The notes beneath the pieces are model-generated. The model worked only from the letters and a program-made list of their open reading frames with translations. It was not told where the DNA came from and ran no database searches. The position numbers and the translations under genes were made by a program. DNA of 58,582 bases from an uncultured bacterium (GTDB lineage Bacteria > Bacteroidota > Bacteroidia > CAILMK01): contig CAIKRV010000032.1 of assembly GCA_903829945.1 (NCBI GenBank), positions 1 through 58,582 of the forward strand, in the 5' to 3' direction. The number at the start of each line of letters is the position of its first letter. Position 1 is the stretch's first letter. Positions 1 through 58,582 of this stretch are shown here, in pieces.

Positions 1-34
1 AGTAAAATAATAATTATCGCAAATAGTTTATCTC

Positions 35-72
35 AAAAAAAAAGTGCTGCCTAAGGGCAGCACTTTTTTTTT
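35..72. terminator. Bidirectional intrinsic terminator after atpG
   Basis: An 8-bp perfect GC-rich stem, GTGCTGCC (44-51) with GGCAGCAC (56-63), has a 4-base loop. A run of A lies on its left and a run of T on its right, so it can terminate transcription from either side. It closes the minus-strand ATP synthase operon just below the atpG stop codon. Confidence 0.93.
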
Positions 73-85
73 AAGTTTATAAATT

Positions 86-970
86 TTAGCTATTTAAAGC
101 TTGTGCACCGCCAACAATTTCCAAGATTTCCTTAGTAATTGTAGCTTGGCGTTCTTTATTATATTGTAATTTCAATGCACGTAATAAATCCTCCGCATTT
201 TCAGTAGCCTTATCCATGGCCGTCATACGAGCACCATGTTCTGCAGCATTACTTTCCAATAAGGTACGGAAGAAATTAACACGTAAGCTTTGAGAAATTA
301 ATCGACCTACGATAGCTTCTTGGGAAGGTTCAAATATGTAATCAATCTTGCTTGCTTTGGCACCCGGTTTTACTTGTTCCACCGGAATAGGTAAAAATCT
401 TTCTACGGAAGGAATAAATACGGCAGCGTTTTTGAATTTATTATAAATAAGATCAATCGCATCATACTTTCCATCTAAAAAGGATTGCATTATTCTTTGA
501 GCAATTTCATCGGCAGCTTCAAAAGTTAGATGAGTAAATAAAGTAGCATGTTCCTCCACCATTGTAAATTTAGTTTTGGCGAAGAAATCTCTACCTTTTT
601 TACCGACGGTAATAATATCAATATTACCGGCTGCAAGCGCTGCAGGATATTTTTCTTTCATTAATCGCAAAGTTTCCTTTGCAATGCTACTATTGAAAGA
701 ACCTGCCAAGCCACGGTCAGAAGTAATAACGATCATTAAAACTTTTTTAACCGGACGTATTTGATAAAATTTCTTTCCATCAGAACCATCCAAGCTACCG
801 GAAAGTTGTGAAAGCATGCCCTGTAGTTTCTGAGCATAAGGACGCATTTGTACAATACGACTTTGAGCTTTTCTCAACTTAGCAGCCGATACCACTTTCA
901 TAGCTTTAGTAATCTGTTGCGTTGACTTAACAGATACTAATCGGTTTCTAACTTCTTTAAGTGATCCCAT
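86..970 (-). CDS. atpG: ATP synthase F1 subunit gamma
   Basis: This 294-residue protein is the central rotor shaft of F1, which couples proton flow through the c-ring to ATP synthesis in the alpha/beta hexamer. The N-terminal helix (RNRLVSVKSTQQITKAM, about residues 8-24) and the C-terminal helix (ENAEDLLRALKLQYNK, about 258-273) are the two conserved coiled-coil ends of the family, and the length is normal. It is the last gene of the minus-strand atp operon, 69 bases after atpA, and is followed by a strong terminator. In many bacteria atpD and atpC come next; here they do not. The identification is certain. Confidence 0.98.
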   Translation of the reverse strand: MGSLKEVRNRLVSVKSTQQITKAMKVVSAAKLRKAQSRIVQMRPYAQKLQGMLSQLSGSLDGSDGKKFYQIRPVKKVLMIVITSDRGLAGSFNSSIAKETLRLMKEKYPAALAAGNIDIITVGKKGRDFFAKTKFTMVEEHATLFTHLTFEAADEIAQRIMQSFLDGKYDAIDLIYNKFKNAAVFIPSVERFLPIPVEQVKPGAKASKIDYIFEPSQEAIVGRLISQSLRVNFFRTLLESNAAEHGARMTAMDKATENAEDLLRALKLQYNKERQATITKEILEIVGGAQALNS

Positions 971-1039
971 TCTGAATTATTTTGTTAATTAGTAACTCTA
1001 TAATGCTATTTCAAAAGCATGATAGGAGGCACAAAAAAA

Positions 1040-2614
1040 TTAATATTTACCTGTTAAATCTTTAGCGATAGATTCCAATTTATTGGTAATATCATCATTG
1101 ATAACACCCTTGCGAAGTTGATCCAATAAATCTTTATGTTGCATTTCCAATACTTCAAATAAATTGGATTCAAATTCCTTTACCTTATCAACAGGAACTT
1201 TAGCAAGTAAGCCTTTTGTACCTAGATAAATAATGGCAACTTGTTTTTCCACCGGTACCGGAGAAAATTGATTTTGTTTCAATATTTCTACGTTACGTAC
1301 ACCTTTATCAAGTACCGCTTTGGTGGTAGCATCTAAGTCTGAACCAAACTTAGCAAATGCAGCCAATTCACGGAATTGTGCTTGGTCTAGTTTTAAAGTA
1401 CCTGCCACTTTTTTCATGGCTTTAATTTGAGCATTACCACCCACACGAGATACAGAAATACCTACGTTAATAGCAGGACGAACACCGGAGTTAAATAAAT
1501 CTGACTCCAAGAAAATTTGTCCGTCAGTGATAGAAATTACATTGGTTGGAATATACGCAGATACGTCACCCGCTTGTGTTTCGATAATTGGTAATGCAGT
1601 TAATGAACCACCACCTTTCACCATATGGCGAATAGATTCCGGTAAGTCATTCATATTTTTTGCAATTGAATTATCTACAACTACACGAGCAGCACGTTCC
1701 AATAAACGACTATGTAAATAAAATACGTCACCAGGATATGCTTCACGTCCGGGAGGGCGTTTTAGCAGCAAAGATACTTCGCGATAAGCCACCGCTTGTT
1801 TTGATAAATCATCATAAACAATTAGAGCAGGAAATCCACGATCACGGAAATATTCCCCGATAGCTGCACCAGCAAATGGTGCATAAAATTGAAGAGGAGC
1901 AGGGTCAGATGCAGATGCACAAACGATAGTGGTGTAAGGCATCGCCCCTTTTTCTTCAAGGGTTTTTAAAATATTTGCAACAGTAGATGCTTTTTGACCA
2001 ATAGCAACATAAATACAATAAACCGGAGCACCTTTTTCATAGTTCTCACGTTGGTTAATAATCGTATCTAAGGCAACCGTAGTTTTACCGGTTTGACGGT
2101 CACCGATAATCAACTCACGTTGACCGCGACCAATCGGAATCATTGCATCAATGGCTTTAATACCAGTTTGCAATGGTTCATTTACCGGCTGACGATAAAT
2201 TACACCCGGAGCTTTTCTTTCCAAAGGCATTTCATATAATTCGCCGGTGATGGGACCTTTTCCATCGATAGGATGGCCAAGTGTATTAACTACACGACCC
2301 ACCATACCATCACCTACACGAATAGAACCAATACGACCTGTACGTTTTACAGAATCACCTTCTTTGATACCTTCAGTGGTACCTAAAAGTACTGCACCAA
2401 CGTTATCTTCTTCCAGGTTTAATACAATGGCTTGTGTACCGTTAGTGAATTCAATCAACTCACCAGCTTGTACTGAATTTAAACCAAAAATACGTGCAAT
2501 ACCGTCACCAACTTGTAGTACGGTACCCACTTCTTGTAGTTCGGCTTCTGATTTATAATCAGATAATTCCTGTCTTAAAATATCAGAAACTTCATCCGGT
2601 CTAACTTGTATCAT
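1040..2614 (-). CDS. atpA: ATP synthase F1 subunit alpha
   Basis: This 524-residue protein is the non-catalytic nucleotide-binding subunit of the F1 hexamer. The Walker A motif GDRQTGKT is at residues 171-178. The [11 protein letters not shown] segment and the SISVSRVGG segment, which carries the arginine that reaches into the neighbouring beta site, are both present. Length and order of motifs are standard. The start gives [15 protein letters not shown], the usual N-terminal helix that contacts subunit delta. It lies between atpH (55 bases upstream) and atpG. The catalytic beta subunit (atpD) is not in the window, so the holoenzyme needs a second locus. Confidence 0.98.
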
Positions 2615-2669
2615 ATTATTAATGTAATTTTTTAAATTGAGTTATTGCAAAATGCTAATGTTTAGCATT

Positions 2670-3212
2670 TTAATTAGCGTTAATTAAATTAGTTCTTAAA
2701 GTTCTTAATTGGGTAGAAACCGAAGCATCTACCAATTTGTCTTCATATTTCAATACAAAACCGCCTAATAAATCTGAATTAATTTCATTGCGTAATTCAA
2801 TGGTTGCTTGGGTACGTTTTGCTAAGAAGCTTTGAATTTCAGTTTTTAAAGTTTCACTTAATGGTACTGCGGAATAAACAGTGGCTTTAATTATATTTTT
2901 ATTGGCATAAAACATTTCCATATACTGCCTAAATATATCGGGCAGCACATGGTCTCTTTTCTTACGTAAAACAATTTTAAAGAATTCCATGGTAAGAGGA
3001 GAGAATTTGCCAGTAAATGCCCGATCCAAAATATGCCATTTTTTATCCAAATGTACAATTGGACTTTTAAGCATATTCGTAAAGGCACGATTAGAATGAC
3101 AGAGGTCAAGAAATGCAATGGCATCCTGTTCTACCTTTTCTAAAAGATTCCTTTCAATAGCCAAATCATATAGGGACTTGGCATATCTTGCGGCTACTCT
3201 AATTTCAGACAT
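2670..3212 (-). CDS. atpH: ATP synthase F1 subunit delta (OSCP)
   Basis: This 180-residue protein belongs to the delta/OSCP family, which caps F1 and ties the alpha N-termini to the b-subunit stalk. The conserved opening IRVAARYAKSLYDLA (residues 4-18) and the C-terminal motif DLLGGFVLKYEDKLVDASV (about 147-165) are both seen. It sits 57 bases after atpF and before atpA, the expected place. Nothing unusual is seen in length or composition. Confidence 0.96.
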   Translation of the reverse strand: MSEIRVAARYAKSLYDLAIERNLLEKVEQDAIAFLDLCHSNRAFTNMLKSPIVHLDKKWHILDRAFTGKFSPLTMEFFKIVLRKKRDHVLPDIFRQYMEMFYANKNIIKATVYSAVPLSETLKTEIQSFLAKRTQATIELRNEINSDLLGGFVLKYEDKLVDASVSTQLRTLRTNLINAN

Positions 3213-3269
3213 AATTTTCAGTTTTGTTCATAGAGTAAGTTCAATACCTTATCTATGAAATATCGTCAA

Positions 3270-3764
3270 TTAATTTGCTTTTACTTCGTTCAAGTAAGCT
3301 TCAATTAAAGCCTCTTGTTGTTTAGGGTCTGTAAGTTGATGTTTCAAAATAATTGAAGATGCATCAATGGCCATACTTACCACTTGTTCTTTCAATTGGC
3401 GCAAAGCAGCATTCTTTTCAGAAGTAATACTTTCTTTAGCCTGATTGATAATTTTTCTACCTTCTTCCTGAGCAGTGTTTTTTGCTTCAGCAATAATTTT
3501 GTCTTTAATATCGCGTGCTTCACGCAATAAAGCATCTTTTTCAGCATGTGCTGCTTTCATTACTTCTTCACTGGTTGCTTTCAAATTAGCAAGTTCTTCT
3601 CTTGCTTTTTGAGCAGCCACTAAAGAACTAGTGATAGAATCTTCTCTTTCACCGATCATTTTAAGGATAGGCTTCCATGCAAATTTCCTTAATAGGAAAA
3701 GTACAATAAGAAAGGTAACACACATCCAAAAGATCAAACCTATTTCCGGTTGAACTAATTTCAT
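3270..3764 (-). CDS. atpF: ATP synthase F0 subunit b
   Basis: This 164-residue protein is the peripheral stalk of F0F1. A single N-terminal membrane helix (about residues 8-27, GLIFWMCVTFLIVLFLL) is followed by the family motif RKFAWKPI. A long charged, Ala/Glu/Lys-rich region then forms the dimeric coiled coil reaching up to subunit delta. Length is normal. It is separated from atpE by 136 bases that contain a hairpin, the largest gap inside the operon. Confidence 0.96.
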   Translation of the reverse strand: MKLVQPEIGLIFWMCVTFLIVLFLLRKFAWKPILKMIGEREDSITSSLVAAQKAREELANLKATSEEVMKAAHAEKDALLREARDIKDKIIAEAKNTAQEEGRKIINQAKESITSEKNAALRQLKEQVVSMAIDASSIILKHQLTDPKQQEALIEAYLNEVKAN

Positions 3765-3851
3765 ATTTTGTACTTATTAATTTTAAATCTTCGTGTACGC
3801 AATAAAATATCCCACATAGGGATAAAATCAAAATAGGGCTAAGTAAACGGC

Positions 3852-3877
3852 AGGTCCCGAGTTTAAAAGCAGGACCT
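3852..3877 (-). promoter_or_regulatory. Intercistronic hairpin between atpE and atpF
   Basis: A perfect 6-bp inverted repeat, AGGTCC (3852-3857) and GGACCT (3872-3877), with a 14-base loop lies just 3' of atpE on the minus strand, in the widest intergenic gap of the operon. There is no T-run beside it, so it does not look like a terminator. A plausible role is stabilising a processed 3' end of an atpE message, since many c subunits are needed per enzyme. The stem is seen; the role is inferred. Confidence 0.45.
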
Positions 3878-3900
3878 AGCCATTTATTAGTTTTTCCTAC

Positions 3901-4158
3901 TTACGATTTGAAAACAACAAGAAGGCCTACAACCATCGCAAAGAAAGCTGCTCCTTCCACTAGTGCTGCTGTCAAAATCATATTAGCACGGATATCTCCT
4001 GCTGCTTCCGGTTGACGAGCAATACCTTCAAGTGCGCTTCCACCGATCCTGCCGATACCAACGCCTGCACCAAGTGCTGCTAAGCCCGCACCTAAAGCGG
4101 CAACGCCATAACCAAGACCAAGATTTCCTGCTGCTTGTAATAATACTGTAGATAACAT
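3901..4158 (-). CDS. atpE: ATP synthase F0 subunit c
   Basis: This 85-residue proteolipid is the monomer of the rotor ring. Two membrane helices rich in Gly and Ala (about residues 13-42 and 57-83) flank the cytoplasmic loop ARQPEAAGDIRANM. The ion-carrying carboxylate is Glu68 in the second helix (ALVEGAAFF). The Gln in helix 1 and the Ser after the Glu that mark sodium-binding c subunits are absent, so the sequence favours protons. It is followed by an intercistronic hairpin. The identification is certain; ion choice is inferred from motif comparison. Confidence 0.97.
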   Translation of the reverse strand: MLSTVLLQAAGNLGLGYGVAALGAGLAALGAGVGIGRIGGSALEGIARQPEAAGDIRANMILTAALVEGAAFFAMVVGLLVVFKS

Positions 4159-4222
4159 AGTAATTGTATTAGATTAAAGTGTTAAAAAATTAACTGTTAT
4201 AAAAATAAGTTTTGTTCAAATT

Positions 4223-5344
4223 TTAATGATGAGCAACTTGCCCAGCATGTTCTTCTTCATGTTCGTGATGGCCATCTTCTACTGCCGCGCCAAAATATAT
4301 GGCTGATAACAATGTAAATACATATGCTTGTAAAAAGGCTACCAGTAATTCCAAAAACATCATAAATACTGTAAATGCTACAGATACGATGGATACGCCA
4401 AATCCTAATCCTGTGCTCATTTCACCAAAAATGAAAATTAAGCTGAAAAAGGATAAGGCAATAATATGTCCTGCTGAAATATTTGCGAATAGTCGTATCA
4501 TTAATACGAATGGACGCAAAAACACGCCTAGGATTTCAATCGGCGTCAGCAAAAATAATACCCAAGCCGGTACACCGGGCATGGCTAAAATATGTCTCCA
4601 ATAATGTTTATTTCCGCTGAATAATATAATGATAAAGGTTAGTACTGCAAGTGTTAGTGTAACTGCAATATTTCCTGTTACGTTAGCACCGCCGGGTAAT
4701 ATTGGAATTAATCCCAATAAATTATTTATCCAAATAAAGAAAAATACCGTTAGTAAATAAGGCATAAATCTTTCATACTTTTTGCCGATACTTGCTTTGG
4801 CAACATCATCGCGAACAAAAATTATAATGGGCTCTATAAAAGATTGTAATCCTTTAGGAGTAGCCCCGGGTGCTTTTTTATATGTATTGGCCACAGATAT
4901 AAATATAAATAGCATAATCGCTACGCTGACAAATATGGCTAATACATTTTTAGTAATTGAAAAATCAATAATGGAAGAAGATTTAGCTTCGTCTATAGTT
5001 TTGCCATCTTCAGCAACTACTTTTATTTTCCCGTCAATTAATTTATAATTGTTATAAACAGCTTCTTCATCAAATTTACTGGACATAAAAAAGTCCAAAC
5101 CCGAATTTGGGTTATATATTATAATAGGTAAGGGTAGGGCAACCACTTTATTTCCGAGTGTAACTATGTGCCACTCATGAGCATCAATAATATGTTCGGT
5201 GATGGTTTCACCCGCATCGAACTTTTTTGGTTTGCCGGAATTTTCGGAATTGGCGTGGTCTTGTGCGAAAGTTGAATTGATAACAAAAAGCAGCGCAAAT
5301 ATTAAAGTGCTGATTTTCAGTTTCAAAATTTTATTTATTTGCAT
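4223..5344 (-). CDS. atpB: ATP synthase F0 subunit a, with signal peptide and long N-terminal extension
   Basis: This 373-residue protein forms the proton half-channels beside the c-ring. The C-terminal part holds the family membrane helices and the key segment LMIRLFANISAGH, whose Arg faces the c-ring carboxylate. It is about 100 residues longer than the E. coli protein because of an N-terminal extension: a cleavable-looking signal peptide (residues 1-27, ending TFAQ) and roughly 110 extracytoplasmic residues before the first family helix. Such extensions are common in Bacteroidota. The C-terminus is rich in His and Glu (GHHEHEEEHAGQVAHH), a possible metal-binding tail. The start overlaps the upstream AtpI-like gene by 14 bases, which supports translational coupling. 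Confidence 0.96.
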   Translation of the reverse strand: MQINKILKLKISTLIFALLFVINSTFAQDHANSENSGKPKKFDAGETITEHIIDAHEWHIVTLGNKVVALPLPIIIYNPNSGLDFFMSSKFDEEAVYNNYKLIDGKIKVVAEDGKTIDEAKSSSIIDFSITKNVLAIFVSVAIMLFIFISVANTYKKAPGATPKGLQSFIEPIIIFVRDDVAKASIGKKYERFMPYLLTVFFFIWINNLLGLIPILPGGANVTGNIAVTLTLAVLTFIIILFSGNKHYWRHILAMPGVPAWVLFLLTPIEILGVFLRPFVLMIRLFANISAGHIIALSFFSLIFIFGEMSTGLGFGVSIVSVAFTVFMMFLELLVAFLQAYVFTLLSAIYFGAAVEDGHHEHEEEHAGQVAHH

Positions 5345-5741
5345 CCCTTGAGGTCTCTGAATTTTGGCGCAAATTAGTCATTAAAAAGTAAACTTCAAAG
5401 AAAGTACACACTAAATATGAAGAAAAAAAACAAAGCGTAAATCCCAGCTCAGATCCTCCAAAACTTTTTAGCATAACTACAAAGTAAATCAAGGCAATAA
5501 GCATTTTAATGCCAACACTCAATAAATAGCCTTTTAAAATGTCGGTTCCTTTTTGATTTCGATAAATTATTAAGGACATCATTAAAAGGGTAAGTAAAAA
5601 GAAAAACAAAATACTTTGTCCTAAAGCTGCGTATAAAGAGGTATCCAATAATTTAATAATTGGATAGGCGGCAATTGCTCCAAGAAGGAATACAAAGACG
5701 GTAAATTGTAAAATAAATTTTGGTAATGCTTTGGAATTCAC
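5331..5741 (-). CDS. AtpI-like four-helix membrane protein of the ATP synthase operon
   Basis: This 136-residue hydrophobic protein has four predicted membrane helices (about residues 9-28, 39-60, 72-92 and 100-120) and a polar C-terminal tail. It lies between AtpZ and AtpB, overlapping AtpZ by 4 bases and AtpB by 14. That is the position and topology of AtpI, which in other bacteria helps c-ring assembly or ion supply. Sequence similarity to classical AtpI is weak by eye, so the name rests mainly on position and topology. It could instead be a lineage-specific ATP synthase accessory protein. Confidence 0.7.
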   Translation of the reverse strand: MNSKALPKFILQFTVFVFLLGAIAAYPIIKLLDTSLYAALGQSILFFFLLTLLMMSLIIYRNQKGTDILKGYLLSVGIKMLIALIYFVVMLKSFGGSELGFTLCFFSSYLVCTFFEVYFLMTNLRQNSETSRDANK

Positions 5742-5983
5742 TTGATGAACTCTTTTATAAATAAATATAAGCCCAGTACTAACATAATAATAGCCAAACT
5801 AAGCGTAAAAATTGGTGTTTTAAAATCGAAATGATGATCCATAATTTGGCCGAGGATTACTCCAAAAGCAACCGGACCAATAAGTTGAAAACCGGCTCCC
5901 ATATATCTTCCAAGGCGCGCGGGATCTTCTTTAGGCTTCTTGAAGGGCGTTTTCCCTGACGAATTCCTTATTTGATTCTCCAT
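5738..5983 (-). CDS. atpZ: AtpZ/AtpI family protein
   Basis: From the ATG at 5983 this is an 81-residue protein. A polar N-terminus is followed by the family segment RLGRYMGAGFQLIGPVAFGVILG and a second membrane helix (about residues 56-76). AtpZ/AtpI proteins accompany F-ATPase operons and act in c-ring assembly or Mg2+ supply. An in-frame extension reaches 6019 but would lie deep inside the bactofilin gene, so the inner Met (MENQIRNS) is preferred. Even so the gene overlaps the 3' end of the bactofilin gene by 53 bases in another frame. The 4-base overlap with the next gene suggests coupled translation. Confidence 0.85.
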   Translation of the reverse strand: MENQIRNSSGKTPFKKPKEDPARLGRYMGAGFQLIGPVAFGVILGQIMDHHFDFKTPIFTLSLAIIMLVLGLYLFIKEFIK

Positions 5984-6353
5984 TTCCTTGCATATGGCAT
6001 GCGCCATTGAATCCGGCACCTACCTCAATAATTAATTTTTTAGTACTGATATCTCCAATTATTTTTGCAGTACTTTTTAAGGTAAGTAATTCATCTACAA
6101 ATATATTGCCTTCAACAATACCTGAAATATCAGCATTTTGACAATACACATCACCGGCAATTCTTGAGCCTTCGCCCATCACTACTTTTGCCTTGGAAGT
6201 AACTGTCCCTGTTACACTTCCATCAATTCTTATATCACCGGTAGTGGTTAAGGTTCCCGTTATTACGGTGCCACCACCTATAATATTAAGTGTGTGTGGA
6301 TCCACTTCAAATGGTTTGGAGGGGTTGTTTTTACTTGAATTAAACATTGCCAT
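5931..6353 (-). CDS. Bactofilin (polymer-forming cytoskeletal protein)
   Basis: This 140-residue protein is almost entirely short beta-strand repeats with Gly at the turns (IIGGGTVITGTLTTTGDI, RIDGSVTGTVTSKAKVV), the right-handed beta-helix of bactofilins. These self-assemble into membrane-associated filaments that position peptidoglycan enzymes and shape the cell. The short unstructured N-terminus (FNSSKNNPSKPFEVDP) and polar tail are typical. It lies 76 bases after the M23 peptidase gene, a pairing repeatedly seen for bactofilins, and overlaps atpZ. It may set where the neighbouring peptidase cuts. Confidence 0.93.
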   Translation of the reverse strand: MAMFNSSKNNPSKPFEVDPHTLNIIGGGTVITGTLTTTGDIRIDGSVTGTVTSKAKVVMGEGSRIAGDVYCQNADISGIVEGNIFVDELLTLKSTAKIIGDISTKKLIIEVGAGFNGACHMQGNGESNKEFVRENALQEA

Positions 6354-6429
6354 ACATTTTCCTGTTTACTCAAATTGATTATGCCGAACCAATTCAATAA
6401 TTATAAATTATTAAATATCAATATATTGC

Positions 6430-7251
6430 CTAAAAAGCAACAAATTCTTCCGGGTTCAAGGGATTGCCATTTTGCCAAAGTTCAAAGTGTAAATGCGGAC
6501 CAGTAGTCAACTCTCCACTATTACCTACGAGGGCAATCGCTTCACCGGAATGAACAAAGGTACCAACTTTTTTTAACAAAACCGAATTATGCTTATAAAT
6601 GGAAATTAAATTTTTTTCATGTTGTAATATTATCACATTACCTGTTGATGCTGACCATTCTGCATACAAAACATAGCCATCTAAAGTGGCTTTGACCGGG
6701 GCATTTTTATTGGTCACAATATCTGTGGCAAAATGCTCTGTGGCCAATGAAAAATGATCGGAAATATACCCTCTTACCGGTGGGAAAAAAATAATATTAT
6801 CGGAGGAAAGTTTAAGGTTATTGTCTTTTAAATCAATACTTTGATTATTGTTTCCTTGAAAAGATGCTAATTTAAAAATACTTTTTTCTTGATTCATAGA
6901 GGAGGAGGAATCTCCGAACATTTTCCTCATGCTGTTTATTTTAATATTATATTCCTTTATAAGATTATCCAAGGAATCTTGTTTCTTGTCATTTTCATAA
7001 AGACGCTCGCTGTATATCGAACTTTTATTGCCATTAATACCCGGAATAATGACCTTAATCGGCGTAAAGGCAAACAACAAATATTCCAATAAAAGCACGA
7101 TACAAATTAAAACTGCAAAGAACGACACCAGATTAACAATTGTCAATTTGAAGGTTGCTTTTCGTTCCAAATGATCATTATAAACCACAATCCGATAGGG
7201 GTGGTAAATATTTTGAAGAAAGTTTTTAATCTTGTCCCTGTTGATAAGCAT
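6430..7251 (-). CDS. M23 family peptidoglycan endopeptidase, membrane anchored
   Basis: This 273-residue protein has a short cytoplasmic N-terminus, one membrane helix (about residues 37-62), a polar linker likely to be a short coiled coil, and a C-terminal M23 (LytM) domain. The zinc motifs are present: HFATD (HxxxD) and the downstream HLHF in GPHLHFELW. The active domain is therefore periplasmic and should cut peptide cross-bridges. The gene leads the minus-strand run with bactofilin and the ATP synthase genes, and is divergent from porW with an 86-base gap. The bactofilin/M23 pair matches a known cell-shape module. Confidence 0.93.
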   Translation of the reverse strand: MLINRDKIKNFLQNIYHPYRIVVYNDHLERKATFKLTIVNLVSFFAVLICIVLLLEYLLFAFTPIKVIIPGINGNKSSIYSERLYENDKKQDSLDNLIKEYNIKINSMRKMFGDSSSSMNQEKSIFKLASFQGNNNQSIDLKDNNLKLSSDNIIFFPPVRGYISDHFSLATEHFATDIVTNKNAPVKATLDGYVLYAEWSASTGNVIILQHEKNLISIYKHNSVLLKKVGTFVHSGEAIALVGNSGELTTGPHLHFELWQNGNPLNPEEFVAF

Positions 7252-7337
7252 TGGTAAAGTTAGCGAATTTGATATTATCTATTTATGGTTAAAGATGAGA
7301 AAATTTACGTTTCTTTGCCATAGAATAAAATAAAATT

Positions 7338-10220
7338 GTGATTTCAAAGTTACATAATCCGTACACTTTTTTGAAAATACCTTTGAAGAAATATCTTTTT
7401 CGCCTTTGTATGCTCCTCACCATTATAATTGGTTTTGGGGGCTGTAAAAACTTTAAAAACACCAAGTTTGGTCATTTTTATCATAATATGACGGCACATT
7501 ATAATGCCTATTTTAATGGTAAAGAGAAACTTAAATTGGTGGAGCAAAAGCTTTATGATGCTACGGAAGATAATTATGCTATGGTACTTTCAGTATTTCC
7601 CATTGGAACTGAAGCTGCTGCAAAATCATCCGGCGGTGATTGTGATATTATTATCAAAAAGGCTACTAAAGTTATCAAAAAACATGATGTCAGTGATTGG
7701 GTAGATGATGCTTACCTTCTAATTGGCAAGGCCTTATATTATAAAAGAGAGTATTATCAAGCCATCGAAACCTTTGAGTTCGTAGCCGGAAAATACAATA
7801 AAGAAGTGACCGGTTTGGAGGCGCAAATGTGGATTGCTCGTTGTTATTTGGAGCTTAATAAATTTAATGACGCTATTGCGCAAATTACATTTATGAAAGC
7901 TTTGAAAAATGTTCCTGATTGGCTGAAAGGACAGTATTACGTTACGGAAGCAGACTATTATATCCGTAATGATGAATATAAATTGGCTGCCGAAAAATTA
8001 GAAAAATCAATTCCGGATATTCGTGTTCGAAAATACAGAATTCGTTATTATTTTATCTTGGGTCAACTGTATGCTAAAATTGGAAACGTTAAGAAATCAT
8101 CTTATTTTTATAATGAAGTTATTCATCGTGTTTCCCCATATGAAATTTCTTTTCAAGCTAAAATGGGTTTAGCGGATTCTTACGAATTGCAATCCTCCAA
8201 AGAAAAAAAGAAAATCAGAGAATTTTTAGTGAAGTTAACCAAGGATACTAAAACCAATGGCATATATCTGGATCAAGTTTATTATCAACTTTCCAAAATA
8301 AGTTTGAAAGAAGGTAATATGCCTAAAACCTTAGCTTACCTCAAATTATCGGCCCATACCAGTGTTCGAAATAAATATCAAAAAGCCATCAGTTATAGTA
8401 CGCTAGGCGATTTGTATTTTAAAATGCCGGATTATCCGAATGCTAAAATGTTTTATGATAGTGCCAACTTTACGGCAAATTCTAAAGGATTTACCAGTTC
8501 TGAAGTATTTAAGAAAAGACAAAAAACCTTAAGCGATTTAATTGCAAATTTAATAGTCATTCATGACCAGGATAGTTTACAAAAAATGGCCATGCTTTCC
8601 AGTGATGAAGTTGATAAAATCATAGACAAAAAAATTGCCGATCAAAAGGCAGAAGATGAACAAAAGAATGCGGAAGCCGAAGCTGCCAAAAAACGTGCTG
8701 AACAACAACAATTGGATGATCAGGCCAATCAAAACCAGCAGAATAATTATGCTGTAAATTTTGATAATGGAACACCTGGCGGTGGCATGCCCGGAGGCGG
8801 ACTTCCCGGTGGAAATAATACTATGGGATCCAATGCTCCTGGTGGTGCCGGTGGATCAAATAATCCGGGAGCTTCAGGTGCGGCAGTGGACCCGACGGCC
8901 ATGTATGGTAATTCAGATGCCAATGCATTTTATTTTGATAATCCTGCTTTAGTTACCCAAGGGACTGCAGATTTTATGCGTAAATGGGGTAGAAGACCAC
9001 TACAGGATGATTGGAGAAGAAAAACAAAAGCTGTAAATCCCATTCAGGATAATTCTCAAACTAATAATGATCCTAAATCTGCTAATAATGGCGATGGTAC
9101 CAAAACGGTCGATTCTGCTGCTAAAGCCGCAGCAGCTAAGGTAGCTCCGAAGGACTTAACGGCTAATATGCCTACAGAAGTAGCCGCAGATAAAAAATCG
9201 TACTACAAGGATATCCCATATACTAAATTACAATTAAAATACTCTAATAAGAAAATTGAAGATGCCCTCTTTAATTCCGGTTCTATCTATTATGAACAAT
9301 TGAAAGAATTGGAAAAAGCCGCTCTAAAATTTGAAGATTTAGTAGCTCGTTTTCCGGATAGTAAATATTTGCTCAAGGCTCATTATTACCTATTCAAAAT
9401 TTATGACGAATTGAAACTGGATGACAAAAGAGATCAGCATAAGAATTTTATCTTAAATAATTATCCGGGCTCTGAATATGCCATGCTCATTAAAAGCCCT
9501 GAATTATTACGTCAAAAATTAGCCAGAAAGGTAAATCCTGAATTAGAGGAATTATATACCAAAACATTTGATTTTTATAAGCAGGATAAATGCGAAGAAG
9601 TTCAGGCTAATTTTACAGCCAGCCTGCAAACCGGTAATAATTATCTTTTACCGAAATTTGATTACCTGAGAGCCATTTGTCCGTTAAAACATGATACCGG
9701 TACGGCTTTGACGGATACGCTTAAAGCCTTTGCAAAAAGATATCCGGGCGATGAAATGGCAAGGGAAGCAGACCGATTAATTAAATTATTGGAAGAAAAA
9801 AGAATTCAGGCTAGATATAAACCAAAATCGAGCGATACCATTGTTGCTGAAAAACCTTCCCCATATAAAAAGAATGATACGATTGCTCAATTCTATGTCT
9901 TTTCATTCCCGATCGAGAAATCTAATTTAAATAAAATTAAAGTGGCCTTCTCAAATTACAATACCTCTAATTTTGCGAATGAAAATTTAGAGATCACAGC
10001 TACAATTATTGGCAATGATAATATAATAATTGTAAGAAACTTCGGTGATATAAAGCGTGCACTTAATTACTTCAACACGCTAAAAAGAGATACTGAATTT
10101 TATGATAATTTTAATTTGCCTTCACATCGTGAATTTGTAATCTCGGAGGATAATTTTAAGATTTTACAACAAGACAAAGATTTTTCTTTATATCAGAAAT
10201 TCTTTAATGCTAAATATTAA
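7338..10220 (+). CDS. porW: Type IX secretion system periplasmic lipoprotein PorW/SprE
   Basis: This 960-residue TPR lipoprotein belongs to the PorW (Porphyromonas) / SprE (Flavobacterium) family, required for T9SS function and gliding. A signal sequence ends in a lipobox with Cys36 (FGGC), followed by the family opening HNMTAHYNAYFNGKEKL. TPR-like helical repeats fill about residues 95-400. A Lys/Ala/Gln-rich coiled stretch and a Gly/Pro/Asn-rich linker (about 475-515) separate these from a second helical-repeat region (about 620-820). The last 100 residues (QFYVFSFPIEKSNLNKIK onward) are the conserved SprE tail. The start codon is GTG; no ATG lies before the signal peptide. It heads an operon with PBP1A. 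Confidence 0.9.
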   Translation: MISKLHNPYTFLKIPLKKYLFRLCMLLTIIIGFGGCKNFKNTKFGHFYHNMTAHYNAYFNGKEKLKLVEQKLYDATEDNYAMVLSVFPIGTEAAAKSSGGDCDIIIKKATKVIKKHDVSDWVDDAYLLIGKALYYKREYYQAIETFEFVAGKYNKEVTGLEAQMWIARCYLELNKFNDAIAQITFMKALKNVPDWLKGQYYVTEADYYIRNDEYKLAAEKLEKSIPDIRVRKYRIRYYFILGQLYAKIGNVKKSSYFYNEVIHRVSPYEISFQAKMGLADSYELQSSKEKKKIREFLVKLTKDTKTNGIYLDQVYYQLSKISLKEGNMPKTLAYLKLSAHTSVRNKYQKAISYSTLGDLYFKMPDYPNAKMFYDSANFTANSKGFTSSEVFKKRQKTLSDLIANLIVIHDQDSLQKMAMLSSDEVDKIIDKKIADQKAEDEQKNAEAEAAKKRAEQQQLDDQANQNQQNNYAVNFDNGTPGGGMPGGGLPGGNNTMGSNAPGGAGGSNNPGASGAAVDPTAMYGNSDANAFYFDNPALVTQGTADFMRKWGRRPLQDDWRRKTKAVNPIQDNSQTNNDPKSANNGDGTKTVDSAAKAAAAKVAPKDLTANMPTEVAADKKSYYKDIPYTKLQLKYSNKKIEDALFNSGSIYYEQLKELEKAALKFEDLVARFPDSKYLLKAHYYLFKIYDELKLDDKRDQHKNFILNNYPGSEYAMLIKSPELLRQKLARKVNPELEELYTKTFDFYKQDKCEEVQANFTASLQTGNNYLLPKFDYLRAICPLKHDTGTALTDTLKAFAKRYPGDEMAREADRLIKLLEEKRIQARYKPKSSDTIVAEKPSPYKKNDTIAQFYVFSFPIEKSNLNKIKVAFSNYNTSNFANENLEITATIIGNDNIIIVRNFGDIKRALNYFNTLKRDTEFYDNFNLPSHREFVISEDNFKILQQDKDFSLYQKFFNAKY

Positions 10221-10228
10221 AATTAATC

Positions 10229-12412
10229 ATGAGAAAGAGAATTATTCTAATTTTATGGTTACTATTTGGTTTGGCAATATTAACCCCAAGCCTGGTTATT
10301 TATTTAATATCTATTGATACCTTCGGAAAATTGCCAAGTACGGATAAATTAGAAAATCCGGAGGCAGCCTTAGCCACTGAGGTTTATTCTTGTGATGGGG
10401 TAGTATTGGGCAAATACTTTAATGAGAATCGTTCCCCGATTACCTATGACCATATTAGTAAAAATATGGTAAATGCTTTAATTGCCACAGAGGATGCCAG
10501 GTACTATGATCATTCAGGAATTGATTTTACCGGTTTAATGCGTGCAGTATTTAAACCTTTATTATTAATGGGACATGCCGGCGGTGCCAGTACCATTAGT
10601 CAGCAATTGGCTAAAAATTTATTTGGCCGACCGCACTTTAAAAATAAATTCCAAGTCTTAGGTCAAAAAATGAAGGAATGGGTGATTGCCGTTCGTTTAG
10701 AGAAATTTTATACCAAGGAGGAAATTATTGCCATGTACCTCAATACGGTTGAATTTGGACAAAATGCCTATGGCATAAAATCAGCCGCCAGTACTTATTT
10801 TAATACTACACCCGAAGCTTTAAGCGTAACGCAAACAGCCATGTTGGTGGGATTATTAAAAGCACCGACCGAATTTTCACCGGTAAAACATCCTAAAAAT
10901 GCCATCAATAGGAGGAATACTGTTTTAGGACAAATGGTTAAATATGATTATTTATCGGAAAGGCAATTTGCTCAATTATCTAAAGAGCCGATTTTATTGG
11001 ATATGCACGCAGATAGCCATGATGAAGGTCAAGCAACTTATTTCAGGGAGTATATTAAATCCATTGCAAAGAAAGTAGCTGAAGATAATAATTTGGATTT
11101 GTATTCTGATGGTTTGAAAATTTATACAACCATTGATAGTAGAATGCAAAAATATGCTGAAGAAGCTGCATATCGTCATTTAAAAGAAATGCAAACTAAA
11201 TTGGATAAACAATATGCTAAAAAACATCCTTGGGATGATAACCCTGAAATTGTTGATTTGGCAGTTAAAAGATCCGTTAGATATGCGGCATTAAAGCAAT
11301 TTGGCGTTTCCGATGTAAAGATTAGTAGAATTTTCAATACTCCACAGCGGATGAAAATATTTTCTTATCGAGGTACAGTGGATACTACAATGAGTCCATT
11401 AGATAGTATAAAATATTATAAATATTTTTTACAAACAGGTTTTATGGCTATGGAACCCGGTACCGGAAATGTAAAAGCATGGGTGGGCGGGGTTGATTTT
11501 AAATTTTTTAAATATGACCATGTTAATCCAATGGCCAAACGTCAAGTGGGATCCACCTTCAAGCCATTTGTATATGCTACGGCCATCAGTAATAAATTTT
11601 CTCCATGTGAAGAAGTACCTAATGTTCCGGTAGTTTTTGAAAAATTTGATAATTGGCAACCTAAAAATTCTGATGGAAAATACGGCGGTAAACTGACCCT
11701 GAAAAATGGTTTAGCACAATCCGTCAATTGCATCACCGCATGGGTGATGAAACAGGTGGGAGTAGAGCCCGTCGTAAAAATGGCGCATAAAATGGGAATT
11801 ACCAGTGATTTGATGCCGGTGCCAAGTTTATGCTTAGGGGTAGCAGATTTATCGGTGTATGAAATGGTTTCCGCTTATAATACTTTTAATAGCAAAGGTA
11901 TTTATGTGGAACCGATGCTCGTAACGAGAATAGAAGATAAAAATGGACATATTTTAAAAAATAATTTTGAACACAAAACTGAAGAAGCTATTGATGAGAA
12001 ATCAGATTATGTGATGATTAATATGTTGAGGGGGGTGGTTGATAATCCTGCAGGAACGGCATGGCGTTTGCGTTTTATGTATAAACTGGATGCACCCATG
12101 GCCGGTAAAACAGGTACTACCCAAAATCAGAGCGATGGCTGGTTTATAGGAATGGTTCCTAAGCTAACCGCCGGCGCTTGGGTGGGCTGCGATGATCGGG
12201 CTGTACATTTTTATAATATGCAGGATGGACAAGGAGCTTCCTTGGCATTACCGATCTATGCTTACTTCATGCAAAAAGTTTATGAAGATAAAACCTTAGG
12301 ATTTACGAAGGATGATTGGGCAAAACCTAAGGACGGACTTGATGTTGAATTGGATTGTTCCAAATATTCAGGTGATAATCATGAACCCGAAGAACATGAT
12401 CGAATTTATTAG
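10229..12412 (+). CDS. Penicillin-binding protein 1A (bifunctional glycosyltransferase/transpeptidase)
   Basis: This 727-residue class A PBP polymerises lipid II glycan strands and cross-links their peptides in the periplasm. After an N-terminal membrane anchor (about residues 5-26), the GT51 domain shows EDARYYDHSGID and STISQQLAKNLF. The transpeptidase domain has the catalytic Ser442 in STFK, the SVN triad motif in AQSVNC, and KTGT at 627-630. All catalytic motifs are intact. It starts 8 bases after porW, so the two are almost surely co-transcribed. This places peptidoglycan synthesis with a T9SS component. Confidence 0.97.
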   Translation: MRKRIILILWLLFGLAILTPSLVIYLISIDTFGKLPSTDKLENPEAALATEVYSCDGVVLGKYFNENRSPITYDHISKNMVNALIATEDARYYDHSGIDFTGLMRAVFKPLLLMGHAGGASTISQQLAKNLFGRPHFKNKFQVLGQKMKEWVIAVRLEKFYTKEEIIAMYLNTVEFGQNAYGIKSAASTYFNTTPEALSVTQTAMLVGLLKAPTEFSPVKHPKNAINRRNTVLGQMVKYDYLSERQFAQLSKEPILLDMHADSHDEGQATYFREYIKSIAKKVAEDNNLDLYSDGLKIYTTIDSRMQKYAEEAAYRHLKEMQTKLDKQYAKKHPWDDNPEIVDLAVKRSVRYAALKQFGVSDVKISRIFNTPQRMKIFSYRGTVDTTMSPLDSIKYYKYFLQTGFMAMEPGTGNVKAWVGGVDFKFFKYDHVNPMAKRQVGSTFKPFVYATAISNKFSPCEEVPNVPVVFEKFDNWQPKNSDGKYGGKLTLKNGLAQSVNCITAWVMKQVGVEPVVKMAHKMGITSDLMPVPSLCLGVADLSVYEMVSAYNTFNSKGIYVEPMLVTRIEDKNGHILKNNFEHKTEEAIDEKSDYVMINMLRGVVDNPAGTAWRLRFMYKLDAPMAGKTGTTQNQSDGWFIGMVPKLTAGAWVGCDDRAVHFYNMQDGQGASLALPIYAYFMQKVYEDKTLGFTKDDWAKPKDGLDVELDCSKYSGDNHEPEEHDRIY

Positions 12413-12423
12413 CATAAAAATTA

Positions 12424-12924
12424 ATGAAGTTATTTAAAGTTCAATATTTATCCATTTTGCTGATAATGACACTCATTTTTTGTTCATGTCAAGCACAAAA
12501 AATCACCACCGTTGATGCTACGCGTCAGGATTGGTCAGGTGGCATAGCAGGATATTATGGAACCAATTTTCATTTTACTTTAGAAACATTTACGATTAAA
12601 AATGATACTTTACTGATTGATAGTATTTGGATACAAAATAAAGTTTATGCACTTCGTAGAGATACCTCTAATGCGGATAATCCAAACTTAAAAGTATTTA
12701 AAAAAGGGAATAAGCTCTCTTATTTTATAAACGTGGGTTTTAGTGTTAATGAAAATCATCAAAACTATATTGCGGAAGGAAATAATGTAAAAGATGAAAA
12801 TCATCCGGCTCCAATTAAATATAATGGTTCCGCCTTGGTGCAATACCATTTAAAATCGGCGAAGAAAATTTATTATTACGAAATACCATTTTTAAAGGTG
12901 CTTACGCCTGCCAATTATCCTTAA
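12424..12924 (+). CDS. Small putative lipoprotein, function unknown
   Basis: This 166-residue protein has a signal sequence and a lipobox-like FCSC at residues 20-23, with a second candidate cysteine context at Cys21. The mature part is polar and beta-rich, with no motif I recognise. It starts 11 bases after PBP1A and 10 bases before the next gene, so it belongs to the porW-PBP1A operon. It may be an outer-membrane-anchored partner of the operon's envelope functions, but that is only inferred from context. Confidence 0.75.
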   Translation: MKLFKVQYLSILLIMTLIFCSCQAQKITTVDATRQDWSGGIAGYYGTNFHFTLETFTIKNDTLLIDSIWIQNKVYALRRDTSNADNPNLKVFKKGNKLSYFINVGFSVNENHQNYIAEGNNVKDENHPAPIKYNGSALVQYHLKSAKKIYYYEIPFLKVLTPANYP

Positions 12925-12934
12925 AGAAATTATC

Positions 12935-13831
12935 ATGAAAAGAAATCAATTGCTCGTATTAGTGCTTATGCTTAGCATTGGAACTGCTTTTAACCTGCAG
13001 GCTCAAAATCCAATGCCTAATACGGATATATATATTGTCCCTTTAAAAGTTGTCGGGGATAAATATACTTTAGGTAAACCTGAAAATATAACTAAAAGGG
13101 AAGGGTATGACAATCAACCGGCATTTATGCCTGACGGCAGTGCATTGCTTTATACCGCTATAAAAGGGATAAAAAATGCAGAAGTTTACCGTTATGATTT
13201 TAAAACAAAATTATCAAAGCAATTAACCAATACGCCGGAGGATGAATTTTCGCCAACACCAACACCGGATGGAAAATACTTTTCAGTAGTTAGGGTGGAA
13301 AAAGATTCAACCCAAAGATTATGGAAATTCCCTTTACCGGGCGGTGCCCCTGAATTAGTATTTAAAGATGTAAAAAGAATTGGCTACCATTGCTGGGCCG
13401 ATAATACTATTTTAGGTTTATGGATTTTAGGGGATTCTATGAAAGTGGGAGACGCAAGAATGGGAATGGCCTTATTTGTAGATACAGGAATTGGAAGATG
13501 CATTCAGGCTATTCCGAATGATCGTGCATTAAGTTACGTTAAAAAATTGAGCAAGGATCATTGGGAAATCATGCGATTTGGATTAGGAGCCGGTAAAAAA
13601 TCTGATATTATAAAATGTTTGCCGGAAAGCGAAGATTATGTTTGGACCTCGGATGGAATTTTGCTCATGGGTAGCCAAGGTAAGCTTTATAAATTTAATC
13701 CCAGAAAGGATAAAGATTGGGTCATGATTGCTGATTTTAAAGGAACGGAATTAGAAAATTTTTATAGAATTGCTATAAGTAAGCAAAATGATAAGATTGC
13801 TTTAGTCAGTTTTAAAGGCAAAAAGCCTTGA
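12935..13831 (+). CDS. Secreted beta-propeller (PD40/TolB-like) protein
   Basis: This 298-residue protein has a signal peptide (residues 1-23, cleavage near LQAQ). Blade-like repeats follow: GYDNQPAFMPDGSALLYTA and EDEFSPTPTPDGKYFSVVR are PD40-type blades as in TolB and dipeptidyl-peptidase propellers. No hydrolase domain follows, so a binding or scaffold role is more likely than catalysis. It is the last gene of the porW operon. Its stop codon lies only 1 base from the stop of the convergent oxidoreductase gene, leaving no room for a separate terminator. Confidence 0.75.
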   Translation: MKRNQLLVLVLMLSIGTAFNLQAQNPMPNTDIYIVPLKVVGDKYTLGKPENITKREGYDNQPAFMPDGSALLYTAIKGIKNAEVYRYDFKTKLSKQLTNTPEDEFSPTPTPDGKYFSVVRVEKDSTQRLWKFPLPGGAPELVFKDVKRIGYHCWADNTILGLWILGDSMKVGDARMGMALFVDTGIGRCIQAIPNDRALSYVKKLSKDHWEIMRFGLGAGKKSDIIKCLPESEDYVWTSDGILLMGSQGKLYKFNPRKDKDWVMIADFKGTELENFYRIAISKQNDKIALVSFKGKKP

Positions 13832-13832
13832 T

Positions 13833-14849
13833 TTATCTGTTTTGATAAACGCGTTGAATAATACCTACGGAATGTATAGCTTCCTCTAAGGTAGCTATTT
13901 CATAAGGCAAACCTAGTAAAGCATTTACTACATTCAATATTACTGTGCTATGGTTATTAGCACTGCCTTGATAGGAGCCATAATGATTTGGTTTATTGGC
14001 AGAGGTTAAGTTTGGCGTTTCCATTCCATCCACATGGAAAAATTCTAATTTCTCCATGTATTGCCCGCCAATTTTAATACTGCCTTTTTCTCCTAATATT
14101 ATAATACTGCTTTCCATATTGGCACCAATGACCGAAGTAGAATATGAAAATACGCCGGCACCTTCATTTTCAAAATTAAAATGAAAACTTCCGGTATCTT
14201 CAAATTCAATCATGCCCTGATGATTGCAATTTGCGAAAAAAGTATTTTTTATTTCTAAGTCTCCAAATACCCAATAGAGCAAATCAACAAAATGACTGAA
14301 TTGTGTATATAAGGTGCCTCCGTCCAAATGCAAAGTTCCTCTCCAATTACCGGGCTTATAATACCTATGGTCGCGGTTCCAGTAACAATTAACTTGTACC
14401 CAAAGGATTTTACCTAAGCTTTGTTCTGTCACTAATTTCTTAAGTAAAGCCGCCGGAGGACTATACCTATTTTGTAGGACACAAAACACTTCTTTATTTT
14501 TTGCTTGAGCTAACTCTTGCAAGGAATAACATTCCTCTACCAATAAGCCAACCGGTTTTTCAACCAATACATTAAAGTCATTATTAATGGCATGTATGGC
14601 ATGAGGAATATGCAGGCCATTCGGCGTGCAAATAGCCACAACATCTGCATTTATTCCGGCGGCAATACATTGATCTAAGGAATCAAAGCAAGGTACCTGA
14701 TACATTTGATCTGCCAAGAGCCTGGCTTCTGCATCCATATCAATAATGGCAGCCAATGCTGCGGATGGACAAGCACTGATTTCTTCAGCATGTCTTTTGC
14801 CGATATGTCCAAATCCCAGGACTATAAATTTTATATTGGGCGTACTCAA
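13833..14849 (-). CDS. Gfo/Idh/MocA family oxidoreductase
   Basis: This 338-residue protein has an N-terminal Rossmann fold with GFGHIGKRH (about residues 12-20) and the family Lys motif EKPVG (about 97-101). Its C-terminal alpha/beta domain carries the active-site His in TQFSHFVDLLYWVFG. The overall pattern resembles WlbA/WbpB dehydrogenases that oxidise UDP-N-acetylglucosaminuronate at C3, but the substrate cannot be told from sequence alone. The gene follows a glycosyltransferase 9 gene with a 4-base gap, which supports a role in surface polysaccharide or LPS sugar synthesis. Confidence 0.85.
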   Translation of the reverse strand: MSTPNIKFIVLGFGHIGKRHAEEISACPSAALAAIIDMDAEARLLADQMYQVPCFDSLDQCIAAGINADVVAICTPNGLHIPHAIHAINNDFNVLVEKPVGLLVEECYSLQELAQAKNKEVFCVLQNRYSPPAALLKKLVTEQSLGKILWVQVNCYWNRDHRYYKPGNWRGTLHLDGGTLYTQFSHFVDLLYWVFGDLEIKNTFFANCNHQGMIEFEDTGSFHFNFENEGAGVFSYSTSVIGANMESSIIILGEKGSIKIGGQYMEKLEFFHVDGMETPNLTSANKPNHYGSYQGSANNHSTVILNVVNALLGLPYEIATLEEAIHSVGIIQRVYQNR

Positions 14850-14853
14850 TTTA

Positions 14854-15849
14854 TTAATTTAAAATTTCAATCAGTGCAAGGTCATCAATATTAAATCCAC
14901 ATTTAAAATGCCCCTTAGGACAAGTGCTTCTACCATGTATTCCACAAGGACGACATTCCAAATTTTCTTTGATTTCTATAATATATTTTTTGTCGGACAA
15001 TGGTCCAAATCCAAATTCAGGAAGCGTAGAACAAAAGATAGCTGCCGTAGGCGCATTGACTGATGAAGCCAAGTGCATAGGAGCAGAATCATTTGTGTAA
15101 TTCATTACGGCATCCTTCATTAATGCGCACGTATCAAGGAAAGATAATTTTCCTGCTAATATTTCAAAATTTACATGGGCACTCGCCGCACTTATCCCTT
15201 CGCAAAGAGGGATATCATTTTTTCCTCCTAATAAATAAATTTTATAGCCATTGGCATGGTCCATAAAGTTTATCCATTTTTCAGCCGGATATTGCTTAGT
15301 AAACCATACCGAGGCAGGAGCGATGGTAATATAAGGTTCAGTTTTGTATAAGGCCGTATGTTCCTCATTTTTCATTGAGGGATAAAGTTTCGGCAAATGA
15401 GCCTGGGCATCGGTTAAATCCTCAATTAGATGATGGTTTCTGGCTATTTCATGCAAGAAATTTCCTGTGCTATCCGCACCAATACGATGAGGGAATTTTT
15501 TCGTAAACAAAAAAGAAAAAGGATTCTTTTCAAATCCTCTGCTTTCTTTAGCCCCTGAAAAAGCAGTCAACAATCCGGAGGCTCCAAATCTTTGTAAATT
15601 AATAATTAAATCGTATTTGGTATTTCGAATTTGCTGTAAGAGGCGAAATAAGTTTTTATATTTGGTTTTACTTTTATCCCAAATTAAAATTCGCTTTAAA
15701 TAAGGATGAGCTTCAAATAATGATTCATTTCCTTTTCGTACTAAAATATCAAGCGCAGCATCCGGATAAAAAGTATGCAATTTTTCCACTATACCGGTAG
15801 CCAGAATTACATCTCCAATAAAGGAAGTTTGTATAACAAGAATCTTCAA
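14854..15849 (-). CDS. Glycosyltransferase family 9 (heptosyltransferase-like)
   Basis: This 331-residue protein opens with KILVIQTSFIGDVILATGIV, the signature of GT9 (WaaF/RfaF) enzymes that transfer heptose to lipid A-core at the cytoplasmic face. The nucleotide-binding region ITIAPASVWFTKQYPAEKW and the NDSAPMHLASSV motif (about residues 255-266) are present. The C-terminus has a Cys cluster (ECRPCG, TCPKGHFKCG), seen in a subset of GT9 proteins and able to bind a metal. The start is a TTG codon: there is no ATG upstream, and the conserved motif begins at once. It is paired with the oxidoreductase downstream. Confidence 0.92.
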   Translation of the reverse strand: MKILVIQTSFIGDVILATGIVEKLHTFYPDAALDILVRKGNESLFEAHPYLKRILIWDKSKTKYKNLFRLLQQIRNTKYDLIINLQRFGASGLLTAFSGAKESRGFEKNPFSFLFTKKFPHRIGADSTGNFLHEIARNHHLIEDLTDAQAHLPKLYPSMKNEEHTALYKTEPYITIAPASVWFTKQYPAEKWINFMDHANGYKIYLLGGKNDIPLCEGISAASAHVNFEILAGKLSFLDTCALMKDAVMNYTNDSAPMHLASSVNAPTAAIFCSTLPEFGFGPLSDKKYIIEIKENLECRPCGIHGRSTCPKGHFKCGFNIDDLALIEILN

Positions 15850-15921
15850 ATAGCTAAGTATTATTCTAAACTATGCAGGTAAATAATTATATCGCAAAAA
15901 GATTAACCTGCAATTAAATTA

Positions 15922-16755
15922 TTAAACCGGAATTTCGTATTCCCTCAAAACATCATTTAAAGAAGTTTTTAAATCTGTAGAAGCTTTTCTTTGCCCGATA
16001 ATTAATGCACATGGAACATTGTATTCACCGGCATTAAATTGTTTCGCATAACTGCCCGGAATCACTACGGATCTGGCAGGAACATATCCTTTATATTCTA
16101 CCGGCGTATTTCCGGTGACATCAATAATTTTTGTGGAAGCAGTTAGGACAACATTGGCACCTAATACGGCCTCTTTTTCTACGCGTACACCTTCTACAAC
16201 AATGCATCTGGAACCAATAAAACAACCATCTTCAATAATGACCGGGGCTGCTTGCACGGGTTCTAAAACTCCACCAATACCTACGCCGCCACTCAAATGA
16301 ACCCCTTTGCCAATTTGTGCACAGGAGCCGACCGTAGCCCAAGTATCCACCATGGTGCCCTCATCTACATAGGCGCCGATATTTACATAGGAAGGCATCA
16401 TAATAACACTGGAGGCCAAATAGGAGCCATGACGTGCTACGGCAGGAGGTACCACACGAACTCCTAAATGTTCAAAATTCTTTTTTAATGGAATTTTATC
16501 AAAATATTCCATGGGTCCTGCTTCCATAACTTTCATATGACGAATAGGAAAATAAAGCAATACTGCTTTTTTAATCCATTCGTTGACCTGCCATCCGTTT
16601 TCACCGGGATTGGCTACTCTCAAGCGACCTTTATCTAATTCCTCGATAACATCAGTAATGGCCTGTTTATATTTTCCTTCAGCAAGCAGAGAACGATCGT
16701 TCCAAACTTCTTCAATAATGTTTTTTAATGCGTCCTCTTCTATTCTGTTTTCCAT
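15922..16755 (-). CDS. dapD: 2,3,4,5-tetrahydropyridine-2,6-dicarboxylate N-succinyltransferase
   Basis: This 277-residue enzyme transfers succinyl from succinyl-CoA to tetrahydrodipicolinate in the lysine/diaminopimelate pathway and so feeds peptidoglycan. An N-terminal helical domain is followed by left-handed beta-helix hexapeptide repeats (about residues 105-225) containing the DapD segment GTMVDTWATVGSCAQIGKGVHLSG, of which GVGIGGVLEP is the continuation. Length matches the family. It follows the TlpA-like gene by 9 bases on the minus strand, so the two are likely co-transcribed. Confidence 0.97.
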   Translation of the reverse strand: MENRIEEDALKNIIEEVWNDRSLLAEGKYKQAITDVIEELDKGRLRVANPGENGWQVNEWIKKAVLLYFPIRHMKVMEAGPMEYFDKIPLKKNFEHLGVRVVPPAVARHGSYLASSVIMMPSYVNIGAYVDEGTMVDTWATVGSCAQIGKGVHLSGGVGIGGVLEPVQAAPVIIEDGCFIGSRCIVVEGVRVEKEAVLGANVVLTASTKIIDVTGNTPVEYKGYVPARSVVIPGSYAKQFNAGEYNVPCALIIGQRKASTDLKTSLNDVLREYEIPV

Positions 16756-16764
16756 AATTTCTTA

Positions 16765-18213
16765 TTACTTCTTTAATTTTGCTTTTGCTTTCTCTTCTTC
16801 AATCTTATCCAATTTATCAAATAGTTCATCCAATTGGTCGCTTAAAATTCTTTTGGCAACTATTTTCTTATTGGCATCTAAAATATACATCACGGGAGTA
16901 CTGTAAACGTCATACATTTTATTAAAATCAGTAACTGTAAAACTATCCCAAACATTTATCCAATCTCCCCATTTATGTTCTCTGAAATATTTTTTCCATG
17001 GACCGGGTTTTCGTTCTATTGTAGCTGCATAAACTTCAATTTGTCTTTTGGTTTTATTTTTTACATAGTAATCATGCAACAATGGAGTTTCGTGCTGGCA
17101 ATGCCCGCAATCGGAATCCCAGAACCAAAGTATCGTATATTTGGATTTAACACTATAGAGCGTTCTCACTTTTCCATTAGAGTCAGTAAGGTACAAATCA
17201 GGTGCAGTTTTCCCAATTAAAATATTGCGCAAAATATTACATCTTCTTCTGATTTGACGAATGGTGTTAGAATCCGCCCAATAAGCTTTACCGCTCAAAT
17301 AGTAGGTATCACCAATATGCACCAACACTGCATCCATTCCCATCATTGGAGAATTTTCATAAGTATTTAAAACATACCAAATAGTATATTTATACATTTC
17401 CTTATTGTTTTCCATTAATTTTATCACTTTGTCTGCATCAGCATTAATGGAATCCGGCATTTGCGGGACTAGATTTTTAAAGAAATATTCAAGTTTGCTG
17501 TCAAAAAATGGCGTTCTTACCAATCGCTCGTCGGTCATATCAAAATTATCGAAATAATGTGCTTTGAACCAGCGATAAGGAAAAGTAGAATCTGATCTGC
17601 CATTAGCTAATTTAGGGGCCTCAGGAATTTCCGGTTCACTTGCAGCTTTGATAAGTTTTACGGCAAAGCTCTTCGCATTTGCATCCATCCATTTGGTTCT
17701 GAAATCTGCCATATCTTTATTGATGGCATTCATTTTTTCTTTCAATGCTTTTTGGTCCGCTTCTGCAGTAGTTTTTTTGTATAATTTACGCAAAGAATCT
17801 ACCATAGTGCCATCATCAAAGGCTTTCTTTTGATACTCATAAAACACAGCGTTTTCCTGCGAACCTTTTACTTTCATATGCGTAATTAAATTCGCAGTAT
17901 CTGTTTCTAAACTAAAATTTTGTTCAGAAACTAAAAATTCAAGAATCTGATGAGGCATACTCAATACATATACACCACCCGGTAAGGTGTTTTTTCCTTT
18001 AAAAAGTAAATTTCCATTCGCATCGGCTACCGCCGAATCTTGTTTGATAAATTGGTTTTTACCATAGTGATAACCAATTAAACATTTTACATCATGCAAA
18101 CCCTTTACTCGAATTTTTATTTGATGTCCTTCTTCCGTTGCCGCAGCACTACCGGAATAAAATCCGAAAATCGAAATACACGATAGGAGTGTGGTAATGA
18201 TAAATCTATTCAT
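16765..18213 (-). CDS. Secreted TlpA-like thiol-disulfide oxidoreductase with long N-terminal domain
   Basis: This 482-residue protein has a signal peptide (residues 1-25) and a beta-rich DUF4369-like domain (about 30-130). A helical region (about 130-320, DUF5106-like) leads to a C-terminal thioredoxin fold starting at GKTAPDLYLTDSNGK, with a CGHC active site in WDSDCGHCQ. This layout is frequent in Bacteroidota periplasmic reductases whose partners are mostly unknown. The extreme C-terminus is a Lys/Glu-rich helix (KLDKIEEEKAKAKLKK). The domain names are from memory of the architecture; the thioredoxin part is certain. Confidence 0.88.
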   Translation of the reverse strand: MNRFIITTLLSCISIFGFYSGSAAATEEGHQIKIRVKGLHDVKCLIGYHYGKNQFIKQDSAVADANGNLLFKGKNTLPGGVYVLSMPHQILEFLVSEQNFSLETDTANLITHMKVKGSQENAVFYEYQKKAFDDGTMVDSLRKLYKKTTAEADQKALKEKMNAINKDMADFRTKWMDANAKSFAVKLIKAASEPEIPEAPKLANGRSDSTFPYRWFKAHYFDNFDMTDERLVRTPFFDSKLEYFFKNLVPQMPDSINADADKVIKLMENNKEMYKYTIWYVLNTYENSPMMGMDAVLVHIGDTYYLSGKAYWADSNTIRQIRRRCNILRNILIGKTAPDLYLTDSNGKVRTLYSVKSKYTILWFWDSDCGHCQHETPLLHDYYVKNKTKRQIEVYAATIERKPGPWKKYFREHKWGDWINVWDSFTVTDFNKMYDVYSTPVMYILDANKKIVAKRILSDQLDELFDKLDKIEEEKAKAKLKK

Positions 18214-18283
18214 AAGTGTTTCTTATAAGATATTTTGGTTCCTTGGGTTCCTGCAAAAATTGTGCAATAGCCAATATTATTTG

Positions 18284-18291
18284 CAAATATA
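18284..18291 (-). promoter_or_regulatory. -7 promoter element ahead of the TlpA-like/dapD unit
   Basis: An exact TANNTTTG (TATATTTG on the minus strand), 71 bases upstream of the start codon at 18213. No TTG at the usual -33 distance was found. Confidence 0.4.
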
Positions 18292-18389
18292 CAAAGGACT
18301 GAGACAATTTTCTAAGGAAATTAAAGCTATAAATTTACCAAATTAGAATACTCGATGAAGGAGAGGTTATTTGTATATTAATTTACTAT

Positions 18390-19964
18390 TCAATGTTTTA
18401 TGCTAAGTGCTAATGCTTCTGCACAGCGCTCTCCATCCATAGCAGCACTTACAATACCGCCGGCATATCCTGCACCTTCCCCACATGGGAAGAGCTTCCT
18501 TATTTGAATATGCTCCAAAGTTTCAGGATTTCTGGGAATACGCACCGGAGAGGAAGTTCTGCTTTCTACACCTACAATTTGAGCATCATTACTTAAATAT
18601 CCTTTCATTTTTTGTCCAAAGACTTTAAATGCACCTTGCAGTCGAAATCGAATATTAGGAGGTAACATGGAATGCAAATCGGAGGATACCAAGCCTGGAA
18701 TATAGGATGTTTTGAGTAGGGTAGCAGACCTTTTATTATTGACAAAATCCATCATTCTTTGGGCGGGAGCGCTTTGGGTTTCTCCTGCGGTTTTAAATGC
18801 CAATTGTTCCAATTCTTTTTGCATTTGCAAACCGGCCAAAGGTCCATATTTCTGATAAGGCAATAAATCATCCTCATTAATGGAAACTACGATTCCTGAA
18901 TTAGCAAAAGGAGAATCACGTTTGGACGGGGACATGCCATTAACTACAATTTCGCCGGGGGCAGTTGCTGCAGGTACGATAAATCCACCGGGGCACATAC
19001 AAAATGAAAATACTCCTTTATCAATACCATTGTAGTTAATTTGACTTACCAAGGCATAAGCGGCCGGCGGTAAATATGGATTGGAGCTTGCTCCATGGTA
19101 TTGAATAAAGTCTATCAAAGATTGTTGATGCTCAATCCTTACCCCCATAGCAAAAGGCTTTGCTTCTACATGGATATTTTTCTGCGCTAATAATTCAAAA
19201 ATGTCCCTGGCTGAATGTCCGGTGGCAAGGATAACTCCTTTGCCTTCAATTTTATTTCCCTCATGGGTAATTATTCCGTGCATGCAATTATCCTTAATGA
19301 TAAAATCATCCACACGCGTATTAAATAAAATTTCTCCTCCGTATCCAAGAATAGTTTCCCTTAATTTAGTAACTAAGGCCGGTAATTTATTGGTGCCAAT
19401 ATGCGGATGTGTATCTACTAAAATATCTTCTTTTGCACCATGCTTTACCAATATTTCGAGAATGCGACGAACATCACCGCGCTTCTTTGAACGCGTATAT
19501 AATTTTCCGTCTGAATAAGTACCGGCACCTCCTTCGCCAAAACAATAATTAGATTCAGGATTTACAATATGTGCCTTATTAATGGCTGCTAAATCTCGCC
19601 TTCTGCTACGGACATCTTTTCCTCTTTCAATCACAATAGGTTTGATGCCCAATTCTATTAAACGCAAAGCAGCAAATAGGCCGGCAGGGCCTGCACCTAC
19701 GATGATGGCCGTTTTACTTTTACTTACTTCTTGGTAAGTATAATTATTGGTAAAAATTTCAGGAGCTTGACCATGATAAACTACGACTTCAACATTCACT
19801 TTAATATTGCTCTTACGTGCATCTATGGAACGTTTTATTGGTCGAATAATGATGCCATTCCTATCAGAAATTCCAATGGAACGCAAGACTTCATTCTGAA
19901 ATAAAATTTCATTTAAGGCCTGTTCCGGACTAAGGCTTAGATTAATTATTTTAGGAAAGGGCAT
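18390..19964 (-). CDS. NAD(P)/FAD-dependent oxidoreductase (COG2509-like)
   Basis: This 524-residue flavoprotein has an N-terminal alpha/beta domain (about residues 1-85) before the FAD-binding Rossmann motif VGAGPAGLFAALRLIELG (about 91-108). The segment NYCFGEGGAGTYSDGKLYTR is typical of the uncharacterised FAD dehydrogenases in COG2509. A second dinucleotide-type motif (GVILATGHSARDIF) and the C-terminal CGEGAGYAGGIVSAA complete the FAD site. The substrate is unknown. It has its own upstream -7 element and stands alone on the minus strand. Confidence 0.85.
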   Translation of the reverse strand: MPFPKIINLSLSPEQALNEILFQNEVLRSIGISDRNGIIIRPIKRSIDARKSNIKVNVEVVVYHGQAPEIFTNNYTYQEVSKSKTAIIVGAGPAGLFAALRLIELGIKPIVIERGKDVRSRRRDLAAINKAHIVNPESNYCFGEGGAGTYSDGKLYTRSKKRGDVRRILEILVKHGAKEDILVDTHPHIGTNKLPALVTKLRETILGYGGEILFNTRVDDFIIKDNCMHGIITHEGNKIEGKGVILATGHSARDIFELLAQKNIHVEAKPFAMGVRIEHQQSLIDFIQYHGASSNPYLPPAAYALVSQINYNGIDKGVFSFCMCPGGFIVPAATAPGEIVVNGMSPSKRDSPFANSGIVVSINEDDLLPYQKYGPLAGLQMQKELEQLAFKTAGETQSAPAQRMMDFVNNKRSATLLKTSYIPGLVSSDLHSMLPPNIRFRLQGAFKVFGQKMKGYLSNDAQIVGVESRTSSPVRIPRNPETLEHIQIRKLFPCGEGAGYAGGIVSAAMDGERCAEALALSIKH

Positions 19965-20001
19965 AGGTTAAGTAGTTAACTTAAAAAAACCGAATTTAGC
20001 G

Positions 20002-20009
20002 CAAAATTA
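20002..20009 (-). promoter_or_regulatory. -7 promoter element ahead of FAD oxidoreductase
   Basis: Exact TAATTTTG on the minus strand, 38 bases upstream of the start codon at 19964. Confidence 0.5.
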
Positions 20010-20048
20010 AAGGATTGTGCGCTAGGCATCTAATTATAGGGTCAGGAT

Positions 20049-20681
20049 TTATTCACGTGGCATTAAAAACATTTCCACCGAGCCTTTGCCTTCTCTGATC
20101 AGTTCTATTTCATTACTGGAACAATCAAAGATGGTGGAAACTTCTTTCCCTCCAAAACCACCATGAATAACCATATCTACACGATCTTTAAAGTATCCGT
20201 AAATTTCTTCAGGATCCGTAAAATAATCATCTAAAAGTTTATTATCGTGGATAGAAGCAGAAACCAATGGATTTCCTAATTCTTTAACAATATCCCTTGG
20301 AATTGAATTATCCGGCACGCGAATTCCAATGGTCCGTTTTTTGTTTTTAAACAGCTTTGGAACCTTGTTATTGGCTTTTAAAATAAAAGTATAAGGGCCG
20401 GGTAAACATTTTTTCATCAGCCTGTAAATACTGTCCTCAAAGGGAACCGTGTATTCCGATAGGTGACTTAAATCCGAACAAATAAGGGAAAGATTAGCAT
20501 TTTCCGGCTTTTTACCAATGGCCATACATAATTTATCGATGGCTTTTTGGTTCTTCATATCACAACCGATAGCATAAACAGTATCAGTAGGATATATGAT
20601 AACAGCGCCTTTCTTTAGGGCATCCACTATGGCACTTAAATGCCGTGGAGCTGGGTTTTCAGGATAGACTCTTATCAACAT
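20049..20681 (-). CDS. YrdC/Sua5-fold protein, YciO-type (L-threonylcarbamoyladenylate synthase family)
   Basis: This 210-residue protein has the YrdC fold: AIVDALKKGAVIIYPTDTVYAIGCD near the N-terminus, the LPGPYTFIL motif (about residues 92-100), and IGIRVPDN. The family includes TsaC/Sua5, which make the threonylcarbamoyl-AMP used for t6A in tRNA. The opening IRVYPENPAPRHL and the KKPENANLSLICSD segment match the YciO subgroup, whose role is less settled than that of TsaC. It lies 55 bases after sucC in the same direction and is probably read through from it. Confidence 0.82.
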   Translation of the reverse strand: MLIRVYPENPAPRHLSAIVDALKKGAVIIYPTDTVYAIGCDMKNQKAIDKLCMAIGKKPENANLSLICSDLSHLSEYTVPFEDSIYRLMKKCLPGPYTFILKANNKVPKLFKNKKRTIGIRVPDNSIPRDIVKELGNPLVSASIHDNKLLDDYFTDPEEIYGYFKDRVDMVIHGGFGGKEVSTIFDCSSNEIELIREGKGSVEMFLMPRE

Positions 20682-20736
20682 TGCATAAAGGATTTATGTT
20701 GTGAAGATAAGTAATCCTTTTCCGGATTGCAAATTT

Positions 20737-21924
20737 TTACAATACTTTTTTAACCAAATCAGCTGCTTCGCTAAGTAAAGTTGCAGAAAAGACCTTTAAT
20801 CCGCTATCGGTAATAATCTTTTTAGCCTCTTCAGCATTAGTACCTTGCAAGCGCACTATAATAGGTACATTTACATTGCCTAAGTTTTTATACGCTTCAA
20901 CAATACCATTAGCTACACGGTCACAACGAACTATACCGCCAAAAATATTTACCAAAATTGCTTTTACATTAGGATCAGCAAGGATAATTCTAAATCCGGC
21001 TTCTACGGTTACTGCATTTGCAGTGCCTCCAACATCTAAAAAATTGGCAGGTTCACCTCCTGCTAATTTAATCATATCCATGGTAGCCATGGCCAAGCCT
21101 GCACCATTCACCATACAACCTACATTACCTTCAAGTCTGATATAGTTTAGGTTATGCTTCTTTGCTTCAATCTCTAGTTCATCTTCTTCATTCAAATCAC
21201 GCATAGCTTCATAATCCGGATGACGATACAATGCATTGTCATCAAGATTTACTTTTGCATCTACTGCAATGATTTTATCATCAGAAGTTTTAAGTACAGG
21301 ATTAATTTCAAACATGGAAGAATCAGTTCCATCATAGGCTTTATATAAAGCCGTAACGAATTTAACCATTGATTTAAATGCCTCGCCTGAACAGCCTAAA
21401 TTAAAGGCAATTCTTCTAGCTTGAAAGCCTTGTAAACCTACTGCCGGGTCAACGGTTTCTTTAAATATTTTATCGGGATGGGTTGCTGCAACTTCTTCAA
21501 TATCCATTCCACCTTCAGTGGAATACATAATTATATTTCTACCTGAACTTCTATCCAACAAAACACTCATATAGAACTCCTTGGTTGGATTTGGACCCGG
21601 ATAATAAACATCCTGTGCAATTAAAACTTTATGAACAAAACGTCCTTGAGGCCCGGTTTGTGGAGTTACCAAGGTCATTCCTAAAATATTTCCAGATATA
21701 GTTTTAACATCCTCAATAGATTTGGCCAATTTTACGCCGCCTCCTTTACCGCGTCCACCTGCATGGATTTGTGCTTTAACAACAAACCATTCTGTGCCGG
21801 TTTGCGCTTGCAATTGTTTCGCTGCTTCTACTGCGGCTTCCGGAGTGTCTGCTGTAATGCCTTCTTGAATGCCTACACCAAAGCTTTTGAGTATTTGTTT
21901 TCCTTGGAACTCGTGAATATTCAT
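20737..21924 (-). CDS. sucC: Succinyl-CoA synthetase (ADP-forming) subunit beta
   Basis: This 395-residue subunit carries the ATP-grasp and CoA-ligase parts of succinyl-CoA synthetase in the TCA cycle. The N-terminus MNIHEFQGKQILKSFGV, the glycine-rich ATP site AGGRGKGGGVKLAK, and the C-terminal FLDVGGTANAVTVEAGF and NIFGGIVRCD motifs are all conserved. The partner alpha subunit (sucD) is not adjacent; separated sucC and sucD are known in this phylum. An exact -7 element and an inverted repeat lie just upstream. Confidence 0.97.
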   Translation of the reverse strand: MNIHEFQGKQILKSFGVGIQEGITADTPEAAVEAAKQLQAQTGTEWFVVKAQIHAGGRGKGGGVKLAKSIEDVKTISGNILGMTLVTPQTGPQGRFVHKVLIAQDVYYPGPNPTKEFYMSVLLDRSSGRNIIMYSTEGGMDIEEVAATHPDKIFKETVDPAVGLQGFQARRIAFNLGCSGEAFKSMVKFVTALYKAYDGTDSSMFEINPVLKTSDDKIIAVDAKVNLDDNALYRHPDYEAMRDLNEEDELEIEAKKHNLNYIRLEGNVGCMVNGAGLAMATMDMIKLAGGEPANFLDVGGTANAVTVEAGFRIILADPNVKAILVNIFGGIVRCDRVANGIVEAYKNLGNVNVPIIVRLQGTNAEEAKKIITDSGLKVFSATLLSEAADLVKKVL

Positions 21925-21944
21925 ATCGTTTCTAAATTGTGCTG

Positions 21945-21974
21945 CAAAAGTAATAAGATATTACGATAATATCT
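21945..21974 (-). promoter_or_regulatory. sucC promoter with overlapping inverted repeat
   Basis: The exact -7 element TACTTTTG (21945-21952, minus strand) is 21 bases from the sucC start codon. Three bases further upstream is a 7-bp inverted repeat, AGATATT (21956-21962) and AATATCT (21968-21974), with a 5-base spacer. It would occupy the gap between the -7 and -33 contacts, a fitting place for an operator. Regulator unknown. Confidence 0.5.
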
Positions 21975-22071
21975 CTATGAGACTTGGAGTAAATCCTGAA
22001 GCATTTCATTTATGCCGTTTGATTGGGATTAATTGTCATAATTAATTGTATGTCAGAGAATAAAAATATTA

Positions 22072-22104
22072 TTGTTATTTCATCAATCACAGATTGTAAA
22101 TTTG
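22072..22104 (+). promoter_or_regulatory. Promoter of the TIGR01777 gene
   Basis: A TTG (22072-22074), a 22-base spacer and an exact TAAATTTG (22097-22104) fit the Bacteroidota promoter consensus. It ends 43 bases before the start codon. Confidence 0.55.
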
Positions 22105-22147
22105 CACTTGAATTCTGATTTGTAAATAACTACCCGGATTATTTAAA

Positions 22148-23065
22148 ATGCAAAATGTTCTGATCGCCGGAGGTTCCGGATTAATAGGCAGAAGACTGAC
22201 TCAAATTTTATTGGAAGAAGGTTTTTCTGTGAGCATACTCGGAAGAAATAAGACGGAAGTTTTAGGCTCACATATATCAATTTATAATTGGGACCCGGCC
22301 ACCAAGTTTCTGCCGGAAGATGCCTTAAATCGTGCAGATTATATAATTAATTTGGCCGGCGCAAGCATATCAAAACGCTGGAGTAAAACATATAAAGAAC
22401 TAATAATCAATAGCCGAATAGAGGCTACCTCAACTTTAGTTGAAGTACTTAATACTAAGCCTCACAAAGTGAAGGCTTTAATTAATGGATCTGCCAGTGG
22501 ATTTTATGGTTTTAATAGGGTAGAGGAACTCTCTGAAAATAGTGAACCCGGTATTGGTTTTTTATCGGAAACTTGCGAACAATGGGAGCAGGAAGCACAA
22601 AAACTACATTGCCCGTCTACCCGATTAATTATTCTAAGAACGGGAATAGTATTAGCAAAGGACGGTGGTGCATTTCCATCCATGGCATTGCCGATTCGCT
22701 ATTGGGTAGGTAGTAAATTAGGTAATGGAAAACAAATAATTCCTTGGATTCATATGGATGATTTGTGCAAAATGATGGTATTTTTATTAATGAAACCTGA
22801 GCCCAAAGGAATATATAATGCTGTAGCTCCCGTAAGTATTTCCAATAAAGAGATGACGCGTGCAATTGCCAAAGCATACCATAAACCTTTATTGATGCCT
22901 CCGGTTCCAGGTTTTATGCTACGCTTATTTTTAGGAGAATTTTACAAAGCCTTGATCGGCAGTTTAAAAATTTCAGCCACTAAAATTAAACAAGAAGGAT
23001 TTCTATTTCAGTATCCTGAAATAGATGATGCGCTCGAGGTATTGGTGCCTAAAAAGAAATCTTAA
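22148..23065 (+). CDS. TIGR01777 family epimerase (SDR superfamily)
   Basis: This 305-residue extended SDR protein has the cofactor motif GGSGLIGRRL (residues 8-17) and IINLAGASISKRWS (about 67-80), which is diagnostic of the TIGR01777/YfcH group. ASGFYG replaces the classical YxxxK neighbourhood in the centre, and RTGIVLAKDGGAFPSM follows. Homologues are called NAD-dependent epimerases, but no substrate is established. The DUF1731-like C-terminus (PPVPGFMLRLFLGE) is present. The stop codon shares the four bases TTAA at 23062-23065 with the stop of the convergent CAP gene. Confidence 0.93.
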   Translation: MQNVLIAGGSGLIGRRLTQILLEEGFSVSILGRNKTEVLGSHISIYNWDPATKFLPEDALNRADYIINLAGASISKRWSKTYKELIINSRIEATSTLVEVLNTKPHKVKALINGSASGFYGFNRVEELSENSEPGIGFLSETCEQWEQEAQKLHCPSTRLIILRTGIVLAKDGGAFPSMALPIRYWVGSKLGNGKQIIPWIHMDDLCKMMVFLLMKPEPKGIYNAVAPVSISNKEMTRAIAKAYHKPLLMPPVPGFMLRLFLGEFYKALIGSLKISATKIKQEGFLFQYPEIDDALEVLVPKKKS

Positions 23066-24021
23066 GGTTGGAATTTGGTTACATCATATTCATAATTAAA
23101 CTTCTTGCCATTTAAAACAATATTCGTCAGCTTAACATGGTAAGTAACATCAGCAGTGGATGTTTTAGCAATACCTGATGGAAGCCATACGATGGTATTA
23201 TCAGCATAACCTAATTGTAGAGGATCAGTACTTAAAGATAGTGCATTACCATTATAACTCATTTGAACGATGGTATTGGTAAAATCTGCACCCGGTATTC
23301 CAAATGACCAACGGTCGTATACCAGAGGAGCAGGCACAAAACCTTTGCAAGGCCAGGCAATACTATTAGGTAATTTCCCATTGGCACCGCTGGCGCTTCC
23401 CCAATATAAGGCTGAATAATCACCGGTAGAACCAAAGCCGTAAACATCCGCTTGAGAATTTAAAATCCAACGGCGATGCCCCACACGGTTATTGCCATAA
23501 TCTGACATCCAATCATCTATGGACATATAAGGCTCTCCTAAAGAATTCATGGATAAATTTGATTCGGCTGCGCCACTTGCAGCTGAGGCGGTATAACAAT
23601 TCCAGGTACTGGGAGGGGTATGATTTAATGAGCTATTGGCCTTCATTAAAGCGGCAACACTTTGAGCAGTAGTATTGGCAAGGTTGCTGAAACTGATGGC
23701 AGGAAGACTATCTAATTGGCGGTAGAAATTCAATCTTTGCAGCACATTATTTAATTGTGCAGTACTCAGGGTACCGGGCTGGCAAGTGGTGGTCGTTCCG
23801 TTCCAAGTAAAACCGCTAACTTTAGTAGGCAGATAAGTATTATTATATGCGGCCAATACGGCTGCCCTTAAAGCAGGATTATTGCCGAAAGTAGTTGTCC
23901 CTCCGTTGGTAGAGGATGAGGTAGTTCCATTTGCAGTTGGGGTAGTATCAGATGCCTTTTTACTACAGGCAGCTAAAAAGAAAAGCAGGCAAATACTGCC
24001 TGCCATGATTAATTTTTTCAT
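23062..24021 (-). CDS. CAP-domain (SCP/PR-1) lipoprotein
   Basis: This 319-residue protein has a signal sequence with a lipobox (LAACSKK, Cys19) and a Thr/Ser/Gly/Asn-rich linker (about residues 24-48). A CAP domain follows, shown by LNFYRQLDSLPAISFSN, the cavity residues around NSSLNHTPP (His), AAESNLSM (Glu) and RVGHRRWILN (His). CAP domains bind lipids or act in signalling and lysis; no single role can be set for this one. The C-terminal about 90 residues are beta-rich. It follows the DUF6580-like gene by 34 bases and probably shares its promoter. Confidence 0.85.
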   Translation of the reverse strand: MKKLIMAGSICLLFFLAACSKKASDTTPTANGTTSSSTNGGTTTFGNNPALRAAVLAAYNNTYLPTKVSGFTWNGTTTTCQPGTLSTAQLNNVLQRLNFYRQLDSLPAISFSNLANTTAQSVAALMKANSSLNHTPPSTWNCYTASAASGAAESNLSMNSLGEPYMSIDDWMSDYGNNRVGHRRWILNSQADVYGFGSTGDYSALYWGSASGANGKLPNSIAWPCKGFVPAPLVYDRWSFGIPGADFTNTIVQMSYNGNALSLSTDPLQLGYADNTIVWLPSGIAKTSTADVTYHVKLTNIVLNGKKFNYEYDVTKFQP

Positions 24022-24055
24022 ATTACTTATTTAGTAATTTGCTGTTTGACTAAGT

Positions 24056-24637
24056 TTATGCGGTCTTATACTTGGACTCACGATTTAATAAATACTGAGA
24101 TCCAAAAAACAATCCGGTAAAAAATAAATCACCACAAAGTGTTAATATTATTGAAGTTAGCATGCTTTCGTGAAAGCTAAGCTTTAAGAAGGCTAAGCCG
24201 GCAACGTAGCATTCCATGAGTCCGCCAAAAGTATGAGGGTATAAATTTTGTGCGGCCCAAGTGCCAAAATTAGTTACTAAAAAGAAGATGATTGTACTAA
24301 CTAAGGATGCACTTAGTAGTACGGCCGGCTTTTGAGCATATTTACGAATTCCAAAACCTAGTATAGTAATCATGATAAATGCTGAATAAACATAAAGCAT
24401 ACTGGAATGGAAGCCATTTCCCGGGCTAAAAAGCTCTAAGATACAATCGCTTAAAAGCATACCGGCCAAAGGCAATAAAAATGCAAGTTTTTTATTTTTA
24501 AAACTGGCACCGCCAAATAATGCAATACCTGCAATTGGGGTAAAGTTCCATGGGTGCGGAATTACTCTGCTTAATGCCAGAATTAAAATCCCGCTGATCA
24601 TAATTAGCCAAGTATAATGTTGCTTTTGAGTAGCCAT
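24056..24637 (-). CDS. DUF6580-like integral membrane protein
   Basis: This 193-residue protein has about five membrane helices. The pattern SRVIPHPWNFTPIAGIALFGGASF followed by PLAGMLLSDCILE resembles a Bacteroidota family annotated as a putative transport protein (DUF6580 as I recall), which in topology looks like small-solute ECF S-components. No ATPase or T-component is nearby. Its own -7 element lies 22 bases upstream, and the CAP lipoprotein follows. The transport role is inferred. Confidence 0.75.
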   Translation of the reverse strand: MATQKQHYTWLIMISGILILALSRVIPHPWNFTPIAGIALFGGASFKNKKLAFLLPLAGMLLSDCILELFSPGNGFHSSMLYVYSAFIMITILGFGIRKYAQKPAVLLSASLVSTIIFFLVTNFGTWAAQNLYPHTFGGLMECYVAGLAFLKLSFHESMLTSIILTLCGDLFFTGLFFGSQYLLNRESKYKTA

Positions 24638-24658
24638 ATTTTATTTAATTTCTAAAGG

Positions 24659-24666
24659 CAAAAGTA
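24659..24666 (-). promoter_or_regulatory. -7 promoter element ahead of the DUF6580-like gene
   Basis: Exact TACTTTTG on the minus strand, 22 bases upstream of the start codon at 24637. Confidence 0.5.
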
Positions 24667-25034
24667 AGGAAATATTATGGATAATAAAACTGTTTTAAGC
24701 CAAGCATTTTCATTTGGGAATTCCTATAGTGAGCTTAATCGTACGTAAAGAACTTTGTTTTTCCAAGCTCATTATAGTAGGGTTTTAGTATTTCGAATAT
24801 TGTAGTTTTAACAGGATGGGTTGAAATTATTTACTAACTTCTCCTATGAAAGTTCAAATTATAATTGTTGTATAATTTATATTATGTTAAGTAGGATTTG
24901 AAAAAGCTTCATGTTGGAAACGGGGCAATTTGCGTTTCTATATTAATTAGACCCTCACCTTATCTTGGTCAAATGACACAGTCCGGTATTAACATAACAT
25001 AAGTTCATTGACCAAACTTGAGAAAATATGGGCA
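24667..25034. other. Longest gene-free stretch, with two imperfect inverted repeats
   Basis: No credible coding region is seen on either strand. Two imperfect inverted repeats stand out. One has 11-base arms with one mismatch (24726-24736 and 24765-24775, core TGAGCTT/AAGCTCA). The other has arms TTGGTCAAATGA (24965-24976) and TCATTGACCAA (25005-25015), with one bulged base. It could hold a small structured RNA or remnants of a decayed element; no known RNA family is recognised. Confidence 0.35.
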
Positions 25035-25035
25035 T

Positions 25036-25066
25036 AAAAAAAGCCCCATAAAATGGAGCTTTTTCG
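25036..25066 (-). terminator. Intrinsic terminator after the TPR gene
   Basis: Stem AAAAAGCCCC (25038-25047) pairs with GGAGCTTTTT (25055-25064), with one mismatch and a short loop. Read on the minus strand it ends in a run of seven T, so it terminates the gyrA-TPR unit. Confidence 0.85.
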
Positions 25067-25080
25067 TTGAAGAGAATATC

Positions 25081-26244
25081 TTATTTGCCTTTCAATTCAT
25101 CAGCTTTCTTTTGATTGCCTGTAATGCTATAAGCAGCCATTAAGGCCTTTTTTACCATTTCGTCATCTGATTTTAATTTATAGGCTGTTTCAAAATATGG
25201 AATTGATTTTTTGAAATATACATCAGCATCAGCTTCTAATTTATTGGATGTTTTATCATCCTTAGCATCTTGAGCCTTCATATATAATTCGTAACCTTGA
25301 TTATAATAGGTTTCGCCCAACATTAAATTTACGTCTAAATCGTTTGGAGATTTAGCATATAATTTATTGTATAAATCTTCAGCTTCTTTGTATTTGGAGG
25401 CCTTTTGATACACGATTCCAAGGGCCTTATATATACTTACGTTATCCGGCGAAGCGGCCAATAGTTTTTGACCGTCCTCAATGGCTTGTGCATATTTACC
25501 TTGTTTGCTCAATAAATTGAAATGAGAAATTTGCACATTTACCTTGCCTTTCTCATTGGATTGTACCATTCCCTTTTCAAGAATTTTCATGGCACTTGCA
25601 GTATCTTTATTTTCCAAATAAATATCACAAAGTGTATTGTAAACACTTCCTTCCGGGTATTTATAAGTATCGGATAATAATAGTAAGCCTGCTTTGGCTT
25701 GATCATAATTCTTTAAAGAATAATTGCAAACAGCTATGTAATAAATTACAGAAGTATCCGCAACAAATTTATTGACAAATTTTTCCAAGCCGGATTTAGC
25801 CGTACTGTATTTCTCAAAATATGCCAAAGCTGAAGCAAAGTCCATACTATTGTATGCACCTGCGCCTGCATTTCGCATCATGATCATCAATTTTTGTAAT
25901 TCTAAGGCGGCTTCATCAGAATAGCGCTTTTTGGTATCCAAAGAAATACACTTATTAAAGCTATTGATGGCTTCACCAAATGGGTCGGCACTCAGTGCTT
26001 TATAAGCAGGTTTCTTAGCGGCATGCGACCCTAAATTCTCATAAATTTGTCCACGATACAACCAAGTTTTGGGTTCATCTTTAGTACCGTCATGATTTGC
26101 AGCTTCATCAATATATTTCTGAGCCTTATCATATTCCTCATAGCGCATATAATTCCAGGCACTGGTTACGGCACTACTTTGAGCCAAGCCCATTTTACTG
26201 ATTAAAAGGAAGCTTGCAATTGCAAAAAATTTAAACGTATTCAT
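25081..26244 (-). CDS. Secreted tetratricopeptide repeat protein
   Basis: This 387-residue protein has a signal peptide (residues 1-21, ending GLAQ). Helix-pair repeats cover the rest; recognisable TPR units include AWNYMRYEEYDKAQKYIDEA, YFEKYSTAKSGL and the run KALGIVYQKASKYKEAEDLY. No catalytic domain is present, so it should be a periplasmic or outer-membrane scaffold. It lies 67 bases after gyrA in the same direction, with no promoter-like motif between, and ends at a strong terminator. The pairing with gyrA looks like transcription convenience rather than shared function. Confidence 0.85.
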   Translation of the reverse strand: MNTFKFFAIASFLLISKMGLAQSSAVTSAWNYMRYEEYDKAQKYIDEAANHDGTKDEPKTWLYRGQIYENLGSHAAKKPAYKALSADPFGEAINSFNKCISLDTKKRYSDEAALELQKLMIMMRNAGAGAYNSMDFASALAYFEKYSTAKSGLEKFVNKFVADTSVIYYIAVCNYSLKNYDQAKAGLLLLSDTYKYPEGSVYNTLCDIYLENKDTASAMKILEKGMVQSNEKGKVNVQISHFNLLSKQGKYAQAIEDGQKLLAASPDNVSIYKALGIVYQKASKYKEAEDLYNKLYAKSPNDLDVNLMLGETYYNQGYELYMKAQDAKDDKTSNKLEADADVYFKKSIPYFETAYKLKSDDEMVKKALMAAYSITGNQKKADELKGK

Positions 26245-26311
26245 TTTTTTTATTTATTTGGTTCTAAAGGAATTTGCTTACTTCTTCCCCATTAGAACGT
26301 CTTCTTTTTAT

Positions 26312-28885
26312 TTATTCCTCCTCGGATATTTCGTCATCATTATTCATGTCTTCACCGTCTTCGATGCTTTCATCCAAAATTGGTGCAATTGTTCCATCTA
26401 ATACAGCTGTTTCGGAAAGATTTTCATCTAATAATTCATCTTCCACTTCTACAATTTTAGCGATGGATGCAATTTCATCATTATCACCAAGATTAATTAA
26501 TCTAACCCCTTGCGTATTTCTACCCATGGTTCGAATATCGTTGACCGTCATTCGTATGGTTAAGCCGGATTTATTAATAATCATCAGGTGATTTTGAGGT
26601 TCTACATCTAATATTGCAATTAGCTTGCCTGTTTTTTCAGTGATGTTCAAGGTACGAATACCTTTACCGCCTCTATTGGTAATTCTATAATCAGCAATGG
26701 TAGAACGCTTGCCATAACCTTTTTCAGAAACCACCAAAATAGTTTCTTCATCACTTCGTACCGCTATCATTCCAATTACTTCATCATCAGCATCATCTGC
26801 ACTTAAGCGGATACCGCGTACACCGGTTGAATTTCTTCCCATGGAACGTACACGATGCTGTTCAAAGCGAATAGCTTGACCATATTTAGTAGCCATGACT
26901 ATATTACAAGTATCATCGGTAACTACTGCACTGATTAATTGGTCATCATCTGCAATATTAATAGCTATAATACCTCTGGTTCTAGGACGAGAATAAGCTT
27001 CTAAAGTGGTCTTTTTAATAACCCCTTTCTTGGTACAGAAAGTAATGAAATTATTGCTTAAATATTCTTCATCATTTAAATTTTTCACTGCCAAATAAGC
27101 TCTGATGGTATCATCTTTTTCTATTTGGAGTAAATTTTGAATAGCACGACCTTTAGTGGTACGGTTACCTTCAGGAATTTCATATACCCTCAACCAATGG
27201 CAACGTCCATGGTCGGTAAAAATAAGCATATAACTATGGGTACTTGCCACAAATAAATGCTCAATAAAATCTTCCTCACGGGATGCCGCTCCTTTGGAAC
27301 CGCGACCACCCCTATTTTGAGTTCTATATTCTCTTTGGGAGGTACGTTTTATATATCCTAAGTGACTGATTGTAATAATTACATCTTCGTCTTCAATTAA
27401 GTCTTCAATGCTTAATTCTTCTCCGGAATATACGATTTCAGATTTACGTTCATCACCATATTTCTTCTTAATATCTGCTATTTCATCCTTAATGATTTGC
27501 ATACGCAAACCTTCATCAGCTAAAATAGATTTCAAGTAGGCAATGGTTTTCATCAATTCGTCGTATTCCAACTTGATTTTATCGCGCTCCAATCCGGTTA
27601 AGCGATGCAAACGTAAGTCGAGAATGGCTTTTGCTTGAATTTCGGACAAACCAAAATTTGAAATCAAACCTTCTCTGGCAATTTCCGGCGTTTGAGAATT
27701 ACGAATTAATTTAATGACTTCATCCAGGTGATCAATGGCGATCAATAAGCCCTCTAAAATATGAGCTCTTTTTTCGGCTTCTGCCAAATCGTATTTCGTT
27801 CTGCGAACGATAACTTCGTGACGATGATTGACAAAATGTTTTATTAAATCTTTCAGGTTAAGTCCTACCGGGCGACCATTCACTAAGGCGATATTATTAA
27901 CGCTAAATGAACTTTGAAGCTGGGTATGTTTATACAGTGTATTTAAAACAATATTGGCATCTGCTTCGCGTTTTATTTCATACACGATACGCATGCCGTC
28001 ACGGTCACTTTCATCACGAATTTCAGAGATTCCTTCAATCACTTTTTCATTGACTAAATCAGCTGTTTTAGCAATCATTGAAGCCTTATTGACCATGTAA
28101 GGGATTTCATTTACAATAATCCTTTCACGGTTGCCATGGGTTTCAATAATAGCTTTGGCGCGAATCACTACCCTGCCCCTACCCGTTTCGAGTGCTTGTT
28201 TTACGCCTGCATAGCCGTAAATAATCCCCCCGGTGGGGAAGTCAGGTGCTTTTACCAATTTAATTAATTCATCCATGCTTACATCATTGTTTTCGATGTA
28301 GGCATTAATACCATCGCACACTTCACTTAAGTTATGAGGAGGCATATTGGTAGCCATTCCAACGGCAATACCGGATGCACCATTTATTAATAAGTTTGGA
28401 ATCTTGGCAGGTAAAACGGTAGGTTCTTGAAGGGATTCATCAAAGTTTGGACGAAAATCAACGGTTTCTTTGTCGATATCCACCAACATTTCTTCTGCCA
28501 ACTTGGTTAATCTTGCTTCTGTATAACGCATGGCAGCAGGGCTATCACCGTCAATAGAGCCAAAATTACCTTGACCGTCCACTAAAGTATAACGCATGCT
28601 CCAATTCTGGGCCATACGCACCATCGTATCATATACGGAACTATCTCCATGGGGGTGATATTTACCGAGCACCTCCCCTACAATACGGGCAGATTTTTTA
28701 TAGGCCCTATTGTGTGCTAAGCCTAATTCAGTCATTCCATAAAGCACTCTGCGATGTACTGGTTTCAAACCATCACGAACGTCAGGTAAGGCACGGGAAA
28801 CAATTACGGACATAGAATAATCTATGTAGGCCGTTTTCATCTCTTCTTCAATGTTGATTGGTATTATCCTCTCTTCTGGTTCCAT
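26312..28885 (-). CDS. gyrA: DNA gyrase subunit A
   Basis: This 857-residue subunit breaks and rejoins DNA in the gyrase heterotetramer. The active-site Tyr121 is in [10 protein letters not shown]. The quinolone region GDSSVYD (residues 80-86) keeps Ser82 and Asp86, equivalent to E. coli Ser83 and Asp87, so no classical resistance change is seen. The GyrA-box-like [10 protein letters not shown] at the start of the C-terminal beta-pinwheel, with later blades such as [12 protein letters not shown], marks it as gyrase rather than topoisomerase IV. The last about 50 residues are strongly acidic. Three DnaA-box-like sites lie upstream. Confidence 0.97.
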
Positions 28886-28957
28886 TGTTTATATAGCTAA
28901 AATTATGGCGTAAAATTACGCTCATTTAATGGATTTCTAAAATATTTCTTTGGCACT

Positions 28958-29068
28958 TTATCAACAGTTTTTACTGCCATAGTCTGTCCTTCTTGATTCA
29001 GATAATACACATATTCAGTCTATTGCAAGATAGCATAGATTTTAAAAGCTCGGAAGTATTGTGGATAA
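28958..29068. promoter_or_regulatory. DnaA-box-like cluster upstream of gyrA
   Basis: One perfect DnaA box, TTATCCACA, lies on the minus strand at 29060-29068. Two one-mismatch sites, TTATCAACA (28958-28966) and TAATACACA (29003-29011), lie on the plus strand. All three are in the 277-base gap between gyrA and the next gene. The sites are seen; binding by DnaA is inferred. Confidence 0.4.
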
Positions 29069-29162
29069 CCCAAACTTTGAAATTCCGGGTTAAAAAATAC
29101 CCTAAAAAATGGGGTGAATTCAGCCTTTGAATTACATTCCCTGAAATGCCTGAAAAGTAAAT

Positions 29163-29576
29163 TTATTTAGCCCGCATCCGGTTATTTTTCGGAAGATGTT
29201 CCAATTCAGCCAGGCCTAATATTTCCATGACCGGCGGTACATACATGCCAAAACGACCCCGAAAGCCCTTTTTAAGCCCATACCAGCCTCCCACAGGATT
29301 TACTTCGGAACGGGCCCATGCTTCTACTGTTCCTTCTGCTGCGGCCTTTTGTTCATCTGCACTGCCCAATAACATCCATGTCCCATGTTTCAATAACATT
29401 TGATGTAAATCCTCAATAAACCTGAGTTGGTAACTTAATTTAGTACTTCCAACCTGACAACATAAGGCCGGTGGGCTTAGGCTCTCATCCTTATATGCTA
29501 TAAATTCAGAGGTCCCCGGTGGCGTTTTCAAAATCCATGGGTCTTCTTTTGTTCCGCTGCCTTTTACTTTATTCAT
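29163..29576 (-). CDS. Conserved small cytoplasmic protein, function unknown
   Basis: This 137-residue protein has no signal peptide or membrane helix. It is rich in conserved-looking patches: GSGTKEDPWILKTPPGTSEF, LLGSADEQKAAAEGTVEAW, NPVGGWYGLKKGFRGRFGMY and the C-terminal NNRMRA. I recall near-identical patches in small proteins scattered over many bacterial phyla, with no established function. The many Trp, Gly and charged residues suggest a compact enzyme or ligand-binding domain. It stands alone on the minus strand, with its own -7 element, divergent from the M1 peptidase gene. Confidence 0.8.
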   Translation of the reverse strand: MNKVKGSGTKEDPWILKTPPGTSEFIAYKDESLSPPALCCQVGSTKLSYQLRFIEDLHQMLLKHGTWMLLGSADEQKAAAEGTVEAWARSEVNPVGGWYGLKKGFRGRFGMYVPPVMEILGLAELEHLPKNNRMRAK

Positions 29577-29595
29577 GGTATTAACTATTGGTCTC

Positions 29596-29603
29596 CAAAT
29601 TTA
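29596..29603 (-). promoter_or_regulatory. -7 promoter element ahead of the small conserved protein
   Basis: Exact TAAATTTG on the minus strand, 20 bases upstream of the start codon at 29576. Confidence 0.5.
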
Positions 29604-29685
29604 TAAATATTAAATTACTAATTATGTTTTTGAATTTTAAAATTTTAACTCATTATTGACCTAAGCATTCCAAATACATTTTTAC

Positions 29686-29693
29686 TATCTTTG
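29686..29693 (+). promoter_or_regulatory. -7 promoter element ahead of the M1 peptidase gene
   Basis: Exact TATCTTTG only 4 bases before the ATG at 29698. If used, the transcript would begin at or next to the start codon, giving a leaderless or nearly leaderless message. Confidence 0.45.
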
Positions 29694-29697
29694 TTTT

Positions 29698-32076
29698 ATG
29701 AAAACTTATTTGATTGCTTTGATCTTACTCTGCTCCTCCCCTATATGGGTTCATGCAGATTCCGATAGCAGAAAAGATTCTTTTGATGTGATTAAATATG
29801 TTTTAAAACTCAATGTTTCTGATTTGAAATCTAAACAATTGTTTGCCTCTGCGGATATATTATTTACTGCTAAAATTAATCAACTCCAACAAATTCGCCT
29901 TGATTTATTCGGACTTACCATAGACTCTATCCTTATTGCGAATAAACAAACGACCTATACCTATAATGATTCTTTAATTCATATTGATTTATTAAAACCG
30001 ATGCATGTGAATGATAGTGCACATCTTCAAATTTATTATCATGGTAAACCCAAAGTGGATAAAAGCGGTTTTGGTGGTATGGTATTTAGTGATGTAGATA
30101 GCGGATATGTCTATGTATTAGGTGTAGCATTTAATTATTTGCCGCATACCTTTGGAAGGTCATGGTTTCCTTGTGTTGATAATTTTACAGATAAGGCATT
30201 GTTTGAATATTATGTTACAACCAAAAGCAGCCATAAAGCTTTTTGCAATGGATTATTATTGGATTCTGCTATTAATACAGATGGCACGATGCTTTGGCAC
30301 TGGAAAATGAATCAGCCCATTGTTCCTTATTTAGCCGCAATTGCATCGGCTCAATATACTACGGTGGAAAGAATTTATACAGGACTACAGCATTCTTTTA
30401 AATTAATTTGCGCCGTTCCCTCTTATGATACCATGGCCTTCAGGAAAAGTTTTGCCAATTTCCAAAAGGTGATGGCGGGATTTGAAAAAAATTACGGTTT
30501 ATACAGATTTGACAGGGCGGGATATTTTGGTATTCCCTTTACCGGTGGTGCCATGGAAAGCGCTTCCAATATTGGATTGCCTAATATTATTTTTAGTGCT
30601 GATTACGGACCTTATAACAGGACCTGGGCGCATGAATTATCGCATCATTGGTGGGGCGATTTGATGACCTGTGCCAGTGCTGAAGATATGTGGCTGAATG
30701 AAGGCTGGGCTTGCTTTTCCGAAAGCATGTATGAAGAAATCGTTAATGGCAAACAAGCCTATATCGCAGAATCTAAATCAAATCATTTCGGGGTATTAAT
30801 GAATTCTATTTCTTTAGATCATGGAGCCAGGGCAATTAGTCCAATGCCTCAATTGTATACCTACGGCAATACCATTTATAAAAAAGGGGCCGATGCTGCG
30901 CATACGCTTAGATCTATTTTAGGGGATTCCTTATTTTTTATTGCAGCAAAAAACTTTTTAGATTCTTTTGCATTTAAAAGTGCCAGTTCTGATGATTTTA
31001 GAAAATCATTAATTGCAAGTACCGGCTTAGATTCTGTTATTAATAACTTCTTTGCACATTGGATTTATAGTCCGGGCTTATCTCATTTTTATTTAGATTC
31101 TTTAATTGTTAATTCCAATAATGATGGCACTTATCATATTCAAGGTTTAATTAATCAAAATCTATGGCATGCCACCGGTACAACTCGTTTTATTCCATTG
31201 CAAGTTTCTGTCATTGATTCTAATTTGCAACGAATGGATTATACCTTTCAGGTGAATGGTCATACCACAAATTTTGATATTCCAAATTTTAAAAGTAAAC
31301 CGGCTCTCATCTGTTTGAACCTCGATAATCAAATTGAAGACGCCACTACCAAAAAGTTTGAAACGATAAAAGTAAAAACCGATGCAGGTCAAGACTTCTC
31401 TGAAGAATTGATCAGTAATTTAAGTTTTAGCAGTTCAGATTCAAGTGCCGGTATTTTTATAGAGCATCATTGGGTGGCACCTTCCAGAGGGAATTTGCCT
31501 TCAAGTGCAGTTTTAGCACAAAGATATTGGACCGTTGACGGCATTTGGAAAAATGACTTTAACGGCAGTATGGTTGTGAGCTATGATGGCGGTGGGGCCA
31601 TCCTGAATGGTATAGACAGTGTATTGTTAAAAAATATACCGGAGGATAGTATTCGCTTGCTTTATCGCTACAATTCTAGAGAGGAATGGAAAGAATATTA
31701 TAACTATAAAAAGAATATCGGCAATAAATATGATCATGCCGGTACTATAAGCATAAGTGGTTTGAAAAAAGGTGAATATACTTTTTCAGCTTCCTATGTG
31801 CCTAAAATGGGAATTAATGAGAAAAAAGCAAATAATGGTATAGGACTTTTGGTGTATCCTAATCCTGCAAAGGATTATTTCATCTGCCAAATCAATGAAA
31901 ATTTAAAGTTTTCAAAAATTAGTTTATTAAACATGAAAGGAATCGAAGTATTTTCAACCAATAATGGATTGGGAAATATGGCTCGTATAAATACTTCACA
32001 TTTGGCCAGCGGATCTTATATTTTGTATTTGAGTGTGGGAAAAGAATTAATTGAGCGAAAAATAATGATCAAATAA
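29698..32076 (+). CDS. M1 family metallopeptidase with T9SS sorting domain
   Basis: This 792-residue secreted protein has a signal peptide (residues 1-20). The gluzincin motif HELSH (312-316), followed 18 residues later by Glu335 (NEGWACF), is the complete M1 zinc site. The substrate-side motif is GGAMES at 283-288, where classical M1 aminopeptidases have GAMEN. After a beta-rich middle region, the last about 75 residues (YPNPAKDYF ... LASGSYILYLSVG ... IERKIMIK) form a type A T9SS C-terminal sorting domain. The protein should therefore be exported through T9SS and attached at the surface or released. Aminopeptidase activity on external peptides is the likely role. Confidence 0.9.
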   Translation: MKTYLIALILLCSSPIWVHADSDSRKDSFDVIKYVLKLNVSDLKSKQLFASADILFTAKINQLQQIRLDLFGLTIDSILIANKQTTYTYNDSLIHIDLLKPMHVNDSAHLQIYYHGKPKVDKSGFGGMVFSDVDSGYVYVLGVAFNYLPHTFGRSWFPCVDNFTDKALFEYYVTTKSSHKAFCNGLLLDSAINTDGTMLWHWKMNQPIVPYLAAIASAQYTTVERIYTGLQHSFKLICAVPSYDTMAFRKSFANFQKVMAGFEKNYGLYRFDRAGYFGIPFTGGAMESASNIGLPNIIFSADYGPYNRTWAHELSHHWWGDLMTCASAEDMWLNEGWACFSESMYEEIVNGKQAYIAESKSNHFGVLMNSISLDHGARAISPMPQLYTYGNTIYKKGADAAHTLRSILGDSLFFIAAKNFLDSFAFKSASSDDFRKSLIASTGLDSVINNFFAHWIYSPGLSHFYLDSLIVNSNNDGTYHIQGLINQNLWHATGTTRFIPLQVSVIDSNLQRMDYTFQVNGHTTNFDIPNFKSKPALICLNLDNQIEDATTKKFETIKVKTDAGQDFSEELISNLSFSSSDSSAGIFIEHHWVAPSRGNLPSSAVLAQRYWTVDGIWKNDFNGSMVVSYDGGGAILNGIDSVLLKNIPEDSIRLLYRYNSREEWKEYYNYKKNIGNKYDHAGTISISGLKKGEYTFSASYVPKMGINEKKANNGIGLLVYPNPAKDYFICQINENLKFSKISLLNMKGIEVFSTNNGLGNMARINTSHLASGSYILYLSVGKELIERKIMIK

Positions 32077-32078
32077 AT

Positions 32079-32786
32079 TTATTTGAGCATTCTCAATATT
32101 TTAGGAATATCACTGATGGTTACAATGCCCAATAATTTTTCAGTGGATTTGCCATTGGCCGTAATTAAAATGGAGTCTAATATTTTGCCGTTATTTTCAT
32201 AATCCTGAAACTTAGCCAAAGCCGTAAAAACCATTTCATCTTTTTTTAAAAAGCAATAGTTATTTTTATTTTCTGCAAAGCTGATGACTTTGGCAAGTGG
32301 TGTGTCATTTAAACTAAAAATATCCTCCTGTGAGGAAGCACCTAACCAGCGGCTCACTGTATCATTGGTTAATAAGCCCACAAAAACGCCTTTTTTGGAT
32401 AAAGGTAATTGTGAAAAGGAATGTTCGTACATGAGCCGCAAAGCTTTTCCTACTGATTCGTTAACGTCTAATTGAAAGACTTCCTTTTTGAAGGCAGGTA
32501 ATAGTTTAGGTGGATTGAAAAGTGCATTTTCAATCCGAATAATTAATTGGATACATGCATCATTGGGTTCAGCAATCACCATTCCATCCGCCCGTTCATG
32601 TACGATGGCATTACGTAAATCCCCCAATTGTCTTAAATCATCACGATATTCATATACAATTTTATTTTTTCGGCTCAATTCACGGACCATTTCATAAAAA
32701 CGTGCAGAAGTATCTAACTGCAATTCCTTACGAAGCTTCTGCTCTATTTTAGCAAAGCTTTCAAGAAATAATTCTGAGTTTTTCAT
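32079..32786 (-). CDS. CBS-domain protein with HEPN-like N-terminal helical domain
   Basis: This 235-residue protein has an all-helical N-terminal part (about residues 1-90) ending in LGDLRNAIVHE. The R58-N-A-I-V-H63 spacing is the Rx4H pattern of HEPN domains, which act as RNases or nucleotidyltransferase partners. Two CBS motifs follow (about 100-160, MYEHSFSQLPLSKKGVFVGLLTNDTVSRW, and about 165-235, LLGIVTISDIPK), a pair expected to sense adenine nucleotides. The start overlaps the upstream deoxynucleoside kinase stop by 4 bases, so translation is coupled. The HEPN assignment rests on the motif and helical content only. Confidence 0.8.
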   Translation of the reverse strand: MKNSELFLESFAKIEQKLRKELQLDTSARFYEMVRELSRKNKIVYEYRDDLRQLGDLRNAIVHERADGMVIAEPNDACIQLIIRIENALFNPPKLLPAFKKEVFQLDVNESVGKALRLMYEHSFSQLPLSKKGVFVGLLTNDTVSRWLGASSQEDIFSLNDTPLAKVISFAENKNNYCFLKKDEMVFTALAKFQDYENNGKILDSILITANGKSTEKLLGIVTISDIPKILRMLK

Positions 32787-33433
32787 GGTTTTATAACGTG
32801 TAATTTTTTCTCCCAGGGCTGTGCAATGAGATTAAGTAATTTATAATAATCACTATCCTGCATTACAAAATTCATTTCAGTAACATCAAGCAGTAAAATT
32901 GCCCTATTGGAAATAGATTTAAAATATTTCAAATAACTATGTTGGATATCCATCAAATAAGTATCTTCTATATCTAGCTCAAACGGACGTCCTCTTTTAT
33001 AAATATTGGTTTGTAAATTGGGCACTGAATTATGCAAATACACAATCAGGTCAGGGGTTTCAATTTGTCTGTAAAAGGTTTCAAATAATTGATAATATAA
33101 GCGGTATTGGTCGTCTTTCAGATTATTTTGTGCAAATACCAATGATTTATCAAATAAATAATCAGCTACAAAAAATGGATGAAACAAATCCTTTTTTCCG
33201 AGTCTTTGCTGCAATTGATTAAATCTTTCTACCAAAAAACTAATTTCCAGTGGGAAGGCATATTGTTCGGGGTCGTAATAAAACTTTTCCAGAAATGAAT
33301 TTTCAGTAAATTCTTCTAAAACCAATTCAGCGCCATAGGTTTCTGCAATCAATGAAGCCAAAGTTGTTTTTCCTACCCCGATATTACCTTCTATGGCAAT
33401 ATAATTATAAGGTATTTTATCAGGAATAATCAT
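32783..33433 (-). CDS. Deoxynucleoside kinase (deoxyadenosine/deoxyguanosine kinase family)
   Basis: This 216-residue protein has a P-loop at the N-terminus (EGNIGVGKTTLASLIAE), the substrate motif LEEFTENSFLEKFYYDP, and the DRY-like region replaced by FFVADYLFDKS. The lid segment KRGRPFELDIEDTYL follows. It phosphorylates deoxynucleosides for salvage; dA or dG is usual in this branch, but specificity cannot be read directly. It starts 4 bases after folK and overlaps the CBS gene by 4 bases, in a tight minus-strand run. Confidence 0.92.
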   Translation of the reverse strand: MIIPDKIPYNYIAIEGNIGVGKTTLASLIAETYGAELVLEEFTENSFLEKFYYDPEQYAFPLEISFLVERFNQLQQRLGKKDLFHPFFVADYLFDKSLVFAQNNLKDDQYRLYYQLFETFYRQIETPDLIVYLHNSVPNLQTNIYKRGRPFELDIEDTYLMDIQHSYLKYFKSISNRAILLLDVTEMNFVMQDSDYYKLLNLIAQPWEKKLHVIKP

Positions 33434-33437
33434 TGCT

Positions 33438-33923
33438 TCAATATATTGCTACTTTTCCTTGGTCCTTACATTCCGCTATCAAAGTACTGATATTTTTTTT
33501 GAATATAGGATGTATCCAATCAGGGCTTAATTCTTCCAAAGGTACTAAACTAAATTTACGTTCATGTAAATAGGGATGCGGAATTTTTAAATCATCATCA
33601 TTTATTACCAGATCGTCTATATAAAGAATATCTATATCAATTATCCGAGGGCCCCATTTTTGATCACGAATTCTTCCTAATTCTTTTTCAATATTTAGTA
33701 AAACATTAAGCAGTTCATGAGGTACTAATGCTGTTTCCAATAAAAGCGCCTGATTTAAGAAATCTTCTTGATTTTCAATTCCCCAAGCTGCTGTTTTATA
33801 GATAGATGAACGTTTTATTAGGGTTCCGGCTTGAGACTCGATGAATACTATAGCCGACTTTAAATTTTCTTCCCTGTTGCCCAAATTTCCGCCCAGCAAT
33901 AATGCTACTTTTGATAATTTCAT
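33438..33923 (-). CDS. folK: 2-amino-4-hydroxy-6-hydroxymethyldihydropteridine pyrophosphokinase (HPPK)
   Basis: FolK transfers pyrophosphate from ATP to hydroxymethyl-dihydropterin in folate synthesis. The signature is intact: LLLGGNLGNREENL near the N-terminus, YKTAAWG, LGRIRDQKWGPRIIDIDILY, and PHPYLHERKFSLVPLEEL. The reading frame extends to a TTG at 33935, but the ATG at 33923 is chosen: it overlaps the upstream aldehyde dehydrogenase stop as TAATG and directly precedes the first conserved strand. This gives 161 residues, the family norm. Confidence 0.95.
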   Translation of the reverse strand: MKLSKVALLLGGNLGNREENLKSAIVFIESQAGTLIKRSSIYKTAAWGIENQEDFLNQALLLETALVPHELLNVLLNIEKELGRIRDQKWGPRIIDIDILYIDDLVINDDDLKIPHPYLHERKFSLVPLEELSPDWIHPIFKKNISTLIAECKDQGKVAIY

Positions 33924-35284
33924 TAATCCCAGCAAATTGTTTTTAAATTCACAAATTCATGGATACCTGCTTCTGATAATTCTCGTCCATATCCCGAATT
34001 TTTGGTTCCGCCAAAGGGTAAAGTAGTGTCAGATTTCACCATGGCATTAAGAAATACGCTACCACTTTCAATTTCTTGAGCAAATGCAAAAGCCTTTTCT
34101 TTATTATGTGTCCATAAGGAGGCGCCTAATCCAAATTTGGTATGATTAGCCAAATATATTGCTTCCTTGTCATTTGCAACCGTAAAAACGGAAGCACATG
34201 GACCAAATAATTCTTCTTGATAGGCAGGGCTGTGTTCCGGAATATTAATTAAAACGGTAGGCAAGTAAAAATTACCCGGACCATCCATGCGTTTGGCCCC
34301 ATATAATATTTTTGCTCCTTTTGCTATGCTAGTATTAATTTGGCTTTCTAAGGTTTCTAATAAATCTACCCTTGCCAAAGGTCCCATCATTGTTTCTTCA
34401 AGAAAGGGATTTCCGAGTTTAATAGCCTCAGCTTTCTGAATAAAAATTTCTAGAAATTGCTCAGCAATATTTTTATGTAAAATAAAACGCTTAGCCGCTA
34501 TACAACTTTGTCCGGCATTTTGCATTCTTGCTTTAATTCCGGTTTCTGCAGCCAAGTTTATATCCGCATCTTCCAGTACAATAAATGGATCACTTCCTCC
34601 CAATTCTAAAACACTTCGCTTAATTTGAGCGCTCGCTTGTGCAGCCACCATACTTCCTGCGCGTTCACTTCCGGTCAGGGAGATGCCCTTTATTGCAGTA
34701 TGTTTAACTACTTCTTCACTTTGTTGATGACTGATAAATAAGTTTTGAAATACGCCTTCTGGGAAACCTGCTTCCAGAAATAATTCTTCTATTAAAACGG
34801 CTGCCTGTGGTACATTTTCAGCGTGTTTTAGTACTACGGTATTTCCAGCCATAATGGCCGGAACCACACAACGAAATACTTGCCAAAATGGGAAATTCCA
34901 TGGCATAATTGCATAGATGCTTCCTAAGGGTTCATAAAAAATATAACTTTCTACATGGGGAGAAGCAATCTTTTTTGATGCTAAGAATATACTTGCATTT
35001 TCTGCATAATATTGACAAGCCCCTGCTGATTTCTCTAATTCTGCTCTTGCTTCAGAAATGATTTTTCCCATTTCTAAAGTTATAATATTAGCACAGCTTT
35101 CTTTTTGTTCAAGAAGCTTTTTTTGCAATGCGAGCATCATATCACGTCTATGACCTATATCGGTTCTTTTCCAATTTTTAAAAGTATGCTGTGATAATTT
35201 TAATTTTTCAAAAAGATCAGTGTCTGAAAGATAATTAATCGTTAATAAATTTTCCTGTGTAGTTGGGTTTATGGATTGATACAT
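33923..35284 (-). CDS. NAD(P)-dependent aldehyde dehydrogenase (succinate-semialdehyde dehydrogenase-like)
   Basis: This 453-residue aldehyde dehydrogenase has the conserved MPWNFPFWQVFR, the general-base Glu in LELGGSDPF (about residues 230-238), and the catalytic Cys in NAGQSCIAAKRF (about 263-274). The C-terminal motif LPFGGTKNSGYGREL is present. The pattern is closest to GabD-type succinate-semialdehyde dehydrogenases, but neighbours do not show a GABA or related route. It leads the run to folK, dNK and the CBS gene, with stop/start overlap to folK. A -7 element lies 46 bases upstream. Confidence 0.93.
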   Translation of the reverse strand: MYQSINPTTQENLLTINYLSDTDLFEKLKLSQHTFKNWKRTDIGHRRDMMLALQKKLLEQKESCANIITLEMGKIISEARAELEKSAGACQYYAENASIFLASKKIASPHVESYIFYEPLGSIYAIMPWNFPFWQVFRCVVPAIMAGNTVVLKHAENVPQAAVLIEELFLEAGFPEGVFQNLFISHQQSEEVVKHTAIKGISLTGSERAGSMVAAQASAQIKRSVLELGGSDPFIVLEDADINLAAETGIKARMQNAGQSCIAAKRFILHKNIAEQFLEIFIQKAEAIKLGNPFLEETMMGPLARVDLLETLESQINTSIAKGAKILYGAKRMDGPGNFYLPTVLINIPEHSPAYQEELFGPCASVFTVANDKEAIYLANHTKFGLGASLWTHNKEKAFAFAQEIESGSVFLNAMVKSDTTLPFGGTKNSGYGRELSEAGIHEFVNLKTICWD

Positions 35285-35329
35285 GATATCAAATAATTAA
35301 AATATACTAAGCAATTTTAAAGTTTTCAT

Positions 35330-35337
35330 CAAAGCTA
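35330..35337 (-). promoter_or_regulatory. -7 promoter element ahead of the aldehyde dehydrogenase run
   Basis: Exact TAGCTTTG on the minus strand, 46 bases upstream of the start codon at 35284 and just past the end of the M13 gene. Confidence 0.4.
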
Positions 35338-35345
35338 AATGAGGC

Positions 35346-37382
35346 TTACCAAATCACCACTCTTTCATTGGCCGGTCGCCATAACGGACTTCCTTCTTTT
35401 ATTTCAAATGCTTCATAAAATTCTGGTACATTACTCAACGGGCCATTCACACGCCAACAAGCCGGTGCATGAACATCCGTTAAAATTTGATTGGCCAGCT
35501 TCTCATTTCTCTGTTCAACCATCCATCCTAAGGCATAGCCCAAAAAGTATCTTTGTACCGGGGTTAATCCTGCAATTTTTTCACCTTTTTTATAGGCATC
35601 CGTTTTTTTGAAGGCATCTAATCCAATAACGATACCTCCTAAGTCTGCAATATTTTCTCCCAGGGTAGCCTTACCATTTACATGCATGGAATCTAAAACC
35701 ACATATTGGTTAAATTGTGCTATATATTTATCTGCTAAAGTTTTAAATTTAGACTCATCTTCTTTAGTCCACCAATTATGCAAATTTCCTTGTCCATCGT
35801 ATTGCCTTCCTTCATCATCGAAGCCATGCGTAATTTCATGTCCAATCGTGGAACCGCCTGCATATCCATATACCAAGGCATCATCCAATTCATCATCTTT
35901 GAAACCGGGTACGGCAAATGCCGCGGCAGGCAATACAATTTCATTATTGGAAGGATTGTAATAGGCATTATATTCCTGAGGATTCATGTCCCATTCTTGG
36001 CGATTGACCGGTTTACCTATTTTCTTGAGGTTATAGGCAAACCAGAATTTATTTACACTTATTGCATTTAAAACAAAAGCTTGCTTTTTAATTTCCATCC
36101 CTGTAAAATCTTTCCATTGATCGGGATAACCAATTTTTTTAGTAACGGTATTTAATTTTTGAACGGCTTTAGCTTTCGTTTCTTTGCTCATCCACGGCAA
36201 ATTTTCTAAATGATCTTTGTACGAACTTAATATGGCATTGACTAAATCTTCATATCTTTTTTTAGTTTTGGCCGGAAAATATTCTTTTACGAATTCTTTA
36301 CCCAGCAGCTCTCCTATGGCTTCATTTTCATAATCTATAACCCGCTTCCAGCGTGCTTTTTGTATTTTGGCACCGGTGAGAACTGTTCCATAAAAATGAA
36401 AGTGGTTTTTATCAAAATCTCCTCCCAATTTATTAGAGAATGAGCCTATCAATTGCCATTTTAAATAAACTTTCCAAGTATTAAGTTTAATAGTATTTAA
36501 ACTTTGCTCCAAAGATTTAAAAAATTCCGGCTGACCCACAATAATGCTATCCTGAGGTGCAGAGCCGATATTTTGTAAAAAAATATCCCATGCTAAGGTA
36601 GGTGTTATTTTATTTAATTCAGCAATGGACATTTTATGATAATTAGCGTAAGGGTCGCGCAGATCTTCCAATTTACGTGAGGCTTTGGCTAAGGCTGTTT
36701 CCAAACTCATGATGGACTTTCCTTCATTTTCATTTTCCCCAATTTGTTTCATGGTAGATGCTAAGTAAGAAATATATTCTTTACGAATATTTTGGGTTCT
36801 ACTATCGGTATTAAAATAATAATCACGATTAGGCAATCCCAATCCTCCTTGTGATAAATGCAAGGCCATAACATTGCTGTTTTTTTCATCCTGAGCAGCA
36901 TAAATAGAAAAAGCAGGTCCGGTTCCCAGTGTTTGTAAATAAGCAATTTCCTTTACTAATTCCTTAGTATTATTAATTGCTTCAATGTTCTTGAGTTCAT
37001 TTTGTAGCGGTTGAATTCCGTTTTTATCAATTGCCGTTGAATCCATGGCACTGGTGTACAAATCACCAATTCTTTGTTCATTGCTATTTACTGGAGCACT
37101 TGTGGCATGCGGTGCCTTTTCGCTGATGGATTTTAAATTTATATATAATTCATCTTTTACCAAATTACCGATACCCCAGCGACTTTCAGATTCAGGGATA
37201 GGATTCTTTTTAAACCATGCTCCATTAGCATATAAATAAAAATCCTTTCCGGCACTGATACTGGAATCAATATTAGCTTTTAGGATATCCGCTTTGGGAA
37301 CATTTGTTTGGGTTTGGTTTTTGCAAGCTCCTAATATAGAAAGCGATAAGGAAAATAAAAGGAAGATTTTGAGTTTGCTCAT
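35346..37382 (-). CDS. M13 family metallopeptidase (neprilysin/PepO-like) lipoprotein
   Basis: This 678-residue zinc endopeptidase has a lipobox (ILGACKN, Cys20), so it is anchored after export. The M13 catalytic set is complete: HEITH at 515-519, the third ligand Glu576 in LGENIADLGG, NPSNNEIVLPAAAF as the substrate-binding Asn-Ala region, and the family C-terminus ending in VVIW. The opening KDFYLYANGAWFKKNPIPES is also classical. It probably degrades periplasmic or external oligopeptides, as the M1 enzyme nearby would. It has its own promoter-like elements. Confidence 0.95.
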   Translation of the reverse strand: MSKLKIFLLFSLSLSILGACKNQTQTNVPKADILKANIDSSISAGKDFYLYANGAWFKKNPIPESESRWGIGNLVKDELYINLKSISEKAPHATSAPVNSNEQRIGDLYTSAMDSTAIDKNGIQPLQNELKNIEAINNTKELVKEIAYLQTLGTGPAFSIYAAQDEKNSNVMALHLSQGGLGLPNRDYYFNTDSRTQNIRKEYISYLASTMKQIGENENEGKSIMSLETALAKASRKLEDLRDPYANYHKMSIAELNKITPTLAWDIFLQNIGSAPQDSIIVGQPEFFKSLEQSLNTIKLNTWKVYLKWQLIGSFSNKLGGDFDKNHFHFYGTVLTGAKIQKARWKRVIDYENEAIGELLGKEFVKEYFPAKTKKRYEDLVNAILSSYKDHLENLPWMSKETKAKAVQKLNTVTKKIGYPDQWKDFTGMEIKKQAFVLNAISVNKFWFAYNLKKIGKPVNRQEWDMNPQEYNAYYNPSNNEIVLPAAAFAVPGFKDDELDDALVYGYAGGSTIGHEITHGFDDEGRQYDGQGNLHNWWTKEDESKFKTLADKYIAQFNQYVVLDSMHVNGKATLGENIADLGGIVIGLDAFKKTDAYKKGEKIAGLTPVQRYFLGYALGWMVEQRNEKLANQILTDVHAPACWRVNGPLSNVPEFYEAFEIKEGSPLWRPANERVVIW

Positions 37383-37401
37383 AAATTAAATGAATAGGAT
37401 A

Positions 37402-37433
37402 CAAAAATAATTGAAAGTGCCGAAACTAAGCAA
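37402..37433 (-). promoter_or_regulatory. Promoter of the M13 peptidase gene
   Basis: On the minus strand a TTG (37431-37433), a 21-base spacer and an exact TATTTTTG (37402-37409) fit the Bacteroidota consensus; the -7 element is 20 bases from the start codon. Confidence 0.6.
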
Positions 37434-37521
37434 TGAACGGCCATATTTTATAGGGATAAAAAAAAGGTTTTGCAATTTGCAAATAATAAATAATCATTAA
37501 CTTGCCTAAAAATTAAGTAAT

Positions 37522-38835
37522 ATGACCAGTAGAAGAGATTTTTTAAAACATGCAGGTATGGCTGCAGGGGCATTAACCTTAGCAAGCATGTTACCTCCTG
37601 CTATTGCAGAGGCCATGGAAAAAGCCAATAATAAAATTGCTCACCTTTCAGCATCTGAAGCTGCAAGTGATGAAGATTTTTGGAATTATATCCGTGAATC
37701 CTATACCATCTCTCCTAATATTATAAACCTTAATAATGGTGGTGTAGCACCACAACCTAAAATTGTACAAGATGCCCATGAACGGTATTTGAGAATGTGC
37801 AATGAAGGTCCCTCCTATTTTATGTGGCAAATTCTAGATCAAGGTCGTGAACCGCTGCGAACCAAATTGGCCCAACAAGCCGGGTGCTCTTCAGATGAAA
37901 TTTCAATTTGTCGTAATTCTACCGAATCTTTAAATACCGTTATTTTCGGATTAAATTTAAAAGCGGGAGATGAGGTGGTACTTACACACCAGGATTATCC
38001 AAATATGAAAAATGCGTATTTACAAAGAGAAATGCGTGATGGAATAAAACTGGTTTGGGTGGATTTAACCTTACCTAATGAAGATGAAAATGATTTAGTA
38101 AAGACCTATGTTAAAGCATTTACTGAAAAAACTAAAGTAGTGCATATTACCCATATGATTAACTGGACGGGACAGATCATTCCGGTAAAGGCGATTGCAA
38201 AAGAAGCCCATAAAAGAGGCATTGAAGTAGTGGTGGATGGTGCGCATACCTTTGCTCATTTCGATTTTAAAATTCCTGATTTAGATGCGGATTATTTTGG
38301 TACCAGTTTGCATAAATGGATGGGTGCGCCATTCGGTAGTGGATTACTATATATCAAAAAAGATAAAATTGAAAATATTTGGCCATTATTAGGCAATGGA
38401 AAACCAAAGGATACCGATATTCGAAAATTTGAATCCTTAGGCACCCGCTCCTTCCCTGCAGAAATGGCCATTGCCACCGCCTTGGAATTCCATCAGGCCA
38501 TAGGTGATAAACGCAAGGAAGAGCGTTTGAGATATTTAAAAAATTATTGGATGGATAAAGCGGCTAATATTCCGGGAGTAAAATTAAACACTTCCAATAA
38601 GGCTCAATTTTCATGTGCCATTGCCAGTTTCTCTATCGATGGTATTAAAACTGAAGACGTTGCTTCTACCTTATTCTCTAAGTATAAAATACATACCGTG
38701 GCTATTGTTTTGGATAATATTCCAAAGGGCGTTCGTGTAACACCAAATGTATATACGTCATTACGCGACTTAGATAAATTAGTATTAGCGATAGGAGAAA
38801 TTGCAAAAACTGCCGGAACCTCCGGCTCTAAATAA
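37522..38835 (+). CDS. Tat-exported class V aminotransferase homologue (isopenicillin N epimerase-like)
   Basis: This 437-residue PLP fold-type I protein begins with a twin-arginine signal (SRRDFLKHAGMAAGALTLAS), so it should fold with PLP in the cytoplasm and then be exported. The body matches the class V group that includes isopenicillin N epimerase and cysteine desulfurase-like enzymes. NNGGVAPQP is near the N-terminus, VVVDGAHTFAHFDF holds the PLP-ring Asp, and the Schiff-base Lys265 is in SLHKWMGAPFGSG. The residues needed for PLP binding are intact. The substrate is unknown. It is 27 bases upstream of the EEP-fold gene. Confidence 0.88.
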   Translation: MTSRRDFLKHAGMAAGALTLASMLPPAIAEAMEKANNKIAHLSASEAASDEDFWNYIRESYTISPNIINLNNGGVAPQPKIVQDAHERYLRMCNEGPSYFMWQILDQGREPLRTKLAQQAGCSSDEISICRNSTESLNTVIFGLNLKAGDEVVLTHQDYPNMKNAYLQREMRDGIKLVWVDLTLPNEDENDLVKTYVKAFTEKTKVVHITHMINWTGQIIPVKAIAKEAHKRGIEVVVDGAHTFAHFDFKIPDLDADYFGTSLHKWMGAPFGSGLLYIKKDKIENIWPLLGNGKPKDTDIRKFESLGTRSFPAEMAIATALEFHQAIGDKRKEERLRYLKNYWMDKAANIPGVKLNTSNKAQFSCAIASFSIDGIKTEDVASTLFSKYKIHTVAIVLDNIPKGVRVTPNVYTSLRDLDKLVLAIGEIAKTAGTSGSK

Positions 38836-38862
38836 GCATATTAATTAACCCAAAATAAAAAA

Positions 38863-40197
38863 ATGATCAAACCTTTTTTGAGGTACTTCTTTGGTGCCTT
38901 ATTTATTCTTGTGCTATCAAAGTATGAAGTATTTGCCGGTGATACTTTGAAAATAATGCACTATAATACTTTAAATTATGGTGTTTCCTTACCTAAAAAC
39001 TGCCCGGGCTTATTAACCTTCAAAAAACATAATTATTTAAGAGATATTCTTAAATATGAAAGACCGGATGTATTAGGTATGGTAAAATTGGATTCTTCGA
39101 TGCAATTTGTAGGAGATACCATTATTGATAAGGTTTTAGATTCCGTGTGTTATCATTGCTATAGTCATGCTACTTTGACCAATCATACAGGATATAATAA
39201 GTTAGATGCACTTTTTTATAGAAATGATAAACTGGCATTTATTTCTACGGCTACTACCTATGCCGGCGATGATTCTATCAGTGACATTAACTTGCATAAA
39301 TTTTATTACAAGGCGCCCGACTTGGCAACTACCCATGATACACAATTTATAAATTTTATTGTGATACATTTAATCTCCGGCAAAACCAATGGTACCATTC
39401 GAGCCAATGATATTTTAGGGGTCGTAAAATATTTATATAAAAATGATACCATCCTGAATAATTATATTGCCATGGGTGATTTTAATTCGCAATCATCTAC
39501 AGAGGGGGATTATCAGTATTTGACTGCTCCTTCCGATACGAATTTCAGATTTTATGACCCTATTTATCAAAATAAAGATTGGAAAAAAAATGAATTGGCC
39601 TATGCAAAATATCTGAGCCAATCGACAAGAATTGATACCTTAAATGATTGCGGCAGTCCGGGTGGATTAAAAGATGTTTATGATCATATTTTAGTGACGC
39701 GCTCCATTATGCTGGGCTTGGATTCCATTAAATATATACCTAATTCCTATACGGTAGTGGGGCAAGACGGCAAACATATAAATAAATCCCTTATAGATAC
39801 GCCGCTCAATACTTCAGTTCCTCCGTATATTTTAAATGATTTATATTTAATGAGTAACCACTTACCGGTAACCGTTCAATTAGTGATTGGTAAACGTTCC
39901 ATCCTTAATGGTATTGTAAGCGCAACTTATTCCTCTAAAAGTATTAAAACGCATTTAAGTCTTTCCAATCAACAATTATTAATTAAACTACAGAATAATG
40001 ATTTATTATTGGATGCTAATGCCGTTGTAGAATTGTGGACCGTATCCGGAACTAAAATATTTTCCGTTAAAACCAGAATAAGTGAAATAAATAATTATAA
40101 ACTAAATAGTTCTACTTTGAAAGAAGGAACTTATTTATTAAGAATCATTTCAGAACGCGGCATAAGTAAAACTATAAAAGTAGTAACTGCGCCTTAA
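38863..40197 (+). CDS. Secreted endonuclease/exonuclease/phosphatase-fold protein with T9SS-type tail
   Basis: This 444-residue protein has a signal peptide (residues 1-25). The EEP fold is shown by LKIMHYNTLNYG, IAMGDFNSQ, and YDHILVTR. Two usual catalytic positions differ: the metal-binding Glu of the PDILxLQE motif is Lys in PDVLGMVKL, and the SDH motif reads SNHLPV. The enzyme may therefore be altered or inactive. The last about 75 residues (ELWTVSGTKIFSVK ... LKEGTYLLRIISERG ... KTIKVV) look like a type A T9SS sorting domain without the usual YPNP opening. It is co-transcribed with the Tat-exported aminotransferase homologue. Confidence 0.82.
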   Translation: MIKPFLRYFFGALFILVLSKYEVFAGDTLKIMHYNTLNYGVSLPKNCPGLLTFKKHNYLRDILKYERPDVLGMVKLDSSMQFVGDTIIDKVLDSVCYHCYSHATLTNHTGYNKLDALFYRNDKLAFISTATTYAGDDSISDINLHKFYYKAPDLATTHDTQFINFIVIHLISGKTNGTIRANDILGVVKYLYKNDTILNNYIAMGDFNSQSSTEGDYQYLTAPSDTNFRFYDPIYQNKDWKKNELAYAKYLSQSTRIDTLNDCGSPGGLKDVYDHILVTRSIMLGLDSIKYIPNSYTVVGQDGKHINKSLIDTPLNTSVPPYILNDLYLMSNHLPVTVQLVIGKRSILNGIVSATYSSKSIKTHLSLSNQQLLIKLQNNDLLLDANAVVELWTVSGTKIFSVKTRISEINNYKLNSSTLKEGTYLLRIISERGISKTIKVVTAP

Positions 40198-40220
40198 GTG
40201 TAACGTGAAATTATAAAATT

Positions 40221-40258
40221 AAAAAAGCCTTGGTTCATCAAAGAACCAAGGCTTTTTT
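40221..40258. terminator. Bidirectional intrinsic terminator between convergent units
   Basis: A perfect 16-bp inverted repeat (40221-40236 and 40243-40258; core GCCTTGGTTC/GAACCAAGGC) with a 6-base loop, a run of A on one side and T on the other. It separates the EEP gene from the RNase Y gene and can stop both. Confidence 0.96.
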
Positions 40259-40273
40259 ATTGTAGATATATAT

Positions 40274-41863
40274 TTATTTAGCAAATGAAATTGCTCTCTT
40301 TTCTCTGATAACGGTCACTTTAATTTGACCGGGATAAGTCATTTCCGTTTGTATGCGGGATGAAATATCAAACGCTAAAGTATCTGCATCGGTATCGCTT
40401 ATTTTTTCGCTTTCTACTATAACACGCAATTCCCTACCGGCTTGGATGGCATAAGTTTTTTGTACCCCATCATAGGATAAAGCAATAGCTTCTAAATCTT
40501 TTAATCGTTTAATGTAAGATTCAAATACTTCTCTACGTGCACCCGGACGAGCACCACTTATGGCATCGCATACTTGGATAATTGGTGATATCGGATCCGT
40601 CATTTCTATTTCATCATGATGGGCACCAATAGCATTTACAATAGAAGGATGTTCCTTGTATTTTTCAGCCAATTTCATTCCCAATAAAGCATGCGGTAAT
40701 TCCGGATCTTCATCACTTACTTTTCCTATATCATGCAGCAATCCTGCACGTTTTGCCATTTTTACATTTAAGCCAAGTTCTGCCGCCATAATTGCACAGA
40801 AATTGGAAACTTCTCTGCTATGCTGTAATAAGTTTTGACCATAAGAAGAACGATAACGCATTCTTCCCACAAGTTTTACCAATTCAGGATGCAGACCGTG
40901 TACACCTAAATCTATACAGGTACGCTCTCCTATTTCTACCATTTCTTCTTCAATTTGTTTTCTGGTTTTTTCCACCACCTCTTCAATACGGGCAGGATGG
41001 ATTCTTCCGTCAGAAACCAAACGATGTAAAGATAATCTTGCAATTTCTCTGCGAACCGGATCAAAAGCAGAAAGTACAATAGCTTCCGGAGTATCGTCTA
41101 CTATAATTTCTACGCCGGTTGCTGCTTCCAATGCTCTTATATTTCTTCCTTCACGACCAATGATTCTACCTTTCATTTCATCGCTTTCAATATTAAATAC
41201 TGAAATACAATTTTCTATTGTTTGCTCGGAAGCCACACGTTGAACCGTTTGCATCACGATTTTTTTGGCTTCTTTAGTGGCCGTCATTTTAGCCTCATCC
41301 ATCGCCTCTTTAATGTATCCTTTAGCCATGGTTCTAGCTTCCTCGGTCAAGCTCTCAATCATTTGATTTCGGGCTTCCTCAGCTGATAATCCGGCTATTT
41401 TTTCTAATTTTTCAACTTGAAGTTTATGCAATTTGTCGATTTCTTCCTTGCGCAAGGCATAAGCTTCATTCTGACGAGTTAATGCATCTTTTTGCTTTTC
41501 TAACTCTTGTTCTTTACGATTTACCTCTTCAAGTTTTTTGGAAAAATGTGCTTCTTGTTGTTTAACTTTATTTTCTAGGACAACCACATTTTTATTTCTT
41601 TCAACAACTTCTTTTTCATGTTGAGCTTTTAATTGAAGGAATTTTTCTTTGGCCTCCAACATCTTATTTTTCTTAACAATTTCGGCCTTTTCTTCCACTT
41701 CAAGCAACATTTGCTTTTCTCTACGAATGATTTCTTCTTCTTTTATTTGAAGCTCTCTTACAGTTGTTTTTCGTTTCCCTGATAATAGGGAAGACATGAT
41801 GAAAGTTCCTAGAACGGAACCTCCCAATGCTATCCCAATCGCTATTAAGTATGTCATTTCCAT
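40274..41863 (-). CDS. rny: Ribonuclease Y
   Basis: RNase Y is a membrane-anchored endoribonuclease that starts mRNA decay. From the ATG at 41863 the 529 residues give an N-terminal membrane helix ([17 protein letters not shown]), a long charged coiled coil (about residues 30-190), a KH domain ([19 protein letters not shown]), and an HD domain with metal motif LLHDIGKV and HHDEIEM. The frame stays open upstream to 41941 (26 more residues), but the inner ATG puts the membrane helix at the N-terminus as in the family. It lies 114 bases after zapA. Confidence 0.95.
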
Positions 41864-41977
41864 TTTTTTCTGTAATATTAATTTATTTAAAAGGTGTTGC
41901 CACCCAATTGCCATCATAACAACATATATCTTTTGATACATGTTATAAATGCTTCTAATTGAAAATGATAGGGAATT

Positions 41978-42277
41978 TTATATTTCGTTCAGCGCAGCAT
42001 CCAACAACTTATTCAGTTCCTGGAATTGTTGACTTAGCGTTTCAGTATTGCTTAGTTCCTGTTGTTGAACTAAATCACCTGCTAATTGTATGGTAAGCAT
42101 GGATAATAAAGTATGTCTGTCCGTTACTTGATATCCTTCTTTTAATGCCTTTAATCGCTCACCAATTAAGCTTTCAGCTTTGCGTATCAATTCCTCCTCG
42201 GAGGGCTGAACCCGCATAGGAAACGCCACACCTGCTATATTAACTTTTATCGAAATATCTTCTTCTTTCCCCTTCAT
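41978..42277 (-). CDS. zapA: Cell division protein ZapA
   Basis: This 99-residue protein has the ZapA layout: an N-terminal beta-alpha head (ISIKVNIAGVAFPMRVQPSEEELIRKAE) and a C-terminal coiled coil beginning LLSMLTIQLAGDLVQQQ. ZapA binds FtsZ and bundles its filaments at midcell. The gene follows a small coiled-coil gene by 13 bases and is downstream of pheT, as in many Bacteroidota, so it is probably expressed from the pheT run. Confidence 0.92.
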   Translation of the reverse strand: MKGKEEDISIKVNIAGVAFPMRVQPSEEELIRKAESLIGERLKALKEGYQVTDRHTLLSMLTIQLAGDLVQQQELSNTETLSQQFQELNKLLDAALNEI

Positions 42278-42290
42278 TAGTTGTCATGCA

Positions 42291-42584
42291 TTATCCCCTT
42301 ATTTGGGCTATACATTCATCTATTTCAGTTATAAAAGCATCTAAACGTTTTTTTAATGCTTCATTCTCTGCTTTTTCTTCGTCTGATGCTTTTTGAAGCA
42401 AATGCAAATTTAAGTTTTTATTTTCCAATTCTTCAATTTTTTTATTTAATTCGTTCACTTCTAAAGTAAGGTTCTCATTGTCACTCTTTACGTTATCGTA
42501 CTTTACTTGAAGTTCTTGTATAATAGTAGTCAATCCTCTGACCTTTTGTCTTATTGATTCAAATTGTGTATTAATGTCTTGCAT
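42291..42584 (-). CDS. Small coiled-coil protein (ZapB-like candidate)
   Basis: This 97-residue protein is almost wholly coiled coil, with heptads through residues 8-85 (IIQELQVKYDNVKSDNENL ... KIEELENKNLNLHLLQKA). It has no membrane segment or catalytic motif. Its place directly before zapA, with a 13-base gap, and its all-helical short form suggest a ZapB-like divisome partner that binds ZapA. Sequence identity to E. coli ZapB cannot be judged for so simple a sequence, so the function is inferred from position. Confidence 0.75.
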   Translation of the reverse strand: MQDINTQFESIRQKVRGLTTIIQELQVKYDNVKSDNENLTLEVNELNKKIEELENKNLNLHLLQKASDEEKAENEALKKRLDAFITEIDECIAQIRG

Positions 42585-42632
42585 ATTAATAAGTTAAATA
42601 TTTTATTCCTCTTGGATTTTCTTATTATTTTA

Positions 42633-45023
42633 TCAAATTCTAATGCTTACTTCCAATTCCTTTTCAAGGTTTTCCATAATCTTTGAAATGATTTTATCTA
42701 CTTTCTTGTCTTCCAAAGTCTCATTTTTATCCTCAAATTCCAATCGCAAGGAATAGGATTTAAAGCCCTGCTTTACCTGCTCTCCTTGGTAAACATCAAA
42801 AATAAACATATCCTTCAGCAAGGATGTTCCCGATTTCTTGATTACTTCTTTAATTTTATCGTACTTCAAAGCAGCAGGTACCAATAAGGATAAATCCCTA
42901 TCCATTCTTGGAAAACGAGAAATGGCTTGATAATGAACTTCCTTCCCCTTTATTTTATTTAAAAGACTTTCCACGGCTATTTCAGCATAAAAAACGGGTT
43001 TGGATATATCTGCCGCCTTTAAACAAGCTGCACACACTTTACCCATTTGCAGAATATTTCCTGCCTTCATGGCATATTCATACAGGTTATCCTCAATTTC
43101 CTTGTATTCAGGAATTTTAACACCACTTAAGTGTATTAATTCTTCACATATACCTTTTAAATAATAAAAGTCAACCGGCTTTTTTTCTTTGTTATACCAA
43201 CTTTCATTGTTTTGCAAACCGCTGATCCAAATGGATAAATAAGTGTTTTGATAAAAGCCCTCCTCTTTGGCATGGTAGGTATGCCCCCATTCAAACAAAT
43301 GCACATTGCTTTGTTGCCTATTCATATTATAGGCAATACTTTTTAAACCAGGTTTAAGCATATTATCGCGTACAAATTCCAAATCAGTACTGATAGGATT
43401 CATCACTTGTACGGCAGCTTCAGCATTTTTATTTTCGTTAGTATTAACAAAGGATAAATGAAAGGCTTCATTAAATCCGTGGGCTACCAATGCATGACTG
43501 AGCTTTTTTCGCAACTGCTCTTTAGTATATAAAGGATCAACTTGCAGGACAGATTTTACTAGTCCCGGCAATGGAATTTTATCAAAGGAATAAATCCGCA
43601 TAACTTCTTCAACCACATCTATCGGGCGCTTAACATCAATTTTAAAACTTGGAATTTCCAAAGTTAAAATATTGCCTTGTTCCTGAATAATTTTAATTTC
43701 CAAAGCCGTTAAAATACTTTTAACTTCTTGCTCAGGAATTTTAATGCCTGCAATTTTATTTAGATAGTCAAGGTCAAAATCGAATTGCACCGGAGCTATT
43801 GGAACAGGATATTGATCATAAATAAATGGGACTATTTCCCCGCCTGAAACCTCAACGATTAGTTTGGCTGCTCGAAGCATAGCGAAAATGGTAGCATTGG
43901 GATCCGCACCTCTTTCAAAACGAAAAGAGGCATCAGTAAACAATTGATGTTTTCTTCCGGTTTTACGAATTCTGCCGGGATTAAAATAGGCACTTTCTAT
44001 AAAAATATCTTTGGTTGTATTATTAATTCCTGATTCTAAACCACCAAATACTCCCGCCAGCGCCATAGGAACTTCAGCATTACAAATCATTAATTCGGAT
44101 CCGTCAAGTTTTCTAACTTGCTTATCCAAAGTAATAAATTCAGTCCCTGCCACTGCATTCTTAATATGGATTTCTTTGCCCTTTATTTTTGATAAATCAA
44201 AAGCATGTAAGGGATGTCCCATTTCATGAAGCACAAAATTGCTAACATCCACGATATTATTAATGGGTTGCAATCCGATGGATCGCAAGGAATTCTGAAG
44301 CCATTCCGGAGAATCCTTCACTTCAATATTCTTGATAATAATTCCGGAATATCTCGGACAAGCCTCAGCATCCTCAATAATAATTTTTAATTCAGGAGCA
44401 ATTTTTGTGTTTTTAATTTCTGCAATAGCAGGATAATTAACCTGGGTACCAATTAATGCAGCAATATCTCTGGCAGCTCCAATATGCGAAGCTGCATCCA
44501 CCCTATTGGGTGTTATGGAAACTTCAAAAATATTATCCTCAAAAGTATTCAGATATTCAAGAAAAGCCTGCCCAATTTTAGCATCCTCTTTTAATACTGC
44601 CACGCCTTCATGACTGGTACCGAGTCCTATTTCATCTTCAGCACAAATCATTCCTTCGGATTCTTCTCCTCTTATTTTTGATTTTTTAATGGTGAAGGGC
44701 TCCCCTTCGCTCGGATGTAAAAGCGCACCCACTTTTGCTACAATTACTTTTTGTCCCTCTGCAATATTCGGTGCACCGCAAACAATTTTCAAAAAGTTTT
44801 CTTCGCCTATATCCACGGTGGTTAATCGAAGTCTATCGGCATTGGGATGCGGTACTACTGTTTTAACATGTCCCACCACCAAATCTTCTAAACCTTTAGG
44901 TGCTAAACTAAAATGAGTAATTTCTTCGATTTCCAATCCCGCGCTCGTCAGTACTTCCCCTAATTTTTGAGGAGATAATTGATGATGAATATACTTACCG
45001 ATCCAATTATATGATATTTTCAT
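42633..45023 (-). CDS. pheT: Phenylalanyl-tRNA synthetase subunit beta
   Basis: This 796-residue subunit of the (alpha-beta)2 enzyme carries the tRNA-binding and editing domains. In order: the B1 start KISYNWIGKYI; an EMAP-like tRNA-binding domain (about residues 40-150, VVPHPNADRLRLTTVDIGEE); the B3/B4 editing domain (about 200-400, HPLHAFDLSKIKG); the B5 domain and catalytic-like core; and the C-terminal ferredoxin-like anticodon-binding domain (ISRFPRMDRDLSLLVP). PheS is not nearby. The gene is 19 bases after the DUF1684-like gene and leads into the zapA region. Confidence 0.97.
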   Translation of the reverse strand: MKISYNWIGKYIHHQLSPQKLGEVLTSAGLEIEEITHFSLAPKGLEDLVVGHVKTVVPHPNADRLRLTTVDIGEENFLKIVCGAPNIAEGQKVIVAKVGALLHPSEGEPFTIKKSKIRGEESEGMICAEDEIGLGTSHEGVAVLKEDAKIGQAFLEYLNTFEDNIFEVSITPNRVDAASHIGAARDIAALIGTQVNYPAIAEIKNTKIAPELKIIIEDAEACPRYSGIIIKNIEVKDSPEWLQNSLRSIGLQPINNIVDVSNFVLHEMGHPLHAFDLSKIKGKEIHIKNAVAGTEFITLDKQVRKLDGSELMICNAEVPMALAGVFGGLESGINNTTKDIFIESAYFNPGRIRKTGRKHQLFTDASFRFERGADPNATIFAMLRAAKLIVEVSGGEIVPFIYDQYPVPIAPVQFDFDLDYLNKIAGIKIPEQEVKSILTALEIKIIQEQGNILTLEIPSFKIDVKRPIDVVEEVMRIYSFDKIPLPGLVKSVLQVDPLYTKEQLRKKLSHALVAHGFNEAFHLSFVNTNENKNAEAAVQVMNPISTDLEFVRDNMLKPGLKSIAYNMNRQQSNVHLFEWGHTYHAKEEGFYQNTYLSIWISGLQNNESWYNKEKKPVDFYYLKGICEELIHLSGVKIPEYKEIEDNLYEYAMKAGNILQMGKVCAACLKAADISKPVFYAEIAVESLLNKIKGKEVHYQAISRFPRMDRDLSLLVPAALKYDKIKEVIKKSGTSLLKDMFIFDVYQGEQVKQGFKSYSLRLEFEDKNETLEDKKVDKIISKIMENLEKELEVSIRI

Positions 45024-45042
45024 TTTTATTTATACGCTAATG

Positions 45043-45648
45043 TTATTCTTTCCATTCCTTTTCGCCGGCTTCTATCGGAATATTTAATTTATTTTCCGCA
45101 GGAGGAATGGGACAACCATAATTTTGAGAATAGGCACAATATGGATTATATGCAAAATTAAAATCCAATTCAATTTCATTTTTATCATGATATTCCAAAT
45201 CCAAATAGCGACCGCCATCATGGGTTACTTTGCCATTGGTTAAATCATAAAAAGGCACAAATAAACTTTGCCCTTCCATACCTATCATTTTATAAGCAAA
45301 TAAGGAACAAGGCTTACCTTTTATCGAGAAATTTAATTTGGCAAAGCGAAAACATTTGCGCAATGCTTTATGAGTGTCTTCAATGGTAATGGTATCCAAT
45401 TGTTCGTTTTTTACCAGCTTTGCCATGACTCTATAATTGGAGTCAGGCGCATAATAAGATAGTTCTACAAAACGTACACGTTGTCCATGATCAAGAGGTG
45501 AATTATTATCAAATTTTAACAGAGAATCTTTTGCAAATCTTTGCTTTTGTACATAGGTGGAATAATTATCACTGGGTTCAATTTTACAAGCATGTAAAGT
45601 TAAAATTATGACTGAAAGTGAAAGTATATACTTTATTATTTTTTTCAT
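45043..45648 (-). CDS. DUF1684-like lipoprotein
   Basis: This 201-residue protein has a signal sequence with a lipobox (TLHACK, Cys21). The core matches the DUF1684 family: LFVPFYDLTNGKVTHDGGRYLDLE followed by DFNFAYNPYCAYSQNYGCPIPPAENKLNIPI, a stretch with invariant Tyr, Cys and Pro residues. Family function is not established. It lies between the Omp28-like gene (15 bases upstream) and pheT (19 bases downstream), so it is part of a run that mixes envelope proteins with housekeeping genes. Confidence 0.87.
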   Translation of the reverse strand: MKKIIKYILSLSVIILTLHACKIEPSDNYSTYVQKQRFAKDSLLKFDNNSPLDHGQRVRFVELSYYAPDSNYRVMAKLVKNEQLDTITIEDTHKALRKCFRFAKLNFSIKGKPCSLFAYKMIGMEGQSLFVPFYDLTNGKVTHDGGRYLDLEYHDKNEIELDFNFAYNPYCAYSQNYGCPIPPAENKLNIPIEAGEKEWKE

Positions 45649-45663
45649 TTTAAAATTAAATTC

Positions 45664-46575
45664 TTATTTAATGGTGGTTTCTGCCACTTGGGTGACTAAA
45701 TAATTCGCACTTGCAGCATTCTGTTTATGAATAATAGCCACCATTTTCAAATTACTCGGATTCCAGCCGGATGGAATGGTGGTATTAAAGGAAATAATAA
45801 AAGTTTTTCCGGCCATCACTCCGGGAAGCAAAAAGCTATTTTGAGGATAAACATATTTCCTAAGCACTGCATTATGTACATAATGAGAATCCACTGTAGA
45901 AGCACCACCGGAGCCTTTAGGAACCTCTTGGCAATCGGATAAGTTATCTTCTTTTATAGCTACGGACAGGTATTCTGAATCAGGTATAGCAGCACCGTAT
46001 TCAACTTTTATTTTTGCAGTAATGGTACCCGAAGCGGCATCAAAACTTTTGGAAAGGAAAGTAATATTAGAGGTAGCAGTTGCATTGGCACTTAATTCAG
46101 AAGTGAAATAGGATACCAAATTATTTTTACTGAAAGCAATTTCTGTTTCCCCGCTAAAAAATTTTCTATTTAAACAAACTCTAGGCAAGTTACCCACGGA
46201 AACCGGACCTAATAGTGTACGTAAAACATCGGAAGCATTGGTTCTATAAGATGATTTACTTCCCAGGAAGGAATCGGAAAGCGGTACATCTAAATTTGAA
46301 TACATGGTTAAATCCACCATCTTGCCGGGATTGGAAGAATCAATACCAGCGATAATTTTTGCCGCATCAGGGCAATTGACACAACTAATCCCGGAAAAAT
46401 CTTCAATGAGCATTACACGGGGATAAGAGGTCGGTAACCCGGAAGCGGTATATTGTGAATCCAAAACCAATCTGCCTTTTGGCGGAACGGTATGATCTAC
46501 ATTTGAACCTCGTTCCATGCAGGAACTTAAAAAATATAGGGATAATATGCTTAATAAAATAAGTGTCTTTTTCAT
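45664..46575 (-). CDS. Omp28-related outer membrane lipoprotein
   Basis: This 303-residue lipoprotein (lipobox LSSCMER, Cys19) belongs to the Omp28 family of Bacteroidota surface or outer-membrane proteins. The diagnostic segment is VMLIEDFSGISCVNCPDAAKI, in which CVNC resembles a thioredoxin-type CxxC; the rest is beta-rich. The exact role is unknown, though the CxxC hints at redox or metal binding. It follows the DUF6029-like gene by 9 bases and precedes the DUF1684-like lipoprotein, forming a three-gene envelope unit. Confidence 0.87.
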   Translation of the reverse strand: MKKTLILLSILSLYFLSSCMERGSNVDHTVPPKGRLVLDSQYTASGLPTSYPRVMLIEDFSGISCVNCPDAAKIIAGIDSSNPGKMVDLTMYSNLDVPLSDSFLGSKSSYRTNASDVLRTLLGPVSVGNLPRVCLNRKFFSGETEIAFSKNNLVSYFTSELSANATATSNITFLSKSFDAASGTITAKIKVEYGAAIPDSEYLSVAIKEDNLSDCQEVPKGSGGASTVDSHYVHNAVLRKYVYPQNSFLLPGVMAGKTFIISFNTTIPSGWNPSNLKMVAIIHKQNAASANYLVTQVAETTIK

Positions 46576-46584
46576 GTTATAATA

Positions 46585-48198
46585 TTAAAAATTTGTCACC
46601 ATTCCTACTTTAAATCCGCTGAATGCAGGCTCTACCCTACATACACCACCTGTACAGACCACGCCTTGAACTTGCTTAATGTATCCACCCGTAAATCGGG
46701 TTTGCTTATAAGTATACACGCCGAATAAGGTAGGATAATGTACAATTTCGTTTCCTTTGGTAGGTTTGGTATTTACCATATCAGAAGCGGAGAAGGAGTA
46801 ACGTGGGGCCCAATTAAATTCAACTAAGCCATACGCAAAATCGCCTAAATCCTGTTTCGTAAATAAATATTGCGCTTCAAACCTTATCGATTTACGCATG
46901 GCATTATCAATTTTAAAAGTCCATTCCGTAAATGGGGTAAAGGCATGAACAACGGGTGCATTTGCCGTTCCTTGATAAACTTGCTGATCATAAATTATAA
47001 ATTGTACACCGCTGATTGTTTTAACGCGTTTGGATATTTTTTGATTTAAATCGAGGTAATATTCACGATAAATTTCTTTACCATTATCAGGCATGGTAAT
47101 ATGTGCTATATTCAAATCGAAGGTACTATGCTCACTAATGGAGTAGGTCACTTCTCCTTGGAAACCTTCTTCACCTTGCTCACGCGCAGAAATGCTATAT
47201 CGGGCCGGTAAGCGAAATGCTTGCTGTTTAGAAAGCGGTGGTAAAAAATCAATTTCCCCTACTAATAATTGATCATAAGGAGAACTGCGTAAAATAAATG
47301 AATTTATTTTTTTATACTGTAAAGTAATTCCTATACCGGGATGAGAATAATTTAAAATACCGTACAAAACATCACCTGCTTTATTGCGTAAAGCCATTTG
47401 TCCGCTACCCGCACTGGTCGTATCAATAAAGGTTGCTTCCTTGGTTTTTCCGGCATATTCTGAGTAAAGCGTAAATTCACCAGCTCTTAAAGTATTATAA
47501 AACGTATAGGCATACACATTGTATTTTGGATCAAAACCTACACGTTGCTGAATAGGCAAGGCATTAATTTGATCGGTCAATTGATTAATGGTCGCTTGAT
47601 CCAAAGTTCTATTCATAATACCTGTACCGGTTACAAAACTAAATTTAGGCCATCCCCAAACTTTTTCTGCGTTGGCGCCTTTTATAGTAGAAGAACGTAC
47701 ATCAAATCGATATTTTTGTACGCCGGCAAAAGCTTTAAACATAAAACTATCATTCGGAGCCCATCTAAAGCGTCCACCTTGTACGGCATAATCTAATCCT
47801 ATGGTTCGCTCTTCAAAAGCACGGAAGATAATTCCACTGCCTATCTGATCGTAAAATGAACCTGCGGTAATGCTAAATTTATCGAAATCCTTGGTAATGG
47901 AATAAAAACCTAATCCTTGCGCTGTATATGCTTCTTGTGGGTTCAGTAAAGGAGAGTTACTGTATAAATCATACCTTCCGGTAATGGTATATCCATTGTA
48001 TCTATAATTTAACAATAACCAACTTTCCGCTGAAGATAATTGGTGCAAATACTGAGTAGTGGTCGTTTTTATTTTACTATCATAATTGTAAAAACCTGCA
48101 TTGGTTTGCAAATCTCCCGAAAGTATCCCCTGGTCTTGGGCTTTGGAGGCAAATGATAATAAACTTATGGCTGAAAATAAAACAATTAGTCTTTTCAC
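46585..48198 (-). CDS. DUF6029-like outer-membrane beta-barrel protein
   Basis: This 537-residue protein has a signal peptide (residues 1-20, ending SKAQ) and a long run of alternating aromatic and polar strands ending in phenylalanine (FKVGMVTNF), the hallmark of an outer-membrane beta-barrel. The opening GILSGDLQTNAGFYNYDSKI matches the family I know as DUF6029, which usually sits next to Omp28-like or TlpA-like genes. Function is unknown; a partner or porter for the Omp28-like lipoprotein is plausible. The start codon is GTG. A -7 element and an inverted repeat lie upstream. Confidence 0.82.
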   Translation of the reverse strand: MKRLIVLFSAISLLSFASKAQDQGILSGDLQTNAGFYNYDSKIKTTTTQYLHQLSSAESWLLLNYRYNGYTITGRYDLYSNSPLLNPQEAYTAQGLGFYSITKDFDKFSITAGSFYDQIGSGIIFRAFEERTIGLDYAVQGGRFRWAPNDSFMFKAFAGVQKYRFDVRSSTIKGANAEKVWGWPKFSFVTGTGIMNRTLDQATINQLTDQINALPIQQRVGFDPKYNVYAYTFYNTLRAGEFTLYSEYAGKTKEATFIDTTSAGSGQMALRNKAGDVLYGILNYSHPGIGITLQYKKINSFILRSSPYDQLLVGEIDFLPPLSKQQAFRLPARYSISAREQGEEGFQGEVTYSISEHSTFDLNIAHITMPDNGKEIYREYYLDLNQKISKRVKTISGVQFIIYDQQVYQGTANAPVVHAFTPFTEWTFKIDNAMRKSIRFEAQYLFTKQDLGDFAYGLVEFNWAPRYSFSASDMVNTKPTKGNEIVHYPTLFGVYTYKQTRFTGGYIKQVQGVVCTGGVCRVEPAFSGFKVGMVTNF

Positions 48199-48218
48199 GT
48201 CGTCATTAAATTATTTCC

Positions 48219-48262
48219 CAAAGTTAACTACTTCAAATGAGTCTATGAAAAAATTAAGACTC
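48219..48262 (-). promoter_or_regulatory. Promoter element and inverted repeat ahead of the DUF6029-Omp28-pheT run
   Basis: Exact TAACTTTG (48219-48226, minus strand) is 21 bases from the GTG start. Upstream of it an inverted repeat GAGTCT (48239-48244) and AGACTC (48257-48262), with a 12-base spacer, overlaps the expected -33 region. An operator role is inferred. Confidence 0.45.
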
Positions 48263-48314
48263 AAATAATATGAAAATTAAAGAATTTGAAGTTTCAGGAC
48301 AGGAATTGTCCCGT

Positions 48315-49556
48315 TTAGCGATTAAATAATAGCTTGAAATAAAACATGGGACTCTTTAGTTTTGCCCTCAAATCCAAATTAATAAACATATTTGTAAATA
48401 TTTCTCGGAGTTGTTTATTATTGGTGATTTTATTCACTACAAAATTAAATAACCATGGAATGGATGATAATCTTTGAATTCGGTAGCTTAATTGCAACTC
48501 ATTCCATAATTTATCATAAATAATTTGATCGTATTGTTTGAGAAAATCAGCACTGAAATTTTGATTTTCAATGGCTGATTTTGCAATTCTGGCAGCAACC
48601 ATTCCACTTACTCCTGCATTGCCTATCCCCTCTCCGGTAAAAGGATCAATTAAGGAAGCAGCATCCCCGGTCAGGATAATTTGCTCTCCGGATAATGGCC
48701 TCTTTTTAGAGCCTAAAGGCAGTCCCCATCCATTTATTTTTCCATCTAAAACGGCATCTTTAAATCGATCTTTTAAGGCAGGATGCGTCTCAATTAAGTG
48801 TAGCATTTCTTTCCTTAAATTTATTTTCTTTTCACTCACTTTTTTTGATAACATTCCCATGCCTACATTGGCATATCCGTTGGGCAAAGGAAAAATCCAA
48901 AAATATCCGGGCAATAACTCCTTATAAAAATGAAGTTCAATAAAATTTTGAGGATGTAAATCCTTAACCCCTTTATAATAGGCTCGGATACCTGCGCAAT
49001 AGTGCTTTTCATCCACTTCGTCCCCTAATAATTTCTTTTTAGCGATGGATCTGGAACCATCCGCCGCAATAATCATTTGCCCACTAAGCTCAATTGTTTC
49101 CTGATTTTTATTGATCATTAAATTTACCACTTTGCCTTCTCTATGGATTTCTTCCAGGCTGGCGTTTTCCCACCTGGTAGCATATTCAGAATCGGTAAGT
49201 TGGTATAAAAAATAATCAAAGTCCATGCGTTTTGATACAAAGCCTATAGGCAAATCGCCTTTGGGCTTTGGAAAAGGAATCCCTACGGTTTGACCGTTCG
49301 GCGCTTTAAATTCCATCCCATAACTCAAAACAGCTTTTTCTTGGTCTGCTGCAAATTTTTTAACGGCCTCCGGATGGAGCTTGGCAATGATTTCCAGCAT
49401 TTTTCCACTGACGGCATCACCACATATTTTATCTCTTGGAAAGCTTCCTTTTTCAATAATTAAATGCGGAATTTTAAAATCACTTAAAAACAGTGAGCAA
49501 ACACATCCGGCCGGGCCTGCGCCAATAATGATTACCGGAAATTGTTTGACATTCAT
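48315..49556 (-). CDS. Geranylgeranyl-reductase-like FAD-dependent oxidoreductase
   Basis: This 413-residue flavoprotein has the FAD Rossmann motif VIIIGAGPAGCVCSLFL at the N-terminus, followed by KICGDAVSGKML, and the second FAD motif LTGDAASLIDPFTGEGIGNA (about residues 293-312). These mark the geranylgeranyl reductase/digeranylglyceroglycerophospholipid reductase group, whose members reduce isoprenoid chains, for instance in quinones. The bacterial substrate here is not defined. It has its own -7 element 33 bases upstream, inside the end of the radC region. Confidence 0.87.
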   Translation of the reverse strand: MNVKQFPVIIIGAGPAGCVCSLFLSDFKIPHLIIEKGSFPRDKICGDAVSGKMLEIIAKLHPEAVKKFAADQEKAVLSYGMEFKAPNGQTVGIPFPKPKGDLPIGFVSKRMDFDYFLYQLTDSEYATRWENASLEEIHREGKVVNLMINKNQETIELSGQMIIAADGSRSIAKKKLLGDEVDEKHYCAGIRAYYKGVKDLHPQNFIELHFYKELLPGYFWIFPLPNGYANVGMGMLSKKVSEKKINLRKEMLHLIETHPALKDRFKDAVLDGKINGWGLPLGSKKRPLSGEQIILTGDAASLIDPFTGEGIGNAGVSGMVAARIAKSAIENQNFSADFLKQYDQIIYDKLWNELQLSYRIQRLSSIPWLFNFVVNKITNNKQLREIFTNMFINLDLRAKLKSPMFYFKLLFNR

Positions 49557-49588
49557 GCTATGGATAATTTAAAATGTAGATGCTGCGC

Positions 49589-49596
49589 CAAAATTA
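49589..49596 (-). promoter_or_regulatory. -7 promoter element ahead of the reductase gene
   Basis: Exact TAATTTTG on the minus strand, 33 bases upstream of the start codon at 49556, next to the radC stop. Confidence 0.4.
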
Positions 49597-49602
49597 ACTA
49601 AA

Positions 49603-50307
49603 TTAGAGAATTCCTTCGTCAGCAAAGCTATAATAAGTTGTATCGGTAACAATAATATGATCCAGAATGGCAATATCTAAACTTTCAGCAGCCTTTTTAA
49701 TTTTTGAAGTCAAATCTATATCTGCTTTGCTGGGATTTAAATTTCCTGACGGATGATTATGACATAAAATAATACCGCTGGCCAATTCTTCCAAGGCATA
49801 TTTAAATATAATTTTGGCATCTACAAAAGTTCCGCTCACGCCGCCTTTGCTTATTTGTATTGCTTTTAAAATATGATTGCTCCTGCTGAGGAGTACGACA
49901 TAAAATTCTTCATGGCTCAGGTCATGAAAGTACGGTAAAATATAATCGTATATAATTTTGCTATTACTTACCTGAGTTTTTTGGGAAGTCTGTGAATCCT
50001 TGCGACGCCTACCCAATTCCAAGGCTGCAATAATAGTAATGGCTTTGGCCGGACCAATACCTTTTATGGAAGTAAGTTGTTTGATGGAAAGTTTGGCAAG
50101 ATTTGCCAAATCATTATTGACGGATTGAAGGAGCATTTTAGCTACTTCTACTGCCGTTTTATCTTTATAACCCGACCCTATTAAAATAGCAATCAGCTCT
50201 GCATCTGTCAGAGCTGATTTGCCTTTATCTGTAAGTTTTTCCCTGGGACGATCCTCTTTTGACCAGCTTTTGATAGTTAAGTTTGAGCTAACATCTTCAG
50301 CTGACAT
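49603..50307 (-). CDS. radC: RadC family JAMM-domain protein
   Basis: This 234-residue protein has an N-terminal helix-hairpin-helix region (IKGIGPAKAITIIAALELG) and a C-terminal JAMM/MPN+ metal site HNHPSGNLNPSKAD, with the preceding catalytic-type Glu in HEEFYVVLL. Length and motifs are normal for RadC (YeeS-like). Despite the historical DNA-repair name, its biochemical role is unsettled. It is 14 bases after rpsT on the minus strand. Confidence 0.95.
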   Translation of the reverse strand: MSAEDVSSNLTIKSWSKEDRPREKLTDKGKSALTDAELIAILIGSGYKDKTAVEVAKMLLQSVNNDLANLAKLSIKQLTSIKGIGPAKAITIIAALELGRRRKDSQTSQKTQVSNSKIIYDYILPYFHDLSHEEFYVVLLSRSNHILKAIQISKGGVSGTFVDAKIIFKYALEELASGIILCHNHPSGNLNPSKADIDLTSKIKKAAESLDIAILDHIIVTDTTYYSFADEGIL

Positions 50308-50321
50308 TCAATTAGTTAGGA

Positions 50322-50576
50322 TTATGCCAAGCGATTGATATATTTCGCTAACTTAGACTTTTTATTAGAAGCGTTGTTTTTGTGAATAACGCCACGCTTA
50401 GCTAATTTGTCTAGCATAGATGCAACAGAATTATAAGCTTTTGTTGCTTCAGTTTTGCTGGATACTGTACGTAATGCACGTATAGCATTACGAGTGGTTT
50501 TGCTGTAATAACGATTTCTTAATCTTCTAACAGAAATCTGTCTGATTCTTTTAATCGCTGATTTGTGATGTGCCAT
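50322..50576 (-). CDS. rpsT: 30S ribosomal protein S20
   Basis: This 84-residue basic protein binds 16S rRNA in the body of the small subunit. The opening [21 protein letters not shown] and the C-terminal [21 protein letters not shown] are the family signatures. It stands between the TlpA-like pair and radC, with a full promoter just upstream. Confidence 0.97.
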
Positions 50577-50596
50577 TTATTAAATTTTTCCGGGTG

Positions 50597-50627
50597 CAAA
50601 GGTATAAAAATATTCGAAATAATCCAA
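50597..50627 (-). promoter_or_regulatory. rpsT promoter
   Basis: On the minus strand a TTG (50625-50627), a 20-base spacer and an exact TACCTTTG (50597-50604) match the Bacteroidota consensus. The -7 element is 21 bases upstream of the rpsT start codon. This is the best-formed promoter seen in the window. Confidence 0.7.
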
Positions 50628-50635
50628 AAAAGGAA

Positions 50636-51139
50636 TTATTTAATCTCATTGAGCCTTTTTTCAAAGGCTTCCTCGCCAGTGGCATCGTATCCTACTTGTT
50701 TATGAATAATATTACCTTTCTTATCGACTACAATTAAAAAAGGAATGGTATTAATTTTGAAGGTTTGAGATGCGATTCCTTTATAATCCAATAATATAGG
50801 GAAAGTCCATCCTTTATTTTTAGCAAAGGTCTTCAAGTCCTCCAAACTTTTTTCCTGGTCAACCGAAATGGCATAGAAATCAGCATTATACTTCTTTTTC
50901 CAAGAAGCTAATTTAGAACTATAGGAGGCTAATTCCGCTTTACACGGACCGCACCAAGTGGCCCAAAATGAATAAATAGTAGTTTTGCCGGTACCTGCAA
51001 TACTCTTTAAATCAACTTCTTTGTTGTTTAAATCCATTACTTTAATAGAAGGTATCGGTGCAGGAGATTCTCCAACCGTAAATGCGCCTGCCGATAACAG
51101 TATCGCAGCAAATAAAACGAATAAAGTGTATTTTTTCAT
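50636..51139 (-). CDS. TlpA-like thioredoxin-fold protein (second of a tandem pair)
   Basis: This 167-residue protein has a signal peptide (residues 1-19) and a thioredoxin-like TlpA domain with active site CGPC in SFWATWCGPCKAEL, then ISVDQEKSLEDLKTFAKNKGW and the cis-Pro segment NTIPFLIVVDKKGNI. It should act as a periplasmic thiol reductase. It starts 17 bases after a paralogue of the same length, clearly a gene duplication. Partner proteins are not evident nearby. Confidence 0.92.
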   Translation of the reverse strand: MKKYTLFVLFAAILLSAGAFTVGESPAPIPSIKVMDLNNKEVDLKSIAGTGKTTIYSFWATWCGPCKAELASYSSKLASWKKKYNADFYAISVDQEKSLEDLKTFAKNKGWTFPILLDYKGIASQTFKINTIPFLIVVDKKGNIIHKQVGYDATGEEAFEKRLNEIK

Positions 51140-51156
51140 ATAATTTAGCGTATTTT

Positions 51157-51663
51157 TTACTTAATTAAATTCTTTAACTGATCCTCCAGAACAAACTCAT
51201 CTCCTTCCTGATAGCCGATGTGTTTATATACAATTTTACCATCTTTATCTACAATTAAAGTATAAGGAACACTCGGATAATTCAAGGCTCTGCGTGTTTC
51301 TGAATTAACATCAGATAAAACAATAAATCTCCATTTTTTACCATCAACATACGGTTTAACCTTCATTAGGTTACGTGTATCATCAATAGAAATGGCCACT
51401 AATTGAGCATTGTATTTTTTACCCCATTCTTCCAAATGATCTGTCATGTTTTCCAATTCCTTCTTGCAAGGTGAGCACCAAGTCGCCCAAAATGAAATAA
51501 TGGTAACTTTACCTTGTTGAGTAAATTTCTTAAGATCAATATCTTTACCTTCCAAATCCTTCAATGTTATTTGAGGGAAATCGGTCTTAACGGTGGTTTC
51601 GGTTTGAGCTTGCAAACGGCCAAATCCCAACAAGATAAGCCCGATGATCAATACTTTTTTCAT
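51157..51663 (-). CDS. TlpA-like thioredoxin-fold protein (first of a tandem pair)
   Basis: This 168-residue protein has a signal peptide (residues 1-19, ending LQAQ) and a TlpA domain with active site CSPC in SFWATWCSPCKKEL, then ISIDDTRNLMKVKPYVDGKKW and the cis-Pro segment PSVPYTLIVDKDGKI. The difference in the two central CxxC residues (CSPC here, CGPC in the neighbour) suggests different redox potentials or partners. It begins the unit and has its own -7 element. Confidence 0.92.
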   Translation of the reverse strand: MKKVLIIGLILLGFGRLQAQTETTVKTDFPQITLKDLEGKDIDLKKFTQQGKVTIISFWATWCSPCKKELENMTDHLEEWGKKYNAQLVAISIDDTRNLMKVKPYVDGKKWRFIVLSDVNSETRRALNYPSVPYTLIVDKDGKIVYKHIGYQEGDEFVLEDQLKNLIK

Positions 51664-51692
51664 GTTATAATTTAAATATTCTCAAGTTTGTA

Positions 51693-51700
51693 CAAATATA
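51693..51700 (-). promoter_or_regulatory. -7 promoter element ahead of the TlpA pair
   Basis: Exact TATATTTG on the minus strand, 30 bases upstream of the start codon at 51663. Confidence 0.5.
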
Positions 51701-51756
51701 CTGCCAAATTAAATGGTAAGGAAATGCGTATAAATATTTTAAATGTTTTCTCACAA

Positions 51757-51785
51757 AAAAAAGGATGTACACCCGGTACATCCTT
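51757..51785 (-). terminator. Intrinsic terminator after hppD
   Basis: A perfect 10-bp stem, AAGGATGTAC (51761-51770) and GTACATCCTT (51776-51785), with a 5-base loop. Read on the minus strand it continues into a run of T, so it ends the hmgA-hppD transcript. Confidence 0.92.
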
Positions 51786-51814
51786 AATAATTCGAGTAAA
51801 TATATTCTTTAAAA

Positions 51815-52942
51815 TTATAAATTTCCTCTTAAATCTTGCTCACGTTCAATCGCTTCAAACAAGGCTTTGAAATTGCCTTTTCCGAAGGAACGAGCACCTT
51901 TACGTTCAATTATTTCAAAAAATAAGGTTGGACGATCTTCCAATGGTTTAGTGAATATTTGTAATAAATACCCTTCCTCATCCTTATCCACCAAAATATC
52001 CAATGCGCGCAAAATTTCAACATCCTCGTCAATTTTGCCAACACGTTCCAATAATTCGTCATAATAATAGCCCGGAACGCTTAAAAATTCTACCCCTCTT
52101 TTTCTTAATTCTGAAACGGTATGAATAATATTATCGGTGGCTAAGGCCAAATGTTGTACCCCGGGACCTTCATAAAATTCAATGTATTCCTCAATTTGAG
52201 ATTTCTTTTTTCCGGCAGCCGGTTCATTAATCGGAAACTTAATATATCCGTTCCCATTAGAAACCACCTTGCTCATTAACGCAGAATATTCAGTGGAAAT
52301 ATCCGAATCATCAAAAGTAATTAAATTATAAAAGCCCATTACTTTTTCATAGTATTCCACCCATTTATTCATGGCGCCTAATTCTACATTACCCACGGCA
52401 TGATCCACGAATTTCAATCCTACATCTTCCGGATTGAAGGAAGATTCCCATTTGCGATACCCAGGCAAAAATACCCCATGGTAATTTTTACGTTCTACAA
52501 ATAAATTAACGGTATCTCCGTAGGTACGAATACCTGAAATTACAATTTTCCCGTCTTTATCCTCAATGGTGGTCGGCTCCATGAATGAAATACCGCCCCT
52601 TGAAGTTGTTTCCAGGTAAGATTTACTTGCATCATTTACTGTAATTGCATATACCTTGATGCCATCTCCATGCTTACGTAAATGGTCATTGATAGGATGT
52701 GATGAATTAAGCGGTGTGGTAAGTACCAATGTAATTTTACCTTGTCTTAATACATAGGAAACCTTATCTCTGGATCCGGTTTCCAATCCTTGATACGCTA
52801 AGGATTGAAATCCAAAAGCGGTTTTGTAAAAATGTGCTGCCTGCTTGGCATTGCCTACATATAGTTCTAAATAATCGGTCCCTAAAAGAGGTAAAAAATC
52901 TTCTGCTTGTTTCTTTTGGGGTTCTAAAACTTGAGTATCCAT
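51815..52942 (-). CDS. hppD: 4-hydroxyphenylpyruvate dioxygenase
   Basis: This iron enzyme turns 4-hydroxyphenylpyruvate into homogentisate in tyrosine breakdown. From the ATG at 52942 it has 375 residues with two VOC domains. The iron ligands are visible as His in LKFVDHAVGNVEL, His in GVQHLALATDNI, and Glu in TLFFEIIERKG. The frame stays open to a TTG at 52978, inside the end of hmgA; the ATG giving MDTQVLEPQKK is preferred. It follows hmgA by 26 bases, so product and next-step enzyme are made together. Confidence 0.96.
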   Translation of the reverse strand: MDTQVLEPQKKQAEDFLPLLGTDYLELYVGNAKQAAHFYKTAFGFQSLAYQGLETGSRDKVSYVLRQGKITLVLTTPLNSSHPINDHLRKHGDGIKVYAITVNDASKSYLETTSRGGISFMEPTTIEDKDGKIVISGIRTYGDTVNLFVERKNYHGVFLPGYRKWESSFNPEDVGLKFVDHAVGNVELGAMNKWVEYYEKVMGFYNLITFDDSDISTEYSALMSKVVSNGNGYIKFPINEPAAGKKKSQIEEYIEFYEGPGVQHLALATDNIIHTVSELRKRGVEFLSVPGYYYDELLERVGKIDEDVEILRALDILVDKDEEGYLLQIFTKPLEDRPTLFFEIIERKGARSFGKGNFKALFEAIEREQDLRGNL

Positions 52943-52968
52943 TGTAATAATATATTTTGAGTGTTTAA

Positions 52969-54117
52969 TTATAACCAACTTTTAAAATAATCTTTGTCTT
53001 CAATATGAGCAGCTGCTTCAGTCAATTTTAAAGGATGGAAGGTATCAATCATGACTGCTAATTCCTTTGTTTCTTTGGCTCCGATACTCTTTTCAACCGT
53101 ACCCGGATGCGGACCATGAGGAATGCCTTTAGGATGCAAGGTAATTTGTCCTCTTACCACGTGTTTACGACTCATAAAATCTCCATCTACATAGTACAAT
53201 ACTTCATCGGAATCAATATTGCTATGATTATACGGCGCAGGAATTGATAATGGATGATAATCAAACAAACGTGGCACAAACGAACAAATGACAAAATTAT
53301 TCGCTTCAAAGGTTTGATGCACGGGAGGCGGCTGATGTATTCTTCCGGTTATCGGTTCAAAATTATGAATAGAAAAAGCATAAGGATAGCAGCAACCATC
53401 CCATCCTATCAAATCGAAGGGATGGGTAGCATAAACATAAGGAAATATACGATCTTGCTTTTTAATAAAAATTTCAAACTTTCCAACTTCAGTATGAGTT
53501 TCTAAATTTTGCGGTTTGCGAATATCACGCTCACAAAATGGCGCATGTTCCATCAATTGACCATATTTGCTCAGGTATCTTTTTGGAGGAACGATCGGGG
53601 TAAAAGATTCCGCATATAAAATCCGATTGTTGGTGCCTTCAAAATCTAATTGATATACTAATCCACGCGGGATAATTAAATAATCACCATACTCAAAAGG
53701 GATACTTCCAAAAGCACTTTTTAATACGCCTTTGCCTTCGTGAATAAAGAGCATTTCATCCGCATCCGCATTTTTAAAAAAATAAGACATGGATTGTGTT
53801 GGTGCAGCTACGCCTACATAAACATCATTATTGACTAATAATGGAACCCTGCTTTTAATATAATCTTCCGCGGGAGGGGTATTGAATGTTACATAACTCC
53901 GGTGCTGCATGTTTTCTGCCACTGCAATTTTTGGTGCTATGCTATAGGATGGACCAATTTCCAATACTTTGGTTGGCGGATGAACATGGTATAATAAGGA
54001 ATAATCATTAGAGAATCCTTCTGTTGAGAACAATTCTTCGGCATACAATTGACCATCAGGTTGACGGAAGATGGTATGCCGCTTAGGAGGAATTTGACCT
54101 AAACTATAATAATGCAT
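52969..54117 (-). CDS. hmgA: Homogentisate 1,2-dioxygenase
   Basis: This 382-residue enzyme opens the ring of homogentisate, the product of HppD. The cupin-type fold shows in EMLFIHEGKGVLKSAFGSIPFEYGDYLIIPRG. The iron-site neighbourhood is PPPVHQTFEANNFVICSFVPRLFDYHP and GIPHGPHPGTVEKSI. It is shorter than the about 440-residue mammalian and Pseudomonas enzymes, as is usual for the Bacteroidota branch. It leads the hmgA-hppD operon; an exact -7 element and a perfect inverted repeat lie immediately upstream. Confidence 0.93.
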   Translation of the reverse strand: MHYYSLGQIPPKRHTIFRQPDGQLYAEELFSTEGFSNDYSLLYHVHPPTKVLEIGPSYSIAPKIAVAENMQHRSYVTFNTPPAEDYIKSRVPLLVNNDVYVGVAAPTQSMSYFFKNADADEMLFIHEGKGVLKSAFGSIPFEYGDYLIIPRGLVYQLDFEGTNNRILYAESFTPIVPPKRYLSKYGQLMEHAPFCERDIRKPQNLETHTEVGKFEIFIKKQDRIFPYVYATHPFDLIGWDGCCYPYAFSIHNFEPITGRIHQPPPVHQTFEANNFVICSFVPRLFDYHPLSIPAPYNHSNIDSDEVLYYVDGDFMSRKHVVRGQITLHPKGIPHGPHPGTVEKSIGAKETKELAVMIDTFHPLKLTEAAAHIEDKDYFKSWL

Positions 54118-54135
54118 ATATGGCGGTTAACCATA

Positions 54136-54165
54136 CAAAATTAATGAAAAAATATCATTTTTCAT
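54136..54165 (-). promoter_or_regulatory. hmgA promoter with adjoining perfect inverted repeat
   Basis: Exact TAATTTTG (54136-54143, minus strand) is 19 bases from the hmgA start codon. Directly upstream is a perfect 8-bp inverted repeat, ATGAAAAA (54144-54151) and TTTTTCAT (54158-54165), with a 6-base spacer. It fills the -7/-33 spacer, so a repressor or activator could bind there. Candidate operator of tyrosine catabolism. Confidence 0.55.
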
Positions 54166-54235
54166 GATGTCAGCTTCCGATGAAAAGTTTTAGTTTAAAG
54201 TGCTTTATTCCTCATAATCTGAAACATTTAGCTAT

Positions 54236-54263
54236 TTGAGTATTATTTTAATCATTACTTTTG
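54236..54263 (+). promoter_or_regulatory. Promoter of the methyltransferase gene
   Basis: TTG (54236-54238), a 17-base spacer and an exact TACTTTTG (54256-54263), 35 bases before the start codon. Confidence 0.55.
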
Positions 54264-54298
54264 TTGTGTAATTTTCTAACTATATTTAATTATCATCC

Positions 54299-55207
54299 AT
54301 GGATTCCCAGTATCTGGACTTACTTGTTCATCCTGTTAATAAATTGGCATTAAAGTTTGATGGCGTTAATAATCAATTAGTTGAAGAAAGTACCGGGGAT
54401 TGTTTTTCAATTAAAGAAGGAGTTCCTGTCCTATTGAGTAAAATAGCCCCTAAAAATATCAGCAAAACGGAAATACATAACAGTGAAGGCACTCAATTTG
54501 AATATAGAGCCCACTACCAAAATGATGCGGAATTATTTGATTATACTGCTGAAACAAAAGACCCCTTAGAAAAAGCAGAAATACAACGTTTACACCAAAA
54601 TATTTTAGCTGAAGTACCTAAAAATGCCAGTTGGATTTTGGATGTTGGAACCGGTGGTGCTTGGTTAGCCAAAAATTTGGTTCCACTTGGAAAAAATGTG
54701 ATATCCATGGATATTTCCGAAAAAAATCCAATTCGTGCAATTAAAAATTTGCCTTCATCACATCATTTTGCACTGGTAGCCGATGTATTCGAATTACCCA
54801 TTAAAGATAATGCTATGGACGTTATTGTTGCTTCGGAAATTATTGAACATCTTAGTCAACCCGGTGTTTTTATTGCAGCTCTTTACAAGGCCTTAAAGCC
54901 CGGCGGGAAAATTATTATTACTACCCCTTACAATGAAACCATTCAATATTCGCAGTGCATTCATTGTAATCATTTGACTCCACAAAATGCACATTTGCAT
55001 TCCTTTACTGAATATTCTATTTTGAAATTTCTTCCGGAAAACATTAAATCTTATCAAACAAAAATCATTAATAATAAAATATTGGCCAAATTGCGGTTGC
55101 AATTAATTTTAAAAGGACTTCCCTTGCCCCTTTGGAATATCGTAGATAAAATTAGTAATAAGATTATTAAGAAGTCTTTCCGATTGATGTTGATTATTAA
55201 AAAATAA
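54299..55207 (+). CDS. Class I SAM-dependent methyltransferase with Trm112-like N-terminus
   Basis: This 302-residue protein has a Trm112p-like opening (LDLLVHPVNKLALKFDGVNN ... SIKEGVPVLL, about residues 5-46) and then a methyltransferase type 11 domain. The SAM motif is ILDVGTGGAWLAKNL (about 117-131), with VIVASEIIEHLSQPG and LKPGGKIIITTPY. The fusion of a Trm112-like part to a methyltransferase is common in surface polysaccharide and secondary-metabolite clusters, and a flippase lies next to it. Substrate unknown. Its stop codon directly abuts that of the convergent flippase gene. Confidence 0.85.
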   Translation: MDSQYLDLLVHPVNKLALKFDGVNNQLVEESTGDCFSIKEGVPVLLSKIAPKNISKTEIHNSEGTQFEYRAHYQNDAELFDYTAETKDPLEKAEIQRLHQNILAEVPKNASWILDVGTGGAWLAKNLVPLGKNVISMDISEKNPIRAIKNLPSSHHFALVADVFELPIKDNAMDVIVASEIIEHLSQPGVFIAALYKALKPGGKIIITTPYNETIQYSQCIHCNHLTPQNAHLHSFTEYSILKFLPENIKSYQTKIINNKILAKLRLQLILKGLPLPLWNIVDKISNKIIKKSFRLMLIIKK

Positions 55208-56518
55208 TTATATCAAGGTGGAAATAAAATAAACAACTATGCTTACTATGGCATAAAAGCCCCAAATTTTAACAGAAACATAAGAGGAGAATTCAACACC
55301 TTCCCGGTGACAATACCATGCTAAAATAACTTTATGCAGCATAAAAGATATTAAGGTGGCAAAGGCAATGCCCAACATCCCAAAATAATAAATAAATACA
55401 GCATCCAAAATTACATTGATGCCCCATTCCATAGCCGATGCACGGAAGAGTTGCCCATTTTTTTGCATGGAAAGTAAAATAGTATGCGGAAAAAGTAAGC
55501 GGCTGATAATTATTAATAGATAAACATTAAATATACCTGCTGAAAGACTAAATGCAGGAGTGTACACCCATGAAAATAGAAATTTACTGACGAGTAAAAA
55601 AACTATAGTGACAGGGAAAAACAAATGCAGCAATTGCGTACTTCTGCGTTTTATAATAGCCAATCCTTCCTTCATATTTCCCAGTACATGATGGGAGGCC
55701 AATTCTGCACTCATGGCATTGCTAAAGGAATTGGCCAATAAGGTAACAAAAGGCAATTCTAAGGCACCATAACTAAAAACTGCAAAATCGGCATCATTAT
55801 AATAATGGGTAACAAATAAACTATCAATATAGCCCATGCTGGAGCCGATAATTAAGGAGCCGATATAGGGACCGGTACGACTACTGAGTAAGCGCATTTC
55901 TTCCCAATGAAATTGTATGCCATAATGTTTCAAGACATAAAAAATCAAAAATAAATAGCGGATCATTGCGCTTATTCCCAGCAATATTAAGGAAGTATAT
56001 AAGGTGGTATCAAATAATAAAGGAATCGCCAGTGCTAAGGTTTGCATTAAAAATACACATACACCATACCATAATAATTCTTTAGATTTTTTGCGCAATA
56101 AAAAAATGTACTCCATCAAAAATGCAGGCGCATTGAATAGCGTAAATAAAATAAATACATGGTACAATTCAAAATGTTCATGGATGATGGATTTTTCTAT
56201 TATTAAAAGCACCCCACAAGCCAACAGGGATATAAGGCTCAGTAATATTATTGCATTCGAAATAAGATAAGATTGTTTCTTCGAATTGACGGCAGCATAA
56301 TACGGTAATAATGGATCGATAATTCCGGATACCCAAAAGGAAGTTGCCAATTGCCCAATCAATAAAAGCTTTTCATAAAATCCAATTAATTCTTTGCCGG
56401 GCAGCACTCTGGCCAATACCACAGAAAGAATCATCCTGGAAGCAAATCTTAATAATTGAAATACCTGCAAAGCACGCAAGGAATCAATTTTCAATTTGCT
56501 GAAAAGTGTTTTTACCAT
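55208..56518 (-). CDS. Polysaccharide flippase (Wzx/MATE-like)
   Basis: This 436-residue protein has about twelve membrane helices and few charged residues. The N-terminal region QLLRFASRMILSVVLARVLP and the second-half motif with SSMGYIDSLFVTHYYNDADFAVFSYG are typical of the oligosaccharide flippase (Wzx/MOP) superfamily, which moves lipid-linked glycans across the inner membrane. The start overlaps the upstream FucP-like gene by 7 bases. No polysaccharide polymerase or glycosyltransferase cluster lies beside it, so its cargo cannot be named. Confidence 0.83.
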   Translation of the reverse strand: MVKTLFSKLKIDSLRALQVFQLLRFASRMILSVVLARVLPGKELIGFYEKLLLIGQLATSFWVSGIIDPLLPYYAAVNSKKQSYLISNAIILLSLISLLACGVLLIIEKSIIHEHFELYHVFILFTLFNAPAFLMEYIFLLRKKSKELLWYGVCVFLMQTLALAIPLLFDTTLYTSLILLGISAMIRYLFLIFYVLKHYGIQFHWEEMRLLSSRTGPYIGSLIIGSSMGYIDSLFVTHYYNDADFAVFSYGALELPFVTLLANSFSNAMSAELASHHVLGNMKEGLAIIKRRSTQLLHLFFPVTIVFLLVSKFLFSWVYTPAFSLSAGIFNVYLLIIISRLLFPHTILLSMQKNGQLFRASAMEWGINVILDAVFIYYFGMLGIAFATLISFMLHKVILAWYCHREGVEFSSYVSVKIWGFYAIVSIVVYFISTLI

Positions 56519-57780
56519 TTAAAAATTTTATGTCCTTTTACCGCATAAAAGAAAATGTAAGCATAAATGGGTATCAGTAGCCAATAGGCGTTTTTAAAAC
56601 CAATGGAAGGCGTATTGGCCAATTGTGCGTATAATAATGGCATAACAGCCCCACCGGCAATGCACATCACCAAAATGGCAGAACCGGTTTTGGTAAATTT
56701 TCCTAATCCGTGTATGGCTAACGGCCAAATGGCAGGCCAAACTAAAGCGTTGGCGATGCCCAAAGAGGCAATAAATAAAATGGACTCATACCCTTCCGAA
56801 GTCAGTGCCAAACCTGTGACGAGAATCCCTAATAAGGCGGTCATGGATAAGGCCTTGGCTTGCGTAATTATTTTTGGAATCATCACTATGCCTATAATAT
56901 ATCCAATGACCATTCCCGCCAAGGTATAGGAGGTAAAAATACGTGCATCCTGCAAGGGAATATGCATGGACTGCCCGTATAATATGATGGTATCCCCGCA
57001 AACTACTTCTGCACCCACATATAAAAATATACCTAAAGCGCCCAATATTAAATTTGGAAATTGAAATATTGAGGTATGTTCCTGTTTTAATATGTCAGAT
57101 GTAATATCTTTCTCATCTTCTTCATTTTCTTGTTCAATTTCCGGTAAGGATGAAAAATATAACATCACCGCTAATCCTACCAAAACTAAAGCCATCAGGC
57201 AATAAGGCAAAATTGCTTTGGCTGCCAATTCATTTAAAATTTTATTTTTTAATTCGGGTGAGGCCGTTTTTACCCGCTCCATCACTGAATCTGCATCATT
57301 TAAAATAACCGCGCCTAAAATTATTGGGGCCAATACCCCGGCAATTTTATTAGCAATCCCCATAATACTGATTCTTTTGGCAGCACTCTCAATAGGACCA
57401 ACTATAGTCACATAGGGATTGGAAGCGGTTTGCAGCAAGGCTAATCCGGTACCAATAATAAATAATCCCAATAAAAATAAAGCATAAATTCTACTTAAAG
57501 CTGCCGGGACAAATATTAAAGCTCCAAGGGCCATGACCACTAATCCCAACATCATCCCTTTTTTAAATCCCGTACGCTCCAATATTTTTGATGCCGGTAA
57601 GGACATTACAAAATAGGAAATATAAAACGCAAAAGCAACCAACATAGCCTCTACCGGTTTCAATTCACATGAAATTCTCAGATAAGGAATAAGGGTGCTA
57701 TTGAGCCATGTTACAAATCCAAAAATGAAGAATAAGGAGCCTAAGATGAGTACCGGCCCTATATTTGAACGTTTATCCAT
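56512..57780 (-). CDS. FucP-type sugar:proton MFS transporter
   Basis: This 422-residue major facilitator protein has twelve membrane helices and the family opening LGSLFFIFGFVTWLNSTLIPYL, seen in FucP and GluP glucose/galactose/fucose carriers. Further conserved parts are TASNPYVTIVGP (about residues 122-133) and GTGLALLQ. It should bring hexoses in with protons. It is translationally coupled (7-base overlap) to the flippase gene. Confidence 0.92.
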   Translation of the reverse strand: MDKRSNIGPVLILGSLFFIFGFVTWLNSTLIPYLRISCELKPVEAMLVAFAFYISYFVMSLPASKILERTGFKKGMMLGLVVMALGALIFVPAALSRIYALFLLGLFIIGTGLALLQTASNPYVTIVGPIESAAKRISIMGIANKIAGVLAPIILGAVILNDADSVMERVKTASPELKNKILNELAAKAILPYCLMALVLVGLAVMLYFSSLPEIEQENEEDEKDITSDILKQEHTSIFQFPNLILGALGIFLYVGAEVVCGDTIILYGQSMHIPLQDARIFTSYTLAGMVIGYIIGIVMIPKIITQAKALSMTALLGILVTGLALTSEGYESILFIASLGIANALVWPAIWPLAIHGLGKFTKTGSAILVMCIAGGAVMPLLYAQLANTPSIGFKNAYWLLIPIYAYIFFYAVKGHKIFKW

Positions 57781-57823
57781 TGGTTTAATTATTGCTGCGA
57801 ATATAAGTACTTATTAAATTTTA

Positions 57824-57831
57824 TAACTTTG
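57824..57831 (+). promoter_or_regulatory. -7 promoter element ahead of the repeat protein gene
   Basis: Exact TAACTTTG, 17 bases before the ATG at 57849. Confidence 0.5.
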
Positions 57832-57848
57832 AATTAAATAAAATAATC

Positions 57849-58256
57849 ATGAAACGTTTACAATTCTTGCTCTTTTTTACGTTTTTGTCAGTATTTGGCT
57901 ATAGTCAAAGAATAGAAGACAGCCATTATGCCACCAAAAATTATATTCACGAAGATGGTCGTATTGAAGACGCACATTATACTACAGTTGGATATATAAA
58001 GCAAGATGGTCGCATAGAGGATGCTCATTATACTACCATAGGTTATATTCATAATGACGGACGAATTGAAGATGCCCATTATTCCACCGTAGGTTACGTC
58101 CATGCTGATGGCCGTGTGGAAGATGCACACTACAGTACATTAGGATATATCCATGAAGATGGCCGGGTGGAAGATGCCCATTACAGTACTTTAGGCTATG
58201 CCAAAGGCATCAAAAAGGAATGGGCTGCCATACAGTTCTTCTTCTTTAAACTATGA
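57849..58256 (+). CDS. Secreted six-repeat protein (beta-flower-like)
   Basis: This 135-residue protein has a signal peptide (residues 1-20, ending YSQ). Residues 21-120 are six tandem copies of a 17-residue unit, consensus RIEDAHYSTxGYIHxDG; the last copy is two residues short. The tail IKKEWAAIQFFFFKL closes it. Each unit reads as two short strands with a turn at DG, so a closed radial fold of repeated blades is likely. I recall similar Bacteroidota proteins annotated as beta-flower proteins, which had no known function. Copies differ at silent positions, so the protein sequence is being conserved. Confidence 0.85.
   Translation: MKRLQFLLFFTFLSVFGYSQRIEDSHYATKNYIHEDGRIEDAHYTTVGYIKQDGRIEDAHYTTIGYIHNDGRIEDAHYSTVGYVHADGRVEDAHYSTLGYIHEDGRVEDAHYSTLGYAKGIKKEWAAIQFFFFKL
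57909..58208 (+). repeat. Six tandem 51-base coding repeats
   Basis: Six in-frame units of 51 bases (17 residues), the last one 45 bases. Codons for the same residues differ between copies (for example EDAH is GAAGACGCACAT, GAGGATGCTCAT and GAAGATGCCCAT), so the array is old or kept free of recombination. Confidence 0.92.
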
Positions 58257-58320
58257 GCGATCCAATGATTTTTTTGGAAACTTAATATCTTTTTACGTTA
58301 TTCGCAGTTCATAATTTTTC

Positions 58321-58582
58321 ATGAATTTACCAGATATTTACCGAAAGGCTATTTTTTTTATTATTGCAGCCGCTTGCTTCAGTCCTTTTATAGACCCTCC
58401 TATTGCCTTATTATTAGGACTAATTTTAGCGCAAACCATAGGACATCCTTATAAAGCTAAAAATTCCAAATTCACTAAAATATTACTGCAAAGTTCAGTG
58501 GTAGGATTGGGATTTGGGATGAATTTTTTCAAGGCGATGAAAGCCGGACAGGAAGGTATTTTATTTACCATTAGTACTATAG
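58321..58582 (+). CDS. YeiH/UPF0324 family putative sulfate exporter (partial, runs off the window)
   Basis: The first 87 residues are visible, starting at the ATG at 58321. Membrane helices appear at about residues 10-23 and 27-42, then ILLQSSVVGLGFGMNFFKA, the hallmark of the YeiH/UPF0324 family annotated as putative sulfate exporters. The C-terminal part lies beyond the window. The start was chosen as the first ATG giving a short cytoplasmic N-terminus before the first helix. The 64-base gap from the repeat protein shows only a weak TATCTTTT element. Confidence 0.85.
   Translation, partial: MNLPDIYRKAIFFIIAAACFSPFIDPPIALLLGLILAQTIGHPYKAKNSKFTKILLQSSVVGLGFGMNFFKAMKAGQEGILFTISTI

Follow-up and report, generated by a model that had tools for sequence, protein, structure and literature searches.

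The name beta-flower was given to the fold in 2023 on the basis of predicted models (Durairaj et al. 2023, PMC10584680), and the excerpts of that paper used here describe beta-flowers that are four-, five-, or sixfold and have 8, 10, or 12 strands, a hydrophobic C-terminal helix being enclosed in many of them. The Pfam family PF21785 (Bflower_2) was created in the same work as one of its beta-flower families. The beta-flowers were grouped with the tubby domain in one clan, are circularly permuted relative to tubby, and have shorter strands, and the structure 1ZXU is displayed beside a beta-flower model (PMC10584680, excerpts). For the LOR proteins a barrel of 12 strands around a central C-terminal helix is described (PMC10264818, excerpt). 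The excerpts of PMC10584680, PMC7618865, and PMC12225799 give no function for beta-flowers, the term is also carried by PMC7618909, and no function of the fold was found in the literature searched, in agreement with a preliminary description of the present DNA that had assigned the protein no known function.

A Six-Unit Member of PF21785

The window (the whole stretch of 58,582 nucleotides that was analyzed) carries on its + strand a PF21785 gene with six repeat units (57849–58256) that starts with ATG and encodes 135 amino acids. A putative signal peptide (residues 1–19, 57849–57905, + strand) consists of a hydrophobic run followed by SQ and a presumed cleavage site, and Cys is absent from both the leader and the mature part. 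The mature part continues on the same strand with unit 1, RIEDSHYATKNYIHEDG (57909–57959), unit 2, RIEDAHYTTVGYIKQDG (57960–58010), unit 3, RIEDAHYTTIGYIHNDG (58011–58061), unit 4, RIEDAHYSTVGYVHADG (58062–58112), unit 5, RVEDAHYSTLGYIHEDG (58113–58163), and unit 6, RVEDAHYSTLGYA (58164–58202), in which the last strand leads without an xDG turn into the tail KGIKKEWAAIQFFFFKL (58203–58253, + strand). Within this tail residues 123–132 (58215–58244) are predicted to form a helix, residues 130–133 (58236–58247) are FFFF, and the whole may act as a plug. In the protein, unit 6 reads RVEDAHYSTLGYAK followed by GIK, and the C-terminal tail after the six 17-residue units is GIKKEWAAIQFFFFKL. Upstream of the gene, TAACTTTG (57824–57831, + strand), 17 bases 5′ of the ATG, matches TAnnTTTG, the Bacteroidota −7 element; it is a weak lead only, the window contains 112 copies of TAnnTTTG where chance alone would give about 90, and a promoter and terminator scan gave nothing usable.

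A 51-bp array was detected at 57942–58183 (score 190, Tandem Repeats Finder), and in the mature part (116 residues) a lag of 17 residues gives 64 identities over 99 positions, compared with a best count of 21 at any lag from 5 to 39 in 5000 shuffles. The 17-residue periodicity is far beyond chance. The six-unit repeat and the FFFF tail reported in the preliminary description are present; its wording of "near-identical" units is fair for units 2–5 (76% mean pairwise protein identity). Unit 1 is more diverged and has 7–9 of 13 columns in common with the other units, and unit 6 is without the turn.

The protein matches the whole PF21785 profile (positions 1–112 of 112, protein residues 19–134) with 133.9 bits against a curated cut-off of 38 (E = 2.8e-39), and at E ≤ 0.001 the profile is matched by all 77 aligned proteins (the window protein and 76 of 76 relatives). 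PF21784 (Bflower, "4-fold beta flower protein") stays under its cut-off for the window protein (E = 0.31) and is weakly matched by 8 of the 77. All Pfam rows outside the beta-flowers are under cut-off for the window protein, no NCBIfam match was found for it, and WYL_2 (53 of 77 proteins), Yopt (38 of 77), and other weak Pfam rows (best E = 1e-07) were judged to be driven by the repeat and rejected. Judged by its profile match, far over the cut-off, the window protein is a new member of the known family PF21785, which upholds the earlier term "beta-flower-like"; it is ordinary in kind, a member of a known, uncharacterised family. Among genome contigs, a survey biased by its reliance on unit-like patterns found 344 stretches that encode relatives, and the best 80 of the 344 were kept. 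A tail with FFF or longer is present in all of these 80, of which, by title, 79 presumably belong to Bacteroidota groups and one to the Ignavibacteria. The best match among the relatives (L027, 57% identity) lies in a genome titled Ignavibacteria, where it may reflect transfer or mis-binning.

Selection on the Repeat Unit

For the window gene, pS is 0.72, near saturation, and pN is 0.19 when the six units are compared at columns 1–13; over the full length of units 2–5 the values are 0.75 and 0.16. Across a set of 80 genes (the window gene and 79 relatives) pS is more than twice pN for units 2–5 in every gene, with means of 0.71 and 0.14. Because synonymous sites are near saturation while the protein units are alike, the units are, on this codon evidence, old copies kept alike by selection on the protein, as had been argued earlier from codon differences between the copies. 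At columns 2, 10, and 13, units that hold equivalent positions in different proteins agree better (0.85, 0.69, and 0.85) than do the units within a protein (0.53, 0.33, and 0.49), and the six units therefore predate the spread of the protein set.

Predicted Structure

The full chain was modeled by AlphaFold2 with a mean pLDDT of 90.6 and a pTM of 0.76 (five models, 85.1–90.6, 77 aligned sequences) and the mature chain with a pLDDT of 95.6 and a pTM of 0.84 (five models, 93.8–95.6, 80 sequences). AlphaFold2 can favor regular folds for perfect repeats. Both models contain twelve short strands, two per unit (4–6 residues long in the full chain, 4–5 in the mature chain), followed by a C-terminal helix (residues 123–130 and 123–132, respectively), and the leader of the full chain is modeled as a helix (residues 2–16, pLDDT 63–68). 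In these confident predictions the twelve short strands with a hydrophobic C-terminal helix are those of a six-fold beta-flower. These two models are consistent with the closed ring and hydrophobic plug of the preliminary description, in that ring closure and the position of the helix inside the ring can be inferred from them. The reading we favor, with a probability of roughly 0.85, is that the protein is a six-petal, twelve-strand beta-flower of family PF21785.

When VIA-align was applied to Foldseek's top 1000 PDB chains, 1ZXU, the Arabidopsis tubby-like/LOR (DUF567) protein At5g01750, ranked first for both models. The alignment with the full-chain model reaches Z 8.3 (101 residues, 3.1 Å, model residues 26–130) and that with the mature-chain model Z 8.2 (100 residues, 3.3 Å, mature residues 1–112, extending into the helix), values at the edge of the 7–8 that VIA-align's own warning gives as the typical best Z for models without a clear match; the next rows have Z 5.8 and 4.4, respectively. 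The span of the second alignment, mature residues 1–112, lends indirect support to a closed ring with the helix inside. It is through these two Z values that the models show likeness to the fold of clan CL0395 (tubby, scramblase, LOR, and beta-flowers). The original description of the LOR barrel is said to be that of Bateman et al. from 2009. Foldseek searches of the PDB with both models (best 50 of 403 and best 50 of 351 rows considered) gave nothing at E ≤ 0.001, so that the tubby likeness rests on the VIA-align scores, and Durairaj et al. likewise found nothing significant for beta-flowers in the PDB (PMC10584680, excerpts). A PDB sequence search with the window protein had a best E of 0.073, and 1ZXU was not among its matches. 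Two further structural candidates were set aside: 3FZX (a Bacteroides exported protein), second for the full chain with Z 5.8, is absent from the 40 listed rows of the mature chain, and the rows for Rhs, teneurin, sialidase, and actinohivin (query TM-score ≤ 0.32) were deemed chance likeness.

Ring-Wide Change at Two Unit Columns

The six units of a protein carry one and the same residue at column 3 in 93 of 101 rows and at column 7 in 81 of 101, but which residue this is varies from protein to protein (column 3: E, Q, R, M, or Y; column 7: Y, R, H, G, or N). Within the 80-protein set the two columns are uniform in 76 and 61 proteins, compared with averages of 2.8 and 0.8 (largest 9 and 5) when residues are shuffled between proteins, a control that ignores kinship. 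On a rough tree from which both columns were left out (124 columns; 56 of its 96 inner branches unresolved), column 3 requires at least 10 changes and column 7 at least 16, both rough figures. The rows include identical pairs (L050/L002 and L093/L004) and many Chryseobacterium proteins, and kinship among rows weakens all counts on these columns. In some Chryseobacterium proteins both R and H are present at column 7, a pattern suggestive of stepwise replacement. The uniformity is not explained by a recent conversion of the units to the sequence of one of them, because synonymous sites are close to saturation.

The joint change of two ring columns, read from aligned sequences, is new here, and it gives a hint of one functional face made up of the entire ring. 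Because the columns switch together although the copies have not been homogenized at the DNA level, selection might act on the ring as one binding face of sixfold symmetry, with a ligand that shifts among lineages, a doubtful extension of this hint that assumes columns 3 and 7 to be exposed. We know of no natural single-chain sixfold receptor of such a kind, and a thin literature search on joint change of repeats returned only unrelated work. If true, the acidic, His-rich branch of the window protein would read another ligand than its Lys-rich relatives. The ring-wide columns provide a testable lead to the ligand.

Localization and Proposed Function

The protein is probably exported and soluble, export being suggested by the hydrophobic leader. 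The mature chain would fold by itself to give a shallow ring, to which each 17-residue unit contributes two of the twelve short antiparallel strands. In this arrangement tight xDG turns would link five units to the next unit, the first and last strands together would form the sixth petal and close the ring, and the hydrophobic C-terminal helix (KEWAAIQFFF) would pack within the ring as a plug. Such a protein would act as a binding module in the periplasm or at the cell surface, where the side chains repeated six times round the ring would present a multivalent patch for an envelope component. Lipid head groups, an LPS sugar, or another repeated ligand are candidates, offered as a guess. A symmetric ligand is possible, and binding at the sixfold face is put forward tentatively; a lipid ligand, guessed by analogy with tubby-like membrane binding, is a good deal more doubtful. 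With a net charge of −8 and a pI of 5.6, the fourth lowest of 80, the window protein exceeds most relatives in acidity, and this charge speaks against anionic-lipid binding through a positive patch.

Histidine Content and a Possible Metal Site

The window protein is unusual within the 80-protein set. It contains ten His in 116 residues, whereas the median over the set, to which it belongs, is 1 and one relative reaches 14. At column 14 the Lys of the relatives is replaced by His at four of five turns, and the protein is one of 6 out of 80 with His at column 6 in all six units. Together with the acidic character these features would fit a metal-binding ring, in which His and acidic residues of each unit (RIEDAHY) hold Zn or another metal at six equal sites. 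This alternative is unlikely: the His residues are not conserved in the family, where Ser predominates at column 6 (242 of 320 units) and Tyr, Arg, or His occupies column 7, and the protein lacks Cys. The peculiarities of the window variant may point to another ligand or a metal, or be without significance.

Occurrence, Neighborhood, and Mobility

A profile search of the window's own genome found PF21785 in the beta-flower gene only, in one copy, and gave no match for PF21784 or PF21786; PF21785 had no match in 14 control genomes. At E ≤ 0.001, a protein search found relatives in 22 of 100 genomes, and PF21785 was found in 52 of 198 genomes of the class (48 over cut-off) and in 24 of 395 genomes of a phylum sample (15 over cut-off), the window's genome being included in all three counts. 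The protein search gave no match in the 11 nearest genomes (G001–G011; one of the same genus, 78% complete, two of the same family, and eight of the same order), and the gene is therefore not a fixed part of the lineage. This distribution is patchy and the gene may have moved between lineages.

A total of 637 ORFs of at least 80 amino acids from 80 loci (up to 5 kb on each side) and from window positions 48000–58582 were clustered, and no pathway or common neighbor was found among the 25 largest clusters. The larger clusters come either from Chryseobacterium, among them that of an RCC1-like repeat protein (so named by eye; 13 loci, all Chryseobacterium by title), or from a single flavobacterial group of five loci, and the smaller clusters cover three to six loci at varied distances. 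The one cluster that includes the window joins its thioredoxin-like pair, about 6 kb away, to one ORF each of L043 and L053, 1301 and 36 bases past the beta-flower gene; as a common family it was given no weight.

In the window, this tandem thioredoxin-like (AhpC-TSA/Redoxin) pair (50636–51139 and 51157–51663, − strand) has leader-like N-termini. At 51815–54117 (− strand) a gene of the hydroxyphenylpyruvate dioxygenase N-terminal family adjoins one of the homogentisate 1,2-dioxygenase N-terminal family (52969–54117), by sequence likely a tyrosine breakdown pair. An MFS transporter gene (56512–57780, − strand) is divergent from the beta-flower gene, and two membrane-protein-like ORFs (55208–56518, − strand, and 58321–58581, + strand, the latter cut by the window end) have no Pfam match at 1e-5. 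A 24-bp tandem repeat of 1.9 copies (32929–32974) lies within an ORF (32783–33433, − strand) that presumably encodes a deoxynucleoside kinase.

The patchy spread (none in the 11 nearest genomes), the absence of a gene neighborhood common to the relatives, and one distant plasmid copy (30% identity) would also fit a freely moving accessory gene, a self-folding repeat with no specific ligand that is carried between lineages or derived from phages. A few short phage proteins align in a viral structure library (Foldseek probability 0.90–1.00 over 49–84 columns; best match A0A6J5NLS9, 33% identity over 49 columns; none at E ≤ 0.001). However, no sequence match was found in 50,697 phage records at E 1e-5, none of 230 candidate stretches of viral contigs was confirmed as a beta-flower, and the strong constraint between units and on the tail argues against a ligandless mobile gene, which makes this alternative improbable. 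The phage proteins A0A6J5NLS9 and A0A889IPS9, which align with part of the full-chain model (probability 1.00 and 0.97, E about 5e-3), could be half-flowers or chance hairpins.

Six Units and the Five-Fold Label

The six-unit register fits 80 of 81 close proteins by a script that sought six units only, and the 81st (L036) fits by eye with one unit shortened; six units are thus found in all 81 close proteins, and not the variable, unrelated repeats that would disagree with the preliminary description. By eye, six units are present in 22 of the 24 loci L002–L025 (the exceptions being the broken L021 and the decayed L025) and in 10 of 23 loci of another set that overlaps partially with the first. 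The other 13 loci of the latter set comprise five with about four or fewer units (L123 and L125–L128), four that are decayed or different (L116, L117, L120, and L129), three that are parts of longer proteins (L121, L122, and L124), and the unread L115. The tail is changed in L019 and L112. The proteins of L123, L125, and L126 have 93–103 amino acids, about four units and no signal peptide by eye, and tails that end in ALWLLFVR, ALWYCFIR, or AMWWFFVR; they are perhaps four-fold relatives.

PF21785 and an annotated Prevotella relative are both named "5-fold beta-flower protein" (Pfam, NCBI), and the type example A0A494VZL1 is given as ten strands and 96 residues (PMC10584680, excerpts). The window protein has five xDG turns, and the turn pattern occurs five times in 75, four times in 4, and six times in 1 of the 80 relatives. 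A beta-flower that is truly five-fold, its ring having ten strands and leaving out one sequence unit of the six, would account for these observations but is quite improbable, as two high-confidence models have twelve strands, two for each of six units, in place of ten strands in five units, and the closest solved structure, 1ZXU, is of a kind described as twelve-stranded. The five xDG turns may be the source of the "five-fold" family name. The motif [DNEQ]XXG is semiconserved at hairpin tips (PMC10584680, excerpts), so not strictly defining; as written it matches none of the five tips of the window protein (HEDG, KQDG, HNDG, HADG, and HEDG), which retain only its Gly. New here is the conflict of the five-fold label with six units and twelve predicted strands.

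An outer-membrane barrel or pore, for which the probable export and an aromatic-rich C-terminus resembling the BAM signal (a C-terminus rich in aromatic residues) could be counted, is very improbable, because model strands of 4–5 residues (4–6 in the full chain) are too short to cross the outer membrane, where a strand needs about nine or more residues, and, of the four Phe, three belong to the predicted helix and not to a strand. The outer-membrane location suggested in the earlier description therefore finds no support as a spanning barrel in the models, and there is no Cys for a lipid anchor.

Comparison with Known Systems

The six-petal beta-flower favored here would be a small, Cys-free, and near-perfectly sixfold protein, an easy target for crystallography. 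It has the idea of the fold in common with PF21784 (Bflower). The tubby/LOR structure 1ZXU and the window model both have twelve strands and a C-terminal helix, whereas the two proteins share 11–12% identity and the window protein is bacterial, probably exported, and built of near-identical units. With its own family, PF21785, the window protein has the aromatic tail in common; the family is labeled five-fold, whereas six units are present in this member and in its close relatives.
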